A stretch of 64,000 nucleotides of DNA from Lampropedia puyangensis (lineage in GTDB: Bacteria; Pseudomonadota; Gammaproteobacteria; Burkholderiales; Burkholderiaceae_C), in assembly GCF_004833285.1 (NCBI RefSeq), contig NZ_STFG01000012.1, positions 1 through 64,000 on the forward strand. Direction: 5' to 3'. Every line of letters starts with the position of its first letter. Position 1 is the stretch's first letter. The notes under the pieces are model-generated. The model was given only the letters and a program-made list of their open reading frames with translations, had not been told where the DNA came from and did no database searches. Shown piece by piece: positions 1-64,000 of this stretch. A program made the translations under genes and the position numbers.

Positions 1-353
1 TTGCCCAGCAGCACAAGGCCGGGTTGCTCTTTATCAACCAAGGCTTTGAGGATTTTGGCAACGGCCAGTGGCTGAACTTCTTCTGCGGTTTCCACCAGAA
101 TGGCGCGGTCTGCACCAATGGCCAGCGCTGTGCGCAGGGTTTCTTGCGCTTGGCTCACACCAATGGAGACGACGATGACTTCAGAGGCGGCACCTTTTTC
201 TTTGAGGCGAACGGCTTCTTCTACGGCGATTTCATCGAAGGGGTTCATGCTGTGCTTGACATTGGCTATGTCTACACCGCTGTTGTCAGACTTCACGCGC
301 ACTTTGATGTCTTTGTCGACCACGCGTTTGACGGGTACTAGGACCTTGGTCAT
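1..353 (-). CDS. etfB: Electron transfer flavoprotein beta subunit (partial, C-terminus beyond window)
   Basis: Reading the minus strand from an ATG at 353 gives [13 protein letters not shown] and then the EtfB landmarks [20 protein letters not shown] and [17 protein letters not shown]; the frame stays open to the window edge, so about 117 of the usual roughly 250 residues are visible. EtfB pairs with EtfA to bind FAD and AMP and carries electrons from acyl-CoA dehydrogenases to ETF:quinone oxidoreductase. It lies 75 bp downstream of a CoA-transferase and an acyl-CoA dehydrogenase on the same strand, so it probably accepts electrons from that dehydrogenase, although EtfAB usually serves many dehydrogenases. 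etfA would be expected just outside the window. Confidence 0.93.
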
Positions 354-428
354 TGGGGGGAACCTTTTCTAGCAAGAGGATGATGAAGAAATAGACATTG
401 CATCAGTTCTGATGCATGGTTTGATGCG

Positions 429-1622
429 TCATATCGCGTGTTCGGCGTGCATACGTGCAATATCGCTAGTGCTGTAGCCCAGCTGTTGCAGGATGGCTTC
501 GGTGTGCTGCCCGAGCGCGGGCACCGCATCCATGCGAGGGGCATCCGCGGAGTTCATGCCTGGCGGCAATAGTGCAGGAATCGGGCCTGCCGACGTATTG
601 ACCTGAGCCCAGCGGTGGCGCGCTTGCAGTTGTTGGTGCTGCCATACGTCTTGCATAGTATTGACGCGGGCGTTGGCGATGTGTGCTTCGTCGATGCGTG
701 CCAACGCTTGCTCGGTAGTGAGGCTGGCAAAGTGCTGCACGATGATTTCGCGCAGTGCTTGGCGGTTCGCCACGCGTTTGGAGTTCGAGTCAAAACGCGC
801 ATCGGTGGCCAGCGCTGGCGCTTGCAGTACGGTTTGGCAGAAGGCCGCCCACTCGCGTTCGTTTTGCAAGCCCAACATGACCGTATTGCCGTCGCCGGTA
901 GGGAAGGGGCCATACGGGTAAATGGTGGCGTGTGCGGCACCGGCGCGCACTGGCGGCTTGGCGCCTTCAAAGGCGTAGTACATCGGGAAGTTCATCCACT
1001 CCACCATGCTCTCAAGCATGGAGATATCGATGCGTTTGCCTTTGCCGGTTTTACCGCGCTCAAGGAGTGCTGCCAGGATATTGCTATAGGCGTACATGCC
1101 AGCGGAAATATCGGCGATGGAGCAGCCGGCTTTGGCAGGCTCGTCGGCGGTGCCGGTGACCGACAGAAAGCCCGATTCGCTTTGAATCAGCAGGTCGTAG
1201 GCTTTCTTGTCGCGATACGGCCCTGGATTGGCGGGGTCGTCGCCATAACCAGAGATATCGCAAACAATCAGCTTGGGGTGCTTGGCATGCAAGGCTTCAA
1301 ACGACAGTCCCAAGCGTGCAGCTGCGCCGGGTGCGAGGTTTTGCACCAGTACGTCGGCGTGTTCCAGCAGCTTGGCGAGCACATCTTGGGCATCGGCTTG
1401 CTTGACATCCAGCGTGATGCTTTCTTTGGAGCGGTTGGTCCACACAAAGTGCGACGCCAAGCCTTTGACGCGCTCATCATAGGCGCGGGCAAAGTCGCCC
1501 ACACCCGGGCGTTCGACCTTGATGACGCGCGCGCCCAAATCGGCCAATTGGCGGGTGCAAAACGGCGCAGCGATGGCGTGTTCGAGGGTGACAACGGTCA
1601 CCCCTTCCAGTGGACGGGACAT
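429..1622 (-). CDS. CaiB/BaiF family (class III) CoA-transferase
   Basis: The 397-residue product has the class III CoA-transferase layout: an N-terminal Rossmann part (PLEGVTVVTLE, DLGARVIKVERPGVGD) and the motif KKAYDLLIQSESG, whose Asp143 matches the aspartate that forms the acyl-enzyme anhydride in formyl-CoA transferase. The length is normal for the family. The ATG at 1622 follows a GGAG ribosome site. These enzymes move CoA between carboxylic acids, so here it probably activates the organic acid that the next two enzymes oxidise and hydrate. It lies 22 bp behind the acyl-CoA dehydrogenase and is surely co-transcribed. The substrate cannot be read from sequence; C5-dicarboxylates such as methylsuccinate, itaconate or mesaconate are plausible because of the hydratase upstream. 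Confidence 0.88.
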   Translation of the reverse strand: MSRPLEGVTVVTLEHAIAAPFCTRQLADLGARVIKVERPGVGDFARAYDERVKGLASHFVWTNRSKESITLDVKQADAQDVLAKLLEHADVLVQNLAPGAAARLGLSFEALHAKHPKLIVCDISGYGDDPANPGPYRDKKAYDLLIQSESGFLSVTGTADEPAKAGCSIADISAGMYAYSNILAALLERGKTGKGKRIDISMLESMVEWMNFPMYYAFEGAKPPVRAGAAHATIYPYGPFPTGDGNTVMLGLQNEREWAAFCQTVLQAPALATDARFDSNSKRVANRQALREIIVQHFASLTTEQALARIDEAHIANARVNTMQDVWQHQQLQARHRWAQVNTSAGPIPALLPPGMNSADAPRMDAVPALGQHTEAILQQLGYSTSDIARMHAEHAI

Positions 1623-1644
1623 GATGAACTCCTGATAAAGGTGT

Positions 1645-2805
1645 TTAGAAGGAGCGCGGCAGACCCAAGATGTGCTCGGCCACGTAGGAGTAAATCAAAT
1701 TGGTGGAGATGGGCGCCACTTGGTACAGGCGTGTTTCGCGGAACTTGCGTTCCACGTCGTATTCGTTGGCGAAACCAAAACCGCCGTGGGTTTGCAGGCA
1801 TACGTTGGCCGCTTCCCAACTGGCTTTGGCGGCCAGAAATTTCGCCATGTTCGCGGTGGCGCCTGCGTCTTGGTGGGCATCAAAACGGCGCGCGGCTTCA
1901 AAGCGCATCAGGTTGGCCGCTTCAGTCTCGATCAGGGCATCGGCAATGGGGAATTGCACCCCTTGGTTTTTGCCAATGGGGCGGTCAAACACCATGCGCT
2001 CGTTGGCGTATTTGGTGGCGCGGTCAATGAACCAGTAGCCATCGCCAATGCATTCGGCCGCGATCAAGGTGCGCTCGGCGTTCAGGCCTTGGAGGATGTA
2101 TTTGAAGCCTTTGTCTTCTTCGCCAATGAGGTTTTCTTCCGGAATTTCCAGGTTATCGAAAAACACTTCATTGGTTTCGTGGTTGACCAAATTGGCGATG
2201 GGGCGCACTTCCATGCCGTTGCCAATGGCTTGGCGCAGATCGACGAGGAAGATCGACATGCCTTCGGATTTTTTTGTCACTTCCGCCAGCGGGGTGGTGC
2301 GCGCCAGCAGGATCATCAAGTCCGAGTGCTGGATGCGGCTGATCCACACTTTCTGGCCGTTGACGACGTATTTATCGCCTTTTTTTACGGCGGTGGTTTT
2401 GATTTTTGTCGTGTCGGTGCCAGTAGTCGGCTCGGTCACTGCCATGGACTGGATGCGCAGTTTGCCTGCAGCAATGTCTGGCAGGTATTTGTCTTTCTGC
2501 GCTTTGCTGCCGCTGCGCAGCAAAGTGCCCATGTTGTACATCTGGCCGTGCACGGCACCTGCATTACCGCCGCTGCGGTTGATCTCTTCCATGATGACGG
2601 TGGCCGCTGTCAGCCCCAAGCCGGTGCCGCCGTATTCTTCCGGAATCATGGCAGCCAGCCAGCCAGCCTGAATCAGGGCATCGACAAATCCCTCTGGGTA
2701 GGCTTCTGCGGCATCAATCTTGCGAAAGTATTCATCCGGAAATTGTTTGCACAGTTGGCGCACGGCATCACGGATTTCCTGAAATTCGTCTTCTTCTTTG
2801 TACAT
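1645..2805 (-). CDS. Acyl-CoA dehydrogenase
   Basis: This is a 386-residue flavoprotein dehydrogenase with the usual FAD and substrate motifs (MAVTEPTTGTDTTKIKTTA near 121-139; LQTHGGFGFANEYDVERKFRETRLY near 337-361). It should oxidise an acyl-CoA to the 2-enoyl-CoA and pass electrons to ETF. The canonical C-terminal catalytic glutamate (YEGTS motif) is replaced: the segment reads YQVAPIST with Gln362. A glutamate is present at 244 (GLNAERTLIAA), the place where isovaleryl-CoA and long-chain dehydrogenases carry their base, so the enzyme is probably active with a relocated base. The ATG at 2805 has AGGAG upstream. It sits 18 bp after the hydratase and 22 bp before the CoA-transferase. Confidence 0.9.
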   Translation of the reverse strand: MYKEEDEFQEIRDAVRQLCKQFPDEYFRKIDAAEAYPEGFVDALIQAGWLAAMIPEEYGGTGLGLTAATVIMEEINRSGGNAGAVHGQMYNMGTLLRSGSKAQKDKYLPDIAAGKLRIQSMAVTEPTTGTDTTKIKTTAVKKGDKYVVNGQKVWISRIQHSDLMILLARTTPLAEVTKKSEGMSIFLVDLRQAIGNGMEVRPIANLVNHETNEVFFDNLEIPEENLIGEEDKGFKYILQGLNAERTLIAAECIGDGYWFIDRATKYANERMVFDRPIGKNQGVQFPIADALIETEAANLMRFEAARRFDAHQDAGATANMAKFLAAKASWEAANVCLQTHGGFGFANEYDVERKFRETRLYQVAPISTNLIYSYVAEHILGLPRSF

Positions 2806-2823
2806 GAGGGCTGCTCCTGAAAA

Positions 2824-3672
2824 TTAAGCGAGGGTGGCGGTGGCATCCATGTTCAGATGCCCTTCGGGTGAACGCACCCATAAATGCACGGTGTTGCCGT
2901 CTTGCCGGCCGCACAGGTAAAACGGCGCAATATCAAACACGGGTTTGACGGCGCGGAACTGGAAGCTGGCCACTTGCGCGTTGGGCAGTTCGCGGCGCAG
3001 CAGGTCCATCAGCAAGGTAGCCAACAGCGGGCCATGCACGATCAGGCCCGGGTAGCCTTCGACTTGCGTGACGTACTGGCGGTCGTAGTGGATGCGGTGG
3101 CCGTTGAAAGTGAGGGCCGAGTATCGAAACAGCAGTACATCGTCAGGGACGATCTGGCGTTCCCATTGCGCACCGCTCGGCGCTGGCGTGGGGGCAGGTG
3201 CTGCTTCATCGGGCGCAGGCATATCTCGGTAAACAATGTCGTGCCGTTCAGATATAGCCAATTGCCCATCCGCGCTGAGGGCATGGTCCACTTTCACAAA
3301 GACCAAAGGGCCAGTACGCCCTTCTTTGAGACGCACGTCGGCAATGGTGGATTGGCGCGCCAGCGCTTGGCCGGCATGAATCGGGGCGTGGAATGTCAGT
3401 TGGCTGCCCGCCCACATGCGGCGCGGCAGTGGTACGGGGGGCAAAAAGCCACCACGTTTGGGGTGGCCGTCTTCACCAATTTCGGATTGGCGTGCCACGG
3501 GCAAAAAGTACAGCCAATGCCACAAAGGGGGCAGGGGCTGATGCGCCCCAATCGGTGCATCGGTGCGATCGAGCGTGGCGGTCAGCGCGCGCAATGGGGC
3601 TTCGGTGACTGTGTCGTGGAGGGTCTCTTGGCGACCGATCCACGCTTGTAGTTGTGCAATATCGACAGACAA
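2824..3672 (-). CDS. MaoC/hot-dog fold hydratase, mesaconyl-C4-CoA / 3-methylfumaryl-CoA hydratase type
   Basis: The product resembles the FAS1-like MaoC hydratases typified by mesaconyl-C4-CoA (3-methylfumaryl-CoA) hydratase: an N-terminal half with PPLWHWLYFLP, GFLPPVPLPRRMWAGSQ and a C-terminal hot-dog half with RYSALTFNGHRIHYD and VHGPLLATLLMDLL. I chose a TTG start at 3672, giving 282 residues, because AGGAGA sits six bases upstream of it; a longer GTG reading from 3696 would place that ribosome site inside the gene. It is the first gene of the catabolic operon and is transcribed away from the LysR gene. It probably adds or removes water on a branched dicarboxyl-CoA intermediate; the exact substrate is inferred from family only. 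Confidence 0.8.
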   Translation of the reverse strand: MSVDIAQLQAWIGRQETLHDTVTEAPLRALTATLDRTDAPIGAHQPLPPLWHWLYFLPVARQSEIGEDGHPKRGGFLPPVPLPRRMWAGSQLTFHAPIHAGQALARQSTIADVRLKEGRTGPLVFVKVDHALSADGQLAISERHDIVYRDMPAPDEAAPAPTPAPSGAQWERQIVPDDVLLFRYSALTFNGHRIHYDRQYVTQVEGYPGLIVHGPLLATLLMDLLRRELPNAQVASFQFRAVKPVFDIAPFYLCGRQDGNTVHLWVRSPEGHLNMDATATLA

Positions 3673-3801
3673 GTCTGATCTCCTTGTGATGAACACGTCA
3701 GCGGCATTTAGCCTCTGTGGTGGAACGCATTCTAGGAATGGCCTATCTATCTGTAAAATACATGTTTAATCTATTTGTTAGCTGTTTTTTATATACAAAC
3801 C

Positions 3802-4743
3802 ATGATGGAAATGCGACAGTTGCGCTATTTTGTCGGGGTGGCGGAGGCGGGCAGTTTGCTTGCCGCTTCTGAGCGGCTGCACATCGCACAACCTGCTCTG
3901 GGGCAGCAAATTTCTGCGCTGGAAGAAGATGTGCAGGCCAAGTTGTTTGAGCGTTCACGCCGCGGTATGCAGCTCACGGAGGCTGGTAAGGTCTTTCTGG
4001 AGCACGCCCATCTGATCTTGGCAGACGCTGAGCGTGCGCGGCTGGCAGTGCGTGACATGGCCAGCATTCCACGCGGGCAAGTGGCGCTGGGTTTGCCCAC
4101 CACGGTGGCCTTGATTGCCTCCATCCCCCTGCTGCAAGCATGCCGCGAACAGCTACCCCAAGTGCAGCTCAATATCGTGGAGGCCTACAGTGGTTTTTTG
4201 CGCGAGTGGTTGCAAGCCGGGCGTTTGGATGTGGCTGTCTTAATGGGGGATGCCGCCGATGCCAGCCTGACCCAAACCCCCATGTTGATGGATGAGTTGG
4301 TGTTTGTGGCTGGGCCGCAGGGGAAGAAGCTACCACGTCAACTGCCCATGCAGGCGCTGGCTCAATGGCCCATGATTGTCCCAAGTAAAGGGCACGGTTT
4401 ACGCAAGATCATTGACCAAGCCAACCAAGGCCACACCCACGCATGGAACGTGGTGGCCGAGATGGATTCCCTGGGCAGTGTCAAACGTGCTGTTCAGGCT
4501 GGTTTAGGTTGCACGATTTTGCCTGCGGGGGCTGTAGCGCAAGAAGTGCAGCAAGGTTTGCTGCGCACTGCCCATATTGACAGTGCCTTGATGAATCGAC
4601 GGGTGGTGTGTGCGGTGCATGCCGCACGCCCCATGTCTGCAGCAGGCACTGCCGTCCATGGTTTGGTGCAGCAGGTGTTGCGCCGTATGGTGGCACAAGG
4701 CAGTTGGCCTGCGCAATGGATTGGTGATGACCGCCCAGCGTGA
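3802..4743 (+). CDS. LysR-family transcriptional regulator, divergent from the acyl-CoA operon
   Basis: The protein starts MMEMRQLRYFVGVAEAGSLLAASERL, the standard LysR winged helix-turn-helix, with the recognition helix region IAQPALGQQISALEEDVQAKLFER. The rest (about 90-300) is the effector-binding periplasmic-protein-like fold, for example VALGLPTTVA. ATG codons at 3802, 3805 and 3811 are all possible starts. It is divergent from the hydratase-dehydrogenase-CoA-transferase operon and the intergenic space is only about 130 bp, the classic layout for a LysR regulator that controls the opposite operon in response to a pathway metabolite. The 3' end nearly touches the convergent pyk gene (11 bp). 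Confidence 0.9.
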   Translation: MMEMRQLRYFVGVAEAGSLLAASERLHIAQPALGQQISALEEDVQAKLFERSRRGMQLTEAGKVFLEHAHLILADAERARLAVRDMASIPRGQVALGLPTTVALIASIPLLQACREQLPQVQLNIVEAYSGFLREWLQAGRLDVAVLMGDAADASLTQTPMLMDELVFVAGPQGKKLPRQLPMQALAQWPMIVPSKGHGLRKIIDQANQGHTHAWNVVAEMDSLGSVKRAVQAGLGCTILPAGAVAQEVQQGLLRTAHIDSALMNRRVVCAVHAARPMSAAGTAVHGLVQQVLRRMVAQGSWPAQWIGDDRPA

Positions 4744-4754
4744 GCGTTCTCAAG

Positions 4755-6218
4755 TCAAGGGGCTTTGGCACCCTCGGCTTCAATTTGTGCAATACGCAGC
4801 AAATTGGTGGTGCCTGGCGTGGCAAAGGGCAGGCCTGCAGAAATCACAATGTGTTCGCCTACTTTGGCAAAGCCTGCGTCGCGTGCAATAGTGGTGGCCA
4901 CTTCAGACATGCGCTCCACACTTGTACCGACAGCCAATTCAGGCGTGATGATGGGGTGCACTCCCCATACCAATGCCAAGCGACGGGCCGTTTGCAGGCT
5001 GGGCGTCAGGCCAATGATGGGCGCGGCAGGACGCTCGCGGGCAGTGCGCATGGCTGCATAGCCAGAGCTGGTGAATGCAACGGTGGCTGAGGCTTTGAGC
5101 AAGGCAATCACATGGCGCATGGCCAAGCCAATGGCGTCTGGCACGGTGGATGCGGGGGCCGATTGTGTGGCCTCGATGGCATCGCGCCAACTGGGGTCGG
5201 CTTCGCTGTTGGCAATGATGCGCTGCATCATTTGCACAGCTTCAAGTGGGTAGCGGCCTGAAGCCGACTCGGCTGAAAGCATCACCGCGTCGGCCCCTTC
5301 ATAAATGGCTGTTGCCACGTCCGAGGCTTCTGCGCGTGTGGGCACAGGGGATGCCACCATGGATTCGAGCATTTGGGTTGCGACAATCACGGGTTTGCCC
5401 AATGCACGGCATGTACGCACGATGCTGCGTTGGATGGCGGGGACTTGCTCGGCAGGCATTTCTACGCCCAGATCGCCACGGGCCACCATGACGGCATCGG
5501 TGGCATCCACAATGGCCTCCAGTGCAGCAATGGCTGCGGGTTTTTCGAGCTTGGCAACAATGCCAGCGCGGCCTTGGAGCAGCTCGCGCAGTTCGATGAT
5601 GTCGGCGGCGCGTTGCACGAAAGACAGGGCTACCCAGTCCACCCCTAAGTCAAGGCCAAATTGCAGGTCTTCACGGTCTTTTTCCGTTAGGGCCGAAATG
5701 GGCAAAATGGCATTGGGAACGTTGACGCCCTTACGGTTCGACAGCATGCCCCCCACGACCACCTCGGTCAGAATGTGTTCGGTTTCACATTGCAGTACGC
5801 GCAAGCGCAATTTGCCATCATCGAGCAGTAAGTCGACGCCTGGGTGCAGGGCGGCAAAAATTTCTGGGTGTGGCAGTGCGACACGCTCTGCAGAGCCAAC
5901 CGTGGTGCTGTCCAGGTGCAAGTGAAAATGCGCCCCTTCTGTCAGGGTGATGGGGCCTTCGGCAAATGTGCCAATACGCAACTTAGGCCCTTGCAAATCT
6001 AGCAAAACTCCAATGGGCGCGCCGCATTCCGTTTCAATTTCACGAATCCATTGCAGGCGACGGCGGTGGTCGTCGTGCGTGCCGTGGCTGAAGTTGAGTC
6101 TGAAAACGTCGACTCCGGCCTGTGTTAACGCACGAATACTTTCCAGCGTATCTGTGGCTGGACCTAGTGTTGCAATAATTTTGGACTGGTTGCGGGGTGG
6201 GCGGGCAAAAGTGGTCAT
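4755..6218 (-). CDS. pyk: Pyruvate kinase
   Basis: The 487-residue product carries the pyruvate kinase signature throughout: KIIATLGPATDT at the N-terminus, VFRLNFSHG, LLDLQGPKLRIG, the active-site block IVAKLEKPAAIAALEAIVDA, MVARGDLGVEMPAEQVP and VIVATQMLESM, then the C-terminal allosteric-type domain with VAFTSSGYAAMRTARERP. It converts phosphoenolpyruvate and ADP to pyruvate and ATP. Length and motifs are complete. It is 54 bp downstream of the glycerate kinase gene on the same strand, a pairing known in betaproteobacteria, where glycerate from glyoxylate is fed in as 2-phosphoglycerate and on to pyruvate. Confidence 0.97.
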   Translation of the reverse strand: MTTFARPPRNQSKIIATLGPATDTLESIRALTQAGVDVFRLNFSHGTHDDHRRRLQWIREIETECGAPIGVLLDLQGPKLRIGTFAEGPITLTEGAHFHLHLDSTTVGSAERVALPHPEIFAALHPGVDLLLDDGKLRLRVLQCETEHILTEVVVGGMLSNRKGVNVPNAILPISALTEKDREDLQFGLDLGVDWVALSFVQRAADIIELRELLQGRAGIVAKLEKPAAIAALEAIVDATDAVMVARGDLGVEMPAEQVPAIQRSIVRTCRALGKPVIVATQMLESMVASPVPTRAEASDVATAIYEGADAVMLSAESASGRYPLEAVQMMQRIIANSEADPSWRDAIEATQSAPASTVPDAIGLAMRHVIALLKASATVAFTSSGYAAMRTARERPAAPIIGLTPSLQTARRLALVWGVHPIITPELAVGTSVERMSEVATTIARDAGFAKVGEHIVISAGLPFATPGTTNLLRIAQIEAEGAKAP

Positions 6219-6272
6219 GCAGATGGTTTTCGATAGAGGAGTGCGGTTGCAGAACGTCGCAGATGGTGTGGC

Positions 6273-7562
6273 TTACTCAATCAGAATGGCGCGGAAATCG
6301 TTCACGTTGGTCAAGGTCGGGCCGGTCACTACTGCATCGCCCAAAGCCTCAAAAAAGCCGTGGCCATCGTTGTTGTCCAGCAATTGGGTGGGCAGCAGCC
6401 CCAGCGCTTGCGCACGCGACAAGGTCTCAGGGGTGATGATAGCCCCTGCATTTTCTTCAACGCCATCCACGCCATCGGTGTCGCCTGCCAATGCGTGAAT
6501 ACCAGGGCTTGCACGTAAAGCAATGGCCAGTGCCAACAAAAATTCCACGTTTCGGCCACCACGACCATTTCCGCGCAGGGTAACCGTTGTTTCCCCGCCT
6601 GAGAGCAAGACACAAGGGCGTTGGAATGGCTGGCCGTGGCGTTGTACTTGCAGGGCAATACCTGCCAGCGTTTTGGCCACATCGCGGGATTCGCCTTCAA
6701 TAGCGTCGCCCAAGATGTGAACGGGCAATCCGGCTTGCTCGGCCACTTTGGCAGCTGCTTCTAACGCTTGTTGTGGTGTCGCAATCAAATGGGTTTCAAT
6801 GGTTGGCAAAGAGCCGTCGTTCGATTTGATACTTTCACCACGGCCCGACTCCAGCACCTGCCGTACATGGGCAGGAATGTCTAAGTGGTAGCGGTCGAGA
6901 ATGGCCAGCGCGTCACTGCATAAGGTGTCATCAGGCACAGTAGGGCCTGAGGCAATATCGGCTGGCGCATCACCAGGAACATCCGAAATAATGAGGTTGA
7001 GTACTTTCGCTGGCGCACAGGCTTGCGCCAAGCGCCCGCCCTTGATGGCCGAGAGATGGCGTCGTACACAATTCATTTCTTGAATGCTGGCACCACTTTT
7101 GAGGAGCTGTTTGTTCAGGGCTTGTTTGTCTTCCAAGGTTAACCCTTCCTGTGGAAGGGCTAGCAGAGAAGAGCCTCCGCCGGAAATCAGGCAGATGACC
7201 AGGTCATCTGCAGTCAAGCCTTGTACCCGTTGGAGCATCTCGCGCGCAGCGCGCTCCCCAGCCGCATCGGGAACAGGGTGAGAGGCCTGCACTATCTCAA
7301 TGTGTTGACACGGAACCTCGTGGCCATAGCGGGTCACTACCAGCCCCTCCAGTATCGGGCCTTGCCAAGCTTGCTCCAGCGCTTGTGCCATGGCTGCAGA
7401 TGCTTTTCCCGCACCAATCACCAAAACTCGACCTTTTGGAACAGGTGGCAGAAACGATGCGATTTGCTTAGCCGGTTGTGCGGCTGCAATGGCGGCATCA
7501 AACATGGCACGAAGCAGCGCGCGCGGTGTGGAGGTATTCAAAGTGTTGGGCATGCAAAGCAT
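6273..7562 (-). CDS. Type II glycerate 2-kinase (MOFRL family; also annotated hydroxypyruvate reductase TtuD)
   Basis: The 429-residue protein shows the GckA/MOFRL family: RVLVIGAGKASAAMAQALE near 45, the nucleotide loop ICLISGGGSSLLALP, the block GLTLEDKQALNKQLLKSGA, IISDVPGDAPADIASGPTVPD, and the C-terminal MOFRL domain with VLLSGGETTVTLRGNGRGGRN and ALAGDTDGVDGVEENAGA. Family members phosphorylate D-glycerate to 2-phosphoglycerate; older annotation as hydroxypyruvate reductase is generally regarded as mistaken. An ATG at 7553 is an alternative start. The next gene downstream is pyk, which fits use of glycerate made from glyoxylate or tartrate, but no glyoxylate carboligase or tartronate semialdehyde reductase is in the window. 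Confidence 0.88.
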   Translation of the reverse strand: MLCMPNTLNTSTPRALLRAMFDAAIAAAQPAKQIASFLPPVPKGRVLVIGAGKASAAMAQALEQAWQGPILEGLVVTRYGHEVPCQHIEIVQASHPVPDAAGERAAREMLQRVQGLTADDLVICLISGGGSSLLALPQEGLTLEDKQALNKQLLKSGASIQEMNCVRRHLSAIKGGRLAQACAPAKVLNLIISDVPGDAPADIASGPTVPDDTLCSDALAILDRYHLDIPAHVRQVLESGRGESIKSNDGSLPTIETHLIATPQQALEAAAKVAEQAGLPVHILGDAIEGESRDVAKTLAGIALQVQRHGQPFQRPCVLLSGGETTVTLRGNGRGGRNVEFLLALAIALRASPGIHALAGDTDGVDGVEENAGAIITPETLSRAQALGLLPTQLLDNNDGHGFFEALGDAVVTGPTLTNVNDFRAILIE

Positions 7563-7754
7563 CTCATCAAAAAAGAACGCAGCGATTATGAATGTTTAAT
7601 TCACTGTCTGAGGAATTTAATTGTTACCCCCCTCTTTGATTGGCGTGCCAAATGCGCCGTTGATCAAACCAGTGTCAGCCGATCATTCGCAGGTTTTCTG
7701 AATATTCACGACTTTTGTGGCTGGTGGATTGTCTGAGGCATGAGGCGCGCTACT

Positions 7755-9779
7755 TCAGGCGGAATGAAATTGGCTTGCAATTGCAGGGGCAACCGGTTCA
7801 GAGGTCAACAGAAATAGCGATTGACCAGCACGTGTCATGGCCATATAGAGCTTGCGCGCATGCTCTTCTGTGGCGGTTGCACGGGCCTCTCGGTCAGCAA
7901 CGGTCGACAGAGATGCAGATGCAGCAGAGGAGACCAGTTTTTCCATGCCAATGAGGAACACGACTCCTGCTTCTAGCCCTGTGGCGGAACCGACGCTGGC
8001 CATGCGCAGGTATTCACGCCGGTAGCCTTGCGGGGGATCGTATTTTTTTTCTTCGAGGTTGAAGCACCAAACGGCGTGTTCTCCCAAATGCCTGCTCAGC
8101 CTTTGGTGCAAGGCGTTTTTCGAGATGCTGTCACCAAATACCACCAGCATGTCCTCTACTGTGAGATTGTGGTTTTTGAGTGCAGCATCAATTTCGTTGA
8201 TGAGTTTGTCGATGCAGTCCTGGACTGATGCACATTGAATCAAAACAGGAGGGAGGCCGGGCTCCATGCCTTGCATGTCCGGCTCTAGGTAGTCGTCGGC
8301 ATCGGCCTTGGTGTGCTGTTTGAGTATGCTGTTGGCTGCTGTAAGAATGGCTTGTGTGGTGCGATAAGACCGGTAGAGTTTTTTGGTGCGCCCTGCCACT
8401 TCCAGACCCACGCTTTTCCAACTCAGGCGGCTTTTCATGAAGCCTTGGTTGGGATCGGCGCAAAGAAACAGACTGCCGTGTGGTTGCATCCCCAAGCGCA
8501 CGACGTGAAACCACGATGGCGCAAAGAACTGGGCTTCATCAATCAATACGTGGTCAGCCAGAACTAGATTGGAGTGGTCTTTGGCCTTACATATATCGTG
8601 CGGCATGGCACTCCAGAGCATGGTAGGCAAAGGGGGCGAGGCCAGCGCTTTGGTTACGGCCTGGTACAGCCCCCACATGGCGATACGCTCTTTTTCACGG
8701 AGTGCAAAACCGCGTCCGGCACGACTGGCCTGGAGGTAGCTGTCGAGGCTTTCTTGCAGCGTTTCGTTAATGAAATCCAACTCGTCGCTCAATTGCTCAC
8801 TGGTTTGTGTCAGTTCAGGCCATGCGGAACGAAGGCGCGCTAGCAAGGGTGGGAGTTGCCGTGGCTTGATGTAGTTTGGAAAGCGGCCATTGAGTTGCTT
8901 CCATTGATTTCCCGCCCAGCTAAAGAAGGTACAGATTTCAAGGTTTTTGGGTATGGCGCCTCGTGAGCGAATCAATTTGGCGCGCAGGTCGGCGACAATG
9001 GGGCGGTTGTGGATTAAGAACAGTACTTGCTGATCGGGGTACATCTCTGCGAGTAGTAATGCCCGGGCCATGGCAATCAAGGTTTTTCCGCTGCCGGCGA
9101 CTCCATTGATCAAACGCAGGGAAAGGTCTTTGCCTGCTTCAACTTGTTCTTGTGGCGCTGTCAAGTCCAGCTTGGCTGCCCATTCCTGGTTGTAGTCCAG
9201 AAAATATTTTCCCAGTGTGCTGCTGCTGTTGCGCACGAAAAGGCGCCTGGTAGTGTTGTGAGCATGGACTTCGGCTTCGGGGAAATACAGGCTCAATAGC
9301 CTGTCAGACTGTGGGCCACTGATCGCAGAAAGTGTGCGAGAAAAAACTTGCCCGTCATCTTGGTCGAAAGCCTCTCTCGACAAGAAGTAAATACCATGCG
9401 ATTGGCTGTAGCGTGTGCTGATTTGTTGTATTTCTTGAGTATTGCAGCGCCACATTACCACCAGCTTTTTTAAAGGTTTTTCACCTGCGTGTAGTCCTGC
9501 TTTTTCGAAGGACTGAAAGTTCTTGAGCAGTGCTTCGAAGCGTGTTGTTTCTGAGGACTCAAACAAGCCATTGTTTGTAATTTTGCTGTAAGGCGTATCG
9601 CATACGGCAATGGCCGACCAACCTTTGTTGGCGTGTTGTACAAAAAAATTGGGCAACCATTCCTGGCGTGGAAACGGGCTTCTTACAACGTGAGCATCGT
9701 CGAGCTGGCTGAGTTTGCGCTTGATGTGTACTGCCTGGGCACCGGCGGTGCCCAGTTTTTCAGGAATAAATATCGCCAT
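7755..9779 (-). CDS. UvrD-like superfamily 1 helicase with degenerate NERD-like N-terminus
   Basis: This 674-residue protein has a full SF1 motor: Walker A GVAGSGKT (226-233), Walker B LIDEAQ (412-417), motif III LCADPNQGF (439-447), motif IV LYRSYRTT (468-475) and motif VI YMAMTRAGQSLFLLTS near the C-terminus. Residues 1-200 are not a helicase part. The segment LPNFFVQHANKGWSAIAVCD (42-61) has the spacing of the NERD nuclease core (PDF, then G, then ExK), but the aspartate is Asn and the ExK pair is Ala/Cys, so a nuclease there would be dead. The gene is 2 bp downstream of the second helicase gene, so translation is coupled. No methylase, toxin or nuclease is next to it. DNA repair or phage defence are both possible; the function is not known. 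Confidence 0.8.
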   Translation of the reverse strand: MAIFIPEKLGTAGAQAVHIKRKLSQLDDAHVVRSPFPRQEWLPNFFVQHANKGWSAIAVCDTPYSKITNNGLFESSETTRFEALLKNFQSFEKAGLHAGEKPLKKLVVMWRCNTQEIQQISTRYSQSHGIYFLSREAFDQDDGQVFSRTLSAISGPQSDRLLSLYFPEAEVHAHNTTRRLFVRNSSSTLGKYFLDYNQEWAAKLDLTAPQEQVEAGKDLSLRLINGVAGSGKTLIAMARALLLAEMYPDQQVLFLIHNRPIVADLRAKLIRSRGAIPKNLEICTFFSWAGNQWKQLNGRFPNYIKPRQLPPLLARLRSAWPELTQTSEQLSDELDFINETLQESLDSYLQASRAGRGFALREKERIAMWGLYQAVTKALASPPLPTMLWSAMPHDICKAKDHSNLVLADHVLIDEAQFFAPSWFHVVRLGMQPHGSLFLCADPNQGFMKSRLSWKSVGLEVAGRTKKLYRSYRTTQAILTAANSILKQHTKADADDYLEPDMQGMEPGLPPVLIQCASVQDCIDKLINEIDAALKNHNLTVEDMLVVFGDSISKNALHQRLSRHLGEHAVWCFNLEEKKYDPPQGYRREYLRMASVGSATGLEAGVVFLIGMEKLVSSAASASLSTVADREARATATEEHARKLYMAMTRAGQSLFLLTSEPVAPAIASQFHSA

Positions 9780-9781
9780 GC

Positions 9782-11512
9782 TTAAAGCAGCACTTTCTTA
9801 CATTGGGAAATCAGGCTTTGGTATTGCTGCATCCATTGCTGCAGCGTCGGATTGTCAGTGTCGTTGGGGTCTATCGTTTCCGGACCCATGATGATCAATT
9901 TGGTTTTAGCTCTGGTGATAGATACATTGATACGTTCGGGCTGGAATAAAAATGGTGCTGTCATACTGATAAAAGCACGGTCACCGCTGGCCAGCGAGAG
10001 GATGACTACTTCACGCTCTTGCCCTTGCATGCGCTCGACCGTGTCTGCAATCAGGGCACTTGCCTGTGCGGGGTGCAGGTGTCGTTTGAGTTGTGTGCGA
10101 ATGGCGCGGCCTTGTGCACGAAAAGGCGAGACGATGCCGATGTCTTTTGAGGATAAGCCCGCCTCTATCAAGGCGTGGCATAGTTGCGCCACCCATTGCG
10201 CTTCTTGTTGGTTCACCGAACGGGCGTGGTTGTCTTGATTTGGAATAAATACCGCAGGTGCATCGGCGGCCAGTACGGGACCCCACGCGTCTGACATGTT
10301 GCGCAATTGCAGTTGGCGTTGGGCATTGGGGCCGGCTGCGTGCAAATGCCCGCCGTAATAGGTTTGGCTGGGCCAGGCAGCAAGCCACTGGTTCATCCGA
10401 TAGGTTTGATTGAGCATGATCAGATGATCGGCTTCGTTGGAGGTGAGTCTTGCGAAAACCGAGTGTGACTGCCCATCCAGAATAGAGCGGGTTAAAAGTA
10501 CGGGGGGCAGTTGTTGCTGGTCTCCTATGAAGATGTAGCGCTTGGCTTTACGCATTGCCATCAAGGCCAAAGTTAAGGTGATTTGGCTGGCTTCGTCAAA
10601 AATAACCGTGTCAAAACTGGTATGTGCCAAGCGGGCAGAGCACGTTGCAAACGGCGTAGCGCCTATAACATAGCCCTGACCTGGTTGAGTGGGACGGTCA
10701 TCCCAGTCGTCGAAATTTTCAACGTGCGCGATGTTTTGGTCTAGCCCTTTGCATTGGGTAGAGCGGCCTATTTTGATCAATGGCACATGGTGCTTGGCAA
10801 TCGCATTGAGTGCGTTGTTGATGGCCGTGTGGGTGTGCGAAGTCACCAAGATGCGTTCGCCACGTTCAACCGCCATGCGTGCGATTAGGCCGAGGACTCG
10901 TGTTTTTCCTGTGCCTGGCGGCCCTTGGATGCATGCCACATGGTGCGCGCCGTGGGCCCAACTCACGGCTTCAGCTTGCATCGCATTGAAGTCCTCACTA
11001 CGGGCTATGCAGGTAGCCTGATCCATGTCGTTTTCGTCAAACGTCAGCTCTAGCTCTCCCATCAGCATGGGCAACACGATGTCTTGTCCAATGGCAGAGG
11101 TGGCAATGTCATCGAGTGTTTGCTTGTAGTAGCCGGTCAGGTCAAGCGTGTCAGGGTCAGCATAGCAAGAACCTCCTTGGTAGTCTTGCCAAGCTGTTTC
11201 ACTGTGCGTGCTGCGGATGAGCCAGCGATCATCCTCTTCGTATTCAAACGCAACTTGTCGGCATAGAGGCTCAAGCGCTTGTCCCTGATGCAGGCAGAGT
11301 AAATCGCCTTCGCGAAAGCGTGATTCACTTTCGTCGGGATACACCCAAAGCGTACCCGATTCGGGGCCTTTTTCGAGTTTGTTGAATCCCTGCGTAATGC
11401 CTTTTCTGAGCTTTTCAGCCAGCGGGCTCTCCCAGGTTTCAAAGAGCCGGGCGTGCGCAGCGTCTTGTTCGTCTTCAACCAGTTGGCGTAAATTGTTGAG
11501 CAGCGTATTCAT
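9782..11512 (-). CDS. UPF1/DNA2-like superfamily 1 helicase (AAA_11/AAA_12)
   Basis: The 576-residue product carries Walker A GPPGTGKT (197-204), motif Ia VTSHTHTAINNAL, Walker B FDEASQ (305-310), motif III GDQQQLPPV (330-338), TYRMN, and the late motifs DTVERMQGQEREVVILSLASGD and RINVSITRAKTKLIIMG. These define the SF1B helicases that include UPF1, IGHMBP2 and DNA2. The first 180 residues are acidic and include a short barrel-like stretch (RFREGDLLCLHQG). It is the first gene of a two-gene operon and its stop lies 2 bp from the start of the UvrD-like helicase. The pair is flanked by unrelated metabolic genes, which suggests a self-contained module. Confidence 0.85.
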   Translation of the reverse strand: MNTLLNNLRQLVEDEQDAAHARLFETWESPLAEKLRKGITQGFNKLEKGPESGTLWVYPDESESRFREGDLLCLHQGQALEPLCRQVAFEYEEDDRWLIRSTHSETAWQDYQGGSCYADPDTLDLTGYYKQTLDDIATSAIGQDIVLPMLMGELELTFDENDMDQATCIARSEDFNAMQAEAVSWAHGAHHVACIQGPPGTGKTRVLGLIARMAVERGERILVTSHTHTAINNALNAIAKHHVPLIKIGRSTQCKGLDQNIAHVENFDDWDDRPTQPGQGYVIGATPFATCSARLAHTSFDTVIFDEASQITLTLALMAMRKAKRYIFIGDQQQLPPVLLTRSILDGQSHSVFARLTSNEADHLIMLNQTYRMNQWLAAWPSQTYYGGHLHAAGPNAQRQLQLRNMSDAWGPVLAADAPAVFIPNQDNHARSVNQQEAQWVAQLCHALIEAGLSSKDIGIVSPFRAQGRAIRTQLKRHLHPAQASALIADTVERMQGQEREVVILSLASGDRAFISMTAPFLFQPERINVSITRAKTKLIIMGPETIDPNDTDNPTLQQWMQQYQSLISQCKKVLL

Positions 11513-11912
11513 GGCTTGCAGATCAGGCTAAATGGAGACAGATGGCAGATGGGTTGGTATGTGCCTAGAGGTTCGACGGGGTGCCATGCACCTGTTCCAT
11601 GAACATGTTTTGAAAACAGGATTGATCTCACTCCAGGCTCCCCATCAGTCGCTGCGCCATGTTTGGCTGCACGCGATGTGCAGTGAATTTACACATTGTT
11701 AATGTTTTTCCTGATCATAAAGCCAGATGGCATGGCCTACGCGCAGTTTGTGTAACCTAATCGCCGCGCACTCATTGCGAAAGCTGGTTTGAAGAGATGG
11801 CTGCGGTATGCTTGCTGCTTTTGGCGTTTGTGTGGATCATGTGGCAACCGGTTTGCTCCACTTCACCGGTACATACGAACGGCCATTCCAACTAAAAACA
11901 ACAGGAATTTTT
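11513..11912. other. 400-bp intergenic region between the helicase operon and the aminotransferase
   Basis: I see no gene here. It must carry the promoter of the helicase operon (leftward) and of the aminotransferase (rightward). A short inverted repeat ACATT-GTT-AATGT lies at 11694-11706 and an imperfect one (CCTGTT to AACAGG) spans about 11591-11620; either could be an operator, but neither matches a site I can name. The frame of the aminotransferase is open back to 11808, but the better start is at 11913. Confidence 0.5.
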
Positions 11913-13052
11913 ATGCCCGCTTTGTTGCCCAATGTAGACCCCGATGGTTTACTTGAATACTCAGTCGTGTACACAGACCGCGCGCTGAACCACATGTCTG
12001 CCCGTTTTGTGGGTGTCATGCAGGACATCATTCGCACGCTCAAAAAGGTGTACCAGGCGCAAGCCGTGGCGATTGTGCCGGGCAGTGGTACGTTCGGAAT
12101 GGAAGCGGTGGCCCGCCAGTTTGCACACAACGAGAAAGTGCTGATTGTGCGCAACGGTTTTTTCAGTTTCCGTTGGTCTCAGATTTTTGAGGTGGGCCAA
12201 TTTGGTATGCACGGTGGTGCAGTTGTGCATAAAGCGGTTCAGGTGGGCGCAGGGGCGCAGGCGCCATGGGCACCTGCCAGCGCAGAAGCCGTGGCACAGA
12301 GTATTCGTGACCAAAAGCCTAAAGTGGTGTTCGCGCCGCATTGTGAGACTGCCAGCGGCATTTTGCTGAGTGACGATTACATCCGCACCATTGCGCAAGC
12401 GGCGCACGATGTGGGCGCTTTGATGGTGCTCGATTGCATTGCTTCGGGCACGATGTGGGTGGATATGCAGGCGCTGGGTGTTGATGTCCTGATCAGTGCA
12501 CCGCAAAAAGGCTGGAGCAGCACGCCATGCGCAGCCTTGGTGATGTTGTCCGCACGCGCACGTGAGGCGATTGAAACCACACAAAGCAGCAGTTATGCCT
12601 GTGACTTGAAGAAGTGGTTGCAGATTGCAGAGGGTTACGAAAAAGGCCAACATGCTTACTATGCGACGATGCCCACAGACAGTTTGCTGCGTTTGCGCGA
12701 CACCATGGTGGAAATGCAGGCCATTGGTTTTGACGTGCTGCGTGAGCGGCAAATGGAGCTAGGCACGAAGGTGCGGGCGTTGCTGCAGTCGCGCGGCATG
12801 CCCAGTGTTGCCGCTGCAGGTTTTGAATCGCCCGGCGTGGTGGTTAGCTATACGACAGACCCCGAGATACAAAGTGCGAAGAAGTTCTTAAGTGTGGGCA
12901 TTCAGGCAGCTTCTGGCGTGCCTTTGATGTGCGACGAGGGGCCTGATTTCCGCAGTTTCCGCTTGGGCTTGTTCGGTATTGATAAATGGAAAAACGTTGA
13001 CCGTACGGTGCTGCATTTGCAGCAGGCGCTGGATCGATTGGGGGTGTCGTAA
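11913..13052 (+). CDS. Class V PLP-dependent aminotransferase (alanine/serine-glyoxylate aminotransferase type)
   Basis: The 379-residue protein starting MPALLPNVDPDGLLEYSVVYTDR has the fold-type I class V layout: VPGSGTFGMEAVAR binds the PLP phosphate, LMVLDCIASGTMWVDM holds the PLP aspartate, and VDVLISAPQKGWSSTPCAAL contains the Schiff-base lysine. The frame is open further upstream, but the ATG at 11913 is preceded by AGGAA at normal spacing and the extra 35 residues do not look like the family. Relatives transfer the amino group of alanine or serine to glyoxylate or act on phosphonates; sequence alone does not decide. It stands alone, convergent with the transglycosylase gene. Confidence 0.85.
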   Translation: MPALLPNVDPDGLLEYSVVYTDRALNHMSARFVGVMQDIIRTLKKVYQAQAVAIVPGSGTFGMEAVARQFAHNEKVLIVRNGFFSFRWSQIFEVGQFGMHGGAVVHKAVQVGAGAQAPWAPASAEAVAQSIRDQKPKVVFAPHCETASGILLSDDYIRTIAQAAHDVGALMVLDCIASGTMWVDMQALGVDVLISAPQKGWSSTPCAALVMLSARAREAIETTQSSSYACDLKKWLQIAEGYEKGQHAYYATMPTDSLLRLRDTMVEMQAIGFDVLRERQMELGTKVRALLQSRGMPSVAAAGFESPGVVVSYTTDPEIQSAKKFLSVGIQAASGVPLMCDEGPDFRSFRLGLFGIDKWKNVDRTVLHLQQALDRLGVS

Positions 13053-13144
13053 ACACACTCTAAGTGGGCTTGCATAAATACAGCGCTATTGCAGTGACAT
13101 CACTGGATGCGATCGCAACTTGGTGGTCTCGCTTCAATGCCTTC

Positions 13145-14647
13145 TCACGGTTGGCGCTGCCAATCGTGTGTGGCTGCAAAGCGTTGCCAGCGCTTGCGTT
13201 CACGTAGGGTAAAACGTTGCGAGGTCGGCATTCGCAATTGGTCGATGACCCATTGCGTGCGCCGCACGTCAATGCGGCCCGTGTCTTGCCAGCGCTGGGC
13301 ATGGGCGTCAGGTTTGTGCAGCATGGCCGCCAGCCAGGCCGCTTGCGCAGGGTTGAGGGCATCAACCGATTGGTGAAAGTAGTGCTGCGCAGCGCCTTGT
13401 GCTCCACAGGTGCCTTCCCCCCAGTACACACGCGCCAAATACTGCTGCAAGATGCCTTGCTTGCCCAAGGTGTCCTCCATCTCTACGGCGTAGAGTAATT
13501 CACGCAGTTTGCGCAGCGCAGTGCGGTCCCCGTTGGTATAAACGAATTTAGCCAATTGCTGTGAAAGCGTGCTGCCGCCCCGCAAAGGTTGTGCCATAGC
13601 GTTATCACGCGCTTGGTTGTGTTGCAGGCTTTGCTGCCATTCCACCAAGTCGTAGCCGGGATGAAGAAAAAAGCGTTGGTCTTCAGTGGCGATGACTGCA
13701 CGCGCGAGGAAACCATCCAACGCAGCAGCTTGGTCGCCGCTTTTGGCGCACGCATTGGGCGCTTGTGGCAATGTTTCGGTCCCCAAGCCCCGGACGGAGA
13801 AGTCGTGTACCTGCGGCTCGATTTGGATACGACCGCTAGGTAAAGTTACTTGGGCTTGTAATGAAAAATAGCCACTGATCTGTGCGCGTGCTACTTCAGG
13901 AATTTGACTTGCAAACAAGGCAAAGGCATCGTGCAGCGCTTGCTCTTCAAAGGCGAGGTGAATGCGCAGGGCTTGCTGGCTTAGCAGGCCAGACCAGCGG
14001 CCTTGGATATCACCGGCTTGAATGCGGCCTTGCAATTGGTTGTGGTCACGCTGGATGGACAAACTTACTGTGGGCCATCCGATAGGGCTGGCACCGAATG
14101 CGGGCAAGGTGCTGGTGCAGCCGGTGCACTCAATGGTCTGGGTCTGGGTGCTTGCATTCCATTCGAATGTGACAGTTCCCGAAGGCGTCACCCATTGCGA
14201 ACCACTCAACAGGCGCGCGATGCTTGGTGTGGTCAACCACTGCAGCGTTGTGGTGATGCTGATCGGAATGCTGAGCGCGCTTGCTGGTGTTGGCACATTC
14301 ACAGGTGCTTGCTGCCGGCTTGGTGTGGCGATCAAGTGCTGGGATCGTGGCTCTGGGATTTTTTCTTGACGACGTATCTGCCAACTGTCAGGTAGCAGGC
14401 GCATGGCAGAACCACTCGCCCAATCAGCAATAGGAGCGGGAATAGGGATGCGCAGTTGGGTTTGCCAATCCCCTGCTTGCGGGCGCAGGTGGTGCAGGGC
14501 CAAACCTGCCAATGCTATGAGCGCAGTCAAAACCATCACTGTGCTGACAATGGTCGTCAACAGTGTTGATAGTAAGGCGCGCAGGAGGGGCATGCAGGGC
14601 AACAGGAAAGCAATCAGAGGGCTATTGTGGCAGAGCGTTTTGGCCAT
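13145..14647 (-). CDS. Membrane-anchored GT51 transglycosylase with long N-terminal extension
   Basis: The C-terminal 180 residues are a peptidoglycan glycosyltransferase of the MtgA/PBP1 type: RAVIATEDQRFFLHPGYD (catalytic Glu near 322), LRGGSTLSQQLAKFVY (355-370) and RKLRELLYAVEMED. There is no transpeptidase domain. Residues 21-53 form one membrane helix, and about 255 residues of Ser/Thr-rich, probably beta-structured sequence (55-310) separate it from the catalytic domain; MtgA itself is only about 240 residues in all. I chose the ATG at 14647 (500 residues) because GAAGG precedes it; the longer reading overlaps the exosortase gene. It is the last gene of the VIT/vWA-exosortase operon, so it may open or build cell wall for the sorted protein. 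That link is inference. Confidence 0.8.
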   Translation of the reverse strand: MAKTLCHNSPLIAFLLPCMPLLRALLSTLLTTIVSTVMVLTALIALAGLALHHLRPQAGDWQTQLRIPIPAPIADWASGSAMRLLPDSWQIRRQEKIPEPRSQHLIATPSRQQAPVNVPTPASALSIPISITTTLQWLTTPSIARLLSGSQWVTPSGTVTFEWNASTQTQTIECTGCTSTLPAFGASPIGWPTVSLSIQRDHNQLQGRIQAGDIQGRWSGLLSQQALRIHLAFEEQALHDAFALFASQIPEVARAQISGYFSLQAQVTLPSGRIQIEPQVHDFSVRGLGTETLPQAPNACAKSGDQAAALDGFLARAVIATEDQRFFLHPGYDLVEWQQSLQHNQARDNAMAQPLRGGSTLSQQLAKFVYTNGDRTALRKLRELLYAVEMEDTLGKQGILQQYLARVYWGEGTCGAQGAAQHYFHQSVDALNPAQAAWLAAMLHKPDAHAQRWQDTGRIDVRRTQWVIDQLRMPTSQRFTLRERKRWQRFAATHDWQRQP

Positions 14648-14735
14648 TGCGACCTTCGGTGCAGCTGGGGTGGTCACAGAATGTGAAGTCCCAAAGACGC
14701 GATTGCAAAACAGACGAATTACTTTGATCAGGCGC

Positions 14736-16217
14736 TTACAGTGGACTGACAACAGTCCAGGCTTGCCATGCCCCTGTACTGCGACCGAGCAGAGCATCCC
14801 AATACCAAGCAGAGGTGTCGGTATAGGTTTTGCCGGTGTTGTCTTGAATCAGCTCACATACGCGTAGTCTCTGGCCTTGGAGTTGCGCCTCAAAACAGCG
14901 CCACACCCGTCCATCGGGGCGTTGCGTCAATTGTTCGTTGCGGATGCTGTAGCCCATGGAGCGGAAACAGTCTGTGGCGGGGTGCAGCATGCGCGTGGCT
15001 TGTTGAACATGTCGCCAGATCAGGGTTTCGCGGCCTGTGGTCAAGCGTTCAATACGACCGGGAAATTGGTCTGCAAAGCGTGCCTCAACAGCGCTGAGTG
15101 CCAAAGGCCACAGGGGCATTCCTTGCCAATCCCGTGGCGCCTCAACGTAAGCGCTGCTGTGCGATGAGGTTAGCTGCGTGGTGTGTGCCGCACTGGTATG
15201 CTGGCCCAATAAAGCAGTCATCCCAATGAGCGCCAAAATCAGTGCCATCAGGTGCACCGCAATGCGTTGCCTTATAGGTGTAGGCCAGCGCGCGGCAGGC
15301 AAGAATGACGTAACCTTGAAGGCGTGTTTGCCGTGGTTTCTTGCCATGCTGCGCCACACCCCTAGGCAGACCAGCAGCAACACCAGCAAGCCAACCCCTT
15401 CATGCAACCACGGTGCTGCTATGCGGCCATCAGTCTGTAGTGCCACGAGTATTGTGTTGCGCACAATGTTGCCGCACAGCAGCATCAGGCCAACAACGGG
15501 CAGGCGGCGCAGGAAAACCGCATTGGGCCGCTGCAGCAGCAAGGCCGTTATGCAAGCGGTGAAATAGCCCCACCATGCCATTTGTACACCAGAACATGCG
15601 GCATCCACTAAGATCAGTTGGTCGTTGATTTGCAGGCTGGCACCATGTCGACTCACATTAAAAAATGGCATCAGCAACCAGCGAGTAGCTTCTGCGACCA
15701 CTGTGCGTAGCGGGTAGCCTGCATAAAACTGCAATGAAGCCACTAGAGGCAAGGCCAATACCGTGAGGCCAAGAATGGGTGTGCAAGCTAGGGAAGGTGG
15801 GCGCACGGCCAGCCAGAAACACACCAATGCGAGTAAGGCCAATAGAGCGCAGACCAGGGCTGGCCAGGTCGCCTGGCTTAACGCTGCGGCGATGAAGAAC
15901 ACACAGCCAGCACCTAGCCATAACAGGTTGGCCGGTTGAGCGAGCGCAGCTCGGGCATGCATGAGCATCAACCCCAACAGGCTGGCCATAGATACCAGAC
16001 CCAATGGATTGTCCGAACCGTCTTGCATACGCGCGGCCAGCCACTTCCACTGTGGCCACAGGGCAATGGCCAGCATCACCAACACATACAGTGCAGCGGT
16101 CGCTTTCGCTACGGGGTCGTTGACGTTCTGCGGGGTTGCGAATCGGCGTGCAACTGTCCGTATATGGCAGCGCAGAGACTGGTTCGGTGTGCAGGTTGGC
16201 GGCACGGCAGGTTGCAT
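14736..16217 (-). CDS. Exosortase with C-terminal periplasmic domain
   Basis: The 493-residue protein has about eight membrane helices (roughly 38-290) and the exosortase catalytic trio: Cys208 in VDAACSGVQMAWW, Arg253 in LCGNIVRNTILV and His272 in WLHEGVGLL. A ninth helix near 320-338 leads to a soluble C-terminal domain of about 155 residues (RDWQGMPLWPL, LHPATDCFRSMGYSIRN, YWDALLGRS) that recalls the EpsI-type partner domain often found fused to exosortases. Exosortases cleave PEP-CTERM tails at the inner membrane. The gene directly upstream, 13 bp away, encodes a protein with such a tail, so the pair forms a dedicated enzyme and substrate. No extracellular polysaccharide genes are nearby, unlike the EpsH-type loci. 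The subfamily is not assigned. Confidence 0.9.
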   Translation of the reverse strand: MQPAVPPTCTPNQSLRCHIRTVARRFATPQNVNDPVAKATAALYVLVMLAIALWPQWKWLAARMQDGSDNPLGLVSMASLLGLMLMHARAALAQPANLLWLGAGCVFFIAAALSQATWPALVCALLALLALVCFWLAVRPPSLACTPILGLTVLALPLVASLQFYAGYPLRTVVAEATRWLLMPFFNVSRHGASLQINDQLILVDAACSGVQMAWWGYFTACITALLLQRPNAVFLRRLPVVGLMLLCGNIVRNTILVALQTDGRIAAPWLHEGVGLLVLLLVCLGVWRSMARNHGKHAFKVTSFLPAARWPTPIRQRIAVHLMALILALIGMTALLGQHTSAAHTTQLTSSHSSAYVEAPRDWQGMPLWPLALSAVEARFADQFPGRIERLTTGRETLIWRHVQQATRMLHPATDCFRSMGYSIRNEQLTQRPDGRVWRCFEAQLQGQRLRVCELIQDNTGKTYTDTSAWYWDALLGRSTGAWQAWTVVSPL

Positions 16218-16230
16218 GGCGCCTCTTCCT

Positions 16231-18432
16231 TCAACGGGTGTAGGTGCCGCGCTGTTGGCGTTTGCGGTGGCGCGCCAGTACGGCGATTAAAGAGACGACC
16301 AATGCCAGTGAGCCCCATGTTCCTGGTTCGGGCGTGCTGGGCACGGCTTGGCCTGCCACGGCAAGTGTGCTGACGCCTTCGGGCAATGGATTGGGTTGTT
16401 CTACCGTGAGGGTATCGTCAGGAGTATGTGTTCGCACACGTTCGTCCACGGCCAGAAAACTGGTGTAGGGCGTCAACAGAGAGTAATCCAGACCCAGTTG
16501 CGTGATGGCCGCTTTCCATTCGCTGCCGCCAGTCAACGCTTGCTGGTCGCTGAGGCTCGCGATTTGCTGGCGTGCCCACAGCAGGCGCAATGCGGCATTG
16601 GTGTTCGTGGGCATGGCCTGATTGGTTTGATTTTGAGTGGTTTTGCCTGTTGGCAGGCTCTGCGTGAAGGGCAAATGCATTTCATAGGCACCATCAGCAC
16701 TGTGGCCGGTAAGAATGAGCTGACCGAGCGGTTTACCTTGCTGAGGGGCGCGCCATTTGCCCATGATGACAACAGGCCGTTGTGCCATGACATCGGGGAT
16801 CTGCGCAGGGACCAGATCGTAGGCATCGATGCCGGTGAAGCTGGCTTGAATGTGGGTGAGCACAGGGCGCTCAACCATGGCGCGAAAACGTCGCGCTTGT
16901 GCTCGAGCTTGCTTGGGTTGCGTAATGACAAAAGGCTCACCCATGCCTGCGCGTGCCAGGCTTTCAATCAAATGGCGGTTGACCGAACTGCCAATGCCAA
17001 ACGCAAAGACGTTGGCGCGGTGCAGGTTGTTACGCACCAGGGCATAGGCTTCGTTCTCGACGGAAACATACCCATCGGTGACAACAATGATGCTGCGCGA
17101 GACGTTATCAGCTTTGGGCATGTCAATGGCTCTGCGCAAGGCAGGAATCAACTCCGTGCTGCCACTGCCATAGGACAGGTCAATGGTTTTGAGTGCTTGC
17201 TCAATGTTTGCTTTGGTCGCTGGAACGGAGGCGGGACTGAGCATTTGGTTGTTGCCCGAGAACAGCATGACGTTGAAGGTGTCGCTAGGGCGCAGGCTAC
17301 CAATGAGTTCACGCAGCATGGTTTTTGCAGTCTCCAGCGGAAAACCATTCATGGAGCCAGAAATGTCTACGACAAAAATGTAGTCGCGCGGAGTGATTTG
17401 GGGTGCTGAGACGGTTTTAGGCGGCTCAATCATGGCAAGAAAGTAGTTGTCGTCCCCAGCCTTTTCCCCTTGGTAGAGCAGCACCCCTGATGCAATGGAT
17501 TGTCCGGCCAATTGGTAATGCAAGATGAAGTCGCGTGGCTGGCTTGCTAAATCCTGTGTGCCCAGTGTGATGTTGGCACGTGCATTGTGGTGGGCAAACT
17601 CGGTTTCAATCTGGTGGCTAGGGGATTGCAGCAGGGCAATTGACATGGGGGCATTGAGCACTACGCTGAGGTGGAATGTCGGCTCTTTACTCTGTTGCGT
17701 GGTGTCTTTCTTAGTGATCTGGGGCGGTGCGATGGCTTGTGCAAAGGGGCGGTCGTTGCCATCTGGGCCTGCTTGCGCTGCTTGTGGGCTGTTGTAACGA
17801 GGCCCGACGACAGTAGGGAATACGAAGTCGTATTGCCCGTCGGTAGGTACCAACAATTCGGTGTATTTGAGCTCGACCTCAATCTCATCGCCAGGCACGA
17901 TATTGGCTAGGTTCATCTCAAACACGTTGGGCCTGTGCTGTTGCAGCAATGCCGCTGTTTTCCCTTCTGCTTTGGCTTGCGCATAGTGTGCTAGCGCTTG
18001 TTGTTTCTCTCGAATTTCTGCACGCACGACTCGATCGCCAAGGCGCATTTGCAATGCATGCACGGCAGACTGACTGGAGCCCGGGAATACATAACGCGCT
18101 TCAATGGTACGAGTACCTTCGTTGCGGTAAGTCTGGTTGACGGTGACTTCCGCAATCACGCCTGAGATGGTGACTTGCACATCGGTTGATTTCAGAGGCA
18201 GGGCATCCAGAGCGGGATCTCCTGATGGCAACACGAAATAGGGACTGCATATGGCGTCTTCCTGACAAACTGGTGTGTTCGCTGTGTTTACGGTTGCATG
18301 GGTTGGCGTGCCCACCACCATAAGCCCGATGAGGATCAGTGCAAGCCATTGGATGCAGGTATGCCAACACCAGCCTGTGTTGATAGGAGAGGGAAATGTG
18401 TGTGCGTTTGAGCGTGTAGCGATAGGCCGCAT
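16231..18432 (-). CDS. VIT and vWA domain protein with PEP-CTERM sorting signal
   Basis: The 733-residue product begins at the ATG at 18432, six bases after GGAGGAG. It has an N-terminal signal helix (about 29-47), a VIT domain (about 60-195: LKSTDVQVTISGVIAEVTVNQ, then YVFPGSSQSAVHALQM), and a von Willebrand A domain with an intact metal site DISGSM at 356-361. The tail reads STPEPGTWGSLALVVSLIAV followed by basic residues, a PEP-CTERM signal of motif, helix and positive end. VIT plus vWA proteins resemble inter-alpha-trypsin inhibitor heavy chains and usually bind matrix or partner proteins. The exosortase 13 bp downstream should process this tail, so the protein is likely exported and anchored or released at the surface. 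Confidence 0.9.
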   Translation of the reverse strand: MRPIATRSNAHTFPSPINTGWCWHTCIQWLALILIGLMVVGTPTHATVNTANTPVCQEDAICSPYFVLPSGDPALDALPLKSTDVQVTISGVIAEVTVNQTYRNEGTRTIEARYVFPGSSQSAVHALQMRLGDRVVRAEIREKQQALAHYAQAKAEGKTAALLQQHRPNVFEMNLANIVPGDEIEVELKYTELLVPTDGQYDFVFPTVVGPRYNSPQAAQAGPDGNDRPFAQAIAPPQITKKDTTQQSKEPTFHLSVVLNAPMSIALLQSPSHQIETEFAHHNARANITLGTQDLASQPRDFILHYQLAGQSIASGVLLYQGEKAGDDNYFLAMIEPPKTVSAPQITPRDYIFVVDISGSMNGFPLETAKTMLRELIGSLRPSDTFNVMLFSGNNQMLSPASVPATKANIEQALKTIDLSYGSGSTELIPALRRAIDMPKADNVSRSIIVVTDGYVSVENEAYALVRNNLHRANVFAFGIGSSVNRHLIESLARAGMGEPFVITQPKQARAQARRFRAMVERPVLTHIQASFTGIDAYDLVPAQIPDVMAQRPVVIMGKWRAPQQGKPLGQLILTGHSADGAYEMHLPFTQSLPTGKTTQNQTNQAMPTNTNAALRLLWARQQIASLSDQQALTGGSEWKAAITQLGLDYSLLTPYTSFLAVDERVRTHTPDDTLTVEQPNPLPEGVSTLAVAGQAVPSTPEPGTWGSLALVVSLIAVLARHRKRQQRGTYTR

Positions 18433-18697
18433 AGCGTGCTCCTCCAACTGTTGAGAATGGGCAGAGCATCTCGCGCTGGTGTGAAGCCTTGTCGAACCCA
18501 ATAAGCAGAGGGGGACGCTTGTGTGAAGGCTTTTGTGAAGTGGCCGTGAAATCGCCTGATGTTCTGTGTGCGATGCCCGGTGGCATTGGCCGCCATTGGC
18601 ACTTGTGCTAAGGTTCTCACCCCATTAACGATGGCGCTTGGGTATTTTTCAGGCGTTCTTTGCGAATGGGCCTGTACCGCGCAACTTTCTTTTTCTT

Positions 18698-19240
18698 ATG
18701 GACTCTCATCCAGCATCTCCTTCAGCGGCTGTGCCCGCTCAACAGCGGGCGCCTTTTTGGCGCTGGCTGGCCATTGGCGCCGTCGTGGCGTTGCTTGATC
18801 AACTGATTAAGTACTGGATCGTGAACCAGTACCAATGGGGCGATTTCACCCCGGTGACCAGTTTTTTTAATTTGGTACGTGCCCACAATACAGGCGCAGC
18901 CTTCTCATTCTTGGCAAATCATGATGGTTGGCAGCGCTGGTTTTTTATTGGCATTGCGACATTGGCCACGGTCTTTATTGTTTGGCAATTGCGCTTGCAT
19001 GGCGCACAAAAGTTGGCTTCGCTGTCACTGTCGCTGATTTTGGGCGGTGCTATTGGCAATGTGGTCGACCGAGTCAGTCGCGGCTATGTGGTGGACTATT
19101 TAGATTTCCATTGGGCGCAAGTGCACTTCCCCGCCTTCAATCTGGCTGATGTCGCAATCAGTTGTGGCGTGATCGGCATGATCTTGGCTGAGTTGCTGCG
19201 CTGGATGCACGAGCGACGCATTCACGCACCGCCTAAGTAA
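18698..19240 (+). CDS. lspA: Lipoprotein signal peptidase (signal peptidase II)
   Basis: The 180-residue membrane protein has four helices and both catalytic aspartates of LspA: Asp124 in [18 protein letters not shown] and Asp151 in [11 protein letters not shown]. It removes signal peptides from diacylglyceryl-prolipoproteins in the inner membrane. I chose the ATG at 18698 ([10 protein letters not shown]) although no strong ribosome site precedes it; the frame extends to a TTG at 18638. In most Burkholderiales lspA follows ribF and ileS; here it stands alone, divergent from the VIT/vWA gene and convergent with a lipoprotein gene that would be one of its substrates. Confidence 0.95.
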
Positions 19241-19270
19241 GTGCTAGGCGTTGGCCATTCGCCATGCGAG

Positions 19271-20287
19271 CTATTGCTGCTCAGGAACTATTGCGGGGAG
19301 TGTTGGTGGAGCAATGCCGTAAGGGTTAGCGCAGGGGTCCATGGGCTTTTGTGGTGGCTTGCAACCGTTGAGGTATGCGGTGACTTGTTCGACCTTGTGT
19401 TGTATTCCCGCGTTGATGAGCGTTTCGCGTTGCCAGCTTAATGTGCTGAACCAGACTGCGTTTTGTACGACTGGCACCATGGGCAAAGTGGCCTGGTATT
19501 GCGCCACAACCCGACGTTGCGGCACGTCCACACTCAATACAACAACACGTGCGGGCACCAAAGCATGGTTGGCGCGTTGTGCATAGCTCAGACGTACAAA
19601 GGGCAAAGGATCTGCAGGCCAGTGCAAGACAATAGGCCGATTTTCGCCTGGCACTTTCAAAACAAGTCGGTCTCCCACATTGACAAAACCATTCAAACGT
19701 ACACCCTGTGCAACGCGGGTTGCCCCCACACAAGGCACATAAACGTATTCGAGTACGCGGGCTGCAGCTCCGGTGTACCCCATCACGCCTTCATCACTGT
19801 TGGTTAGGTTGCGCATGTTGCGTTGCTGGCCAGACGCTGCGATCACATTGTGTAGTGTTCCCCCCAGTACAAATACGCCTGTGTCAGGAAAAAACACGGT
19901 GCGTTGGTTGTACCCCCCGCCATGCGCCATGCAGCGGTTATCGTCTTGCACAGGAGTGCTTTCATCAATAAAGCCTTCTTGCTGTGCGGTGGTGGGGGTC
20001 AATTGGCCTTCATCATCAAACAGGTAGGTAATTTTCATCGCCAGCGAGGTGTATTCGCCAAACTGGTCGATTCCAGCTAGGGTGAGGTTTGGGTAGGGCG
20101 TGAGATTGAGAACCTGAGGTGGAACCACAGGCTGGGTTTGGGGGCTTGAATTGACTTGAGCTTGCTGCGCGTCTGTGGTTAGGGCTTGTGGACGTTCGGC
20201 TTCAGGCAGGCTCTGGCAGCCTGCTAACGCAAAGAGTGAGGCTGTGCCGAATAGGCTGCACATCCAGTGCATTACGTATGTTTTCAT
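19271..20287 (-). CDS. Uncharacterised lipoprotein
   Basis: The 338-residue product starts with a lipoprotein signal: MKTYVMHWM, a hydrophobic stretch and the lipobox FALAGC, so the mature protein should start at a lipidated Cys24. I do not recognise the rest. It is globular and predicted soluble, with several Cys (for example DDNRCMAHGGGYNQRTVFFP, YVYVPCVG, YLNGCKPPQKPMDPCANP) that could form disulfides in the periplasm. The C-terminus is proline-rich. It is convergent with lspA and divergent from the DUF937 gene, so it is probably a single-gene unit. Residue 25 after the lipidated Cys is Gln, which does not signal inner-membrane retention, so the outer membrane is likely. Confidence 0.75.
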   Translation of the reverse strand: MKTYVMHWMCSLFGTASLFALAGCQSLPEAERPQALTTDAQQAQVNSSPQTQPVVPPQVLNLTPYPNLTLAGIDQFGEYTSLAMKITYLFDDEGQLTPTTAQQEGFIDESTPVQDDNRCMAHGGGYNQRTVFFPDTGVFVLGGTLHNVIAASGQQRNMRNLTNSDEGVMGYTGAAARVLEYVYVPCVGATRVAQGVRLNGFVNVGDRLVLKVPGENRPIVLHWPADPLPFVRLSYAQRANHALVPARVVVLSVDVPQRRVVAQYQATLPMVPVVQNAVWFSTLSWQRETLINAGIQHKVEQVTAYLNGCKPPQKPMDPCANPYGIAPPTLPAIVPEQQ

Positions 20288-20443
20288 GGTTTGTGTATGG
20301 TTAATTCCAGATTTTTGCTTACAGCGTATTGTTACCTTTTGTTTTTCGTGGCGGTGTTCTAAAAGTGCACCGCCTACAATGGTCTCTTATGGGCGCGTGA
20401 GTACGCTCACAGCATCAACTACCTATTACTGAAAGCTTTGTTT

Positions 20444-21157
20444 ATGACAACCCCTTCCCTAACCAACGATCTTCTGGCGCAATTGCGAGCAGGCTCTTTG
20501 GGCCCTATTGCTGAACAATTGGGCGTGACAGAGGTGCAGGCGGACGATGCCGTTAGCACTGCACTGCCTTTTTTGTTGGGAGCTTTGGGTAGCAATGCGC
20601 AAACCCCCGAGGGCGCGCAAGCCCTGTTCGGTGCTATTGAGCGTGACCATGCTCCTGCTGTCAATGCTTTACAAGGAGGCGCTGCTGGTGGTTTGGATCT
20701 GGGCGGCTTATTGGGTGCAGTGCTTGGTGGCGGTGCGGGCGCTGGTGGCGCCGCAGGAGGCCTCGGTGGCTTGCTTGGAGGGCTGCTCGGAGGAGGCGCA
20801 ACTGGTGGCAAACAGCTTGATGCTGGAGCCATCTTGGGCCATATTCTGGGCGGAAAAGGTGCACAAGTGGAAAGCGGGCTGAGCCAGGCCACGGGCTTGA
20901 GTGCGGGCAATGTGCAGAAATTGCTGCTAATGCTGGCACCCATTGTGATGGGGTATCTCGGTCGTCAGGTCGCGAGCGGCAAAGTCTCTTCCGCCGATTC
21001 TTTAGGTGCAGTGCTTGGGCAAGAAAAAACGCAGGTGCAGCAACAAGGAGGAGCAGCTGGTGGTTTGCTGGGAGCGGTACTAGATCAGAATGGCGATGGC
21101 AAACTTGATATGGGTGATTTGCTGAAGTTGGGGAGTCAGTTTTTGAATCGCCGATGA
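20444..21157 (+). CDS. DUF937 family protein with EF-hand-like C-terminus
   Basis: The 237-residue protein matches the DUF937 pattern: an N-terminal part (LLAQLRAGSLGPIAEQLGVT, AVSTALPFLLGALG), a very glycine-rich middle (about 78-125, GGLLGAVLGGG repeats), and a second helical part (LLLMLAPIVMGYLGRQVASG). The C-terminus contains DQNGDGKLDMGDLLKL, which fits a calcium-binding EF-hand or dockerin-type loop (Asp at 1, 3-Asn, 5-Asp, Gly 6, Leu 8, Asp 12). The ATG at 20444 was preferred to a TTG two codons upstream. The function of DUF937 proteins is unknown. It is followed by a clear terminator shared with the convergent DUF454 gene. Confidence 0.8.
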   Translation: MTTPSLTNDLLAQLRAGSLGPIAEQLGVTEVQADDAVSTALPFLLGALGSNAQTPEGAQALFGAIERDHAPAVNALQGGAAGGLDLGGLLGAVLGGGAGAGGAAGGLGGLLGGLLGGGATGGKQLDAGAILGHILGGKGAQVESGLSQATGLSAGNVQKLLLMLAPIVMGYLGRQVASGKVSSADSLGAVLGQEKTQVQQQGGAAGGLLGAVLDQNGDGKLDMGDLLKLGSQFLNRR

Positions 21158-21203
21158 TGTTGTTTGTGAGTGGCTTGTGGTAATTAAGTCGATGCCAATC
21201 AGT

Positions 21204-21236
21204 AAAAAGCCTTGTGATTGCACAAGGCTTTTTTCT
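21204..21236. terminator. Bidirectional Rho-independent terminator
   Basis: A stem AAGCCTTGTG / CACAAGGCTT with a short loop is flanked by A-run and T-run, so it can end both the DUF937 gene (+) and the convergent DUF454 gene (-). Confidence 0.85.
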
Positions 21237-21245
21237 TTTCTTGTG

Positions 21246-21800
21246 TCACGCTGCAGTGTTTTTTTCGGTTGGCGGTTCTGGACGGCGCCACAGATAGATG
21301 GCCACACAGGCCATGCATGTCGACGCGAAAAGCAAGGCCCAGGTGGGAACGCCCGCAAGCAGCATGATCAATACGGACGCCAACATGGTCAGAGTGGCTG
21401 CGCGTTTAGCCTTAGCACTGACAAATCCGCCTGCTTCCCAGTTACGCAATATGGGGCCAAACAGCTTGTGCTGTAAAAGCCAAGCATGTAATTTTGGTGA
21501 GCTACGGGCTGCAGCCCAAGCTGCAATCAAAATAAAAACGGTGGTCGGTAGCCCAGGAACAAATACCCCAAGTATGCCCATACCTAGCGAGGTGATCGCC
21601 AACAGGTACAACAGTACGCGCCCGATGATGCTGGGGCAACCGCGCTGGATTGGAGGGGGGGACCCAGTCGTGTCAGCATGCGTGTGTGCCAAGTGCACGG
21701 CCAGAGGACATTGGGCAGTCTGATCCTTGCCTGTCAAGGAAGGGGCAGATGCACTGTCTGGCGAGCTTGGGGTATTGCTGTCGCTTGGCTTGGCCGTCAT
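21246..21800 (-). CDS. DUF454 (YbaN-like) inner membrane protein
   Basis: The 184-residue product has a low-complexity Ser/Pro-rich N-terminal 55 residues and then a DUF454 domain: RVLLYLLAITSLGMGILGVF, VPGLPTTVFILIAAWAAARS, SPKLHAWLLQHKLFGPILRNW and two further hydrophobic segments ending in a YLWRRPEPP tail. About four membrane helices are visible. The E. coli relative YbaN is an inner membrane protein of unknown role. The N-terminal extension is longer than usual; no better internal start stands out. It lies 14 bp after the anti-sigma-like gene and so belongs to the sigma factor operon. Confidence 0.85.
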   Translation of the reverse strand: MTAKPSDSNTPSSPDSASAPSLTGKDQTAQCPLAVHLAHTHADTTGSPPPIQRGCPSIIGRVLLYLLAITSLGMGILGVFVPGLPTTVFILIAAWAAARSSPKLHAWLLQHKLFGPILRNWEAGGFVSAKAKRAATLTMLASVLIMLLAGVPTWALLFASTCMACVAIYLWRRPEPPTEKNTAA

Positions 21801-21813
21801 GAGAGAAAGGGCG

Positions 21814-22839
21814 TCATTTGGACGAGGTGGCCGGTGCTTCCGGAGTTTCCAATATGGCCATGATGCGATTGTAGGTGGCTTGGTCGATGATGGTGTGGGC
21901 GATTTGATTGCGCTCGCTATCGAGCCAGCGAATGCGCAGACTAGGCGCAGGCGAGAGTAGTGCAGTATGGTGAACGGAGCCCTGTTGCACTAGATGAATT
22001 TGAACTGTGCTGGCAGGAATGGATTGCAGGGCAATTGGAGCGTGGCTTTGGTCGATTGAAATGGCCGATGCAGCAGACCGCAATATGGTTTGTAGTGCTT
22101 GTTTTTGCTGCGCTGTGAGGGTGGTATTCGCGCCTTTTCCGCGTTGCCAGGTGGCTGTATCAAATTGGTGTAGCGTTAGCACTATCTGCTGTTGTTGAGG
22201 CAGGGCGTTTGGTATTGCATCTGCCTGACCGCCGTACAGGGTTACCGATGAGGGCGTGCTCATAGGGGCTCTCGCAATGCGTTGTTCTTGTTGTGCAGCA
22301 GCAGCTATGGTTTGTTCCCGCTTTTTCTCTTGTGAGGGTGCGCGTTGTGCTGCCTTTGACGGTTCAGCAGGAGCAGGAGCAGGAGCAGGAGCAATTATCG
22401 GGGAGTGACTGGAGACAGTTGCCGCAGGCATGGCTGCCTGTACGGATTGGTCTGCAGGAGTGGCCATGATTTCTTGGGATGGGGCTGCTGGCTCAGAATC
22501 CCATTGTGGTTGCGGTACACGCTCATACCATAGCAGCAAGACCAAGCTCGCCAGCATGATGGATGCGAATCCAGTTGCCCAACGGGGAGGCCCATAGGTG
22601 CGGCTGCCGCGCCACCAAGCGGATAGTCTTCTTAACAAGTTGGATGTCTGTGTGTTCCCAGTAGGGGTAGGTGGTGTTTTTTTCGCTGCAGCGGCAAAAA
22701 TGGCTGTGCGGGCCAGTGCCAGTCGCTGCGCGTCAATGGATGGCGTTGGTGCTGCAGCCATTGCTTTACTCCAAAAAGCGTTCAGTTGCAGATCATCTGC
22801 ATCCTGGCCTTCTGGTGTGTGGTGGGTGGATGTGGTCAT
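21814..22839 (-). CDS. Single-pass membrane protein, probable anti-sigma factor
   Basis: The 341-residue product starts at the ATG at 22839, which overlaps the stop of the sigma factor gene by four bases (ATGA). It has a short cytoplasmic part (about 1-85), one membrane helix (WATGFASIMLASLVLLLWYE), a Pro/Ala/Gln-rich linker containing an APAPAPAP stretch, and a periplasmic C-terminal domain (about 190-341). That topology and the coupling to an ECF sigma gene point to an anti-sigma factor that senses an envelope signal. I see no zinc-binding anti-sigma HxxxCxxC motif, so it is not a ZAS-type protein. The signal is unknown. Confidence 0.6.
   Translation of the reverse strand: MTTSTHHTPEGQDADDLQLNAFWSKAMAAAPTPSIDAQRLALARTAIFAAAAKKTPPTPTGNTQTSNLLRRLSAWWRGSRTYGPPRWATGFASIMLASLVLLLWYERVPQPQWDSEPAAPSQEIMATPADQSVQAAMPAATVSSHSPIIAPAPAPAPAEPSKAAQRAPSQEKKREQTIAAAAQQEQRIARAPMSTPSSVTLYGGQADAIPNALPQQQQIVLTLHQFDTATWQRGKGANTTLTAQQKQALQTILRSAASAISIDQSHAPIALQSIPASTVQIHLVQQGSVHHTALLSPAPSLRIRWLDSERNQIAHTIIDQATYNRIMAILETPEAPATSSK
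22368..22391. repeat. Four perfect tandem CAGGAG hexamers inside the anti-sigma-like gene
   Basis: The hexamer repeats four times without error and encodes the APAPAPAP part of the periplasmic linker. Because the unit is two codons, gain or loss of a unit changes linker length without a frameshift. Confidence 0.8.
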
Positions 22840-23486
22840 TGGCCTGCCTCCAATGCTTGTAGATAGCTGCCCATGCATTGCTTGAGTTTTTGGGTGCCGT
22901 AGCGCAAGCGGCTGCGCAGCGCCTCAAAGGCAATGCCTAACTGTTGTGCGAGTTCGTCCATCGGGCGGTCTTCCTCATGCTTGAGGATAAAGGCTGCGCG
23001 CTGCTCTGGAGTGAGTTCCTCAAGACAGTTGAGCAGTCGTCGACCTGCTGCGCGCCAGTAAGCCTGTTCTTCTGCAGAGTCGGCATGGCCAACTTGCAAC
23101 GCTTCGTAGCTGATGCGCAAGGCCGCTTCATCAGGAGCTAGTCCCCATTCTTTGTCTTCTGCGTGCGTATGCGGAGTATCTACCAATTGAGGACTGCGTT
23201 GTGCCCGGCGAAGGCAGTCCATGGCTGCATTGTGCGCAATGGTGAATGCCCATGTGCGCCATTGCGCACCTTGAGGGGTGTAGCTGTTGCGGGCCTGAAT
23301 CAGGCGCAACCAAGTGTCTTGAAATACTTCTTCGGCATGTTGTTGATGCGTACGGCCCAAAGTGCGTGCGATAAAGCGCAGCAAGCCTTTTTCATGGCGC
23401 GCATAGAGGGTGTTGAAGCTGGCTTGGTGTCCTCCAGCATAAGCTTGCATCAAAGCATCATCGGTCTCTTCGTATGGACTATTCAT
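22836..23486 (-). CDS. ECF-subfamily RNA polymerase sigma factor
   Basis: The 216-residue product beginning MNSPYEETDDALMQAYAGG has sigma region 2 (FNTLYARHEKGLLRFIARTL, HAEEVFQDTWLRLIQARNSY, WRTWAFTIAHNAAMDCLRR) and region 4 (LNCLEELTPEQRAAFILKHE, DRPMDELAQQLGIAFEALRSRLRYG). There is no region 1.1 or 3, as expected for an ECF factor. I chose the ATG at 23486 because the longer open frame does not look like protein. The next gene overlaps it by four bases and probably encodes its anti-sigma factor; DUF454 follows. The upstream 320-bp region may hold an autoregulated promoter. Confidence 0.92.
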   Translation of the reverse strand: MNSPYEETDDALMQAYAGGHQASFNTLYARHEKGLLRFIARTLGRTHQQHAEEVFQDTWLRLIQARNSYTPQGAQWRTWAFTIAHNAAMDCLRRAQRSPQLVDTPHTHAEDKEWGLAPDEAALRISYEALQVGHADSAEEQAYWRAAGRRLLNCLEELTPEQRAAFILKHEEDRPMDELAQQLGIAFEALRSRLRYGTQKLKQCMGSYLQALEAGQ

Positions 23487-23809
23487 GGGGCCGAAGCGTA
23501 TCAGGTGAGCAATATAAGGATGTTGCGCGGGTTGGGCGTTGACGTTGAAGCGCGTAGTGTAATGTGCTCCTATTTTTGTGGTGCGCCAAGCTAGGCGTTG
23601 GTGACTGCTGGGTGTGGGGTGGTGTAAATCAATAAAAAGGCTGTGCATGGTGCTTGATACGCTGTGCGTGCTTATTTCGGGTTGAACCCATTGCCGTTGC
23701 GGTAGGATGTTTTTGCCATTGAGGCCGTTATGGATGAGTATTTTTTTGTGTGTAGTGGTGCCGCTCGGTTGCGCGCAATACCAATGCATGCGCAATGGAA
23801 AGGCTAGTG
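23487..23809. other. 323-bp divergent intergenic region
   Basis: It separates the ECF sigma gene (leftward) from the sulfurtransferase gene (rightward). I see no gene and no clear hairpin. It should contain both promoters, but no hexamer pair stands out. Confidence 0.5.
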
Positions 23810-24685
23810 ATGTCGTTTTCGCATTTTGTTTCTGTGGCCACTGTTCAGCAGTGGTTGCAACTAGGGCAGGCTGACAATGGTTCTCGCGTGGCCATACTGG
23901 ACTGCCGTTTTGACCTTATGCAGCCGACCTGGGGGGCTCAGGCCTATGCGCAAGGGCATATACCTGGTGCTGTGTATGTGTCGTTGGATGACGATTTATC
24001 GGCTCCAAAAAATGGTTGCAATGGCCGCCATCCTTTGCCAGAGCCTGCGGTGTTTGCGCACACTGTAGGCCACCTTGGTATTGAGGCTGACACTACGGTG
24101 GTGGTCTATGACCAGGGAGCTTTGATGATGGCTGCACGCGCATGGTGGATGTTGCGTTGGTTGGGGCATGCGCGGGTGTTTGTGCTCTCAGGCGGCTGGC
24201 CGGCTTGGGAAGCAAGCCAATTGCCTGTGCAGGTACAGGCGCCTTCCCCTAGCCCTGCACGTGTGTACGAGCCGCAGGTGCGTTCTGAGATGCTGGTTTC
24301 AGTAGAGGAGGTGTTGGCACAATTGGGGCAAGGCCAACGCTGGCTGGTCGATGCTAGGGCGCCTGAGCGGTATCGTGGTGATGTGGAGCCGCTGGATCGT
24401 GTGGCTGGCCATATTCCTGGAGCAGTCAACCGGCCGTTTACAGATAATTTAGAACAAGGCGTGCTCAAGCCAGTTACTCAATTGCGTGAGGCATTTGCTG
24501 CCGTGCTTGGTGGGACTGATTCTTCCCAAGTGGTGCATTCCTGCGGCAGCGGCGTGTCTGCAACTGCCAATATTCTTGCGATGGAAGAGGCTGGATTGAC
24601 GGGCAGCCGTTTGTATGCAGGAAGCTGGAGTGAATGGTCGTCTGACCCCCATCGCCCAGTGGAAGTGGGCAGTGCCCAGTGCTGA
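23810..24685 (+). CDS. Sulfurtransferase, 3-mercaptopyruvate type (two rhodanese domains)
   Basis: The 291-residue product has two rhodanese domains. The first, inactive one (about 1-145) includes VAILDCRFDLMQPTWGAQAY and GHIPGAVYVSLDDDLS; the second has WLVDARAPERYRG and the active loop CGSGVS with Cys245. The CGSG loop is typical of mercaptopyruvate sulfurtransferases, whereas thiosulfate sulfurtransferases have CRKGVT. It moves sulfur from 3-mercaptopyruvate to cyanide or thiols. The start at 23810 was chosen because AAAGG lies six bases before it; an ATG at 23795 is in frame. It stands alone, convergent with mutM. Confidence 0.88.
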   Translation: MSFSHFVSVATVQQWLQLGQADNGSRVAILDCRFDLMQPTWGAQAYAQGHIPGAVYVSLDDDLSAPKNGCNGRHPLPEPAVFAHTVGHLGIEADTTVVVYDQGALMMAARAWWMLRWLGHARVFVLSGGWPAWEASQLPVQVQAPSPSPARVYEPQVRSEMLVSVEEVLAQLGQGQRWLVDARAPERYRGDVEPLDRVAGHIPGAVNRPFTDNLEQGVLKPVTQLREAFAAVLGGTDSSQVVHSCGSGVSATANILAMEEAGLTGSRLYAGSWSEWSSDPHRPVEVGSAQC

Positions 24686-24705
24686 ATAGTGTTTGATAGG
24701 CGCGA

Positions 24706-25521
24706 TCAGTGTTGGCAGCGGGCACAGTAGTAGGTGCTGCGCTGCCCTTGCACTATGTGTTTGATGGGCGTTTGGCATGCGCGACAAGGTTGGCCAGCGC
24801 GGCCGTAGACTTGGGCGCTGAGTTGAAAGTGCCCGTGTGAGCCATCGACTGCGACGAAGTCGCGCAGGCTGCTGCCGCCTTTGGCTACCGCTTCACCAAG
24901 TACGCTCACAATGGCAGCATGGAGTTTTACGAGGCGTTTTTTACTGATTCGACCTGCTGCCGTTTTGGGGTGAATGCCGGCCAAGAACAAAACTTCACTG
25001 GCGTAAATATTGCCAACGCCGACCACTACATCGCCAGCGAGCAATGCCTGTTTGATAGCGGTGCTACGCCCTTGGAAGCCTTTTTCAAGGGATTGTGGCG
25101 TGAAGTCAGCAGACAGGGGCTCGACACCCAAGGTACTGAGCAATTTAACAAGGTGTGGTGCTGCGGCATTTTGCGCATAAACCAAGGCGCCAAAGCGACG
25201 TGGATCGTGCAGCCGCAATACGTGGTCAGCAAATACCAAGTCTGCATGGTCATGCGGGCCGGCAGGCATGTTTTTGGGCAGAATGCGCAAGCTTCCGGAC
25301 ATGCCCAAATGCAGTGCCAGCACTGCGCCGCAGTCTAAGTCGAGTAACAGGTATTTGCCGCGCCTGCGCACATGGGTAATGGTGGCGCCGGTCAACAGGG
25401 CTGGGTCGCACCCCAAAGGCCACCGCAATGGTTTGCCCAAACGAATACCTTGTAATGTCAGGCCGGTGATGGCCGGGGCGATGCCCATGCGGGTGACTTC
25501 AACTTCGGGTAGTTCTGGCAT
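24706..25521 (-). CDS. mutM: Formamidopyrimidine-DNA glycosylase (8-oxoguanine repair)
   Basis: The 271-residue product begins MPELPEVEVTRMG, which gives the N-terminal proline nucleophile and the catalytic Glu3 after Met removal. Further landmarks are RRRGKYLLLDLD, LALHLGMSGSLRI, the helix-two-turn-helix region VVGVGNIYASEVLFLAGIHP, and the C-terminal zinc finger CRACQTP..YYCARCQ. It excises 8-oxoguanine and formamidopyrimidines from DNA. The start at 25521 is fixed by the proline requirement; longer readings are not needed. The gene is divergent from the TPR lipoprotein gene, a gene order common in Burkholderiales. Confidence 0.97.
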   Translation of the reverse strand: MPELPEVEVTRMGIAPAITGLTLQGIRLGKPLRWPLGCDPALLTGATITHVRRRGKYLLLDLDCGAVLALHLGMSGSLRILPKNMPAGPHDHADLVFADHVLRLHDPRRFGALVYAQNAAAPHLVKLLSTLGVEPLSADFTPQSLEKGFQGRSTAIKQALLAGDVVVGVGNIYASEVLFLAGIHPKTAAGRISKKRLVKLHAAIVSVLGEAVAKGGSSLRDFVAVDGSHGHFQLSAQVYGRAGQPCRACQTPIKHIVQGQRSTYYCARCQH

Positions 25522-25681
25522 ACACAGGCATTCAAATAATAAGGCTATGGAAATCTCAAGATGACCTGGTGGGAACGATTGGCATCCGTGGGGTTCAGAG
25601 GAAAATCCTTGCCTGTGTGAAGGCAAGTAATTACTGGCAGACTTGCCTGGGCACGCAGACCAATTGGATTATTATCATCAG

Positions 25682-27523
25682 ATGCAAAAAATTCACCATC
25701 GCACCTTGTTGCCCCTAAGCCTGATGGCGACATTACTGGTTTCAGGCTGTCAGGCTGCGCCAAGCCCGGCGCAGGTTCAGGCCTCAGAGGTTGCAGCCCA
25801 GGATCACGTTTCAGGCCTCACCCCTCGGGCAGCGGCCGAGAGTTTTTATGAAGCGTTGGTTGCGGAAATTCTGGTGCACGAGGGCGATGCCGGTTCGAGC
25901 TATGAATTGATGTTGCGCGCAGCACAAACACGCCAGCAAGAAGATCTGTTCAAACGCGCCATGCAGACGGCGTACATGATGGGGGATGGGAATCGTGCGT
26001 TGCGTGCAGCAAAAGCTTGGAACGAAGCGTTGCCGCAATCGCGTGATGCCAATAAGGCTGTTCTGCAGGTGTTGGTGGGGCTCAACCAGATTCCGCAATC
26101 ACAGTGGCATTTACGGCAGGAGCTGCGGTTCGCCACTGATGAGGAAATGGAGGAGAATCTGTATGCGATTCCTCTGGTCTACCAGCGTGCGCCTGACAAG
26201 GCTGTAGTGCTTCAAGTGGTTAAGGCTGCGCTTGTTGATCAACTCGCTGAGCAGTCTGTTTGGCGCGGCGATGCTTTGGCCGTGCTGGGGCGTATTGAGC
26301 TGCAAAAAGGTGATCAAGCCGCTGCATTGGAGTTGCTGCGACAAGCGTATGCGGCCAATGCGCAAGCAAGTGGCGCAGCCTTTTTGGCTTTGGAGCTGTA
26401 TGCACGAGGAGAGACACAAGCAGGAGCACTGCTGCACACTTACGCTGTCAGCGAGAAAGCCAATCCGCAGTTTCTAGTCAGTTATGCGCGTTTATTGGTC
26501 GCGCAGCAGCACGAAGACCAGGCCTTGAAGGTGCTTGAGCGCGTGACGGCTGCGCACCAAGATATGGCCGATCCGTGGTTGGCACTGGCTGCTGTGCATG
26601 TGAACAAGGGACAGTTTGCGGATGCCCGCGCGGCACTGGATGTTTTTGATCGGCTGGTGGATGGGTTGAATAACCCAGAGTTGCAGATGCGTGGTGCTGA
26701 CGAGTCGTTGGTTTTGCGTGCGCAAATGGCCGATAACGAAGGCCATTCTGATCAAGCGCAAAGTCTGCTTGAACAAGTGAGCGAGCCAACGTTGTTGATG
26801 CGAGTGCAAGTTCAGCGGGCGCAAACCAAAGCGCAGTTAGGGCAGCTTGACGAAGCCAGAGCTTTGATTCGCAGCATCCCTGCGCCTAGCGAGGAGGTTG
26901 AGCGCTTGAAGCAAAGAGCAGAGGTGCAACTATTGCGTGACGCAGGACAAACGCAAGATGCATTGGCATTGCTGGGGCAGTTGATTAAAAAAGACCCAGA
27001 CGATGATGACTTGGTCTATGAATACGCTCTGATGGCTGAGCGTTTGGGCAATGTCAAAGAAATGGAAGCGCAGTTGCGCCGCATCATCGCCCGATCCCCT
27101 GGTCATTTTCATGCGCTCAATGCTTTAGGGTATTCGTATGCAGACCGGGGAGTGCGTTTGGCCGAAGCGCGCAAGTTGATACAAAAAGCATTGTCGTTTG
27201 AGCCGAAAAATCCGTACGTGCTCGACAGCATGGGGTGGCTTGAATTCCGCTCAGGCAATCTTGAAGAAGCACGGACTACTCTGGAGCAGGCTTACGAAAT
27301 TGACCCTGATGCGGAGATTGCGGCGCATCTAGGCGAGGTGATGTGGGCGCAAGGAGAACATGAACAAGCCCGTGGGATTTGGCGGCAAGGTTTGCGAAAC
27401 AACGCCAAGAGCGAGACGTTGCGCATGACCATTGAGCGCTTGGATGGCAAAGCCAGTGTTTTGCTGCACAGCAGTCCAGCGCTTGTGGACCCCGTGCCAA
27501 AACAGCAAGGAACCGCGCCATGA
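25682..27523 (+). CDS. TPR-repeat lipoprotein
   Basis: The 613-residue protein starts MQKIHHRTLLPL and has a lipobox LLVSGC at about 16-21, so it should be lipidated and exported. The rest is helical with many tetratricopeptide repeats, for example AVLGRIELQKGDQAAALELLRQAY, WLALAAVHVNKGQFADARAALDVF and, near the C-terminus, LNALGYSYADRGVRLAEARK followed by MGWLEFRSGNLEEARTTLEQAY. The partner is unknown. It overlaps lolB by four bases (ATGA), a conserved arrangement in Burkholderiales, so it probably works at the outer membrane in step with lipoprotein delivery. Confidence 0.88.
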   Translation: MQKIHHRTLLPLSLMATLLVSGCQAAPSPAQVQASEVAAQDHVSGLTPRAAAESFYEALVAEILVHEGDAGSSYELMLRAAQTRQQEDLFKRAMQTAYMMGDGNRALRAAKAWNEALPQSRDANKAVLQVLVGLNQIPQSQWHLRQELRFATDEEMEENLYAIPLVYQRAPDKAVVLQVVKAALVDQLAEQSVWRGDALAVLGRIELQKGDQAAALELLRQAYAANAQASGAAFLALELYARGETQAGALLHTYAVSEKANPQFLVSYARLLVAQQHEDQALKVLERVTAAHQDMADPWLALAAVHVNKGQFADARAALDVFDRLVDGLNNPELQMRGADESLVLRAQMADNEGHSDQAQSLLEQVSEPTLLMRVQVQRAQTKAQLGQLDEARALIRSIPAPSEEVERLKQRAEVQLLRDAGQTQDALALLGQLIKKDPDDDDLVYEYALMAERLGNVKEMEAQLRRIIARSPGHFHALNALGYSYADRGVRLAEARKLIQKALSFEPKNPYVLDSMGWLEFRSGNLEEARTTLEQAYEIDPDAEIAAHLGEVMWAQGEHEQARGIWRQGLRNNAKSETLRMTIERLDGKASVLLHSSPALVDPVPKQQGTAP

Positions 27524-28071
27524 GCAACCAGCATGAGCCAGTGGCTGAGGCATTTCTTGAGGCGTCTAAGGGCGCAGCATTGTGGCATCGCAGGGCGTGG
27601 TGTTTGGGTGCGGCTTGGTTGCTTGCTGCATGTACAACACCTGCTATATATACACCGCAGCAAGGCTTGTGGCGAGGACGTTTGGCGCTCAATACTGAAG
27701 AAGAGCGTCCGCGCTCTTATACCGCCAGTTTTGAGCTCAAAGGAAGTCAAACGCAGGGTGAGTTGGAGGTCTATAACCCTTTGGGAAATGTCCTTGCCAA
27801 ACTGATTTGGTCATCTCAGCAAGCGATGGTGGATACGGGCTCAGAGCGTCTGGTGAGTGACTCTCTTGATGAGCTGGTAGCCCATATTTTTGGTACACCC
27901 ATTCCTGTGCAAGCCCTGTTTGCGTGGTTGCAAGGCGATGCGCAGCAGGTGGCAGGTTGGCAGTTAGATTTGTCGCGCTATAGCGAAGGGCGCATCAGTG
28001 CGTTGCGTGAGCAGCCGTTGCCGCGTACAAGCTTGCGGGTGATTTTGCAGTCGCCTGAGGATGAGGGCTGA
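27520..28071 (+). CDS. lolB: Outer-membrane lipoprotein receptor LolB
   Basis: The 183-residue product has a signal sequence ending in the lipobox WLLAAC and then the LolB beta-domain: QGLWRGRLALNT, ASFELKGSQTQGELEVYNPLGNVLAKL, and PVQALFAWLQGDAQQVAGWQLDLS. LolB takes lipoproteins from LolA and inserts them in the outer membrane. The start overlaps the TPR gene stop, and ispE starts three bases after the stop, as in most beta- and gammaproteobacteria. Identification rests on these patterns and on the ispE neighbour. Confidence 0.92.
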   Translation: MSNQHEPVAEAFLEASKGAALWHRRAWCLGAAWLLAACTTPAIYTPQQGLWRGRLALNTEEERPRSYTASFELKGSQTQGELEVYNPLGNVLAKLIWSSQQAMVDTGSERLVSDSLDELVAHIFGTPIPVQALFAWLQGDAQQVAGWQLDLSRYSEGRISALREQPLPRTSLRVILQSPEDEG

Positions 28072-28074
28072 GCA

Positions 28075-28953
28075 ATGCTTGTGCGATTGGATAACGTCTT
28101 GGCGCCAGCCAAGCTCAACTTGTTTTTGCACATCACAGGGGTTCGCGAAGATGGGTACCATTTGCTCCAATCGGCCTTTGTCATGATCGACTGGTGTGAT
28201 GTGCTGCACTTTGAAGTGCGTACGAATTCCAGTGCAATCACGCGTGAAGACATAACCCAACCATTGCCTGCAGAAGATTTGATTGTGCGTGCAGCGAGGC
28301 TTTTGCAGCAGGCCGCAGGGGTTGTTCGGGGTGTGCATATCCGCATAGAAAAAAATATTCCGGCAGAGGCTGGTTTGGGCGGAGGTTCTTCGGATGCGGC
28401 GTCCACGCTGCTCGCGTTGAATCAATTGTGGGGACTACATTGGTCGCGAGAGCAATTGCAGCAGATTGGCGTGCAATTGGGTGCAGATGTACCGTTTTTT
28501 ATTGGCGGTACGAATGCGTGGGTAGAAGGCATTGGCGAGAAATTGACGCCTTTAGTGGGGCCGTTAGCGTTACCAGATGCCCGCTTTTTGGTAATTAAAC
28601 CTCAGGCTGGGCTGTCAACAGCGCAAATTTTTTCACATCCGTTGCTGAATAAGGAATCTGCTTGTGCTAGAATTACGGACTTCGCTGCGATGCCTTATGA
28701 ATTTGGTTTAAATGCACTGCAGCGTGTAGCCGAAGTTCTCTGTCCTGAAGTTAAAAAAATTATTTATTTTTTAAAAGGGCGTAAATTACGAGCTATAATG
28801 ACCGGCTCAGGTTCTGCGGTTTTTGCAAAAATTAATAATTCGGTTTCTGGTGATGAAATTGATGCGTTAATCGTCGATATAAAAGATGTTTTTGTGGGTT
28901 CCGAAGTAAGAGTCTGTGCAGGTTTGTTTAAGCACCCTTTTGGTGGTGTGTGA
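28075..28953 (+). CDS. ispE: 4-diphosphocytidyl-2-C-methyl-D-erythritol kinase
   Basis: The 292-residue GHMP kinase has APAKLNLFLHITGVREDGYH at its start, the ATP loop AEAGLGGGSSDAASTLLALN, LGADVPFFIGGTNAWVEGIGE, and the late glycine motif AIMTGSGSAVFA. It phosphorylates CDP-methylerythritol in the non-mevalonate isoprenoid pathway. The last third is oddly AT-rich: 28741-28800 is 25% GC by count, with codons such as TTA, ATA and AAT that are rare in its neighbours, yet the frame and motifs are intact. A tRNA-Gln gene follows 36 bp later. Confidence 0.95.
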   Translation: MLVRLDNVLAPAKLNLFLHITGVREDGYHLLQSAFVMIDWCDVLHFEVRTNSSAITREDITQPLPAEDLIVRAARLLQQAAGVVRGVHIRIEKNIPAEAGLGGGSSDAASTLLALNQLWGLHWSREQLQQIGVQLGADVPFFIGGTNAWVEGIGEKLTPLVGPLALPDARFLVIKPQAGLSTAQIFSHPLLNKESACARITDFAAMPYEFGLNALQRVAEVLCPEVKKIIYFLKGRKLRAIMTGSGSAVFAKINNSVSGDEIDALIVDIKDVFVGSEVRVCAGLFKHPFGGV

Positions 28954-28989
28954 AAGTTTTTCGAATGCCAGAATTTCTGGCGTTTGTGT

Positions 28990-29066
28990 AGGGGAGTCGC
29001 CAAGCTGGTTAAGGCACCGGATTTTGATTCCGGCATGCGAAGGTTCGAATCCTTCTTCCCCTGCCA
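28990..29066 (+). tRNA. tRNA-Gln (anticodon TTG)
   Basis: The 77-nt cloverleaf has acceptor arms AGGGGAG / TTCCCCT, a D-arm, the anticodon loop TTTTGAT with anticodon TTG, the T-loop TTCGAAT and an encoded 3' CCA. A tRNA-Gln between ispE and prs is standard in Burkholderiales. Confidence 0.97.
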
Positions 29067-29079
29067 AGTTTCTTACGAT

Positions 29080-29103
29080 AACGCCGCTTTGCGGCGTTTT
29101 GTT
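29080..29103 (+). terminator. Rho-independent terminator after tRNA-Gln
   Basis: A perfect stem AACGCCGC / GCGGCGTT with loop TTT is followed by a T-rich tail. It should end the TPR-lolB-ispE-tRNA transcript. Confidence 0.85.
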
Positions 29104-29240
29104 TTGGGTGGTCTGCTCTATTTCGTTTAATCTTAGTAGACTCACTTTGTTGCTGTGTCTTCGTTTTGGATGTTGCAAGCCAGAATGGATAGACTTGGCG
29201 TAGTTTATTGTCCCGCCATCCCACGTTTAGCGGTCATCAT

Positions 29241-30203
29241 ATGAGCTCCTACCATCACCCTGACTTCATGGTGTTTACCGGCAATGCCAATCCTGGCTTG
29301 GCTGAAGAAATCGCAAAGCATTTAGGAACTGGCTTGGGGGCGGCGCAAGTTGGCCGGTTCTCTGACGGTGAAGTGACAGTCGAGATCAAGCAGAACGTGC
29401 GCGCGCGTGATGTGTTTGTGGTGCAGTCCACATGCGCGCCAACCAATGACAGCTTAATGGAATTGCTGATCATGGTTGATGCGCTCAAGCGTGCTTCTGC
29501 TGAACGTATCAGTGCGGTGATTCCTTATTTTGGGTATGCCCGCCAAGATCGTCGTCCGCGTTCGACGCGCGTGCCTATTTCGGCCAAGGTGGTGGCTAAT
29601 CTATTGCAGACAGTGGGTGTGGCCCGAGTTCTGACTATGGATTTGCATGCGGATCAGATTCAGGGATTTTTTGATATCCCTGTTGACAATATTTACGCGT
29701 CTCCCATCTTGCTCAATGACCTGAATCAGAAAAACTATGAAGATCTGATTGTGGTATCTCCTGATGTGGGTGGGGTGGTGCGTGCGCGAGCTTTGGCTAA
29801 AGAGTTGGGATGCGATTTGGCCATCATTGATAAGCGCCGTCCAAAAGCCAATGTTAGTGAAGTGATGAATGTGATCGGTGAGATCGAAGGGCGCAACTGT
29901 GTGGTGATGGATGACATGATCGACACAGCAGGCACTTTGGTTAAGGCCGCTGAGGTGTTGAAAGAGCGCGGCGCTAAGAGTGTGCATGCGTATTGCACCC
30001 ATCCTATTTTCTCTGGTCCTGCAATTGACCGCATTGCCAATGGCGACGCGTTGGATGAAGTAGTCGTTACCAATACGATTCCACTGTCTGATGCCGCCCG
30101 CAACTGCAGCAAGATTCGTCAGTTGTCCGTGGCGCCGTTGTTTGCTGAAACGATTCAGCGGATTGCGCGTGGTGATTCGGTGATGAGTTTGTTCACTGAT
30201 TAA
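29241..30203 (+). CDS. prs: Ribose-phosphate pyrophosphokinase (PRPP synthase)
   Basis: The 320-residue product has all class I PRPP synthase landmarks: [78 protein letters not shown] (flexible loop), [18 protein letters not shown] and the PRPP-binding [14 protein letters not shown]. It makes PRPP from ribose 5-phosphate and ATP for nucleotide, His and Trp synthesis. I chose the ATG at 29241 (MSSYHHPDF). It is followed by rplY, again the standard order. Confidence 0.97.
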
Positions 30204-30223
30204 GCAACCTAAGTTTTTTATCG

Positions 30224-30242
30224 GCACGGTGTGATACCGTGC
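30224..30242 (+). other. Hairpin between prs and rplY
   Basis: A 7-bp stem GCACGGT / ACCGTGC with loop GTGAT is followed by TTTATC. The T-run is short, so it may be a weak terminator or a structure in the rplY leader. Confidence 0.4.
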
Positions 30243-30294
30243 TTTATCAACCGGAGCAGCGCTGGTCGCGGCGCGTTCCAATTAGGAGAGAACT

Positions 30295-30891
30295 ATGCAA
30301 GTTGTTGCATTTGAACGTGAAAAGCAGGGAACGGGTGCGAGCCGCCGTCTGCGTCATTCAGGCCGTACGCCAGGTATTATTTATGGTGGTACTGCCGAGC
30401 CTCAGTTGATTGAGTTGGATCACAATCCACTGTGGTTTGCGCTGCAAAAAGAAGTGTTCCATTCCAGCGTGTTGGATTTGGAAATTGGTGGCAAAGCGCA
30501 GAAAGTGTTGCTGCGTGATGTGCAATACCATCCCTACAAACAATTGGTTTTGCACGTTGACTTCCAGCGTGTTGACGAAAAAACACGTATGCACATGAAA
30601 GTGCCAGTGCATTACACCGGTGCTGAAGAGTCTCCTGCAGTGAAAACTGAGGGCCAACTCATCAACACAGTGACTACTGAAATTGATGTGACTTGCATGC
30701 CTTCTGACTTGCCAGAAGCGATTGTGGTTGATCTGAGCAAACTGGGTAAGAATGCTGTGTTGCGTTTGCGTGACATCAAATTGCCACGTGGCGTTGCTGC
30801 GCTTAAGCGTTTGTCTGCGCAAAATCCAGTGTTGGCAACTGCCACTGCGGCCCCTGCTGCTGAGGAAGCTGCAGCTCCTGCTGCTGAGTAA
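30295..30891 (+). CDS. rplY: 50S ribosomal protein L25 (Ctc/TL5 form)
   Basis: The 198-residue product starts [20 protein letters not shown], then [20 protein letters not shown], the RNA-binding L25 domain, and the C-terminal TL5/Ctc beta domain with [20 protein letters not shown] and [10 protein letters not shown]. The end is an Ala/Glu-rich tail, as in other betaproteobacterial L25 proteins. It binds 5S rRNA. AGGAGAGAAC precedes the ATG. A strong terminator follows. Confidence 0.96.
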
Positions 30892-30956
30892 ATATTTGAG
30901 ATCAGACATTCTGCATCGCTCAGTGGCGTAAGCTGCTCGTGGGGTGTTGAATGTTT

Positions 30957-31001
30957 CAAAACAAAAACCCGCAACATGGTATGTTGCGGGTTTTTGTTTT
31001 G
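30957..31001. terminator. Strong terminator after rplY
   Basis: A long perfect stem (CCCGCAACAT / ATGTTGCGGG, loop GGT) is extended by A-run and T-run pairing and followed by TTTTTGTTTT. Confidence 0.93.
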
Positions 31002-31177
31002 TGGATATTGGTGTTAATGCAGGGGCCGTGATTAGCGCGGCCATTTCGATTCGATGGATGTTGTGGCAGCACAGGAGTCTCTAGTTGGAGCAAAAGATTG
31101 CGTTTTGCCTTGGATTGCATGTCTGGATTTGCTGATGCAATTTGTCTCACTGTGCGAACAGGGAATGAAGGTTGACT

Positions 31178-31786
31178 ATGACGTTGAAGTTGTTGGTGGG
31201 ATTGGGCAATCCCGGGCCTGAATATGAGGCGACTAGGCACAATGCTGGTTTTTGGTGGATTGATGCAGTAGCCCGCATGTCTGGGGTCAATTTACAGCCA
31301 GAAAAAGGTTTTTTTGGAAATGTGGCCAAAGCGCGTATTGCTGGGCAAATGGTTTGGTTGGCAGAACCCATGACGTTCATGAATCGTTCAGGTCAGTGTG
31401 TGGGGGCTTTGGCCCGCTTTTATCGTATAGAGCCACATGAAATTTTGGTGGTCCATGATGAGTTGGATTTGCAGCCAGGGCAAGTCAAGTTGAAAAAGGG
31501 TGGCAGCCATGCAGGCCATAATGGACTCAAAGATATACAAGCGCAGCTGGGAAGTGCTGATTTTTGGCGCTTGAGAATTGGGGTGGGACATCCTGGCGTA
31601 AAGAGTGAGGTGATTCACTGGGTTTTACGCAAACCTGCCCGAGAGGATATGGATGCCATTGATCTGGCTAGTGCGCGTTCGATAACGGCATTGGATGACT
31701 TGGTGCAAGGAGAGATGGAGTTGGCCATGCGCAAAATCCATAGCGCAGCAATGCAAGAGAAAAAGTTCAGCAGCTTAGAAAAGTGA
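31178..31786 (+). CDS. pth: Peptidyl-tRNA hydrolase
   Basis: The 202-residue product has [20 protein letters not shown] with the catalytic His, [39 protein letters not shown] with the catalytic Asp, and [12 protein letters not shown]. It frees tRNA from peptidyl-tRNA that has dropped off ribosomes. The ATG at 31178 was preferred to a TTG two codons upstream. Its stop overlaps the GTG of the following ATPase gene. Confidence 0.97.
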
Positions 31787-33702
31787 GTGAGCATTTGGCG
31801 CATGCCTTTGGCTCTGCCAAGTGCATTGCGAAAAGTGTCGACCTTGAATACAGCGGGGGGAGCATGGGAGCAGAAATACAGAAAGGCGCATCAATGGTTG
31901 CATCGCATGAGCAAATGTCAAACAAAGCAGCTAAAGGATTTTCCGGCAAACTCGATTGGTTGCATGTGGTGCAGTGGTTGCATGAAGACGATGTTATTTC
32001 CCCTGAAGAGGCGCAACGCACAATCGGGCGCTTTTCACGGACAGAAAGCGCGCAGAATCCCTTGGTGCGTCTAGCGGCCATTTCCTTAGTGCGTGCCGAT
32101 GGCCGAGGCACATTAAGCCTTGATGACCTGTCAGAGTTCGTTGCCAAACGGGCTGGGGTTGAGTTTTTTCTGATTGATCCACTCAAGGCTGATGTGGGGC
32201 GCATTGCTGAAGTAATGAGCGCGGCGTATGCCAGTCGCTATCAAATCTTGCCCATTAAAGTGCTGTCGCATGAGGTGGTGGTGGCAACCAGTGAGCCGTT
32301 CACCACGGACTGGATTAAAGAAATTGAGCGTCAAATCAAGCGTCCGGTGCGCTTGGTGATGGCCAATCCTCAAGAGCTCAAACGCTATATTGGCGAGTTT
32401 TATGCCTTGTCCAGTTCAGTCAGTTCTGCACAAAAAAGCGGCACCAGCAATGCCAGCTCGATGGCCAGCTTTGAGCAGTTGGTGGAGTTGGGCAAAGGCA
32501 ACAAAACACTGGATGCAAATGACCAAGGGGTTGTCCGTGTGGTGGAGTGGTTATGGCAATACGCATTTGACCAGCGCGCCAGCGACATCCACCTAGAGCC
32601 ACGACGTGAGCAAGGTGCGATTCGTTTTCGCATTGATGGTGTGTTGCATACGGTGTACCAAATGCCGATTGGTGTTCTCAATGCCATGATTGCGCGCATC
32701 AAGCTGCTTGGCCGCATTGATGTGGTGGAAAAACGGCGTCCTCAGGACGGACGTATCAAGACGCGCAATCCGGACGGGGAAGAGGTGGAAATGCGCCTGT
32801 CAACATTGCCTACGGCATTTGGCGAAAAAATGGTGATGCGAATCTTTGATCCTGGCAATGCGATCAAGAGCCTGGCTGAACTGGGTTTTTCTCCGCACGA
32901 TGGTCGGCGTTGGGAGGAGTTGATACATAAACCTCACGGTATCATTTTGGTAACCGGGCCGACGGGGTCGGGCAAAACGACGACTTTGTACTCCACACTC
33001 AAGCGTGTTGCGACTGATGAGGTCAATGTCAGTACGGTTGAGGATCCGATTGAAATGATTGAAGCGAGTTTCAATCAAACCCAGGTACAGCCTCAAATTG
33101 ATTTCAGCTTCGCGGAAGGCTTGCGTGCCTTGATGCGGCAAGATCCTGACATCATTATGGTGGGCGAAATTCGTGACTTGGAAACAGCAGAAATGGCGAT
33201 CCAGGCTGCGTTGACAGGGCATTTGGTTTTTTCAACCTTACACACCAACGATGCCCCATCAGCCGTCACGCGCTTAATGGAGCTGGGAGTGCCTGCCTAT
33301 TTGATCAATGCCACCTTGCTAGGTGTATTGGCGCAACGGTTGGTGCGTACTTTATGCACTAGCTGCAAAGAGCCTGATGATGCATTTGACGCCACAACGT
33401 TGGAGGCCGCCGTCAAACCATGGAAGATCAACCTCAATGATAAAAAAATCAGCCCATACAGACCTGTTGGTTGTGCAGATTGCCGCATGAGTGGCTACCG
33501 CGGACGTTTAGGGTTGTATGAGTTGTTAACGGTCAATGGTGAGGTACGAGAGCAGATTCATGCACAGTTGAGCCTTCCCAAATTGCGCAGAGAGGCTGCT
33601 GCTGCAGGTATGCGTCCGTTGCGCTTGTCGGGCGCGCAGCGCGTTGTTGATGGAACCACCACGCTGGAGGAGGTGTTGATGTCAACACCAGAGCCTGGCT
33701 GA
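31783..33702 (+). CDS. GspE/PulE/PilB-family secretion ATPase
   Basis: The protein (639 residues from the GTG that overlaps the pth stop; an ATG at 31864 with GGGGGGAG before it is an alternative) has the N-terminal GspE N1/N2-type domain (about 60-200) and a hexameric ATPase core: [20 protein letters not shown], Walker [14 protein letters not shown], Asp box [11 protein letters not shown], Walker [20 protein letters not shown] and the His box [19 protein letters not shown] zinc site CTSC..CADC is present. Such ATPases power pilus extension or type II secretion. No pilin, PilC or PilD gene is next to it, but pilT and pilU follow. Which machine it drives is not shown. Confidence 0.88.
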
Positions 33703-33743
33703 GTGGGCGCAGGCCTACAAGTTCATGTTCCTTGCACCTGTAG

Positions 33744-33772
33744 TTGTTTCGCCTTGAGTGAGTCGCGATAAT
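33744..33772 (+). promoter_or_regulatory. Candidate sigma-70 promoter for pilT
   Basis: TTGTTT (33744-33749) and GATAAT (33767-33772) are 17 bp apart and lie about 50 bp before the pilT start. Confidence 0.5.
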
Positions 33773-33820
33773 ATATGTGACAGAGATATATTTTTGTAAT
33801 GAATTGATTGGAATAGAGCT

Positions 33821-34864
33821 GTGGATATCACTCAATTATTGGCATTTAGCGTAAAAAACAAAGCTTCTGACTTGCATTTGTCGGCGGGCTTGCCCCCCAT
33901 GATCCGTGTCAATGGTGATGTCCGGCGTATCAATGTGGAGCCACTAGACCATCGCGCTGTTTTTTCCATGGTGTATGACATCATGAGTGATTCGCAGCGC
34001 AAAACGTACGAAGAATTTCTCGAGGTTGATTTTTCTTTCGAGGTCGATGGCTTAGCACGGTTTCGCGTGAATGCATTCAATCAAAATCGTGGTGCAGCAG
34101 CGGTGCTACGGACAATTCCCAGCAAAGTGCTGACCCTCGAGCAGCTCAACGCCCCCAAGATTTTTGGTGATTTGGCCTTGAAACCCCGAGGTTTGGTGCT
34201 GGTGACTGGGCCAACGGGGTCAGGAAAATCGACCACGCTGGCTGCCATGATTAATCATCTCAATGAATCGGAGTATGGTCACATCCTGACGGTGGAAGAT
34301 CCCATTGAGTTTGTGCACGAATCGAAAAAATGCCTGATCAACCAGCGCGAAGTGGGCCCCATGACCCACTCTTTCACGGCAGCTTTGCGCTCAGCATTGC
34401 GTGAAGATCCGGATGCCATTTTGGTGGGCGAGTTACGTGATTTGGAAACTATTCGTCTGGCATTGACGGCCGCGGAAACGGGGCACTTGGTGTTTGGCAC
34501 ACTTCATACCTCAAGTGCCGCAAAAACCATTGACCGTGTCATCGACGTTTTTCCAGCGGAAGAGAAAGAGATGGTCCGCTCCATGTTGTCAGAGTCGTTG
34601 GAAGCAGTGATTTCTCAAACGCTGTTGAAAACCAAAGATGGCACAGGGCGTGTGGCTGCACATGAGATCATGTTAGGTACACCTGCGATCCGTAACTTGA
34701 TTCGTGAGGCGAAAGTGGCGCAGATGTATTCCACGATCCAAACGAGCCAGAGCATGGGGATGCAAACGCTGGACCAGAATTTGGTGGAGCTGGTACGACG
34801 TAATGTGGTTAGTGCAAAAGATGCACGCTACAAAGCCAAAATGCCAGAGAACTTCCCAGTTTGA
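33821..34864 (+). CDS. pilT: Type IV pilus retraction ATPase PilT
   Basis: The 347-residue product starts at a GTG (MDITQLLAFSVKNKASDLHL) and has SAGLPPMIRVNGDVRRI, Walker A GPTGSGKSTTLAAM, Asp box TVEDPIEFVH, Walker B DPDAILVGELRDLETIRLAL, the His box LVFGTLHTSSAAKTIDRVID, and the PilT-specific AIRNLIREAKVAQMYS. It depolymerises type IV pili from the inside of the cell, giving twitching and DNA uptake. Length and motifs are normal. A cyclic-nucleotide-binding gene and pilU follow on the same strand. Confidence 0.97.
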   Translation: MDITQLLAFSVKNKASDLHLSAGLPPMIRVNGDVRRINVEPLDHRAVFSMVYDIMSDSQRKTYEEFLEVDFSFEVDGLARFRVNAFNQNRGAAAVLRTIPSKVLTLEQLNAPKIFGDLALKPRGLVLVTGPTGSGKSTTLAAMINHLNESEYGHILTVEDPIEFVHESKKCLINQREVGPMTHSFTAALRSALREDPDAILVGELRDLETIRLALTAAETGHLVFGTLHTSSAAKTIDRVIDVFPAEEKEMVRSMLSESLEAVISQTLLKTKDGTGRVAAHEIMLGTPAIRNLIREAKVAQMYSTIQTSQSMGMQTLDQNLVELVRRNVVSAKDARYKAKMPENFPV

Positions 34865-34889
34865 TCAGCCTTCGCACAAGGAGTTGCCT

Positions 34890-35540
34890 GTGTGGTGGAA
34901 ACGCAAAAAGGATCTTTTGCCGAAGTCGACTGACCGAGGTAACCAGAGTCAGCACGTGAAGCAGAGTGGAGAGGACGCTGAAGAGCTCTTGTTTTTGCAA
35001 TCCATGATGCATTCGCGCATGCATGCACAAGACTTGATGGTTCCTTGGACTATTCGCTCGAACGAGTTGGGTGCAAGGCCTTTGTCACTGGATCGAGGGT
35101 TGGTTCTGTTTCAGGCGGCTTGGTCAAGTCAAGGCGCGCTACAACCATTCAGCCGGGGGGATATCTTGGCAATGGGCCCTTTCTTTGAGTATGTTTTGGT
35201 GGGCGCTGACCGCGAAGTGGTGCATCAAAATGAATACGGCGATTTTATGCTGGTTCAATTGACCGGAGTTATTGCCGTGGAGCGTGCCAATGCGGCTGGC
35301 GCGCCTGTGCGAATGGCACAAACACATATTGGAGATGTTATTGGAGAAATGTCCCTGATGGACCAGGGGGAGCGGTTTTCTACTTGTGTGACATTGACGC
35401 CGTGCGATTTGGCTGTGCTCACTTATGATGGCTTGGAGCAATTGATGCGTCATCAGCCGCATTTGGCGGCCAGAATGTTGTTGGTTTTGGCTCGCAAGCT
35501 ATCGGTTCGGCTGCGTTCGATCAGTGCAAAAATGCATTGA
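34890..35540 (+). CDS. Cyclic nucleotide-binding-domain protein between pilT and pilU
   Basis: The 216-residue protein starts at a GTG with AAGGAG six bases upstream. Residues 1-40 are basic (WWKRKKDLLPK) and unstructured; the rest has a cAMP-receptor-like barrel, with QNEYGDFMLVQLTGVIAVER, HIGDVIGEMSLMDQGERFS (the phosphate-binding cassette position, with GEMSL and R-F-S) and a final helix (LAARMLLVLARKLSVRLRS). No helix-turn-helix follows, so it is not a CRP-type regulator. The place between pilT and pilU suggests it tunes pilus retraction in response to a nucleotide. Whether it binds cAMP or c-di-GMP is unknown. Confidence 0.82.
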   Translation: MWWKRKKDLLPKSTDRGNQSQHVKQSGEDAEELLFLQSMMHSRMHAQDLMVPWTIRSNELGARPLSLDRGLVLFQAAWSSQGALQPFSRGDILAMGPFFEYVLVGADREVVHQNEYGDFMLVQLTGVIAVERANAAGAPVRMAQTHIGDVIGEMSLMDQGERFSTCVTLTPCDLAVLTYDGLEQLMRHQPHLAARMLLVLARKLSVRLRSISAKMH

Positions 35541-35634
35541 TCCACAGTAAATGAAAAGTCAAAACGGGTATTGCGGTGCACAGCAGATGGTCGGGCATTA
35601 GTAGCCTAACTACGAAATCTTAAGGGGAGAAAGC

Positions 35635-36771
35635 ATGGAGCGTGATCAGGCCAGTAAATTCATCAATGATTTGCTTCGATTGATGGTCAGCAGAAATGGC
35701 AGCGATCTATTTATTACGGCTGACTTTCCACCTGCAATCAAGGTGGACGGGAAGGTGACAAAAGTCTCTCAGCAGGCTTTGACTCCTGCGCATACTTTGG
35801 CACTAGCCCGCTCGATCATGAGTGATAAGCAAGCCGCAGAGTTTGAGCGCACAAAAGAAGCCAATTTTGCGATTTCGCCAGCTACGGTTGGACGTTTCCG
35901 GGTTAATACGTTTGTCCAGCAAGGCCATGTTGGCATGGTTTTGCGGGTCATTCCTCTGGATATTCCCACTATTGACGGACTGGGATTGCCACAGGTCAGT
36001 AAGGACATCGCCATGCAAAAGCGTGGGTTGTGCATCTTGGTGGGGGCGACTGGTTCAGGGAAGTCGACTTCATTGGCTGCCATGGTGGATTGGCGCAACC
36101 AGCATTCCTTTGGGCATATCGTGACGATTGAAGATCCCGTGGAGTTTGTGCATACGCACAAGAACTGTGTGATCACGCAGCGTGAAGTGGGGCTGGATAC
36201 AGACTCATGGGAAGTTGCGCTGAAAAATTCATTGCGTCAAGCACCTGATGTTATTTTGATGGGGGAGATTCGAGACCGCGAAACGATGGAACATGCCATC
36301 GCATTCTCGGAGACGGGGCATTTGTGTTTGGCAACCCTGCATGCCAATAGTGCCAACCAAGCGATGGATCGGATCGTGAACTTCTTCCCTGAGGAGCGGC
36401 GTGCACAGTTGTTGATGGACTTGTCTTTGAATTTACGCGCCATCATGTCCCAGCGCTTGATTCCTCGGCAAGATGGCAAAGGACGTGTCGCGGCTCTGGA
36501 GGTGCTGATCAATAGTCCTCGTATTGCAGATTTGATTTTTAAAGGTGAGGTCTCTGAAATCAAGGAGGCTATGAAACTCAGTCGAAACCAAGGTATGCAG
36601 ACGTTCGATCAGGCCATGTTTGACCTGTTTGAGGCCAACATCATTTCCTACGAAGATGCACTGCGCAATGCTGATTCGCTCAACGATCTTCGCTTGCAAA
36701 TCAAGTTGCACAGTACGCGTGGGCGTGTGGCCAATTTGAGTGCAGGCACAGAACATCTTTCGGTGGTTTAA
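35635..36771 (+). CDS. pilU: PilT-like ATPase PilU
   Basis: The 378-residue product resembles PilU: MVSRNGSDLFITADFPPAIKVDG, Walker A GATGSGKSTSLAAM, Asp box TIEDPVEFVHTHKNCVITQR, Walker B PDVILMGEIRDRETMEHAIA, His box LCLATLHANSANQAMDRI, and the longer C-terminus typical of PilU (RVANLSAGTEHLSVV). PilU assists PilT in retraction under load. AAGGGGAG precedes the ATG. Confidence 0.95.
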   Translation: MERDQASKFINDLLRLMVSRNGSDLFITADFPPAIKVDGKVTKVSQQALTPAHTLALARSIMSDKQAAEFERTKEANFAISPATVGRFRVNTFVQQGHVGMVLRVIPLDIPTIDGLGLPQVSKDIAMQKRGLCILVGATGSGKSTSLAAMVDWRNQHSFGHIVTIEDPVEFVHTHKNCVITQREVGLDTDSWEVALKNSLRQAPDVILMGEIRDRETMEHAIAFSETGHLCLATLHANSANQAMDRIVNFFPEERRAQLLMDLSLNLRAIMSQRLIPRQDGKGRVAALEVLINSPRIADLIFKGEVSEIKEAMKLSRNQGMQTFDQAMFDLFEANIISYEDALRNADSLNDLRLQIKLHSTRGRVANLSAGTEHLSVV

Positions 36772-36799
36772 TGCGATTTTTGACATTCCTTGTTTGACC

Positions 36800-37750
36800 A
36801 TGACTTCTACTGCACAGACTCCTTCTATCCAAGCGCGCTCCTATCCTGCTGAAAGTAAGCGCAAAGTCGCATTTATTGGGTTGGGTGTCATGGGGTATCC
36901 CATGGCTGGGCATTTGGCGGCAGCTGGGCATGAGGTTGTGGTTTTCAATCGAACTGAAGCCAAAGCCGCGCAATGGGTCAAGGAGTTTTCAGCCATCAAC
37001 CCTAACGTCAAACACGCTTTGACTCCAAAGGAGGCTGCGCAGGGGGCTGAGATCGTGTTTGGTTGTGTGGGCAATGATGACGACCTGCGATCTGTAACTG
37101 CATCGGAGGACGGCGCCTTTGCCGGAATGCATGCTGGAGCAGTTTATGTGGACCACACTACCGCATCGGCCGATGTCGCGCGTGAGTTGTGCGCTGTTGC
37201 TCGAAAACAAGGATTGACGTTTCTGGATGCCCCCGTTTCTGGTGGGCAAGCGGGTGCACAGAACGGCCAATTGACAGTGATGTGTGGTGGCGACCAAGCT
37301 GCTTTTGACCGTGTAGCACCTGTGGCTGCAGTGTTTTCACGTGCATTTACGTTGATGGGAGATTCTGGCGCAGGTCAATTGACCAAGATGGTCAACCAAA
37401 TTGCGATTGCTGGTGTTGTGCAAGGCTTATCTGAAGCAGTCGCTTTTGGCCTGCACGCTGGGCTCGACATTCCTGCTGTGATTGATGTGATCAGCAAGGG
37501 GGCTGCACAAAGCTGGCAGATGGAAAATCGCGCTAAGACCATGGCTCAAGGGCAGTTTGAGTTTGGTTTTGCAGTGGATTGGATGCGCAAGGATTTGGGC
37601 TTGGTGTTGGAAGAGGGGCGTCGCAATGGCGCGCATTTGCCTGTTACAGCGCTGGTCGATCAGTTCTATTCTGATGTTCAAGCCATGGGCGGAAACCGTT
37701 GGGATACATCCAGCCTGATCGCTCGATTGACCAAACCTTCTGCAAAGTAA
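36800..37750 (+). CDS. NAD(P)-dependent beta-hydroxyacid dehydrogenase (3-hydroxyisobutyrate dehydrogenase family)
   Basis: The 316-residue product has the Rossmann motif VAFIGLGVMGYPMAGHLAAA (about 24-43), the substrate motif FLDAPVSGGQAGAQNGQLTV, and the catalytic lysine region GAGQLTKMVNQI. The C-terminal helical domain includes KDLGLVLEEGRRNGAHLPVT. Relatives oxidise 3-hydroxyisobutyrate or reduce tartronate semialdehyde or succinic semialdehyde; the substrate is not determined by sequence here. The ATG at 36800 was chosen. It lies 10 bp before aroQ and could be co-transcribed with it. Confidence 0.88.
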   Translation: MTSTAQTPSIQARSYPAESKRKVAFIGLGVMGYPMAGHLAAAGHEVVVFNRTEAKAAQWVKEFSAINPNVKHALTPKEAAQGAEIVFGCVGNDDDLRSVTASEDGAFAGMHAGAVYVDHTTASADVARELCAVARKQGLTFLDAPVSGGQAGAQNGQLTVMCGGDQAAFDRVAPVAAVFSRAFTLMGDSGAGQLTKMVNQIAIAGVVQGLSEAVAFGLHAGLDIPAVIDVISKGAAQSWQMENRAKTMAQGQFEFGFAVDWMRKDLGLVLEEGRRNGAHLPVTALVDQFYSDVQAMGGNRWDTSSLIARLTKPSAK

Positions 37751-37760
37751 GGGGCTGGAA

Positions 37761-38231
37761 ATGTCTGAGTCTTCGGCACCGCTGGTGGTGTTTGTCCTTA
37801 ACGGCCCTAATTTGAATTTATTGGGTACGCGCGAACCCCATTTGTATGGCTCCCAAACCTTGGACGATGTGGAAGCCTTGTGCCGCCAGAAGGGGGGGCA
37901 ATACGGCTTTGAGGTGCGCTGCCACCAAAGCAACCATGAGGGAGATTTGGTGGGATGGATTCATGATGCCGGTCAGTTGCACCGCGATGGGCGGTTGGCA
38001 GGGGTTGTGCTCAATGCCGCAGCCTACACGCACACCAGTGTGGCTTTGCTTGATGCCATCAAGGGCACAGGTATTGCCTTGATTGAACTGCACATTAGTA
38101 ACGTCCATGCGCGTGAACAGTTTCGCCACCACTCATACATAGCCAGTGCCGCCAAAGCGGTCATGTGCGGTTTTGGTGTTTTAGGTTACGGCTTGGCTAT
38201 CGATGCGATTGCACAGTGGCAATCCCACTAG
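37761..38231 (+). CDS. aroQ: 3-dehydroquinate dehydratase, type II
   Basis: The 156-residue product has VFVLNGPNLNLLGTREPHLYG, FEVRCHQSNHEGDLVGWIH, VLNAAAYTHTSVALLDAI and IELHISNVHAREQFRHHSY, with the tyrosine and histidine of the type II active site. It makes 3-dehydroshikimate in aromatic amino acid synthesis and forms a dodecamer. Length is normal. accB and accC, which follow aroQ in many betaproteobacteria, are absent. Confidence 0.96.
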   Translation: MSESSAPLVVFVLNGPNLNLLGTREPHLYGSQTLDDVEALCRQKGGQYGFEVRCHQSNHEGDLVGWIHDAGQLHRDGRLAGVVLNAAAYTHTSVALLDAIKGTGIALIELHISNVHAREQFRHHSYIASAAKAVMCGFGVLGYGLAIDAIAQWQSH

Positions 38232-38385
38232 ATTGAGGCTAGGCCACATACAATACGAATGTGATATATCCGTTGAGTGTGTATTGCACACGCGGTGTGT
38301 GATGAATTGCACTTTTGAAAGAACCATGCCACTTCCGCTCGGCATGGTGTGATAGATGAACATAGCGGTATAGTGTTAGCACGCA

Positions 38386-38411
38386 ATACAAGGCGCGAAA
38401 GCGCTTTGTAT
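38386..38411 (+). other. Hairpin with GAAA loop in the leader of the 38433 gene
   Basis: ATACAAGGCGC and GCGCTTTGTAT pair through 11 positions (one G-T) around a GAAA tetraloop, ending 21 bases before the ATG. It may stabilise or gate the mRNA start. Confidence 0.5.
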
Positions 38412-38432
38412 GCTTTTGAAGTTAGGCCAGCT

Positions 38433-39077
38433 ATGACAAATGACAACGATGCCCCTTTTGAAATCCATGTTCATGGGCAAATTTTTGTTCGCCCGGATGT
38501 GGTATTTGCCGATATTGAAGAGGCGCTCAAGCCCATGTGGCGTTACGCTGGAGCACGGTCTTTGGCGGCTGCGGCGGTAGGCCACTACGAAGAAGAGCCC
38601 GGTATTGAATTTGTCGCACGTGAACATGCATTGCAAATTTGCTGGACGGTGCAAGGCGATGAAGGTTTTCGCCAGGTTCTCAATGATGTCTGTATGAACC
38701 TCAACGAACTTGCAGACCGCGGATGCGCCATTGAGGTCACGTTCTACGATCGTGCCTTTGATGAGATGGACGAAGATGAAGAGGATGCGCCTGAGCACGA
38801 AGGCGAATCCCGTGATGATTTCTTCTTGCTGTTTGTTGGCCCAACTCCATCAGCCATCATGCAGGTGCAACGCGACTTGCTGGTGCAGGACGTAGTGACC
38901 TTAATGGAGCGCCATTTCGATGCCTCCGAGCTCACAGGAGTGGTTGCAGAAGTCGATCGGCTATTCACAGGGCGTTTTGATGCCTTGGTTAGCTCTTTGG
39001 AATTGGGTAAGCCCCCAAGAGGAGAGTCAGGTGCAGGTGGTCATGGAGGAGGACGCCGTCCTCGGCATTTACACTGA
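38433..39077 (+). CDS. Conserved Burkholderiales protein of unknown function
   Basis: The 214-residue acidic protein starts MTNDNDAPFEIHVHGQIFV and contains EEALKPMWRYAGARSLAAAA, EEEPGIEFVAREHALQICWT, AIEVTFYDRAFDEMDEDEED and FDALVSSLELGKPPRG before a Gly/His/Arg-rich end (GGHGGGRRPRHLH). I recognise it as a protein widespread in Burkholderiales (possibly the family DUF6806), without known function. No signal or membrane segment is visible. TTAGG precedes the ATG, and a 200-bp leader with hairpins lies upstream. Confidence 0.75.
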   Translation: MTNDNDAPFEIHVHGQIFVRPDVVFADIEEALKPMWRYAGARSLAAAAVGHYEEEPGIEFVAREHALQICWTVQGDEGFRQVLNDVCMNLNELADRGCAIEVTFYDRAFDEMDEDEEDAPEHEGESRDDFFLLFVGPTPSAIMQVQRDLLVQDVVTLMERHFDASELTGVVAEVDRLFTGRFDALVSSLELGKPPRGESGAGGHGGGRRPRHLH

Positions 39078-39148
39078 GCATCAATGCGAACCAAGCGGGC
39101 GATCAGCACGCTTTTTTTGAGCAATCTCCGATGGTTGCTGTGACTATT

Positions 39149-39943
39149 TCAGACGTGTTGCGGATATCCCAGAAAGCGCTCAGCCATAGAGAAGAGAATG
39201 GCTTGATTGCCTGATGTTTCGAATCTGATCGAGCCCACAGCTTCTGAGCGGTTGGCTATGTCTAAGTTATTGAGTCGGCTCATGGTTTGGTTTGCGACTG
39301 CGCTAGCGGAATCCAACCATCGCATGGATGCTGGGGCATAAGCTTGTAAAGCATCCAGAATCAGTGGGTAGTGGGTGCAACCTAGCACGATGGTGTCAAC
39401 AGGTGGGCCGCCAATTGGCTGCGCTTGCGCCATATAGGTTTTGCACAGTAACTGTATTTGCTTGTCGTCCTGATTTTCAATGGCTTTGGCCAAGCCATTG
39501 CATGCCACATTCGAGATGCGAGCCTCTCCTTTGAGCCTTTCTAGAAGATGTTGGTATTTGGCGCTTGCCAATGTTCGGGCGGTTGCCAATACGGCAATAT
39601 GCCCGTTTGCGGTCGAGGCCAACGCGGGTTTGATGGCCGGCTCTACGCCAATAATAGGCATGGGGGCGAATCGTTCCCGCAGGATGTGAATGGCAACCGT
39701 GGTCGCAGTATTGCAGGCCACGACCAAAGCTTTAATTTGATGCTGCTGCTGGAGCTGTTGCGTGATGGCAATACTGCGGTCAATGATGAAAGCATCACTG
39801 CGCTCACCATAGGGTGCGAAGCCTGAGTCAGAACAATATATGAACGACTCGTGAGGTAGTGTTTTTTGAAGCGCTTTGAGAATGCTCAGGCCGCCGATTC
39901 CGCTGTCAAAAACGCCAATTGGGTTGGAATTGAAAGGGGTCAT
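39149..39943 (-). CDS. murI: Glutamate racemase
   Basis: The 264-residue product has IGVFDSGIGGLSILKAL, YCSDSGFAPYGERS, and the two catalytic cysteines: Cys77 in VVACNTAT and Cys189 in VLGCTHYPL. It makes D-glutamate for peptidoglycan. I chose the ATG at 39943 (MTPFNSNPIG). It stands alone, convergent with the conserved unknown gene upstream. Confidence 0.95.
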   Translation of the reverse strand: MTPFNSNPIGVFDSGIGGLSILKALQKTLPHESFIYCSDSGFAPYGERSDAFIIDRSIAITQQLQQQHQIKALVVACNTATTVAIHILRERFAPMPIIGVEPAIKPALASTANGHIAVLATARTLASAKYQHLLERLKGEARISNVACNGLAKAIENQDDKQIQLLCKTYMAQAQPIGGPPVDTIVLGCTHYPLILDALQAYAPASMRWLDSASAVANQTMSRLNNLDIANRSEAVGSIRFETSGNQAILFSMAERFLGYPQHV

Positions 39944-40286
39944 GGTGGCCAAGAACAGGCATGGCAATGCGGTTAAACACTGCGCCATTGTATGCTTTTG
40001 CTCAGGATGGCGCTGCTGCTACGACGGCATAAGTTCTCAATTTCTATCCCGTTACAGCGCTATTGCGCATTTGAGTCATGCTGCTCAGACAGACGTGTCC
40101 GAATGTGTCTATGGTGTTGCCGTAGGCGCTGACTTTCTTTGTGCGGAGACACTCTATTTCTAAAGTGCAAATGCCGCGACAAGCAGTTAAGGAGATATTT
40201 ATAAAAATAACGATTTTTGCGATTTAAATGAAAAAAATCAGCATTGAAACTATTTTTTATGTAATTGATTTAAATAAAATTAAACC
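39944..40286. other. 343-bp divergent intergenic region, AT-rich next to the LysR gene
   Basis: It separates murI (leftward) from a LysR gene (rightward). The 100 bp before the LysR start is strikingly AT-rich (runs of A and T around 40196-40286), unlike the rest of the window. It likely contains the LysR promoter. I see no gene. Confidence 0.5.
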
Positions 40287-41222
40287 ATGAGCACCACTAC
40301 TCCATCCCAGATTCATGCGCGCTTGAAAGTGTTTGTTGTGGCTGCCCGCAGCCTGTCATTCACGGAGGCGGGGGAGAGCTTATGCATCACAACTGCGGCG
40401 GTGAGTCAGCAGATCAAGGCGTTGGAGGAGTGGCTCGGGTTTAAATTATTTCAGCGCTTCTCTAGGCGGCTGGAGTTGACAGAAGAGGGTGATCGTTTAT
40501 TGGCTACGGTTAGCCCTGCTTACGCTAATGTTGATTTGGCCATTCACCGATTGCGTGGTGGGCCGCTTTCAGGCGTGGTGCGGGTTCGTTCACTGCCATC
40601 CTTCCTTGGAATTTGGCTGGTGCCAAGGCTGCCTTTGTTGATGGAGCAATATCCGCATATTGAATTGAGTTTGGAGGCAGAAGACAGTGCGCACTCATTG
40701 CGGGAAGGTGATTTTGATATCGCCATTGACCTCAATGATGGCCTGATGCCGGGCTTTCAAAGTACGGTGCTTATGCAAGAAGCCATTTTTCCGGTTGTAT
40801 CTCCCAAGCTGTTAACGGCTGAGCGACCACTCGCAAGCGTTGAAGATCTGAAGCATTTTCCTGTATTGCACGATGTGACTGCTTGGCGAGGCAGTGAACC
40901 TTATGGTGAGTGGGAGAGTTATTTGCGTGCTATTGGTGCTGGGCATGTGGATGTGCGGCGAGGCTATATGTTCAATCGGCACCAAGTCACGATTGATGCA
41001 GCCAAGGTCGGCATGGGCGTGGCCATTGCCCGTCAACGATTGACTTCGGACGAGCTGGCCTCGGGTCTGTTGGTGGAACCCTTTGGCAAGCGGGTCATGA
41101 CAGGCAAAAGCTACTGCTTGGTTTATGCCGCAGGTGCGCTGGATGATAGGCGCGTGGCAGCCGTGCACAACTGGTTTGTAGAGCAAGCCGCACTGGAAGA
41201 CGTGCAGAAGTTAGTCGGCTGA
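40287..41222 (+). CDS. LysR-family transcriptional regulator (GcvA-like)
   Basis: The 311-residue product has the helix-turn-helix RLKVFVVAARSLSFTEAGESL and TTAAVSQQIKALEEWLGFKLF, and an effector domain with VRVRSLPSFLGIWLVPRLPL of the GcvA type. It starts MSTTTPSQIHARLK after an AT-rich leader. The MFS gene downstream is convergent, so a regulatory link with it is possible but not shown by layout. The target is unknown. Confidence 0.88.
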   Translation: MSTTTPSQIHARLKVFVVAARSLSFTEAGESLCITTAAVSQQIKALEEWLGFKLFQRFSRRLELTEEGDRLLATVSPAYANVDLAIHRLRGGPLSGVVRVRSLPSFLGIWLVPRLPLLMEQYPHIELSLEAEDSAHSLREGDFDIAIDLNDGLMPGFQSTVLMQEAIFPVVSPKLLTAERPLASVEDLKHFPVLHDVTAWRGSEPYGEWESYLRAIGAGHVDVRRGYMFNRHQVTIDAAKVGMGVAIARQRLTSDELASGLLVEPFGKRVMTGKSYCLVYAAGALDDRRVAAVHNWFVEQAALEDVQKLVG

Positions 41223-41260
41223 ATTGCGCATCAAACCGTAGTGGGTTAATACCCGAGCGT

Positions 41261-42508
41261 TTATAGCGCTTGTTGTCGCGACTCTTCTGCACGTGCGAGC
41301 TTGCGGTCGTACATGTTGGCTGCCAATGCGGCCAGGCCTAACGCCAATCCGAGCCAGCATACAGTAGACCAACCGCCTGCATCCCAGGCTAGAACACCCA
41401 AGGCAGAGCCGGCTGACGCGCCAAGGAAATATCCTGTCATATAGATGGCATTGGCTCGAGAACGCGCTTGACTGGTGAGTTTGAAAATCACGCTTTGGTT
41501 GGAAATGTGTGTGCCCGCAATAGCAACGCCAAGCAATAGTAAGCCAATGCCAAACATGGTGGTGCTTTGTGCCGCCAGCCACATGGGAGGCCAGGTGGCA
41601 ATCACTAGCAGGCTGGCGCCCAATGAAGTCTTGGGTTCATCGCCTTGGTCGGCCCATTGGCCAATAGGTTTTGCTACCAGCGCACTGGCAACGCCTACCA
41701 GACTTAATAGCCCGATTTGTAGATCGCTTAAACCATGAGGCGCTTTTCCTAGCAGCAGCGCCATGGTTGAGAACAGCACCGCCAGGCTCCCGAAGCTGAA
41801 TGCGCCCATCAACGTTCGGCTGCGCAAGCGCGGCATACGTATAAACAAATCAACCAATGAGCGCATGGTGCTGCTGTAACTGGCTTTATGTGCCCCTGTT
41901 TGTGCCATGTTTACAGGGGGCAATGCTGCCGGGGTTGGCAGCATTTTCGCCAAGGCAGCAGCGACAAGCAGCATCAAAATGGCGGTGAGTATATAGACCG
42001 ATTGCCAGCCCGCCGTGCCTGAAAGAACACCAGCAATACTTCGCGCTGATTGAATGCCAATCAAAAGCCCTGTCATGAGAATGCCCACAGCACGGCCTGC
42101 TTGTTGGGGCAGCACCATTAGCGTCACCAATGGCACCAAAACTTGTGCTGCGACTGAAAATACTCCTGCCACTGCAGAGCCTAACCAGAAAAATCCAATC
42201 TCCCCGGTGAATGCGCACAGCAGCAAACCTGCAGCCGCAAGTCCCATTAGCACCACAATCAACTTGCGTCGATCAACCAAATCACCAAGTGGGACTAGAA
42301 ATAGTAGGCCCGCGGCATAGGCTAGCTGTGACACGGTGACACTGAAGGCCGCTTGGGCTTCGCTCACATGCAGCCCGGTTGCAATCGAATGCAGTAGCGG
42401 TTGGCTGATGTAATTACAGCCTGCGCATAAACCGCAGGCAATGGCCATCAATAAAAGCAGAGAGCCAGACGCTTGAGTGTGTGGCGTAGGAGATGAGGAA
42501 GGAGACAT
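41261..42508 (-). CDS. MFS transporter (DHA1-like)
   Basis: The 415-residue protein has twelve hydrophobic segments and the MFS loop motif LGDLVDRRKLIVVLMG after the second helix. Helices begin at about 16 (LLLLMAIACGLCAG). The family of such proteins exports drugs or small metabolites; the substrate is unknown. It ends 38 bp from the convergent LysR gene. The 270-bp region upstream of it (42509-42778) shows no gene that I recognise. Confidence 0.85.
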   Translation of the reverse strand: MSPSSSPTPHTQASGSLLLLMAIACGLCAGCNYISQPLLHSIATGLHVSEAQAAFSVTVSQLAYAAGLLFLVPLGDLVDRRKLIVVLMGLAAAGLLLCAFTGEIGFFWLGSAVAGVFSVAAQVLVPLVTLMVLPQQAGRAVGILMTGLLIGIQSARSIAGVLSGTAGWQSVYILTAILMLLVAAALAKMLPTPAALPPVNMAQTGAHKASYSSTMRSLVDLFIRMPRLRSRTLMGAFSFGSLAVLFSTMALLLGKAPHGLSDLQIGLLSLVGVASALVAKPIGQWADQGDEPKTSLGASLLVIATWPPMWLAAQSTTMFGIGLLLLGVAIAGTHISNQSVIFKLTSQARSRANAIYMTGYFLGASAGSALGVLAWDAGGWSTVCWLGLALGLAALAANMYDRKLARAEESRQQAL

Positions 42509-42778
42509 TGCAACGCAATAAAAGGCAGAAACCGCGCAAGTCTAATGACTTTGAATCAAACGCGCTTGCCGTTTATCGCCCAATGGTATTTGGTTCATCT
42601 GGTCTGCGTGCTCCGCACGCGCGAAGAGCGTGTTTCGGGGCCCTACACAGTCGCGCAAGACGCAAAAAAAGAGATAGTGCAAGGCACCTGTTGCCGCGCA
42701 GCGCATCATTTTGGACTCCAACGCAGTCTGTGTGGAGATCCTACGTGTCAAGTTTCTGACGTTCCAAGAACTGTGCCC

Positions 42779-43012
42779 TTATCTTCGGCGAATCACAAAG
42801 TGGTGCACTCCTGCGTCATCACTGTATTGCTCAACCAACGCATTGCCGGTTTGTTTCGAAAATGCGGCAAAGTCTTGCAATGAGCCATTATCAGTTGCTT
42901 GTACATGGAGTAATTGGCCGCTTTGCAGCGTTGCCAGTGCCCGCTTGGCGCGCAGAATGGGCTGCGGGCAGCGCAGGCCCTTTGCATCGACATCTAGTGC
43001 AATATCTGTCAT
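42779..43012 (-). CDS. tusA: TusA-family sulfurtransferase
   Basis: The 77-residue protein has the TusA motif LRCPQP with catalytic Cys15, in VDAKGLRCPQPILRAKRALA, and the beta strand HVQATDNGSLQDFAAF. It carries sulfur as a persulfide for tRNA thiolation or other sulfur relay. Its ATG overlaps the stop of the Nudix gene by four bases. It is 600 bp from cysM, so a sulfur-related cluster is possible. Confidence 0.9.
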   Translation of the reverse strand: MTDIALDVDAKGLRCPQPILRAKRALATLQSGQLLHVQATDNGSLQDFAAFSKQTGNALVEQYSDDAGVHHFVIRRR

Positions 43013-43587
43013 GACTTGTTGAGCCCTGATGAGGAGCTGTTATTGTCTTCTGTCGGTCTGCCATTGGGATAGCGCTCAATCACCTCGGGTTCAAAACCTT
43101 GGGTGCGGAGCCATTTCTGTAAGGCCCGACCGGTACCTGATGTCCATACCGTAGCTTGGCTGGGGTCAACCAGTTTGTATTCAGACAGTTCGGGGGAGAG
43201 TTTGATGATGCCTGTAGCCACTACGTGGTAGGCAATCAAGACTTGATTCATCCGTAAGAACTCAGACACATCAATCAACTGGCAGCTTTGCACGTCGAGG
43301 TTGATCTCTTCTTTGACTTCTCGCGCGATACCTGCTTCAGGGGACTCGCCTGCCTCCATGAAGCCGGTGATCAGGCCAAAGAAGGGGTCTTTCCATAATG
43401 CATTGCGCGCCAGCACGATCTTGTCTTGGTATTGCACAATGGCCGCTAACACCGGAGTGGGATTGTTCCAGTGTGTCCATCCGCATGCAGGGCAGCGCAG
43501 GCGGTTTACCAGGCCACTGTCTTCTTGTGAGGGCATCCACTCCAGCGCCGTGCCGCAGTGGCTGCAAAAACGCACTTCATATGTCAT
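43009..43587 (-). CDS. Nudix hydrolase with N-terminal zinc ribbon
   Basis: The 192-residue protein begins with a zinc ribbon (FCSHCG..RCPACG) and then a Nudix box GFMEAGESPEAGIAREVKEEI (about 76-96) that fits GX5EX7REUXEEXGU. The ribbon plus Nudix layout recalls NudC, an NADH pyrophosphatase and RNA decapping enzyme, but it is shorter than NudC (about 260) and lacks the extra N-terminal domain. The substrate is unknown. It lies between cysM and tusA. Confidence 0.88.
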   Translation of the reverse strand: MTYEVRFCSHCGTALEWMPSQEDSGLVNRLRCPACGWTHWNNPTPVLAAIVQYQDKIVLARNALWKDPFFGLITGFMEAGESPEAGIAREVKEEINLDVQSCQLIDVSEFLRMNQVLIAYHVVATGIIKLSPELSEYKLVDPSQATVWTSGTGRALQKWLRTQGFEPEVIERYPNGRPTEDNNSSSSGLNKS

Positions 43588-43617
43588 CGTGGTTCTTTTT
43601 AGGTAGAAGGTGAGGGA

Positions 43618-44520
43618 TCACGCAGGAAATACACCGGTGGAGAGGTAGCGGTCGCCTCGATCGCACACCACAAACACGATGGTCGAATTCTCAACGCGAG
43701 CGTTGATTTGCATGGCAACCCATAAAGCACCTGCGGCAGATATGCCGCCAAAGATACCCTCTTCACGAGCCAGGCGGCGACACATGTCTTCTGCGTCGTC
43801 TTGGGTAACGGAGACCAATTCATCAACGGCAGACGGGTCGTAAATTTGGGGCAGGTATTCTTGCGGCCATTTACGGATGCCAGGAATACGTGAACCCTCA
43901 GCAGGTTGCGCACCAATGATCTGAATGGCTGGGTTTTTCTCTTTCAAAAAGCGTGATACCCCTGTAATCGTGCCTGTGGTACCCATGGCACTGACGAAGT
44001 GTGTGATGTTTCCTTGGGTTTGCTCCCACAGCTCAGGCCCAGTGGTTTCGTAGTGGATGCGAGGATTATCTGGGTTGGCAAATTGGTTGAGGATCACTCC
44101 CTGGCCTTGCTGCACCATCGTATCGGCCAAGTCACGAGCGGCCTCCATGCCGCCACTTTTTGGGGTAAGAATCAATTCGGCACCAAAGGCTTTCATGGTT
44201 TGTGCCCGTTCAATTGATAGGTCTTCCGGCATGATCAAAATCATCCGGTAGCCTTTAATAGCGGCGGCCATGGCTAAGGCAATGCCGGTGTTGCCAGAAG
44301 TGGGCTCGATCAAAGTATCGCCAGGCTTGATGTCGCCACGCTCTTGCGCGCGCTCAATCATAGACAGCGCCGGACGGTCTTTGACCGAGCCTGCAGGGTT
44401 GTTTCCCTCCAGTTTGGCCAAAATTGTATTGCCGCGCTGGTGGCTGGTTGCGATGTCGATGCGTTGCAAAGCAACCAGTGGCGTATTGCCAATTGCATTT
44501 TCAATGGTTTTGTATTTCAT
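43618..44520 (-). CDS. cysM: Cysteine synthase B (O-acetylserine sulfhydrylase)
   Basis: The 300-residue PLP enzyme has IGNTPLVAL, the Schiff-base lysine in NNPAGSVKDRPALSM, the phosphate loop EPTSGNTGIALAM, and MGTTGTITGVSRFLKEKNP. The sequence RPALSMIERA and other features fit CysM rather than CysK, which would let it use thiosulfate. It ends 30 bp before the Nudix gene, and the tRNA-Leu array lies on the other strand upstream. Confidence 0.93.
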   Translation of the reverse strand: MKYKTIENAIGNTPLVALQRIDIATSHQRGNTILAKLEGNNPAGSVKDRPALSMIERAQERGDIKPGDTLIEPTSGNTGIALAMAAAIKGYRMILIMPEDLSIERAQTMKAFGAELILTPKSGGMEAARDLADTMVQQGQGVILNQFANPDNPRIHYETTGPELWEQTQGNITHFVSAMGTTGTITGVSRFLKEKNPAIQIIGAQPAEGSRIPGIRKWPQEYLPQIYDPSAVDELVSVTQDDAEDMCRRLAREEGIFGGISAAGALWVAMQINARVENSTIVFVVCDRGDRYLSTGVFPA

Positions 44521-44557
44521 GCCGTAAATATGCCATATAATGCGTGCTTCGACGCCT

Positions 44558-44644
44558 GCCGGAGTGGTGAAATTGGTAGACGCAGGGGACTCAAAATCCC
44601 CCGGGGTAAAACCCGTGCCGGTTCGATTCCGGCCTCCGGCACCA
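44558..44644 (+). tRNA. tRNA-Leu (anticodon CAA), copy 1
   Basis: The 87-nt sequence has acceptor arms GCCGGAG / CTCCGGC, the anticodon stem GGGGA / TCCCC with loop CTCAAAA (anticodon CAA), a long variable arm (CCCGGGGTAAAACCCGTG), the T-loop TTCGATT and an encoded CCA. It reads UUG codons. Confidence 0.97.
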
Positions 44645-44694
44645 TCTTAATCAAGGTGGTCATCGGCAGGTAGTTCGAAACAAATTCAAGCATG

Positions 44695-44722
44695 AATGCC
44701 ACCTTGCAAGGTGGCATTTTTA
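44695..44722. terminator. Terminator after tRNA-Leu copy 1
   Basis: Stem AATGCCACC / GGTGGCATT with loop TTGCAA and a T-run (TTTTT). Confidence 0.75.
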
Positions 44723-44741
44723 ATGCAAGTAGTTCGCTCCT

Positions 44742-44828
44742 GCCGGAGTGGTGAAATTGGTAGACGCAGGGGACTCAAAATCCCCCGGGGTAAAACCCGT
44801 GCCGGTTCGATTCCGGCCTCCGGCACCA
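44742..44828 (+). tRNA. tRNA-Leu (anticodon CAA), copy 2
   Basis: It is identical to copy 1, 184 bp further on, with encoded CCA. Confidence 0.97.
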
Positions 44829-44878
44829 TCTTAATCAAGGTGGTCATCGGCAGGTAGTTCGAAACAAATTCAAGCATG

Positions 44879-44906
44879 AATGCCACCTTGCAAGGTGGCA
44901 TTTTTA
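44879..44906. terminator. Terminator after tRNA-Leu copy 2
   Basis: It is identical to the hairpin after copy 1. Confidence 0.75.
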
Positions 44907-44925
44907 ATGCAAGTAGTTCGCTCCT

Positions 44926-45012
44926 GCCGGAGTGGTGAAATTGGTAGACGCAGGGGACTCAAAATCCCCCGGGGTAAAACCCGTGCCGGTTCGATTCCGG
45001 CCTCCGGCACCA
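44926..45012 (+). tRNA. tRNA-Leu (anticodon CAA), copy 3
   Basis: It is identical to copies 1 and 2; the sequence diverges 5 bp after the CCA. Confidence 0.97.
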
Positions 45013-45080
45013 TCTTTTAGATGAAAAACTCTGCAGCCTAACCCGCACGCTGTTTCTTGGCGCATTCGTTGCGCATATTC

Positions 45081-45107
45081 AAAGCCACCTTTAGAGGTGG
45101 CTTTTTG
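45081..45107 (+). terminator. Terminator after the tRNA-Leu array
   Basis: Stem AAAGCCACCT / AGGTGGCTTT with a short loop and a T-run; it differs in sequence from the two spacer hairpins but has the same design. Confidence 0.85.
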
Positions 45108-45242
45108 CCGTTTGCAACTTTCTCCTGCGTTACCTGTTTCGTGTGGGTATTTCTTGTTGATCAGTTCGGTTTTTTGGGTGCGAGACAGTTTGCGAAAACA
45201 CTTACTGCTGGTAACGCAGCAGGGGTTATGGGCTGGGCAAGC

Positions 45243-45593
45243 TTAGTCCCATAGTTTGCTGAGGTCTGGATTTTTGATCAACAGCTCAAATAGTCGAACA
45301 GCGGCGCCCGGTGGAGTTTTTCGGCCTTGCTCCCAGTCGTTCAATTCCGCCGCAGAGGTGTGGATCAAGCTGGCGAAAGTGGCTTGGGGCATGCCCAATG
45401 CCTTTCTGGCTTGACGGGTTTTAGCCTGCGCTTGTGCGGGATCTGTCTCAAATGGCTTGTTTGATGCGCTCGTGCTGTTGGGCGATGTCGTGTTTTCTAA
45501 TGCCGCACTCAGCGGGGACTGCATTGAGGGCGGTTCGACTTTTGCAAAGACTGCCTGTGCCATTTCCTCGAGATTGATTTTTCGTGCATTCAT
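45243..45593 (-). CDS. XRE-like helix-turn-helix protein, possible orphan antitoxin
   Basis: The 116-residue protein has an unstructured N-terminal half (Ser/Thr/Pro-rich) and a C-terminal helix-turn-helix of the HigA/MqsA type: ARKALGMPQATFASLIHTSA and ELNDWEQGRKTPPGAAVRLF. Such domains are common in type II antitoxins, but no toxin gene lies next to it: the tRNA array is on one side and an acyl-CoA dehydrogenase on the other. The frame continues upstream as non-homologous sequence. It could be a lone regulator or a relic of a toxin-antitoxin pair. Confidence 0.7.
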   Translation of the reverse strand: MNARKINLEEMAQAVFAKVEPPSMQSPLSAALENTTSPNSTSASNKPFETDPAQAQAKTRQARKALGMPQATFASLIHTSAAELNDWEQGRKTPPGAAVRLFELLIKNPDLSKLWD

Positions 45594-45838
45594 AGCTTAT
45601 GCATAGACCTTGGGACCAAAGATCAGGCCATTTTATGGGGGCTGCGCGGCTACGCATCCGTTATGACGTGACTTTTAATGTACTGTGAAGTCAGGGTCAA
45701 GTGTTGCTTGGAAAAATCGCGGTCTAGACGGTGTGGGTTCTGGCTATGGTTCGAGCCAGATGGAAACCAGCGCTGCACTCTACAATCGGGAATGCATGCC
45801 TGCAGGCCATGCACAACAACGACTAGGAGACAGCAGTA

Positions 45839-46969
45839 ATGTTATTGAATGACGATCAAATAATGGTTCGCGATGCCGTGCGTGCTTTTGTGCGTGAAGA
45901 GGTGACCCCTCATGCTGCGCAATGGGATCGGCAGCACCATTTTCCGCACGAGGTGCACCAAGGGCTTGCTGCGCTGGGGGCATATGGGATTTGTGTACCA
46001 ACGGAATATGGTGGTGCGGGCTTGGATTATTTGAGTTTGGCGCTGGTGTTGGAGGAAATTGCAGCAGGCGATGGTGGCACCAGTACGGCTATCAGTGTGA
46101 CCAATTGTCCGGTGAATGCGATTTTGATGCGCTACGGGAGTCCTGCGCAAAAGCGCCAGTGGTTGGAGCCCTTAGCGCAAGGGCACATGTTGGGCGCTTT
46201 CTGTCTGACCGAGCCGCACGTCGGCTCAGATGCATCGGCGCTGCGCACGACAGCGCGAAAGCAGGGTGATGACTATGTGCTCAATGGGGTCAAGCAGTTC
46301 ATCACCAGTGGAAAGAATGGCCAGGTTGCCATAGTGATTGCGGTGACTGATGCCCAAGCTGGTAAAAAAGGCATGAGCGCTTTTCTCGTACCTACCAATC
46401 AGCCAGGCTATCACGTTGAGCGTTTGGAAGAAAAACTGGGGCAGCACTCCAGCGATACGGCGCAAATTCGTTTGGAGGACTGCCGTATTCCTGCCGAGAA
46501 CTTGATTGGTCAGGAAGGGGAGGGTTACAAGATTGCCTTGTCTTCGCTGGAGGGGGGGCGAATTGGTATTGCATCGCAAAGTGTGGGCATGGCGCGTGCA
46601 GCGTTCGAGGTAGCTGTGCAGTATGCCAAGGAGCGGGAGAGTTTTGGCACTGCCATCGTCAACCACCAAGCAGTGGGATTCCGGTTGGCTGAGTGCGATA
46701 TGCAGATTGAAGCTGCGCGCCAATTGATCTGGCATGCTGCCAGCTTGCGCGACGCTGGGCAGCCGTGCCTGCGTGAGGCCGCGATGGCCAAACTGTTTGC
46801 CAGTGAAATGGCTGAGCGCGTTTGTAGCGTTGCTATCCAAACCTTAGGGGGTTACGGCTATGTGAATGACTTCCCGGTTGAGCGTATTTACCGCGATGTG
46901 CGCGTTTGCCAAATTTATGAAGGTACCAGCGACGTGCAAAAAATCTTGATTCAACGTGCCCTGATGTGA
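45839..46969 (+). CDS. Acyl-CoA dehydrogenase (short-chain type)
   Basis: The 376-residue product has FCLTEPHVGSDASALRTTA, the FAD block IQTLGGYGYVNDFPVERIYR and the normal catalytic glutamate in VCQIYEGTSDVQKILI. It oxidises short acyl-CoA, passing electrons to ETF. AGGAGA precedes the ATG. It is a single gene with a terminator behind it, unlike the operon-bound acyl-CoA dehydrogenase at 1645. Which acyl-CoA it uses is not shown. Confidence 0.92.
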   Translation: MLLNDDQIMVRDAVRAFVREEVTPHAAQWDRQHHFPHEVHQGLAALGAYGICVPTEYGGAGLDYLSLALVLEEIAAGDGGTSTAISVTNCPVNAILMRYGSPAQKRQWLEPLAQGHMLGAFCLTEPHVGSDASALRTTARKQGDDYVLNGVKQFITSGKNGQVAIVIAVTDAQAGKKGMSAFLVPTNQPGYHVERLEEKLGQHSSDTAQIRLEDCRIPAENLIGQEGEGYKIALSSLEGGRIGIASQSVGMARAAFEVAVQYAKERESFGTAIVNHQAVGFRLAECDMQIEAARQLIWHAASLRDAGQPCLREAAMAKLFASEMAERVCSVAIQTLGGYGYVNDFPVERIYRDVRVCQIYEGTSDVQKILIQRALM

Positions 46970-47036
46970 TCGAGATGAGGCAAGTCAGTTGCTGGTGACG
47001 GCTGGCTGACTTGTTGCGTGCATGGTGGTTGGATGC

Positions 47037-47078
47037 AAAAAACGCCTCGTATTGTAGCAATACGAGGCGTTTTTTTTA
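47037..47078. terminator. Bidirectional terminator between acyl-CoA dehydrogenase and S49 peptidase
   Basis: A long perfect stem AACGCCTCGTATTG / CAATACGAGGCGTT with loop TAG is flanked by A-run and T-run. Confidence 0.95.
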
Positions 47079-47095
47079 TACCTGCTTTTATTGAC

Positions 47096-48217
47096 TCAGT
47101 CGTAAGACCATATGTGTTTGCTGTCTTGTGCAATGGTATCGATAGCCGCTGAGCTGGCACTGGCGCCAAACGAGGCGCCTAGGCGATTGGCAATCGAATC
47201 TGCCAAGCCGCGTTTGTAGGTGTAGTCCACCAGTGTGTCGGCCTTGACCACGTCACGTGCCACAGAGTAGAGCGAACCAAGTTGGTCTGCCAAGCCCAAT
47301 TGCACCGCTTCTTCTCCGGTCCATACCAGGCCGGAAAACATCGTCGGTGTTTCTTTGAGTCGCTCGCCGCGACCTTGACGAACCACTTCAATGAATTGAT
47401 TGTGGATCTGGGCCAGCATGCGTTTGGCATGGTTGACATCAGCAGGGTTCTGAGGGCTGAATGGATCTAAAAAGCCTTTGTGATCACCTGCAGAAAGCAG
47501 TCGGCGTTCAACGCCAAGCTTTTCCATCGTACCTGTGAAGCCGAAGCCGTTCATTAATACGCCAATGCTGCCGACCATGCTGGCCTTGTCGACGTAAATG
47601 TCATCAGCGGCAACGGCTATGTAATAGGCTGCAGATGCGCCCAACTCCCCAATCACAGCATGTACAGGTTTTTTATGCAGGCCTTTGAGGCGGATGATTT
47701 CATCATGAATGATGCCTGCCTGTACGGGGCTGCCGCCCGGGGAGTTGATGTTCAGGACAACGGCTTTGGCATTACTGGCTTCAAATGCTTCGCGTAAGGA
47801 GCGCAAGACGTAGCGAGCACTGGCTTCGCTGTCATCGGCAATGGCGCCTTTGATGTTGACCACGGCGGTATGCTCTGCCGCTGTTGGTGTATTTAGGCTG
47901 CTGTTTTTGAGTACTGTCCATGTGATGAAGCCAATATAGACAAAAAACAGCATGGTGAAAAAAAGCTTCCAGCGCCGGGCGCGGCGCTGTTCTTTGAGGC
48001 TGGCAAAGGCCAATTTTTCCAATACTGAACGCTCCCAGTCGCCCTCGGATTTGCTTTGGCGTTTTTTGTTCGTTAGCGTTTCCTCAAGGTTGACGTCAGC
48101 ACGGTTGCGCTGTTGTGCGCCTGGCCTTTCTGCCCACACGTTTTCGGGTGTATGGGGAGGCTGCTGCGTGTGCGGTGTTTGGTTTTGGGGAGAGGGCTCG
48201 TCATTGTGGCCTTGCAT
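47096..48217 (-). CDS. S49 family signal peptide peptidase (SppA-like)
   Basis: The 373-residue product has a Gln/Pro-rich cytoplasmic N-terminus (1-80), one membrane helix (WKLFFTMLFFVYIGFITWTV) and a periplasmic S49 domain: VVLNINSPGGSPVQAG, the nucleophile serine in VIGELGASAAYYIAVAAD, IYVDKASMVGSIGVLMNGFG, and the general-base lysine in LLSAGDHKGFLDPFSP. Relatives of this length act as a homotetramer and clear leftover signal peptides. AGGAGAATTCAAG precedes the ATG. In Burkholderiales it follows an HAD phosphatase gene, as here. Confidence 0.92.
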   Translation of the reverse strand: MQGHNDEPSPQNQTPHTQQPPHTPENVWAERPGAQQRNRADVNLEETLTNKKRQSKSEGDWERSVLEKLAFASLKEQRRARRWKLFFTMLFFVYIGFITWTVLKNSSLNTPTAAEHTAVVNIKGAIADDSEASARYVLRSLREAFEASNAKAVVLNINSPGGSPVQAGIIHDEIIRLKGLHKKPVHAVIGELGASAAYYIAVAADDIYVDKASMVGSIGVLMNGFGFTGTMEKLGVERRLLSAGDHKGFLDPFSPQNPADVNHAKRMLAQIHNQFIEVVRQGRGERLKETPTMFSGLVWTGEEAVQLGLADQLGSLYSVARDVVKADTLVDYTYKRGLADSIANRLGASFGASASSAAIDTIAQDSKHIWSYD

Positions 48218-48380
48218 CTTGAATTCTCCTAACAGTCAATGGAGTGGGAGAGGCGAGTGTGCGGAACACCAGCCCTTCGTGTTTGTGTCTGTGAATGGGG
48301 ACTAACGGGCTGGCCCCTGTCTTGTCCGTTCGCAGCTGGTGCAAATTTGGGGGGGGCATACATGCATTGCGCTGAATCTT

Positions 48381-49082
48381 TCAGAGGTATTTTTTACGTT
48401 GCCCAGCAAACGCGTGTGTCTGAAACCAGGAAGCCAATTGCGCAATGCTTTGGGCGATAGTCAGTGGTTGGTATTGCTCTAGCCCTTGCGCTGCATGGGC
48501 CCCGTAAGTCACTGCAATGCTGGGGCAGCCTGCGTTGATGGCCATTTGCAAGTCGTGGCTGGTGTCGCCGATCATCAGCAGCCGCTCTGGTGGAATGCTC
48601 CAGACGTCCATCATCTCTTGCAGCATCAGAGGATTGGGTTTGCCTGCGGTTTCATCTGCCGTGCGGGAGTCGTCAAACAAACCATGCAAGTCATGGCTGG
48701 CTAGAACGTCATTGAGGCCACGGCGGCTTTTTCCTGTGGCCACGGTCAAGATAAAGCCTGCCTCCTTGAGTTGATGCAGCATCGGCAGGGCACCGGTGAA
48801 CAGTGCAATGTCGTCTTGCCGTTGGATGTAGTGGTAACGGTAGCGACGTGCCAGCTCTGGGTACGCGGCAGGGAGGACGTCTGGTGCAGCTTTGGCCAAT
48901 GCGGCATTGAGTTCAAGGCCGATGACCCAGCGCGCGGCCTCATCGGTTGGGGGTGTTCCTCCAACGTCCCGCACGGCATCTTGAATGCTGCGGGCGATGA
49001 TGGCGGTTGAGTCAAATAAAGTGCCATCCCAATCAAACGCCAGCATGTCGAAAGCGCGGGGGGAACTGGTGTTTGGATTCAT
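48381..49082 (-). CDS. HAD-superfamily hydrolase (phosphoglycolate phosphatase-like)
   Basis: The 233-residue product has motif I MLAFDWDGTLFDST with the two catalytic aspartates, motif II VATGKSRRGL, motif III lysine in AGKPNPLM and motif IV LLMIGDTSHDLQMAINAG. Members of the Gph-like group dephosphorylate small sugar phosphates; the substrate here is unknown. It is the gene upstream of the S49 peptidase on the same strand, 163 bp away, and downstream of dnaB. Confidence 0.9.
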   Translation of the reverse strand: MNPNTSSPRAFDMLAFDWDGTLFDSTAIIARSIQDAVRDVGGTPPTDEAARWVIGLELNAALAKAAPDVLPAAYPELARRYRYHYIQRQDDIALFTGALPMLHQLKEAGFILTVATGKSRRGLNDVLASHDLHGLFDDSRTADETAGKPNPLMLQEMMDVWSIPPERLLMIGDTSHDLQMAINAGCPSIAVTYGAHAAQGLEQYQPLTIAQSIAQLASWFQTHAFAGQRKKYL

Positions 49083-49171
49083 GGTGTGAGAAGAGTTTGG
49101 GCTGGCTATATGTGAAAGGTCGGGGGGGCGTGCGGCAGAGCGTGTGGCATGCCGCGCGCATGCCCCGGCTT

Positions 49172-49296
49172 AGAGCGACTAACACAACCCTTGATACGTC
49201 GAAAGCAAAACCTTGTCGTACTACTTGTGCTGCCTGCGGTTTTGCGCCTAGTCTCAACCGCAAACCTTCGGTTTGCTGGGTTGTGTTAGCCGCTCT
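49172..49296. repeat. Structured inverted repeat with two internal hairpins at the dnaB stop codon
   Basis: The outer arms 49172-49190 and 49278-49296 are inverted copies of AGAGCGRCTAACACAACCC with one mismatch in 19. Inside are hairpin A (GCAAACC-TTC-GGTTTGC, 49260-49276, one base from the right outer arm) and hairpin B (GCAAAACC at 49205-49212 with GGTTTTGC at 49238-49245). The whole folds as a three-way junction of 125 nt. The right arm begins at the T of the dnaB stop codon. No T-run follows, so it is not a plain terminator. Confidence 0.8.
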
Positions 49297-50717
49297 TAGT
49301 ATGCTGGTTCGTCGCCCATGGCCAAATTTTCGAAGCGGGTCTGATTTTTCTGGAAGTACAGATGTACCGTTCCTGTTGGGCCGTTACGCTGCTTGCCGAT
49401 GATGATTTCCGCTTGGTTGGGTGCTTTACTGGCCTCTTTGAGGTAGTAGTCGTCACGGTAGATGAACATGATCACGTCCGCATCCTGCTCAATGGCGCCA
49501 GACTCGCGCAAGTCACTCATCATGGGGCGTTTATCGGTACGCTGCTCTACTGAACGGTTCAACTGCGACAGCGCAATGACAGGGCATTGCAATTCTTTGG
49601 CCAGCATTTTCAAGCCGCGCGAGATTTCGCCCAATTCAGTGGCACGGTTGTCTTCAGAGGAATTGCCTGATCCGCTCATCAACTGCAAGTAATCGACCAC
49701 GATCAACCCGAGTTGGCCGTATTGGCGCGCAAGGCGGCGTGCGTTGGCGCGCAATTCGGTTGGGGTCAGGCCTGGTGTTTCGTCAATGTGTAAAGAGACT
49801 GTGCGCAGCCGCTCCACGGCTTCTGTCAGGCGTGGCCATTCGTCGTCATTGAGCTTACCGGTGCGCAGGCGCCCTTGGTTAATGCGGCCGATGGAGCCGA
49901 CGATACGCACGGCCAATTGAGCCGCGCCCATTTCCATTGAGAAGATGGCTACAGGCAAACTCTCATTGAGTGCGACGTGCTCTGCGATGTTGATCGCAAA
50001 GGCAGTTTTCCCCATTGAAGGGCGAGCAGCCAGTACGATCAAATCGCCTTTTTGCAGCCCCGATGTCATGCGGTCCAAGTCAGAAAAACCTGTGGGTACG
50101 CCAGTGATATCGCTGGTAGTTTGAGCCATTTCCTCAACCTGATCGAGCAGGTTGACCACCAGACTTTCCATGGATTGAAAGCCCTGCTTCATGCGCGAGC
50201 TCTCTTCGGCGATACCAAAAATTTTGGCTTCAGCTTCGTCCAGAATGCTGGTGACTTCGCGGCCGCGTGGGCTGAAGGCATTGGAGGCGATTTCGTCGCT
50301 GGCAGCGATCAGTTTGCGCAGAATGCCACGTTCACGAATGATTTCGGCATAACGGCGGATGTTGGCTGCGCTGGGTACATACTGCGCCAACATGTTCAGG
50401 TAGGGAATGCCGCCGACTTCCTCTGCTTTACCCATGCCGCGCAAATGCTCAAACACGGTAACGACGTCCGCAGGACGGTCACTTTCGAGCAGGGATGCGA
50501 TAGCGGCAAAAATTTCTTGGTGTTCGGCGCGATAAAAATCAGATTTCTTTAGTAAATCTGACACCCGCTCCCACACTTGGTTATCCAGCAGCAAGCCCCC
50601 TAGTACGCTTTGTTCAGATTCAACCGATTGGGGTGGCAGGCGTAAATCAGCGACTTGCGGATCGTTTTTGATTTCTTGTCCGCGCGAACCTGATATCGCA
50701 ATCACATCAACGCTCAT
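49296..50717 (-). CDS. dnaB: Replicative DNA helicase DnaB
   Basis: The 473-residue product has the N-terminal collar domain (RLPPQSVESEQSVLGGLLLD, SDFYRAEHQEIFAAI, RPADVVTVFEHLRGMGKAEE), the linker and the RecA-fold motor: Walker A VLAARPSMGKTAFAIN, SMEMGAAQLAVR, LGLIVVDYLQLMSG and QLNRSVEQRTDKRPMMSDLRESG. It unwinds the fork as a hexamer. I chose the ATG at 50717 (MSVDVIAISG); the frame extends six codons to a non-ATG start. Its 3' end runs into the structured inverted repeat. A DnaA box lies 130 bp upstream. Confidence 0.96.
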   Translation of the reverse strand: MSVDVIAISGSRGQEIKNDPQVADLRLPPQSVESEQSVLGGLLLDNQVWERVSDLLKKSDFYRAEHQEIFAAIASLLESDRPADVVTVFEHLRGMGKAEEVGGIPYLNMLAQYVPSAANIRRYAEIIRERGILRKLIAASDEIASNAFSPRGREVTSILDEAEAKIFGIAEESSRMKQGFQSMESLVVNLLDQVEEMAQTTSDITGVPTGFSDLDRMTSGLQKGDLIVLAARPSMGKTAFAINIAEHVALNESLPVAIFSMEMGAAQLAVRIVGSIGRINQGRLRTGKLNDDEWPRLTEAVERLRTVSLHIDETPGLTPTELRANARRLARQYGQLGLIVVDYLQLMSGSGNSSEDNRATELGEISRGLKMLAKELQCPVIALSQLNRSVEQRTDKRPMMSDLRESGAIEQDADVIMFIYRDDYYLKEASKAPNQAEIIIGKQRNGPTGTVHLYFQKNQTRFENLAMGDEPAY

Positions 50718-50990
50718 GGCAGTGTCTTTCGTCAACTTCTCAGTGTATTTATAGGGTGCGCCGTGGCGTGCTGCAGCCTCTGCGACTAATGGGCGTTATC
50801 TTACGCGCCAAGCCGGGTTTGTCATGGCATAACCCGTTGGATAAGTTGTGGATAACGCTTGCATAAGTCTGTATAAAAAGGCCGTATTTTTATGCGGTAT
50901 TGCAACTTCCTGTTAGCGCATTTGCAGGCCTGTTTGCTCGCTAGGCTGCATGCAATGTTTGGCATTTCACATGGAGTGCTCATGTGCACC
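50718..50990. other. dnaB upstream region
   Basis: No gene is seen. It contains the promoter of dnaB (leftward) and a DnaA box. The stretch reading TTTTTATACAGAC on the minus strand (near 50866-50880) includes a possible -10 element. Confidence 0.45.
50847..50855 (-). promoter_or_regulatory. Perfect DnaA box upstream of dnaB
   Basis: The minus strand reads TTATCCACA, the consensus DnaA box, about 130 bp before the dnaB start. A related TTATCC also occurs about 10 bp away on the same strand (near 50838-50843), so the site could bind more than one DnaA molecule. Confidence 0.6.
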
Positions 50991-51022
50991 AAAACAAAAA
51001 CCGCCTGCATGAGGCGGTTTTT
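50991..51022. terminator. Terminator of the rpsF-rpsR-rplI operon
   Basis: Stem AAACCGCCT / AGGCGGTTT with loop GCATG, flanked by A- and T-runs. A second hairpin (ACCAAGTC / GACTTGGT, 51031-51050) lies between it and the rplI stop. Confidence 0.9.
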
Positions 51023-51062
51023 GTTGATGCACCAAGTCTTTGGACTTGGTTTTTGCGCTGAC

Positions 51063-51515
51063 TTAAGCAGTTTCGCCGTAAACAGCCACAGTGATTTCAG
51101 CATCCACATCGGTGTGCAGAGCTACGATCACGGTATTATCGCCAACCAGCTTGATAGGGCCGTTAGGCAGACGAACTTGTGACTTGTGCACTTCGTAACC
51201 TTGCTTTACCAGCTCGGCAGCGATGTCGTGGTTGGTCACGGAGCCGAACAAACGGCCGTCCACACCTGCTTTTTGGCTCAAACGCACAGTTTGACCATTG
51301 AGCTTCTCGCCCAAAGCTTGTGCTGCAGCCAGTTTTTCAGCAGCTGCTTTTTCCAGTTCGGCACGGCGTGCTTCGAATTCGGCCTTAGCAGCTTCAGTGG
51401 CGCGACGTGCACGACCTGTCGGGATCAAGAAGTTGCGAGCGTAACCGTCTTTGACTGTGACGATCTCACCGAGGTTGCCCAGATTGACAACTTTTTCCAG
51501 AAGAATAATTTGCAT
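51063..51515 (-). CDS. rplI: 50S ribosomal protein L9
   Basis: The 150-residue product has [40 protein letters not shown], the long connecting helix and the C-terminal domain [12 protein letters not shown]-like segment ([20 protein letters not shown]). It binds 23S rRNA. It follows rpsR by 14 bp and ends the operon at a terminator. Confidence 0.97.
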
Positions 51516-51529
51516 GGTGACGTCCCCTA

Positions 51530-51811
51530 TCAGATTTTGTGCTGGTCGGTGTACGGCAGCAAAGCCAAGAAGCGAGCGCGCTTAATGGCGGTGTTGAGTT
51601 GGCGCTGGTAAATGGCGCGGGTCCCGGTCAAGCGAGCGGGGATGATTTTGCCGTTTTCGGCGATGAAGTCACGCAGTGTATCGACATCTTTGTAGTCGAT
51701 CTCTTCCACGCCAGCCACTGTGAAGCGGCAGAAACGCTTGCGGCGGAACAGCAAGTTTTGGTTGTTGCGCTTTGGGCGACGGTCTTTGTTGAAACGTTTT
51801 GGTCCGGCCAT
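51530..51811 (-). CDS. rpsR: 30S ribosomal protein S18
   Basis: The 93-residue product begins [20 protein letters not shown] and has [39 protein letters not shown] and [13 protein letters not shown]. It binds 16S rRNA with S6. I chose the ATG at 51811 behind AGGAGCC. The gene upstream is rpsF, 100 bp away; priB, usually found between them in betaproteobacteria, is absent. Confidence 0.97.
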
Positions 51812-51911
51812 GATTGGCTCCTGATGAAATCGTGAATGCAAGAATGAGGCGGGTCACACCATACGGGCGCAGGCCCAATTCAATGGGGTGAGGAACCTCA
51901 AGACAAATGGA

Positions 51912-52289
51912 TCAGTCCTTCTGGGCAGCTTGTTCAGCGGCCTGGGCAGTTTTGCGTGCTTCTTCACGCTCGACTGTCTTCATCATGGAAGAAGGTGCTG
52001 TCTCAGCCTTTTTCTTCTGCACAGTCAACTGGCGCAGAACTGCATCGTTGAAGCGGAAAGCGTGATCAAGTTCGTCCATCACGGCTTGACTGGCTTCAAT
52101 GTTCAGGCTCAGGTAGTGGGCCTTAACCAGTTTGTTGATTGGGTATGCCAATTGACGGCGGCCCCAGTCTTCTTCACGGTGGATTTTGCCGCCGCCTTCG
52201 ACGATCATGCCCTTGTAACGCTCCAGCATCGCTGGCACTTGTTCGCTTTGATCGGGGTGGATCAGCAAAATGATTTCGTAGTGACGCAT
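51912..52289 (-). CDS. rpsF: 30S ribosomal protein S6
   Basis: The 125-residue product has [40 protein letters not shown] and [20 protein letters not shown], with an Ala/Glu-rich tail as in other Burkholderiales. It is the first gene of the rpsF-rpsR-rplI operon. The promoter 70 bp upstream is clear. Confidence 0.97.
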
Positions 52290-52359
52290 CGTTGAACTCC
52301 CTTATGGAATGAACTGCCACCCGCAGCGTCAAACAGCGGTGGTGGCAAGGAAACCGCGC

Positions 52360-52389
52360 ATTATAGCTGCAAGTATATTTACAGTGCAA
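52360..52389 (-). promoter_or_regulatory. Sigma-70 promoter of rpsF
   Basis: On the minus strand TTGCAC (52384-52389) and a perfect TATAAT (52360-52365) are 18 bp apart, about 70 bp before the rpsF start. Confidence 0.75.
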
Positions 52390-52509
52390 CTGCAATGCAT
52401 ATGGCCAACCAGTTGTGGAAATGGCAAGGGCTGCTTTCGCGGTTTGTAGCGCGTGTTGCACTGATGTTGCAGATGCTTTGGGTGTTGTATTTATTTATGT
52501 AGCCGATGC

Positions 52510-52539
52510 TTGTTGATCATGATGCAATAAAGCTATACT
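52510..52539 (+). promoter_or_regulatory. Candidate sigma-70 promoter of asd
   Basis: TTGTTG (52510-52515) and TATACT (52534-52539) are 18 bp apart. Transcription would start near 52546, just before the leader open frame. Confidence 0.6.
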
Positions 52540-52549
52540 TGCGCCCGTT

Positions 52550-52666
52550 ATGCCAATGCTGCACTTCTTATCCATCCACGCAGGCGCTGCCCACAAAGCA
52601 GATGCTGGTGTGTTGGCGTGCGCCTGCATGTGCATCACCATCACTATTAAGACGATTAAGGGCTAA
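52550..52666 (+). CDS. Leader peptide of asd (candidate attenuation peptide)
   Basis: A 38-codon frame (ATG at 52550, alternatives at 52556 and 52628, stop TAA at 52664-52666) ends with codons for ITITIKTIKG: four Ile, three Thr and two Lys in ten. Such a run just before structures and a gene of the aspartate pathway is the hallmark of leader peptides like ThrL. Asd makes the precursor of Lys, Thr, Met and Ile, so the codons match the end products. The start is uncertain: no ribosome site is visible and the promoter would put the RNA start only about four bases before 52550. Confidence 0.6.
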   Translation: MPMLHFLSIHAGAAHKADAGVLACACMCITITIKTIKG

Positions 52667-52747
52667 CCAGCTCCGGATCGTCCTGCCCGCAAAAAAACCG
52701 GCCAGACGAGCCGGAGCAGAAAAGCCCTTTTTCTGCAACACTTTTTT
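52661..52747 (+). promoter_or_regulatory. Candidate transcription attenuator of asd
   Basis: Three competing structures are visible. (1) Anti-terminator: GGCT and GCTCCGG (52661-52676, overlapping the leader stop) pair with CCGGAGC and AGCC (52711-52726), 11 bp in two blocks. (2) A short hairpin CCGGC / GCCGG (52698-52714). (3) Terminator: GCAGAAAAG (52716-52724) pairs with CTTTTTCTGC (52727-52736), followed five bases later by TTTTTT (52742-52747). A ribosome stalled on Ile/Thr/Lys codons leaves arm 1 free and blocks the terminator; one at the stop codon masks it. Confidence 0.6.
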
Positions 52748-52765
52748 GTAAAGGCATTTCCCATC

Positions 52766-53893
52766 ATGGCAAAACTCACAGGACTGGTCGGTTGGCGCGG
52801 CATGGTCGGCTCGGTACTGATTGACCGCATGCAGGCTGAAGGTGATCTCGAGGTTATTGAGCCGGTGTTTTTTTCGACCTCCAATGCAGGAGGTCAAGCG
52901 CCTGCACAGGCCAAGAACGAAACAAAGCTGCAAGACGCATACGATATTGAAGCATTGAAAAAATGCGACATCATCGTGACGGCGCAAGGCGGTGATTACA
53001 CCAAGGCCGTGTACCCTAAGTTGCGTGCTGCGGGCTGGACTGGCCACTGGATTGATGCTGCATCTTCACTGCGCATGGACAAGGACTCGGTGATCATCCT
53101 CGATCCGGTCAATATGCCTGTGATCAAAAATGCGCTGGCCAATGGTGGCAACACCTGGGTGGGCGGCAACTGCACTGTCAGCTGCATGCTGATGGGCGTG
53201 GGCGCTTTGTACAAAGCCGGTCTGGTCGAGTGGATGAGCACCCAGACTTACCAAGCCGCTTCCGGCGGCGGCGCGCAGCACATGCGCGAGTTGCTGACCC
53301 AGTTTGGCTCTTTGAACGCGGAAGTGGCCGGCTTGTTGCAAGACCCGAAAAGCGCGATTTTGGAAATCGACCGCATGATCGTGGCTAAGCAGCGCGCTTT
53401 GAGCGCGGAAGAAACTGCTAACTTCCTGGTGCCGCTGGGTGGCTCCTTGATTCCTTGGATCGACTCCGATTTGGGCAATGGCGTTAGCCGCGAAGAGTGG
53501 AAAGGCATGGCCGAAACCAACAAAATCCTCGGTCAGGGCGAAGGCTTTGGCACGGCAGCGATTCCGGTTGATGGCTACTGCGTGCGCATTGGCGCAATGC
53601 GCTGCCACAGCCAGGCGTTGACTTTCAAGCTGAAGAAAAACGTGCCTCTGGATGAGATCGAAGGCATGATCGCCGCCGACAACCAGTGGGTCAAAGTGGT
53701 GCCCAACACCAAAGAAGCGACCATCCGTGATCTGACCCCTGTGGCCACGACCGGCACTTTGACCATCCCTGTGGGCCGTATCCGCAAACTGGCAATGGGC
53801 GATGATTATCTTGGTGCATTCACCATTGGCGACCAATTGCTGTGGGGCGCTGCAGAGCCGCTGCGCCGTATGCTGCGCATTCTGGTTGATTAA
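52766..53893 (+). CDS. asd: Aspartate-semialdehyde dehydrogenase
   Basis: The 375-residue product has [16 protein letters not shown] at the NADP site, the catalytic Cys136 in [31 protein letters not shown] and the active-site His in [15 protein letters not shown]. It reduces aspartyl phosphate to the semialdehyde, the branch point to Lys, Thr, Met and Ile and to diaminopimelate for the cell wall. Length is that of the gram-negative family. AAAGG lies 11 bases before the ATG. It has a 200-nt leader with a probable attenuator. In many betaproteobacteria asd follows leuB; here it is alone. Confidence 0.96.
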
Positions 53894-53937
53894 TCTTAGG
53901 GTGGCAGCCACGGCTCAAACAGCCGTTGTCCCCAAGA

Positions 53938-53976
53938 AAAAAAGCCACTGGCCATTTGTGGGGCCTGTGGCTTTTT
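53938..53976. terminator. Terminator between asd and the MHS transporter
   Basis: Stem AAAAAGCCAC / GTGGCTTTTT around an 18-base loop, with A- and T-runs on the two sides, so it can serve both convergent genes. Confidence 0.8.
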
Positions 53977-53997
53977 TCAATGCAGCAGAACGGTTGC

Positions 53998-55338
53998 TTA
54001 ATGGGCTTGGGCGTTGCTGCCAGCGTTGTTTTTGTTCAGCGCTGTCCAGCCTTTGGTGGCCAGTGGAACAAAGGCCAGCAACATCGCCAGCACGCTCACG
54101 ATGGTGACGTAGTGGGCGGCGGCCATGCGGTCTTGCTGCAGCCACATTTGCGTCAGCACCGGTGTCAGGCCACCAAAAATCGCATAGGCGACGTTGTAAG
54201 AGAAAGACAGGCCAGAGAAGCGAATCACTGGGGGGAAAGCGCGCACGCCGACAATCGGCATCGTCGCAATCGCGCCAACAAAAAAGCCCATGATGGCGTA
54301 GTTCAGCATCAATTGGCCATCGGTGATGCTAGGCAGGGTCGAGAAGAAATGGTAGGTGCTCAGCGCCAGGCCGCCCCAGCTGACAATCAAGGCTTTGCCG
54401 GTGCCAAAGCGGTCAGAGAACCAGCCAAACACCGCGCAGCCAATCACCAGCATCAAGGTGGCGATGCAGTTGGCTTCCATGGCGGTGGTGGCTGGAATTT
54501 TGTAGGCTTTTTGCAGTACCACTGGCGTCATCAAAATCAGCACCACGACTGCGGTGGACAGTGACCAAGTCATCACAGCCGTCACCAGGCAAGCGGCGCG
54601 GTGCTCGCGCAACACGGTTTTGACTGGCAATTCTTTGGCGACGGCGCGGGTTGCTTCCAGCTCTTTGAAGACAGGCGTTTCAGACAAGAAGCGGCGCAAA
54701 TACACCGACAGCAGGCCAAACACACCGCCCAAGATAAATGGAATACGCCAGGCCCAAGCGTGGATTTCTTCGGTCGAGAACTGGTGGTTGATGGCAATCG
54801 CCACCAATGAGCCCAGCAAAATGCCGCCGCAAATGCCCGAGGTCAAGACGCCAATGCCAAAGCCAAAGTTTTTGGCTGGCACGTGCTCGGCCACAAACAC
54901 CCAGGCGCCTGGCATTTCACCGCCAATCGCAGCGCCTTGCAGTACGCGCATCGCCAGCAGCAGCAGTGGCGCGGCAATGCCAATGCTTTCGTAGGTGGGC
55001 AAGAGGCCAATGATCAGCGTGGGCGCGGACATCAGAAAAATCGACAGCGAGAACATGCGCTTGCGACCCAGCTTGTCGCCAAAGTGCGCAATCACAATGC
55101 CGCCGACCGGGCGGGCCAGATAACCGGCGGCAAAAATGCCCAGGGTTTGCAGCTGCACCATCCAGTCCGGCATCGAGGGCGGAAAGAATAGGTGGCCGAG
55201 TGCGACCGAGAAAAAGACGAACACGACGAAGTCGTAAAACTCCAGCGTGCCGCCCAGGGCGGAGAGGGAGAGGGTTTTGTATTCTTCACGTCCGAGTGAA
55301 CGTGGTGCGGCAGCGGCTGCCGAAGGGGGATTGCTCAT
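53998..55338 (-). CDS. MHS-family MFS transporter (metabolite:H+ symporter, ProP/ShiA type)
   Basis: The 446-residue product starts MSNPPSAAAAAPRSLGREEY at 55338 behind AAGGA and has twelve membrane helices. The MHS signature is visible: GTLEFYDFVVFVFFSVALGH in helix 1, ARPVGGIVIAHFGDKLGRKR in the first loop, and RVLQGAAIGGEMPGAWVFVA in helix 4. Relatives import proline, betaine, shikimate, citrate or other small acids with protons; the substrate is unknown. It is convergent with asd. Confidence 0.9.
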   Translation of the reverse strand: MSNPPSAAAAAPRSLGREEYKTLSLSALGGTLEFYDFVVFVFFSVALGHLFFPPSMPDWMVQLQTLGIFAAGYLARPVGGIVIAHFGDKLGRKRMFSLSIFLMSAPTLIIGLLPTYESIGIAAPLLLLAMRVLQGAAIGGEMPGAWVFVAEHVPAKNFGFGIGVLTSGICGGILLGSLVAIAINHQFSTEEIHAWAWRIPFILGGVFGLLSVYLRRFLSETPVFKELEATRAVAKELPVKTVLREHRAACLVTAVMTWSLSTAVVVLILMTPVVLQKAYKIPATTAMEANCIATLMLVIGCAVFGWFSDRFGTGKALIVSWGGLALSTYHFFSTLPSITDGQLMLNYAIMGFFVGAIATMPIVGVRAFPPVIRFSGLSFSYNVAYAIFGGLTPVLTQMWLQQDRMAAAHYVTIVSVLAMLLAFVPLATKGWTALNKNNAGSNAQAH

Positions 55339-55636
55339 GGTGAGTCCTTGCAAATGGGCGTGGTGCGATGGCATGCATGACGGGCCCTTTGTGCGACGGT
55401 GACGGGGCGTGACGCCAGTGGGGCTGCTGGCCAAGCGGCGACCGTGCGCGGGTATAGCCGCGCCGTGAGACTGGCTTTGGCGCGCAGGCTTGCGGTGGCA
55501 AGCGGGCGGCCAATCAGTGCAAACGAGCGGCAGGGGTGGTGCCGGAGCTTGCGCTGGATCCAGGAGGTCGGGGAGAACATGGCAAAAGCAGTGCTGTGCG
55601 TCTAAAGGGAGAGGAGCGTGTCATCAAAACCCCATG
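55339..55636. other. Upstream region of the MHS transporter gene, no gene seen
   Basis: This 298-bp stretch before the transporter start is GC-rich and contains no open frame that I recognise. It should include the transporter promoter. Confidence 0.5.
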
Positions 55637-55674
55637 CAAAAAGCCCGCTAGCGGTGAGGCTGGCGGGCTTTTTG
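55637..55674. terminator. Terminator of the candidate small RNA
   Basis: Stem AAAAAGCCCGCTAGC / GCTGGCGGGCTTTTT with loop GGTGAG, symmetric A- and T-runs. It lies between the MHS gene start region and argF, where no protein gene ends, which suggests it serves an RNA gene. Confidence 0.85.
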
Positions 55675-55797
55675 GGGCAGATCGGCGAATCAACTGGCTG
55701 GGTGTTTTTCAACAGCGAGCATACGACGAGGACCTACCAAGCCCGAAAGCCGGTAGGGTGCTAATCGAAATCAGGGAGGTAACGATCTTCATAGGGA
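55637..55797 (-). ncRNA. Candidate small non-coding RNA with promoter and terminator
   Basis: On the minus strand a perfect TATAAT (55803-55808, with a weak -35) is followed by about 160 nt and a strong terminator (GCCCGC..GCGGGC stem with T-run, 55637-55674). No open frame is convincing. Within it CCTACC and GGTAGG form a hairpin (about 55731-55756), AGCA / TGCT closes it, and AGATCG (near 55788) pairs with CGATCT (near 55681), giving a closing stem, an internal bubble and a terminal stem. That shape and size recall 6S RNA, but I cannot confirm the family from memory. It could also be a leader of argF orphaned by position. Confidence 0.5.
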
Positions 55798-55802
55798 CAA
55801 CC

Positions 55803-55808
55803 ATTATA
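55803..55808 (-). promoter_or_regulatory. -10 element of the candidate small RNA
   Basis: The minus strand reads TATAAT. The best -35 match is CTGCCA at 55828-55833, 19 bp away, which is weak. Confidence 0.5.
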
Positions 55809-55883
55809 GGGTAATTGCGGATTTGTGTGGCAGACCGCTGAAGTGGATGTTCGCTGCTGCGCCGGGCGCTGCAGTGCCGCCCA

Positions 55884-55924
55884 TAAAAAAAAGCCTTTGC
55901 GGCACATGCGCAAAGGCTTTTTTA
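55884..55924. terminator. Terminator of argF
   Basis: Stem AAAAGCCTTTGCG / TGCGCAAAGGCTTTT around GCACA with A- and T-runs, 25 bp after the argF stop on the minus strand. Confidence 0.93.
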
Positions 55925-55949
55925 GAGGAGGTAGAAGTGTGCGGCTGAA

Positions 55950-56885
55950 TCAGTGAATATTGCTTTGCTTGCCCACCAACAAGTATTCCATCAGCGCTTT
56001 TTGCACATGCATGCGGTTTTCTGCTTCGTCCCAGACCACCGATTGCGCGCCGTCGATCACATCGGCGTCGACTTCTTCACCACGGTGGGCGGGCAGGCAG
56101 TGCATGAACAAGGCATCCGACTGGGCCTGGGCCATCATCGCGCTGTCGACCTTCCAGTTGGCAAAGGCTTTCATGCGTTTGGCGTTTTCTTCCTCATAGC
56201 CCATAGAGGTCCAGACATCGGTGGTGACCAGGTGTGCGCCTACGCAAGCTTCTTGCGGACTCTCAAAAGTTTGGAAGTGGGCTGGATCGGCTTTGGCACC
56301 AAGCGCTAATTTTTCATCTAGCTCATACCCTGTTGGGGCGCTGATGTGGAGTTTGAAATCCAGCAGTTGCGCGGCTTGCAGCCAAGTATTGGCCATGTTG
56401 TTGCCATCTCCGATCCAAGCGACAGTTTTTCCTTGGATTGGGCCACGATGCTCAATGAAAGTAAAAATGTCGGCCAGAATTTGGCAGGGATGGAATTCGT
56501 TGGTCAGCCCGTTGATGACGGGTACACGCGAGAACTCTGCAAATTTTTCGATTTTTGTTTGTTCGTAGGTGCGGATCATCACCAAATCGACCATGCGACT
56601 GATCACGCGTGCACTGTCCTCAATGGGTTCAGAGCGTCCTAACTGGCTGTCGTTGGTAGTCAGGTGGACAACTGAGCCACCTAATTGGTACATGCCTGCT
56701 TCAAAACTCACGCGCGTACGCGTACTGGCCTTTTCAAAAATCATGGCCAGCGTGTGGTCAGTCAGAGTTTTGTGGTTTTCGTATTTTTTGAACATCTGCT
56801 TCAACTTGGCCGCACGCGCTAGCAGGTAGGCGTATTCGTCGGCTGAAAAGTCGTTGAATTGCAGGTAATGTTTGATGGTACTCAT
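55950..56885 (-). CDS. argF: Ornithine carbamoyltransferase
   Basis: The 311-residue product has the carbamoyl phosphate motif FEKASTRTRVSFE, the HPCQ motif NEFHPCQILADIFTF, IGDGNNMANTWLQAA and the ornithine motif FMHCLPAHRGEEVD. It makes citrulline from ornithine and carbamoyl phosphate. I chose the ATG at 56885 (MSTIKHYLQF). It follows argD by 71 bp on the same strand and a terminator lies just after it; argG, often next in Burkholderiales, is not here. Confidence 0.96.
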   Translation of the reverse strand: MSTIKHYLQFNDFSADEYAYLLARAAKLKQMFKKYENHKTLTDHTLAMIFEKASTRTRVSFEAGMYQLGGSVVHLTTNDSQLGRSEPIEDSARVISRMVDLVMIRTYEQTKIEKFAEFSRVPVINGLTNEFHPCQILADIFTFIEHRGPIQGKTVAWIGDGNNMANTWLQAAQLLDFKLHISAPTGYELDEKLALGAKADPAHFQTFESPQEACVGAHLVTTDVWTSMGYEEENAKRMKAFANWKVDSAMMAQAQSDALFMHCLPAHRGEEVDADVIDGAQSVVWDEAENRMHVQKALMEYLLVGKQSNIH

Positions 56886-56956
56886 GGCAAGTTCTTTGGT
56901 CGCAAGGCATTGGGCCCCCGACTGAGGATTTTCAGCCAAGGGCATGCCAAGCCAGA

Positions 56957-58159
56957 TTACTGCGGTTGATCGAGGAATTTTTGGACGACAGGCAGCAAGC
57001 GATCAACCAGCTCATCGGCTTCTGCTTCGTTCATGATCAAGGCGGGCAGCAGTCGGACGACGCGGTCGGCGGTGACGCTGATCAACAGGCCTTCATCTGC
57101 AGCCTGTTGAATCAAGGCTGCGCATGGGCGGTTGAGCTCTATGCCGATCATCAAACCTTCGCCGCGGATTTCCACAAAGCCAGGCAATGAGCCAAAACTT
57201 TCGCGCAGGCGCTTGTGAAGGTGCGCGCCAACGCGTGTGGCATTGTCCAGGAGTTGGTCTTCTTCAATGATGCGGATGGTTTCTACGGCGGCGCGCATAG
57301 CCAACGGGTTGCCGCCAAATGTCGTGCCGTGGTTGCCCGGTTGAAAAATATGGGCTGCTTTGGGGCCTGCTACCACAGCGCCAATGGGAACGCCTGAGGC
57401 CAAACCTTTGGCTAGCGCCATGACATCGGGCTTGATATCAGCCCATTGGTGCGCAAACCATTTTCCTGTACGCCCCATGCCGCATTGCACTTCGTCAACC
57501 ATCATCAGCCAATTGCGCGCATCGCATAGCGCGCGAACTTGCTTGAGGTACTCCATGCGTGCAGGGTGGATGCCGCCTTCGCCTTGAATGACTTCAAAAA
57601 ATACCGCTGTGATTTCCTCTTCACCCTCGACGATGCGCTCAAGTGCGTCGAAATCGTTCAGTGGTACACGGATGAAGCCTTCAACTAAGGGGAGAAAACC
57701 CGCATGAATTTTCGGATTGGCCGTGGCAGACAGGGTTGCAATAGAGCGGCCGTGGAAGGCTTGTTCGCACACCACTACTTTGGGATTTTTGTAGCCGCGG
57801 TCGTTGCCCAGCTTGCGGGCGAGCTTGAGCGCTGCTTCGTTGGCTTCAAGGCCAGAGTTGCAGAAGAACACATTGGTCATGCCCGAGAGTTCAACTAATT
57901 TTTTGGCTAGCTGTTCTTGACCAGGGACGTGGTAGTAATTGGAGGTGTGAATCAGCTTAGCTACTTGGTCTTGCAAGGCAGGGACCAGTTTGGGGTGGTT
58001 GTGCCCCAAAGTGTTGACGGCAATGCCACTCAAGCCATCCAGATACTCTCGGCCGTTGGTATCCCATACGCGTACGCCTTGGCCTCGCTCCAATGCAATG
58101 GTGACTCGACCGTAGGTGTTCATGACATGGGGGGATGCAACGGGGGCATCGTGGCTCAT
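56957..58159 (-). CDS. argD: Acetylornithine aminotransferase
   Basis: The 400-residue class III aminotransferase has VWDTNGREYLDGLSGIAVNT, the phosphate-binding FFCNSGLEANEAALKLAR, AFHGRS, the PLP aspartate in WLMMVDEVQCGMGRTGKWF and the Schiff-base lysine in PDVMALAKGLASGVPIGAV. It makes acetylornithine in arginine synthesis and may also act on succinyl-diaminopimelate. I chose the ATG at 58159 behind AAGGAG. argF follows. Confidence 0.94.
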   Translation of the reverse strand: MSHDAPVASPHVMNTYGRVTIALERGQGVRVWDTNGREYLDGLSGIAVNTLGHNHPKLVPALQDQVAKLIHTSNYYHVPGQEQLAKKLVELSGMTNVFFCNSGLEANEAALKLARKLGNDRGYKNPKVVVCEQAFHGRSIATLSATANPKIHAGFLPLVEGFIRVPLNDFDALERIVEGEEEITAVFFEVIQGEGGIHPARMEYLKQVRALCDARNWLMMVDEVQCGMGRTGKWFAHQWADIKPDVMALAKGLASGVPIGAVVAGPKAAHIFQPGNHGTTFGGNPLAMRAAVETIRIIEEDQLLDNATRVGAHLHKRLRESFGSLPGFVEIRGEGLMIGIELNRPCAALIQQAADEGLLISVTADRVVRLLPALIMNEAEADELVDRLLPVVQKFLDQPQ

Positions 58160-58377
58160 AGCGTAGCTCCTTCTGGCTTTGCGACAAAACGTACATTCTA
58201 TGCGAGCCATTTGTCGGTTGAGTGACGTAATGGGTCCATTACGCAGTTGATTGGCACTGGAGAAGCCGAACTGTATTTTTTTGTCGCTATGGAACATGAG
58301 AATGCAAAAATAGCCATTCCAAGTGACAAAAAAATGTAAACTGACGAGATGTATGTCTGTCGTTAGGGAGATCGCTG

Positions 58378-59778
58378 ATGGGTGATCGTGTGTCTGCCCC
58401 TCCGACGTTTCGGCTGGGGTACTTTGCGCTTCCCGCAGAAGATGTGGAGGAGCTGCGGCTATGGGTGGAGTCGTCTCAAGTCGCGATGCCTATGCGTATA
58501 GAAATGGTGCGCAAAGGGCCTTTTTCTGCCATTGCAACAGATATTGGGAGCATGTTGGTGCCCCAGCGGGTGGCACAGCTCAGCAAAATTGGTTGCCCCG
58601 TTCTATTAATTGCCGAGCATGACCCCACTGGGGCCGTGCAGGCGTCTGTCAGGTCTTCGATGCCACAGGCGGTAGTGATCCCGCGGCCTTTGCGCACAGA
58701 TGTCTTGTCAGTGTGCTTGAATGCTTTGGCGCCGCTGACGCGTGCGGCCCCTGAGGTCTTGTTGGCCTGTGTTCATGCCTTGACGCCTTTGGTTCGCGTC
58801 ATTTCTGAAAAACATGTTGGCGCTGCGCCAGAGTTTGTGGCGCGCAGTCCTGCTGCAGTTGTGGCGCAACGCGATCAATCCGAGCCACCGGCGCGTGCGG
58901 GTGAGGGCGCCGCTTTGGCGCACCAGCGTCCTCCGGTGCAAGAAGACGATCTACGCACCACTTTAATGGGGCGCTTGCCTGAAGCCTTGGGTTTGCAAAC
59001 AGATATGGGGAATTTGCCTGAATTGGGTGAATCCTCTGCATTGAGCCCAGCCATTGCGGTGGACGACGATAGCTTGCAAGAGGTGTTTTCCCAAGAAGCT
59101 TTATTTGCTACGGCTGATTTGACAGAGCGTGTAGAAGCTCCGCAAGCTATTGAAGAGGAGTTTGAACCTGTTGAAGCCACTGCGCCTATTTCTGTGCAGC
59201 AGGAATGGGAGGCGATGGAAGAGTCCGTGGAGGCCAGTACGGCGTTTGCCCCGGCGGTTTTGGTATTGACCGATGTGGTGAGTGATTCTCAGCCATCAGA
59301 TCCCTTGTCAGAGGATTCCCCATCAGAGCCGGTGACCCGTGCGTTGGAGTCTGAAAGGCCGGTGCTACAAGGCGCAGAGTCGGTAGCATCCTCTACGGAA
59401 GTGCTAACTGCTCAGAATTTAGCCTCCGCAGAGGTTTCGGTGCCTCGCGCGCATGACACGGATGCAGCGCGCCGCTACCAACGTCTTGTGCGGGCCGTTG
59501 CGGATTGGAAGGACGCAGGTGTCAAAGTCGATTCCATGGCGCGCTACAAGCTCAAAGGCTGGCCTACCGAGCAGTGGCTGCAGGAAGATCCGTTGCGCGT
59601 GCGGGTGGCGTCTCTGTTGGCCAGCAAGCCGCTCATGCTCAATGAAGTGGCCAGTGCCACTGGCGCATCGTGGGTGCAGTGTCAGGCATGCTTGAGTGGC
59701 TTGATGGCGGCAGGCTTGCTGCAGCGGCAATCCAAAAGCGCCACGCTCGATGTCGTTCGGAAAACGGCATCGAAGTAA
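58378..59778 (+). CDS. Unknown protein with long acidic linker and C-terminal winged-helix-like domain
   Basis: The 466-residue protein has an N-terminal domain of about 140 residues (FRLGYFALPAEDVEELRLWV, VQRVAQLSKIGCPVLLIAEH in outline, with PRPLRTDVL) that recalls a response-regulator-like alpha/beta fold but lacks a clear phospho-acceptor pattern. Residues about 155-370 are acidic, Ser/Glu/Pro-rich and probably disordered. The last 90 residues (KLKGWPTEQWLQEDPLRVRV, ASLLASKPLMLNEVASATGA, CQACLSGLMAAGLLQRQSKS) look like a winged helix. I do not recognise it. It is divergent from argD and convergent with glmU. Confidence 0.6.
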   Translation: MGDRVSAPPTFRLGYFALPAEDVEELRLWVESSQVAMPMRIEMVRKGPFSAIATDIGSMLVPQRVAQLSKIGCPVLLIAEHDPTGAVQASVRSSMPQAVVIPRPLRTDVLSVCLNALAPLTRAAPEVLLACVHALTPLVRVISEKHVGAAPEFVARSPAAVVAQRDQSEPPARAGEGAALAHQRPPVQEDDLRTTLMGRLPEALGLQTDMGNLPELGESSALSPAIAVDDDSLQEVFSQEALFATADLTERVEAPQAIEEEFEPVEATAPISVQQEWEAMEESVEASTAFAPAVLVLTDVVSDSQPSDPLSEDSPSEPVTRALESERPVLQGAESVASSTEVLTAQNLASAEVSVPRAHDTDAARRYQRLVRAVADWKDAGVKVDSMARYKLKGWPTEQWLQEDPLRVRVASLLASKPLMLNEVASATGASWVQCQACLSGLMAAGLLQRQSKSATLDVVRKTASK

Positions 59779-59807
59779 TGAGTGCATGGGCAGGTGGCTA
59801 TGGCTGA

Positions 59808-61274
59808 TTAGCGGGTTTGCTTTTTGATCGGACGGCTCCAGCCTTGCACGGTGATGGCCTTGGCACGGGTGACGGTGAGGCTGTTGGCTGGGGTATCTTT
59901 GGAAATGGTTGAGCCCGCCCCAATGGTGCCGCCAGCACCCACTGTGACTGGCGCAACCAGTACGCTGTTGCTGCCCACATGGACATCTGCCTCAATCACT
60001 GTTTTGTGTTTGTTGGCGCCGTCGTAGTTGGCGGTGATGGCTCCTGCGCCATAGTTCACGCGTTCTCCCACGCTGGCATCGCCCAAATAGGCCAAATGGT
60101 TGGCCTTGGCGCCATTGGCAAGCGTGGAGTTCTTGACCTCTACAAAATTCCCGATATGCACGTCGTTGGCTAATGTTGCACCTGGCCGCAAGCGGGCAAA
60201 GGGGCCAATGCGGGCGTCATCGCCCACGGTGACGCCCGCAGTTTCACCATCAATGTGTGTGTAAGCGGCGATCAGGCAGTGATGGCCAATGCTGGCTTGG
60301 CTGATGTGGCAATAGGCGCCAATGTGTGAGCCAGCACCAATGTGTACTTGGCCACTGAAAATACAGCCTACATCAATCTCAACATCGTTTGCGCATTCCA
60401 AATGGCCTGCTAAAGCACTGCCAGGGGCTGCACGCAGGTCAAACCGGGCTGGATCGGCCAGGCGCACGCCTTGTTCCATGAGTTGTTGGGCTTGCAGTTG
60501 CTGGTATTGGCGCTCGGTGTGTGCGAGTTGCGCAGGGCTGTTGATGCCTGCCACTTCCCAAGCCTGAGTGGCTGGCAGGCAATGGGTTTGCACCTCCACG
60601 CCATCAGCGACGGCCATTCCAATCACGTCGGTCAGATAGTACTCTTGTTGTGCATTGTTGTTGGTTAACTTGGCCAACCAGGGTTTCAACAGTCGGGCGG
60701 GGAAGGCCATGATGCCGCTGTTGATTTCGCGGATGGCGCGTTGCTCTTCGTTGGCATCTTTGTGCTCGACAATCGCTTGTACGTGCCCGGTCGCGTTGCG
60801 TACGATTCGTCCGTAGCCGGTCGGGTCTTGCAGCGCCACCGTGAGCAGGGCTACCCGCTCGTTATTGCATAGCGCCACCACGGCTTGCAGTGATGCAGGC
60901 TGAACCAGCGGAACATCCCCTAATGTAATGAGTACGATGGCCTCGTCGTCAAGTGCGGTTGAAGTCAACTGAACCGCATGCCCTGTGCCATTTTGTGGTT
61001 CCTGCAACACGGTAGTGCACTGTGCTGTGTTCAGCAGCACTTGGCGGTGGCGATCAATGTATGCATTGACATCTGTTGCACCATGTCCGGTGACAGCGAT
61101 CAAGTGGCGTGGCTTTAATGTGCCGCATGCCTGCAAGACATGTGCGAGCATGGCACGGCCACCCAGTGGCTGCAATACCTTTGGGGTTTGACTTTTCATT
61201 CGCGTTCCCTTGCCTGCGGCAAGTACAACGACAGTGAGTGGGTGAGAAGGAGCGAGAGGTGCGTTCATAGTCAT
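59808..61274 (-). CDS. glmU: Bifunctional N-acetylglucosamine-1-phosphate uridyltransferase / glucosamine-1-phosphate acetyltransferase
   Basis: The product (488 residues from the ATG at 61274; an ATG at 61268 is also possible) has the pyrophosphorylase loop VVVLAAGKGTRMKSQTPKVL and VTGHGATDV, LITLGDVPLV and EINSGIMAFP in the N-terminal domain, then a left-handed beta helix made of hexapeptides such as IGAGSHIGAYCHI, IGPFARLRPGATLAN, FVEVKNSTLANGAKANHLAY and YGAGAITANYDGANKHKTVI. It makes UDP-GlcNAc for cell wall and LPS. The domain order and length are those of E. coli GlmU. Confidence 0.96.
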   Translation of the reverse strand: MTMNAPLAPSHPLTVVVLAAGKGTRMKSQTPKVLQPLGGRAMLAHVLQACGTLKPRHLIAVTGHGATDVNAYIDRHRQVLLNTAQCTTVLQEPQNGTGHAVQLTSTALDDEAIVLITLGDVPLVQPASLQAVVALCNNERVALLTVALQDPTGYGRIVRNATGHVQAIVEHKDANEEQRAIREINSGIMAFPARLLKPWLAKLTNNNAQQEYYLTDVIGMAVADGVEVQTHCLPATQAWEVAGINSPAQLAHTERQYQQLQAQQLMEQGVRLADPARFDLRAAPGSALAGHLECANDVEIDVGCIFSGQVHIGAGSHIGAYCHISQASIGHHCLIAAYTHIDGETAGVTVGDDARIGPFARLRPGATLANDVHIGNFVEVKNSTLANGAKANHLAYLGDASVGERVNYGAGAITANYDGANKHKTVIEADVHVGSNSVLVAPVTVGAGGTIGAGSTISKDTPANSLTVTRAKAITVQGWSRPIKKQTR

Positions 61275-61462
61275 CCAGCGCTTGCTTTGGTGGAGATCCA
61301 AACGCAAGACAAAATAAACAGCCATTATCGCGGCTATGGACTGCTGCTATTCGGGCGGTGAGACGGGATGGCCTCGTTATTACGGTTCTTTGCGGCTTAC
61401 GGGGCGTGGATAATGCGCACTGGGCAGTGGTTGCTGCAACCTAAGATAAAAAGAGATTTGAC

Positions 61463-62140
61463 ATGAATTGGACATATTTGGCATTGGCTGCGTTGGGCGC
61501 GTATGTGTTGGGTTCAATCCCATTTGCTGTAGTGGTCAGCCGTGCTATGCGGTTAAAAGACCCGCGAACCTTTGGCAGTGGGAACCCCGGCGCGACCAAC
61601 GTACTGCGCTCAGGCAGCAAGGTGGCTGCCGGATTGACCTTATTGCTTGATGCTGCCAAAGGTTGGTTGCCGGTGGCATTGGTAGGCTGGTTCGGGGCCC
61701 CCTATGGACTGTGGGAAGGGGCGCAGGCCTTGGTAGGATTGGCTGCGTTTGCTGGCCATGTGTGGCCTGTATTCTTGGGTTTTAAAGGCGGCAAAGGGGT
61801 GGCTACTGCCATTGGAGTGCTGCTGGGCTTGAGTGGCTGGCTGGCGCTGGCGACGTTGGCTGTGTGGGCACTGGTGCTTGCCATTTCCAAGATGTCATCG
61901 CTGTCTTCGATTGTGGCAGCCCTGATTTTACCTTTGGTGTACTTGCTCGGCGGTGGGCCACTTTGGGATTACAACCGCACCGTGTTGTTTGCGTTGGTTC
62001 TGATGGTTGTGATTCTGGTTTACCGCCATGCAGCCAATATAAGCCGCATTCTTGCTGGCACTGAGCCGCGAGTTGGCGCATCCAAGAAGTCCATGGTTGA
62101 GCAGCAGTCCAAACCTACCCGAAAGAAGAAGGCTCGTTAA
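61463..62140 (+). CDS. plsY: Glycerol-3-phosphate acyltransferase PlsY
   Basis: The 225-residue membrane protein has the PlsY motifs GSIPFAVVVSRAM, FGSGNPGATNVLRSG, GHVWPVFLGFKGGKGVATAIG and LVYRHAANISRIL, with five membrane helices. It moves an acyl group from acyl phosphate to glycerol-3-phosphate in phospholipid synthesis. The C-terminus is longer and more basic (KPTRKKKAR) than usual. It is divergent from glmU. Confidence 0.95.
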   Translation: MNWTYLALAALGAYVLGSIPFAVVVSRAMRLKDPRTFGSGNPGATNVLRSGSKVAAGLTLLLDAAKGWLPVALVGWFGAPYGLWEGAQALVGLAAFAGHVWPVFLGFKGGKGVATAIGVLLGLSGWLALATLAVWALVLAISKMSSLSSIVAALILPLVYLLGGGPLWDYNRTVLFALVLMVVILVYRHAANISRILAGTEPRVGASKKSMVEQQSKPTRKKKAR

Positions 62141-62230
62141 AGATGTCTAAAAAAAGACGCTGCCATGACTTTGTGTGGTTATGTCAACGTCTTTGTTGCT
62201 GCGGCGCAAGGGCGTCGCGCTTTTGTAGGT

Positions 62231-63247
62231 TCAGCCTCTACTGGTGGCGGAGTGTTGCCGCATTCCCTGGCGAGCGGTGAACAGGCCCAGGCTGACCAGT
62301 GTCCGGTGACTAAGGCTAGTGCCCAGCGCAGACCAAGGCAGGCTGCTGAGGATTTTGGGTTTTCCACTGGAGGTAAGGTACACCGGGGGCTTGTCGTAGG
62401 CTTGGCCTTGTGCATCAATCACGCCTGCCACGATAGGATGGTTGATTTCTGCGGAGCGTCTGAGCACGATAGCCATTTCCTGGGTGTCAAGTTTGACTAG
62501 GGTTCCTGGTGGATACAGGCCGGCCATCGTGGCCAAGGCTTTGCCTACTTCATCACGGGGATCGAAGCGTTGTCCCATGATGGCGCGCAAAGAATCTGCC
62601 ACAGTACGCCCTGGCCGTGATTTGCGCGGGCTGATCATGGCCGCGTAGCGGTCAATGGACGACAGAATACGCGTTAACCGCTGCGGCACGCTCAGTGAGG
62701 CTAGAGGGAGCGTCTCAACAGGGGGGTGGTGGTGCTCAAGCACTACTTGCAGCCAGACGGGGTCTTTAATGCCCCATTGGTTGAGTAATTGGGTGCCTAA
62801 GGTTGCATGGTTTTTGATGATTTCTTCTTGCGCAAGTGAGGGGCGTTCCGCTTGAATGGCCAGCCGATCTTGTTGCTCCGTCATACCGACGTTCATCGTC
62901 AGCGCGCTATGCACCAGCGTCTTGCGTTCAAAGTCAGACAGGTTCAGGGCTTGACCAACCAATTGGCACAAGGTGGCGCACACCAGCGCATGGGAGGTGC
63001 TGTAGCCGGCTGTGGAGGTAGCTGCTACTTGGAACATCAGGTACAGCGCAGTGTCGCTGTCTTGTGCAATCAAGTCATTGAGCCAGCGGCGAATATCGAT
63101 GATTTTTTGCTCGAAACCGTTGACTTGCTGTGGATAGTGCAGTGCTGTCTGGAGTGACGATTCGAGATCGCTCCAAGCTGAGACAAGGCGTTCATACCCT
63201 TGTTCGTTCAATGCGCCGGAATCTGAGGGGGCTGTGTTCGATAGCAT
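62231..63247 (-). CDS. Degenerate HD-GYP-type protein
   Basis: The 338-residue protein resembles the HD-GYP c-di-GMP phosphodiesterases in outline: TSHALVCATLCQLVGQALNL, KNHATLGTQLLNQWGIKDPV, LEHHHPPVETLPLASLSVPQ, LSSIDRYAAMISPRKSRPG and GLYPPGTLVKLDTQEMAIVL. But the HD motif is gone (the expected LLHDIGK reads VHSALTMNVG) and the GYP triplet is absent, so it is probably not a phosphodiesterase; it may bind c-di-GMP or act as a scaffold. The ATG at 63247 (MLSNTAPSD) is likely; two codons upstream another ATG is in frame. It follows the aspartic protease gene. Confidence 0.75.
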   Translation of the reverse strand: MLSNTAPSDSGALNEQGYERLVSAWSDLESSLQTALHYPQQVNGFEQKIIDIRRWLNDLIAQDSDTALYLMFQVAATSTAGYSTSHALVCATLCQLVGQALNLSDFERKTLVHSALTMNVGMTEQQDRLAIQAERPSLAQEEIIKNHATLGTQLLNQWGIKDPVWLQVVLEHHHPPVETLPLASLSVPQRLTRILSSIDRYAAMISPRKSRPGRTVADSLRAIMGQRFDPRDEVGKALATMAGLYPPGTLVKLDTQEMAIVLRRSAEINHPIVAGVIDAQGQAYDKPPVYLTSSGKPKILSSLPWSALGTSLSHRTLVSLGLFTARQGMRQHSATSRG

Positions 63248-63306
63248 AGGCAATCACTTTCAATGCTAGAAATGGGAGGCGCTACAGAGAGAGTAAAGCA
63301 CGGGCT

Positions 63307-63990
63307 CTATCGCGGCTCCAGCACCATGGATGTGGCGTCGCGTGTCATACGGTAATGGTTCAGAAATGAGTTGCCCAACAAGGCAAAAGGCATGGGTTGT
63401 TGCACGATGGTGGCGCTGACATTGTGTTGTTGTAACTCTCCTACGCGTAGATTGGGCAGTGTGATGAGCCAGCCTTGGGTTTGGCCGTTGGCAGTATTGA
63501 CGGTGATGGAGCGGCCTTTTTGAAAGTCGATTCCTAGCCGTGCTGCCAACTGGGCATCAAGTGATACGGTCGAGGCTCCGGTATCGACGAGAAACTGTAC
63601 GTTTTGGCCATTGATTTGACCATTTGCGTAATAGTGCCCACCAGGTTGCGCAGGTAATTTCAAGGTTTGCGCTGCATGGCTACTCAGGCGTGTGGGTGTT
63701 TGTCCCACGGTCAGTGTGAGCTTTTCACCTTGGGTTGCGAAAGTAGCTGTATTACGGTCAATGCTCAGCAGGGTGATACCGTCGCGCGGCTGGCCGACGG
63801 TGAGCGTGCGTGATTTGCCATCACCGAGTACAACAATGGCACGGTTGGTGCCCACTGTGCCAACCAAACGCAAATCCTGTGCGGATGCCGCGCTAGGAAG
63901 GCTAGAAGCCAATACGCCGCACAGCCCCAATGGCACAAGCCATGAATGAAACCACAGTCTTCCGTATGGCTGGTGGGTTGAGGCGTTCAT
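63307..63990 (-). CDS. Retropepsin-like aspartic protease (TIGR02281 type)
   Basis: The 227-residue product has a signal peptide (WLVPLGLCGVLASSLPSAAS then AQD), an N-terminal beta domain (40-110), and a retropepsin-like domain with the active-site DTGAS at 136-140 in VQFLVDTGASTVSLDAQLAA and a late ALLGNSFLNHYRMTRD. The family of single-domain periplasmic aspartic proteases is widespread in proteobacteria, with unknown substrates. It is the last complete gene of the window. It lies about 50 bp upstream of the HD-GYP-like gene on the same strand. Confidence 0.88.
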   Translation of the reverse strand: MNASTHQPYGRLWFHSWLVPLGLCGVLASSLPSAASAQDLRLVGTVGTNRAIVVLGDGKSRTLTVGQPRDGITLLSIDRNTATFATQGEKLTLTVGQTPTRLSSHAAQTLKLPAQPGGHYYANGQINGQNVQFLVDTGASTVSLDAQLAARLGIDFQKGRSITVNTANGQTQGWLITLPNLRVGELQQHNVSATIVQQPMPFALLGNSFLNHYRMTRDATSMVLEPR

Positions 63991-64000
63991 CGCTGTATTC

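Follow-up and report, generated by a model that had tools for sequence, protein, structure and literature searches.

Aspartate-semialdehyde dehydrogenase, the product of asd, is the branch-point enzyme for the formation of lysine, threonine, methionine, isoleucine and cell-wall diaminopimelate. The thrL/thrABC attenuator of enterobacteria has Thr and Ile control codons in a short leader, and its output is an intrinsic terminator; we know of no amino-acid control codons in the rph-pyrE attenuator of Escherichia coli. Upstream of leuA in Actinobacteria, the LEU element combines a candidate leader peptide with a proposed capture of the Shine-Dalgarno (SD) sequence, as described in excerpts of PMC1262725. 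Polycysteine leaderless small open reading frames (sORFs) of mycobacteria (Canestrari 2020) are described in the excerpted text of PMC9031893 and cited in that of PMC13236596. The trpL transcript of Sinorhizobium meliloti begins at the ATG of the leader ORF (excerpts of PMC7298713), and in the rph-pyrE attenuator translation of the end of the upstream gene governs the next gene (excerpts of PMC2784333). Among the matches listed from the open full-text literature, which leaves most subscription journals outside, no asd leader or attenuator was described for Burkholderiales, nor did a LeuB tail appear in the role of a sensor; a term search of the main text of two comparative papers (PMC2965389, PMC4833913) found no mention of asd or leuB.

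The window is the whole 64,000-nucleotide stretch of a Lampropedia puyangensis contig that was analysed. It contains asd on the plus strand at positions 52766 to 53893, identified by the TIGR01745 equivalog (577.9 bits, cut-off 402.9). The first-pass annotation, made from the sequence of the window, had proposed a leader-peptide attenuator with Thr, Ile and Lys codons in front of this gene, and the 38-codon frame ending in ITITIKTIKG on which the proposal was built is present on the same strand at 52550 to 52666 (MPMLHFLSIHAGAAHKADAGVLACACMCITITIKTIKG; ATG at 52550, TAA at 52664 to 52666). The C-terminal residues of this leader ORF are CITITIKTIKG, its tail is kept in relatives, and asd starts 99 nt 3' of its end. 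According to the translation, the control codons Ile-Thr-Ile-Thr-Ile-Lys-Thr-Ile-Lys(-Gly) occupy 52634 to 52663, and the match to pathway end products that had been pointed out is borne out, Thr, Ile and Lys all being products of the Asd pathway. Rfam gave no matches at the gathering score between 45000 and 60000 of the window. Between 51912 and 52766, asd is divergent to the neighbouring ORF, which we take to be rpsF, and does not adjoin leuB; the leader is retained.

The region between the leader and asd is a succession of short plus-strand segments. Segment 0 (GGGCT, 52660 to 52664) has a potential partner in the 5' half of arm 1 (GCTCCGG A TCGTC, 52670 to 52682), and is followed, after arm 1, by the anti-SD loop strand (TGCCCGCAAAAAA, 52684 to 52696), arm 2 (CCGGCC, 52698 to 52703) and arm 3 (GACGAGCCGGAGC, 52705 to 52717), for which arm 2 is the alternative partner. 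Hairpin 4 (GCAGAAAAgcccTTTTTCTGC, 52716 to 52736) is followed by AACAC, a T-run at 52742 to 52747 and then asd, so the hairpin and T-run previously noted just before asd are in place. The T-run together with the asd SD region (TTTTTTGTAAAGGCA, 52742 to 52756) is the partner of the anti-SD loop. None of 200 shuffles of the region from 52545 to 52770 folded as well as the native sequence (z = -4.67). An 11-bp pairing with one arm overlapping the leader stop had also been described, and it is ambiguous which of two helices was meant: the 7-pair helix of AAGGGCT (52658 to 52664) with AGCCCTT (52723 to 52729), found in the minimum free energy (MFE) fold of this region, does overlap the stop, whereas the 12-pair helix of arm 1 with arm 3 (GCTCCGG-A-TCGTC with GACGA-G-CCGGAGC) begins 3 nt after it and has 2 nt in common with hairpin 4. 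On the minus strand, 52698 to 52714 holds a terminator-like site pointing away from asd (CCGGCTCGTCTGGCCGG and then TTTTTTT), which is arm 2, arm 3 and the loop A-run on the opposite strand.

A total of 130 asd loci were compared, comprising the window, 80 named loci, 9 further loci and, from the 222 asd hits of the order, 40 that were chosen near the top of the hit list and not randomly. A frame end rich in Thr, Ile and Lys was found near asd at 90 of these loci (68 standalone leaders and 22 fused to LeuB) and was lacking at 40, of which 33 were among the 40 order loci. Dereplication left 46 leaders, and the 42 used in the alignment and the swap test (L069, L097, L113 and L129 being omitted as too different) also served to build a covariance model, R1. 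This model gave one match per genome in 9 of 10 genus genomes and in 95 of 120 family genomes; across the order it matched 6 of 220 genomes, all six in the window's own family. Six of the 95 family matches were already in the earlier set, and the other 89 (80 + 9) were newly examined. Every one of the 89 precedes asd, with the leader stop 69 to 163 nt before it, and 48 are LeuB-fused and 41 standalone. Among the newer 80 leaders, 4 were more than 97 % and 10 more than 85 % identical to earlier loci. The stop had initially been chosen for its Thr/Ile/Lys-rich tail, and the stop placed by R1 agreed in 80/80, an agreement that covers these 80 loci and not the other 9, one of which (L242) has a weak tail with a score of 4.0 against the limit of 4.5 used for the 80.

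R1 starts three codons 5' of the leader stop and so does not include residues -9 to -4. When R1 placed the stop, 423 of 480 residues at these positions (88 %) were Thr, Ile or Lys in the 80 genomes, as were 366 of 420 in the 70 leaders least like the earlier loci. In the 41 fused leaders the share was 85 %, and in the body of LeuB it was 16 %. The order of these residues varies, and the synonymous codons ACC, ACG, ATT, ATC, AAA and AAG are all used. What characterizes an attenuator at this level, a frame or frame end with codons for pathway products just before the regulated gene, is therefore found here. The codon run is conserved in the relatives, and since the element occurs in 95 of 120 family genomes, precedes asd in all matches newly examined and mostly follows Thr/Ile/Lys-rich tails, the designation as a leader-peptide attenuator of asd appears to hold, judging from the conserved codon run and the conserved alternative pairings described below.

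Three asd loci outside the window's family, L097 and L113 (family f32) and L129 (family f14), also have Thr/Ile/Lys-rich frame ends (ATTIKTITKTIP, TKTISLKTITLR and TTTIITKTVMKG, respectively, each directly before the stop) 80 to 90 nt 5' of asd. Their hairpins are built differently from those of the window's family, and they are possibly independent attenuators of asd.

Standalone leaders appear to have their own promoters placed very near the initiation codon. The likely promoter that had been annotated in the window is weaker than this wording suggests: a sigma-70 promoter scan gave no passing match at the window leader, and what can be pointed to is a -10-like hexamer, TATACT, on the plus strand at 52534 to 52539, 10 nt 5' of the leader ATG, which leaves room for a few untranslated bases and suggests a near-leaderless start. 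The same hexamer stands 10 to 11 nt 5' of the leader ATG in L001, L003 and L082 to L085. Across the standalone leaders, 101 of 107 have a -10-like hexamer (at least 5/6 match) 6 to 12 nt 5' of an in-frame ATG, most often 8 nt, as compared with 1.4 % of shuffled controls, a figure counted per ATG, of which 1.63 were tried per leader. When 13 nt were examined at either start, an SD-like sequence occurred before the leader ATG in 3 of these 101 and before the asd start in 94/107. The combination of a -10-like box close to the ATG with an SD that is rarely present, as in a leaderless regulatory ORF, predicts leaderless or near-leaderless translation, and the standalone leaders are probably read as leaderless or nearly leaderless mRNA.

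In the fused form, the leader stop codon is the stop codon of leuB. The upstream ORFs of the fused loci L017 and L074 were identified as LeuB with 494.9 and 486.8 bits, respectively, against a TIGR00169 cut-off of 353.2, and in fused LeuB proteins the usual end MGDAVVKAL gives way to tails such as MGDAVVAALITKTITKS or MGDAVVAALSSSTTKTTIKG. The leuB gene of the window genome lies on another contig and has the normal end MGNAVVAAL without a tail (L225). A quick asd tree of 90 rows, with SH-aLRT as its only support measure and 33 of 84 inner branches open, required 8 changes of the fused label by parsimony, at least 3 of them forced by well-supported branches. In L004, L040, L048, L071, L076, L077 and L079 a LeuB-like ORF precedes asd and has neither the Thr/Ile/Lys tail nor the leader; these are apparent losses. 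On balance we favour the view that there is one attenuator with two interchangeable readers, namely either a leaderless mini-gene transcribed from a promoter of its own or the tail at the C-terminus of full-length LeuB. If this is true, every ribosome finishing LeuB tests the supply of Thr, Ile and Lys before the asd start, and a biosynthetic enzyme bears a tail shaped by sensing and not by catalysis.

RNAalifold yielded next to nothing when given a free alignment, so the pairings were evaluated by partner swaps, in which RNAduplex energies of native partners were compared with those of permuted partners in the 42 leaders. Native partners were better for arm 1 with arm 3 (-19.5 versus -18.4 cross), arm 2 with arm 3 (-13.5 versus -12.6) and the anti-SD loop with the SD region (-12.0 versus -10.2), with 0 of 2000 permutations reaching the native mean in each case. 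The control pairs gave 543/2000 (arm 1 with SD), 145/2000 (loop with the stretch after arm 3) and 1972/2000 (arm 1 with arm 2); relatedness is not removed by swap tests and may inflate them, and the controls share the same relatedness. Within the window genus, where 8 of 11 leaders were used and the near-copies L087, L088 and L089 omitted, the loop:SD pairing had -12.6 native against -8.3 kcal/mol cross, and 2 of 40320 permutations reached the native mean, the native one included. The two strands visibly change in step, being GCAAAAAA and UUUUUUGU in the window, GCAAAAAU and AUUUUUGU in L082, CUUCA and UGAAG in L085, and UCUUUCAA and UUGAAAGA in L003. The same pairing gave 0/5000 in 67 newer leaders no more than 85 % identical to earlier ones, which are what dereplication left of the 70 newer leaders least like the earlier loci; fused leaders alone gave 5/5000, standalone leaders alone 34/5000, and the control with the SD segment read backwards 386/5000.

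The alignment columns gave more modest results. For arm 1 with arm 3, 86 % of cells were paired, with 7 two-sided changes (3 of 500 shuffles as high) and a covariation score reached by 121/500 shuffles; for arm 2 with arm 3, 94 % were paired and the covariation score was reached by 7/500. Of 42 rows, 40 were predicted to form a hairpin of segment 0 with arm 1 and two, L034 and L067, to fold otherwise; the swap tests for this hairpin were weak (284/5000 and 863/5000). The AAGGGCT:AGCCCTT pairing was strong in the window alone, at -11.5 kcal/mol; L082 had -6.1, and six more leaders of the genus -4.6 or weaker. Over the 42 leaders 117 of 5000 permutations matched the native value, a slight advantage, and it was rejected as a conserved pairing. 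There are nevertheless three competing pairings that beat their swaps, so that mutually exclusive structures are each backed by relatives, with modest column counts, and one of them is a helix that takes the SD, as in a translational attenuator.

The distance from the leader stop to the conserved TCGTC, and with it the position of a ribosome at that stop, is near-constant, at a median of 11 nt (5th to 95th percentile 9.85 to 13; 78 of 80 leaders contain the motif), while the asd ATG lies 76 to 112 nt from the stop (5th to 95th percentile). In the OFF-state MFE, 70 of 80 leaders have at least three pairs between the SD region and the loop. Long-range pairing of the SD was predicted in 39/46 real leaders versus 104/230 with shuffled upstream sequence, and in 64/80 versus 169/400, which in these models is a moderate excess over the controls. 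The asd start codon has at least two of its three bases paired in 16/46 and 37/80 leaders, and in L026, L045, L062, L125, L155 and L166 the predicted silent fold has the arm 1 TCGTC paired to the start-codon region, so that the start codon would be covered as well as the SD.

Folding under assumed ribosome positions gave a divided result. An earlier two-state test had shown no difference, with on exceeding off in 43/90; the three-state test, which used another ribosome edge and measure, was post hoc, following the two-state result and segment 0, and 80 of its leaders came later. In the 39 newer standalone leaders, the probability of long-range pairing of the SD was 0.53 with the ribosome at the stop, 0.18 with it stalled over segment 0 and arm 1 free, and 0.30 when it covered neither of the two (p about 1e-8 between stop and stalled), and in the 46 earlier representatives it was 0.45, 0.23 and, with both free, 0.32. 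It was unchanged across the three states in the 41 newer fused leaders (0.36, 0.36, 0.39). The probability that the SD is unpaired differed little, being, in the same order, 0.43/0.46/0.41 in the representatives (n = 46), 0.34/0.49/0.40 in standalone and 0.49/0.45/0.44 in fused leaders. For the window, long-range pairing was 0.35, 0.16 and 0.00, and the unpaired probability 0.64, 0.18 and 0.65; the stalled state goes the wrong way, and induction of asd in the window is therefore not predicted from folding alone. As modelled, equilibrium folding supports a switch for standalone leaders and not for fused ones, and is ambiguous for the window.

The likely explanation is a ribosome-mediated attenuator through which asd responds to charged Thr and Ile (perhaps Lys) tRNA, mainly via translation initiation; ribosomes stalled on the Thr/Ile/Lys-rich stretch probably switch asd on during a shortage of these amino acids. 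We infer the direction of regulation, the leaderless initiation, the translational output and the sensing itself from the arrangement of the parts, as follows. When amino acids are plentiful, the ribosome would reach the leader stop and cover the 5' half of arm 1, leaving TCGTC; with arm 1 blocked, arm 3 would pair with arm 2, and the anti-SD loop would pair with the asd SD region and in some relatives also take the asd start codon, so that asd is kept silent. Under a shortage of Thr or Ile, the ribosome would stall on the control codons and cover segment 0, whereupon the free arm 1 would take arm 3, arm 2 would hold the loop, and the SD would be released. An untranslated leader may fold with segment 0 on arm 1, giving a silent state by default. 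In fused genomes, ribosomes finishing LeuB would do the sensing. A ribosome stalled on the Lys codons, which lie close to the stop, might also cover arm 1, and Lys may therefore be a weaker or opposite signal. A pseudoknot in which arm1:arm3 and loop:SD form together, which would silence asd in starvation, was set aside for that direction.

The first-pass annotation had taken hairpin 4 and the T-run for a terminator, and a thr-type transcription attenuator with that output and with arm1:arm3 or AAGGGCT:AGCCCTT as antiterminator would have all its parts in the window, the latter pairing being strong there; terminator-like sites, a hairpin followed by a T-run, moreover occur in 6 of the 46 dereplicated leaders, the window included, against 0.6 expected from shuffles. 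We nevertheless hold this to be unlikely, because 40/46 leaders are without such a site and a conserved intrinsic terminator of the thr or trp type is therefore not found, the window stem has 3 G-C among 9 pairs with 5 nt between it and the T-run, hairpin 4 and arm1:arm3 overlap so little, and AAGGGCT:AGCCCTT is weak in six of seven genus relatives tested. Several fused leaders also have little space for a hairpin and T-run. The T-run itself is the strand that pairs with the loop A-run, and the two change in step among relatives, an indication that the asd SD is sequestered; with terminators rare and the T-run engaged in loop:SD, SD sequestration is favoured, and the terminator may be a local addition. 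A combination that overlaps with the preferred explanation, in which SD sequestration is family-wide and a terminator or Rho-dependent loss is added in some lineages, the window's included, is possible but doubtful: both anatomies stand together in the window, and untranslated mRNA 3' of a silent start is generally Rho-sensitive, but the terminator is little conserved.

The absence of a switch from the equilibrium folding of the fused class, and the short distance from stop to start, would suit a passive translational coupling, in which the leader or LeuB tail merely brings ribosomes to the asd start and its codons serve a non-sensing role. Such coupling is distinctly improbable given that Thr, Ile and Lys, all of them products of the Asd pathway, make up 85 to 88 % of residues -9 to -4 while their order and synonymous codons vary. 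That the element is a matter of chance or an annotation artefact has nothing more to recommend it than that short ORFs are common, and its likelihood is negligible beside matches in 95/120 genomes and the position of 89/89 newly examined matches before asd.

Stall-dependent control of asd translation, as preferred here, extends what had been noted for the window in that the element is family-wide, the leader looks leaderless, and in about half of the family genomes examined a LeuB tail takes its place. It is this enzyme-tail form that a specialist would find surprising, the LeuB tail being a candidate natural case of the end of a working enzyme doubling as a regulatory sensor, and the family offers dozens of fused and unfused relatives for studying the origin of such sensors. 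The asd leader is like thrL/thrABC in its Thr and Ile codons, in the predicted choice between exclusive RNA pairings by a stalled ribosome and in its aspartate-family pathway, and differs in preceding asd and not the thr operon, the intrinsic terminator output being that of thrL. With the LEU element it shares a candidate leader peptide and a biosynthetic gene whose SD is engaged by a pairing; in LEU, as excerpts of PMC1262725 describe it, the partner of the SD is the run of Leu codons itself and a pseudoknot has been put forward, and both the amino acid and the phylum are others. The polycysteine sORFs, according to the excerpted text of PMC9031893, are likewise leaderless regulatory ORFs in which codon-dependent ribosome speed attenuates downstream translation, but they sense cysteine and belong to another phylum. 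The trpL attenuator of S. meliloti, also proteobacterial, has its transcript start at the leader ATG, comparable to the leaderless start predicted here, but responds to Trp by transcription attenuation (excerpts of PMC7298713). While rph-pyrE is tied to pyrimidine (uracil) levels and attenuates before pyrE transcription, it is there, as in the LeuB-fused form, that the end of a real upstream gene controls the next gene (excerpts of PMC2784333).
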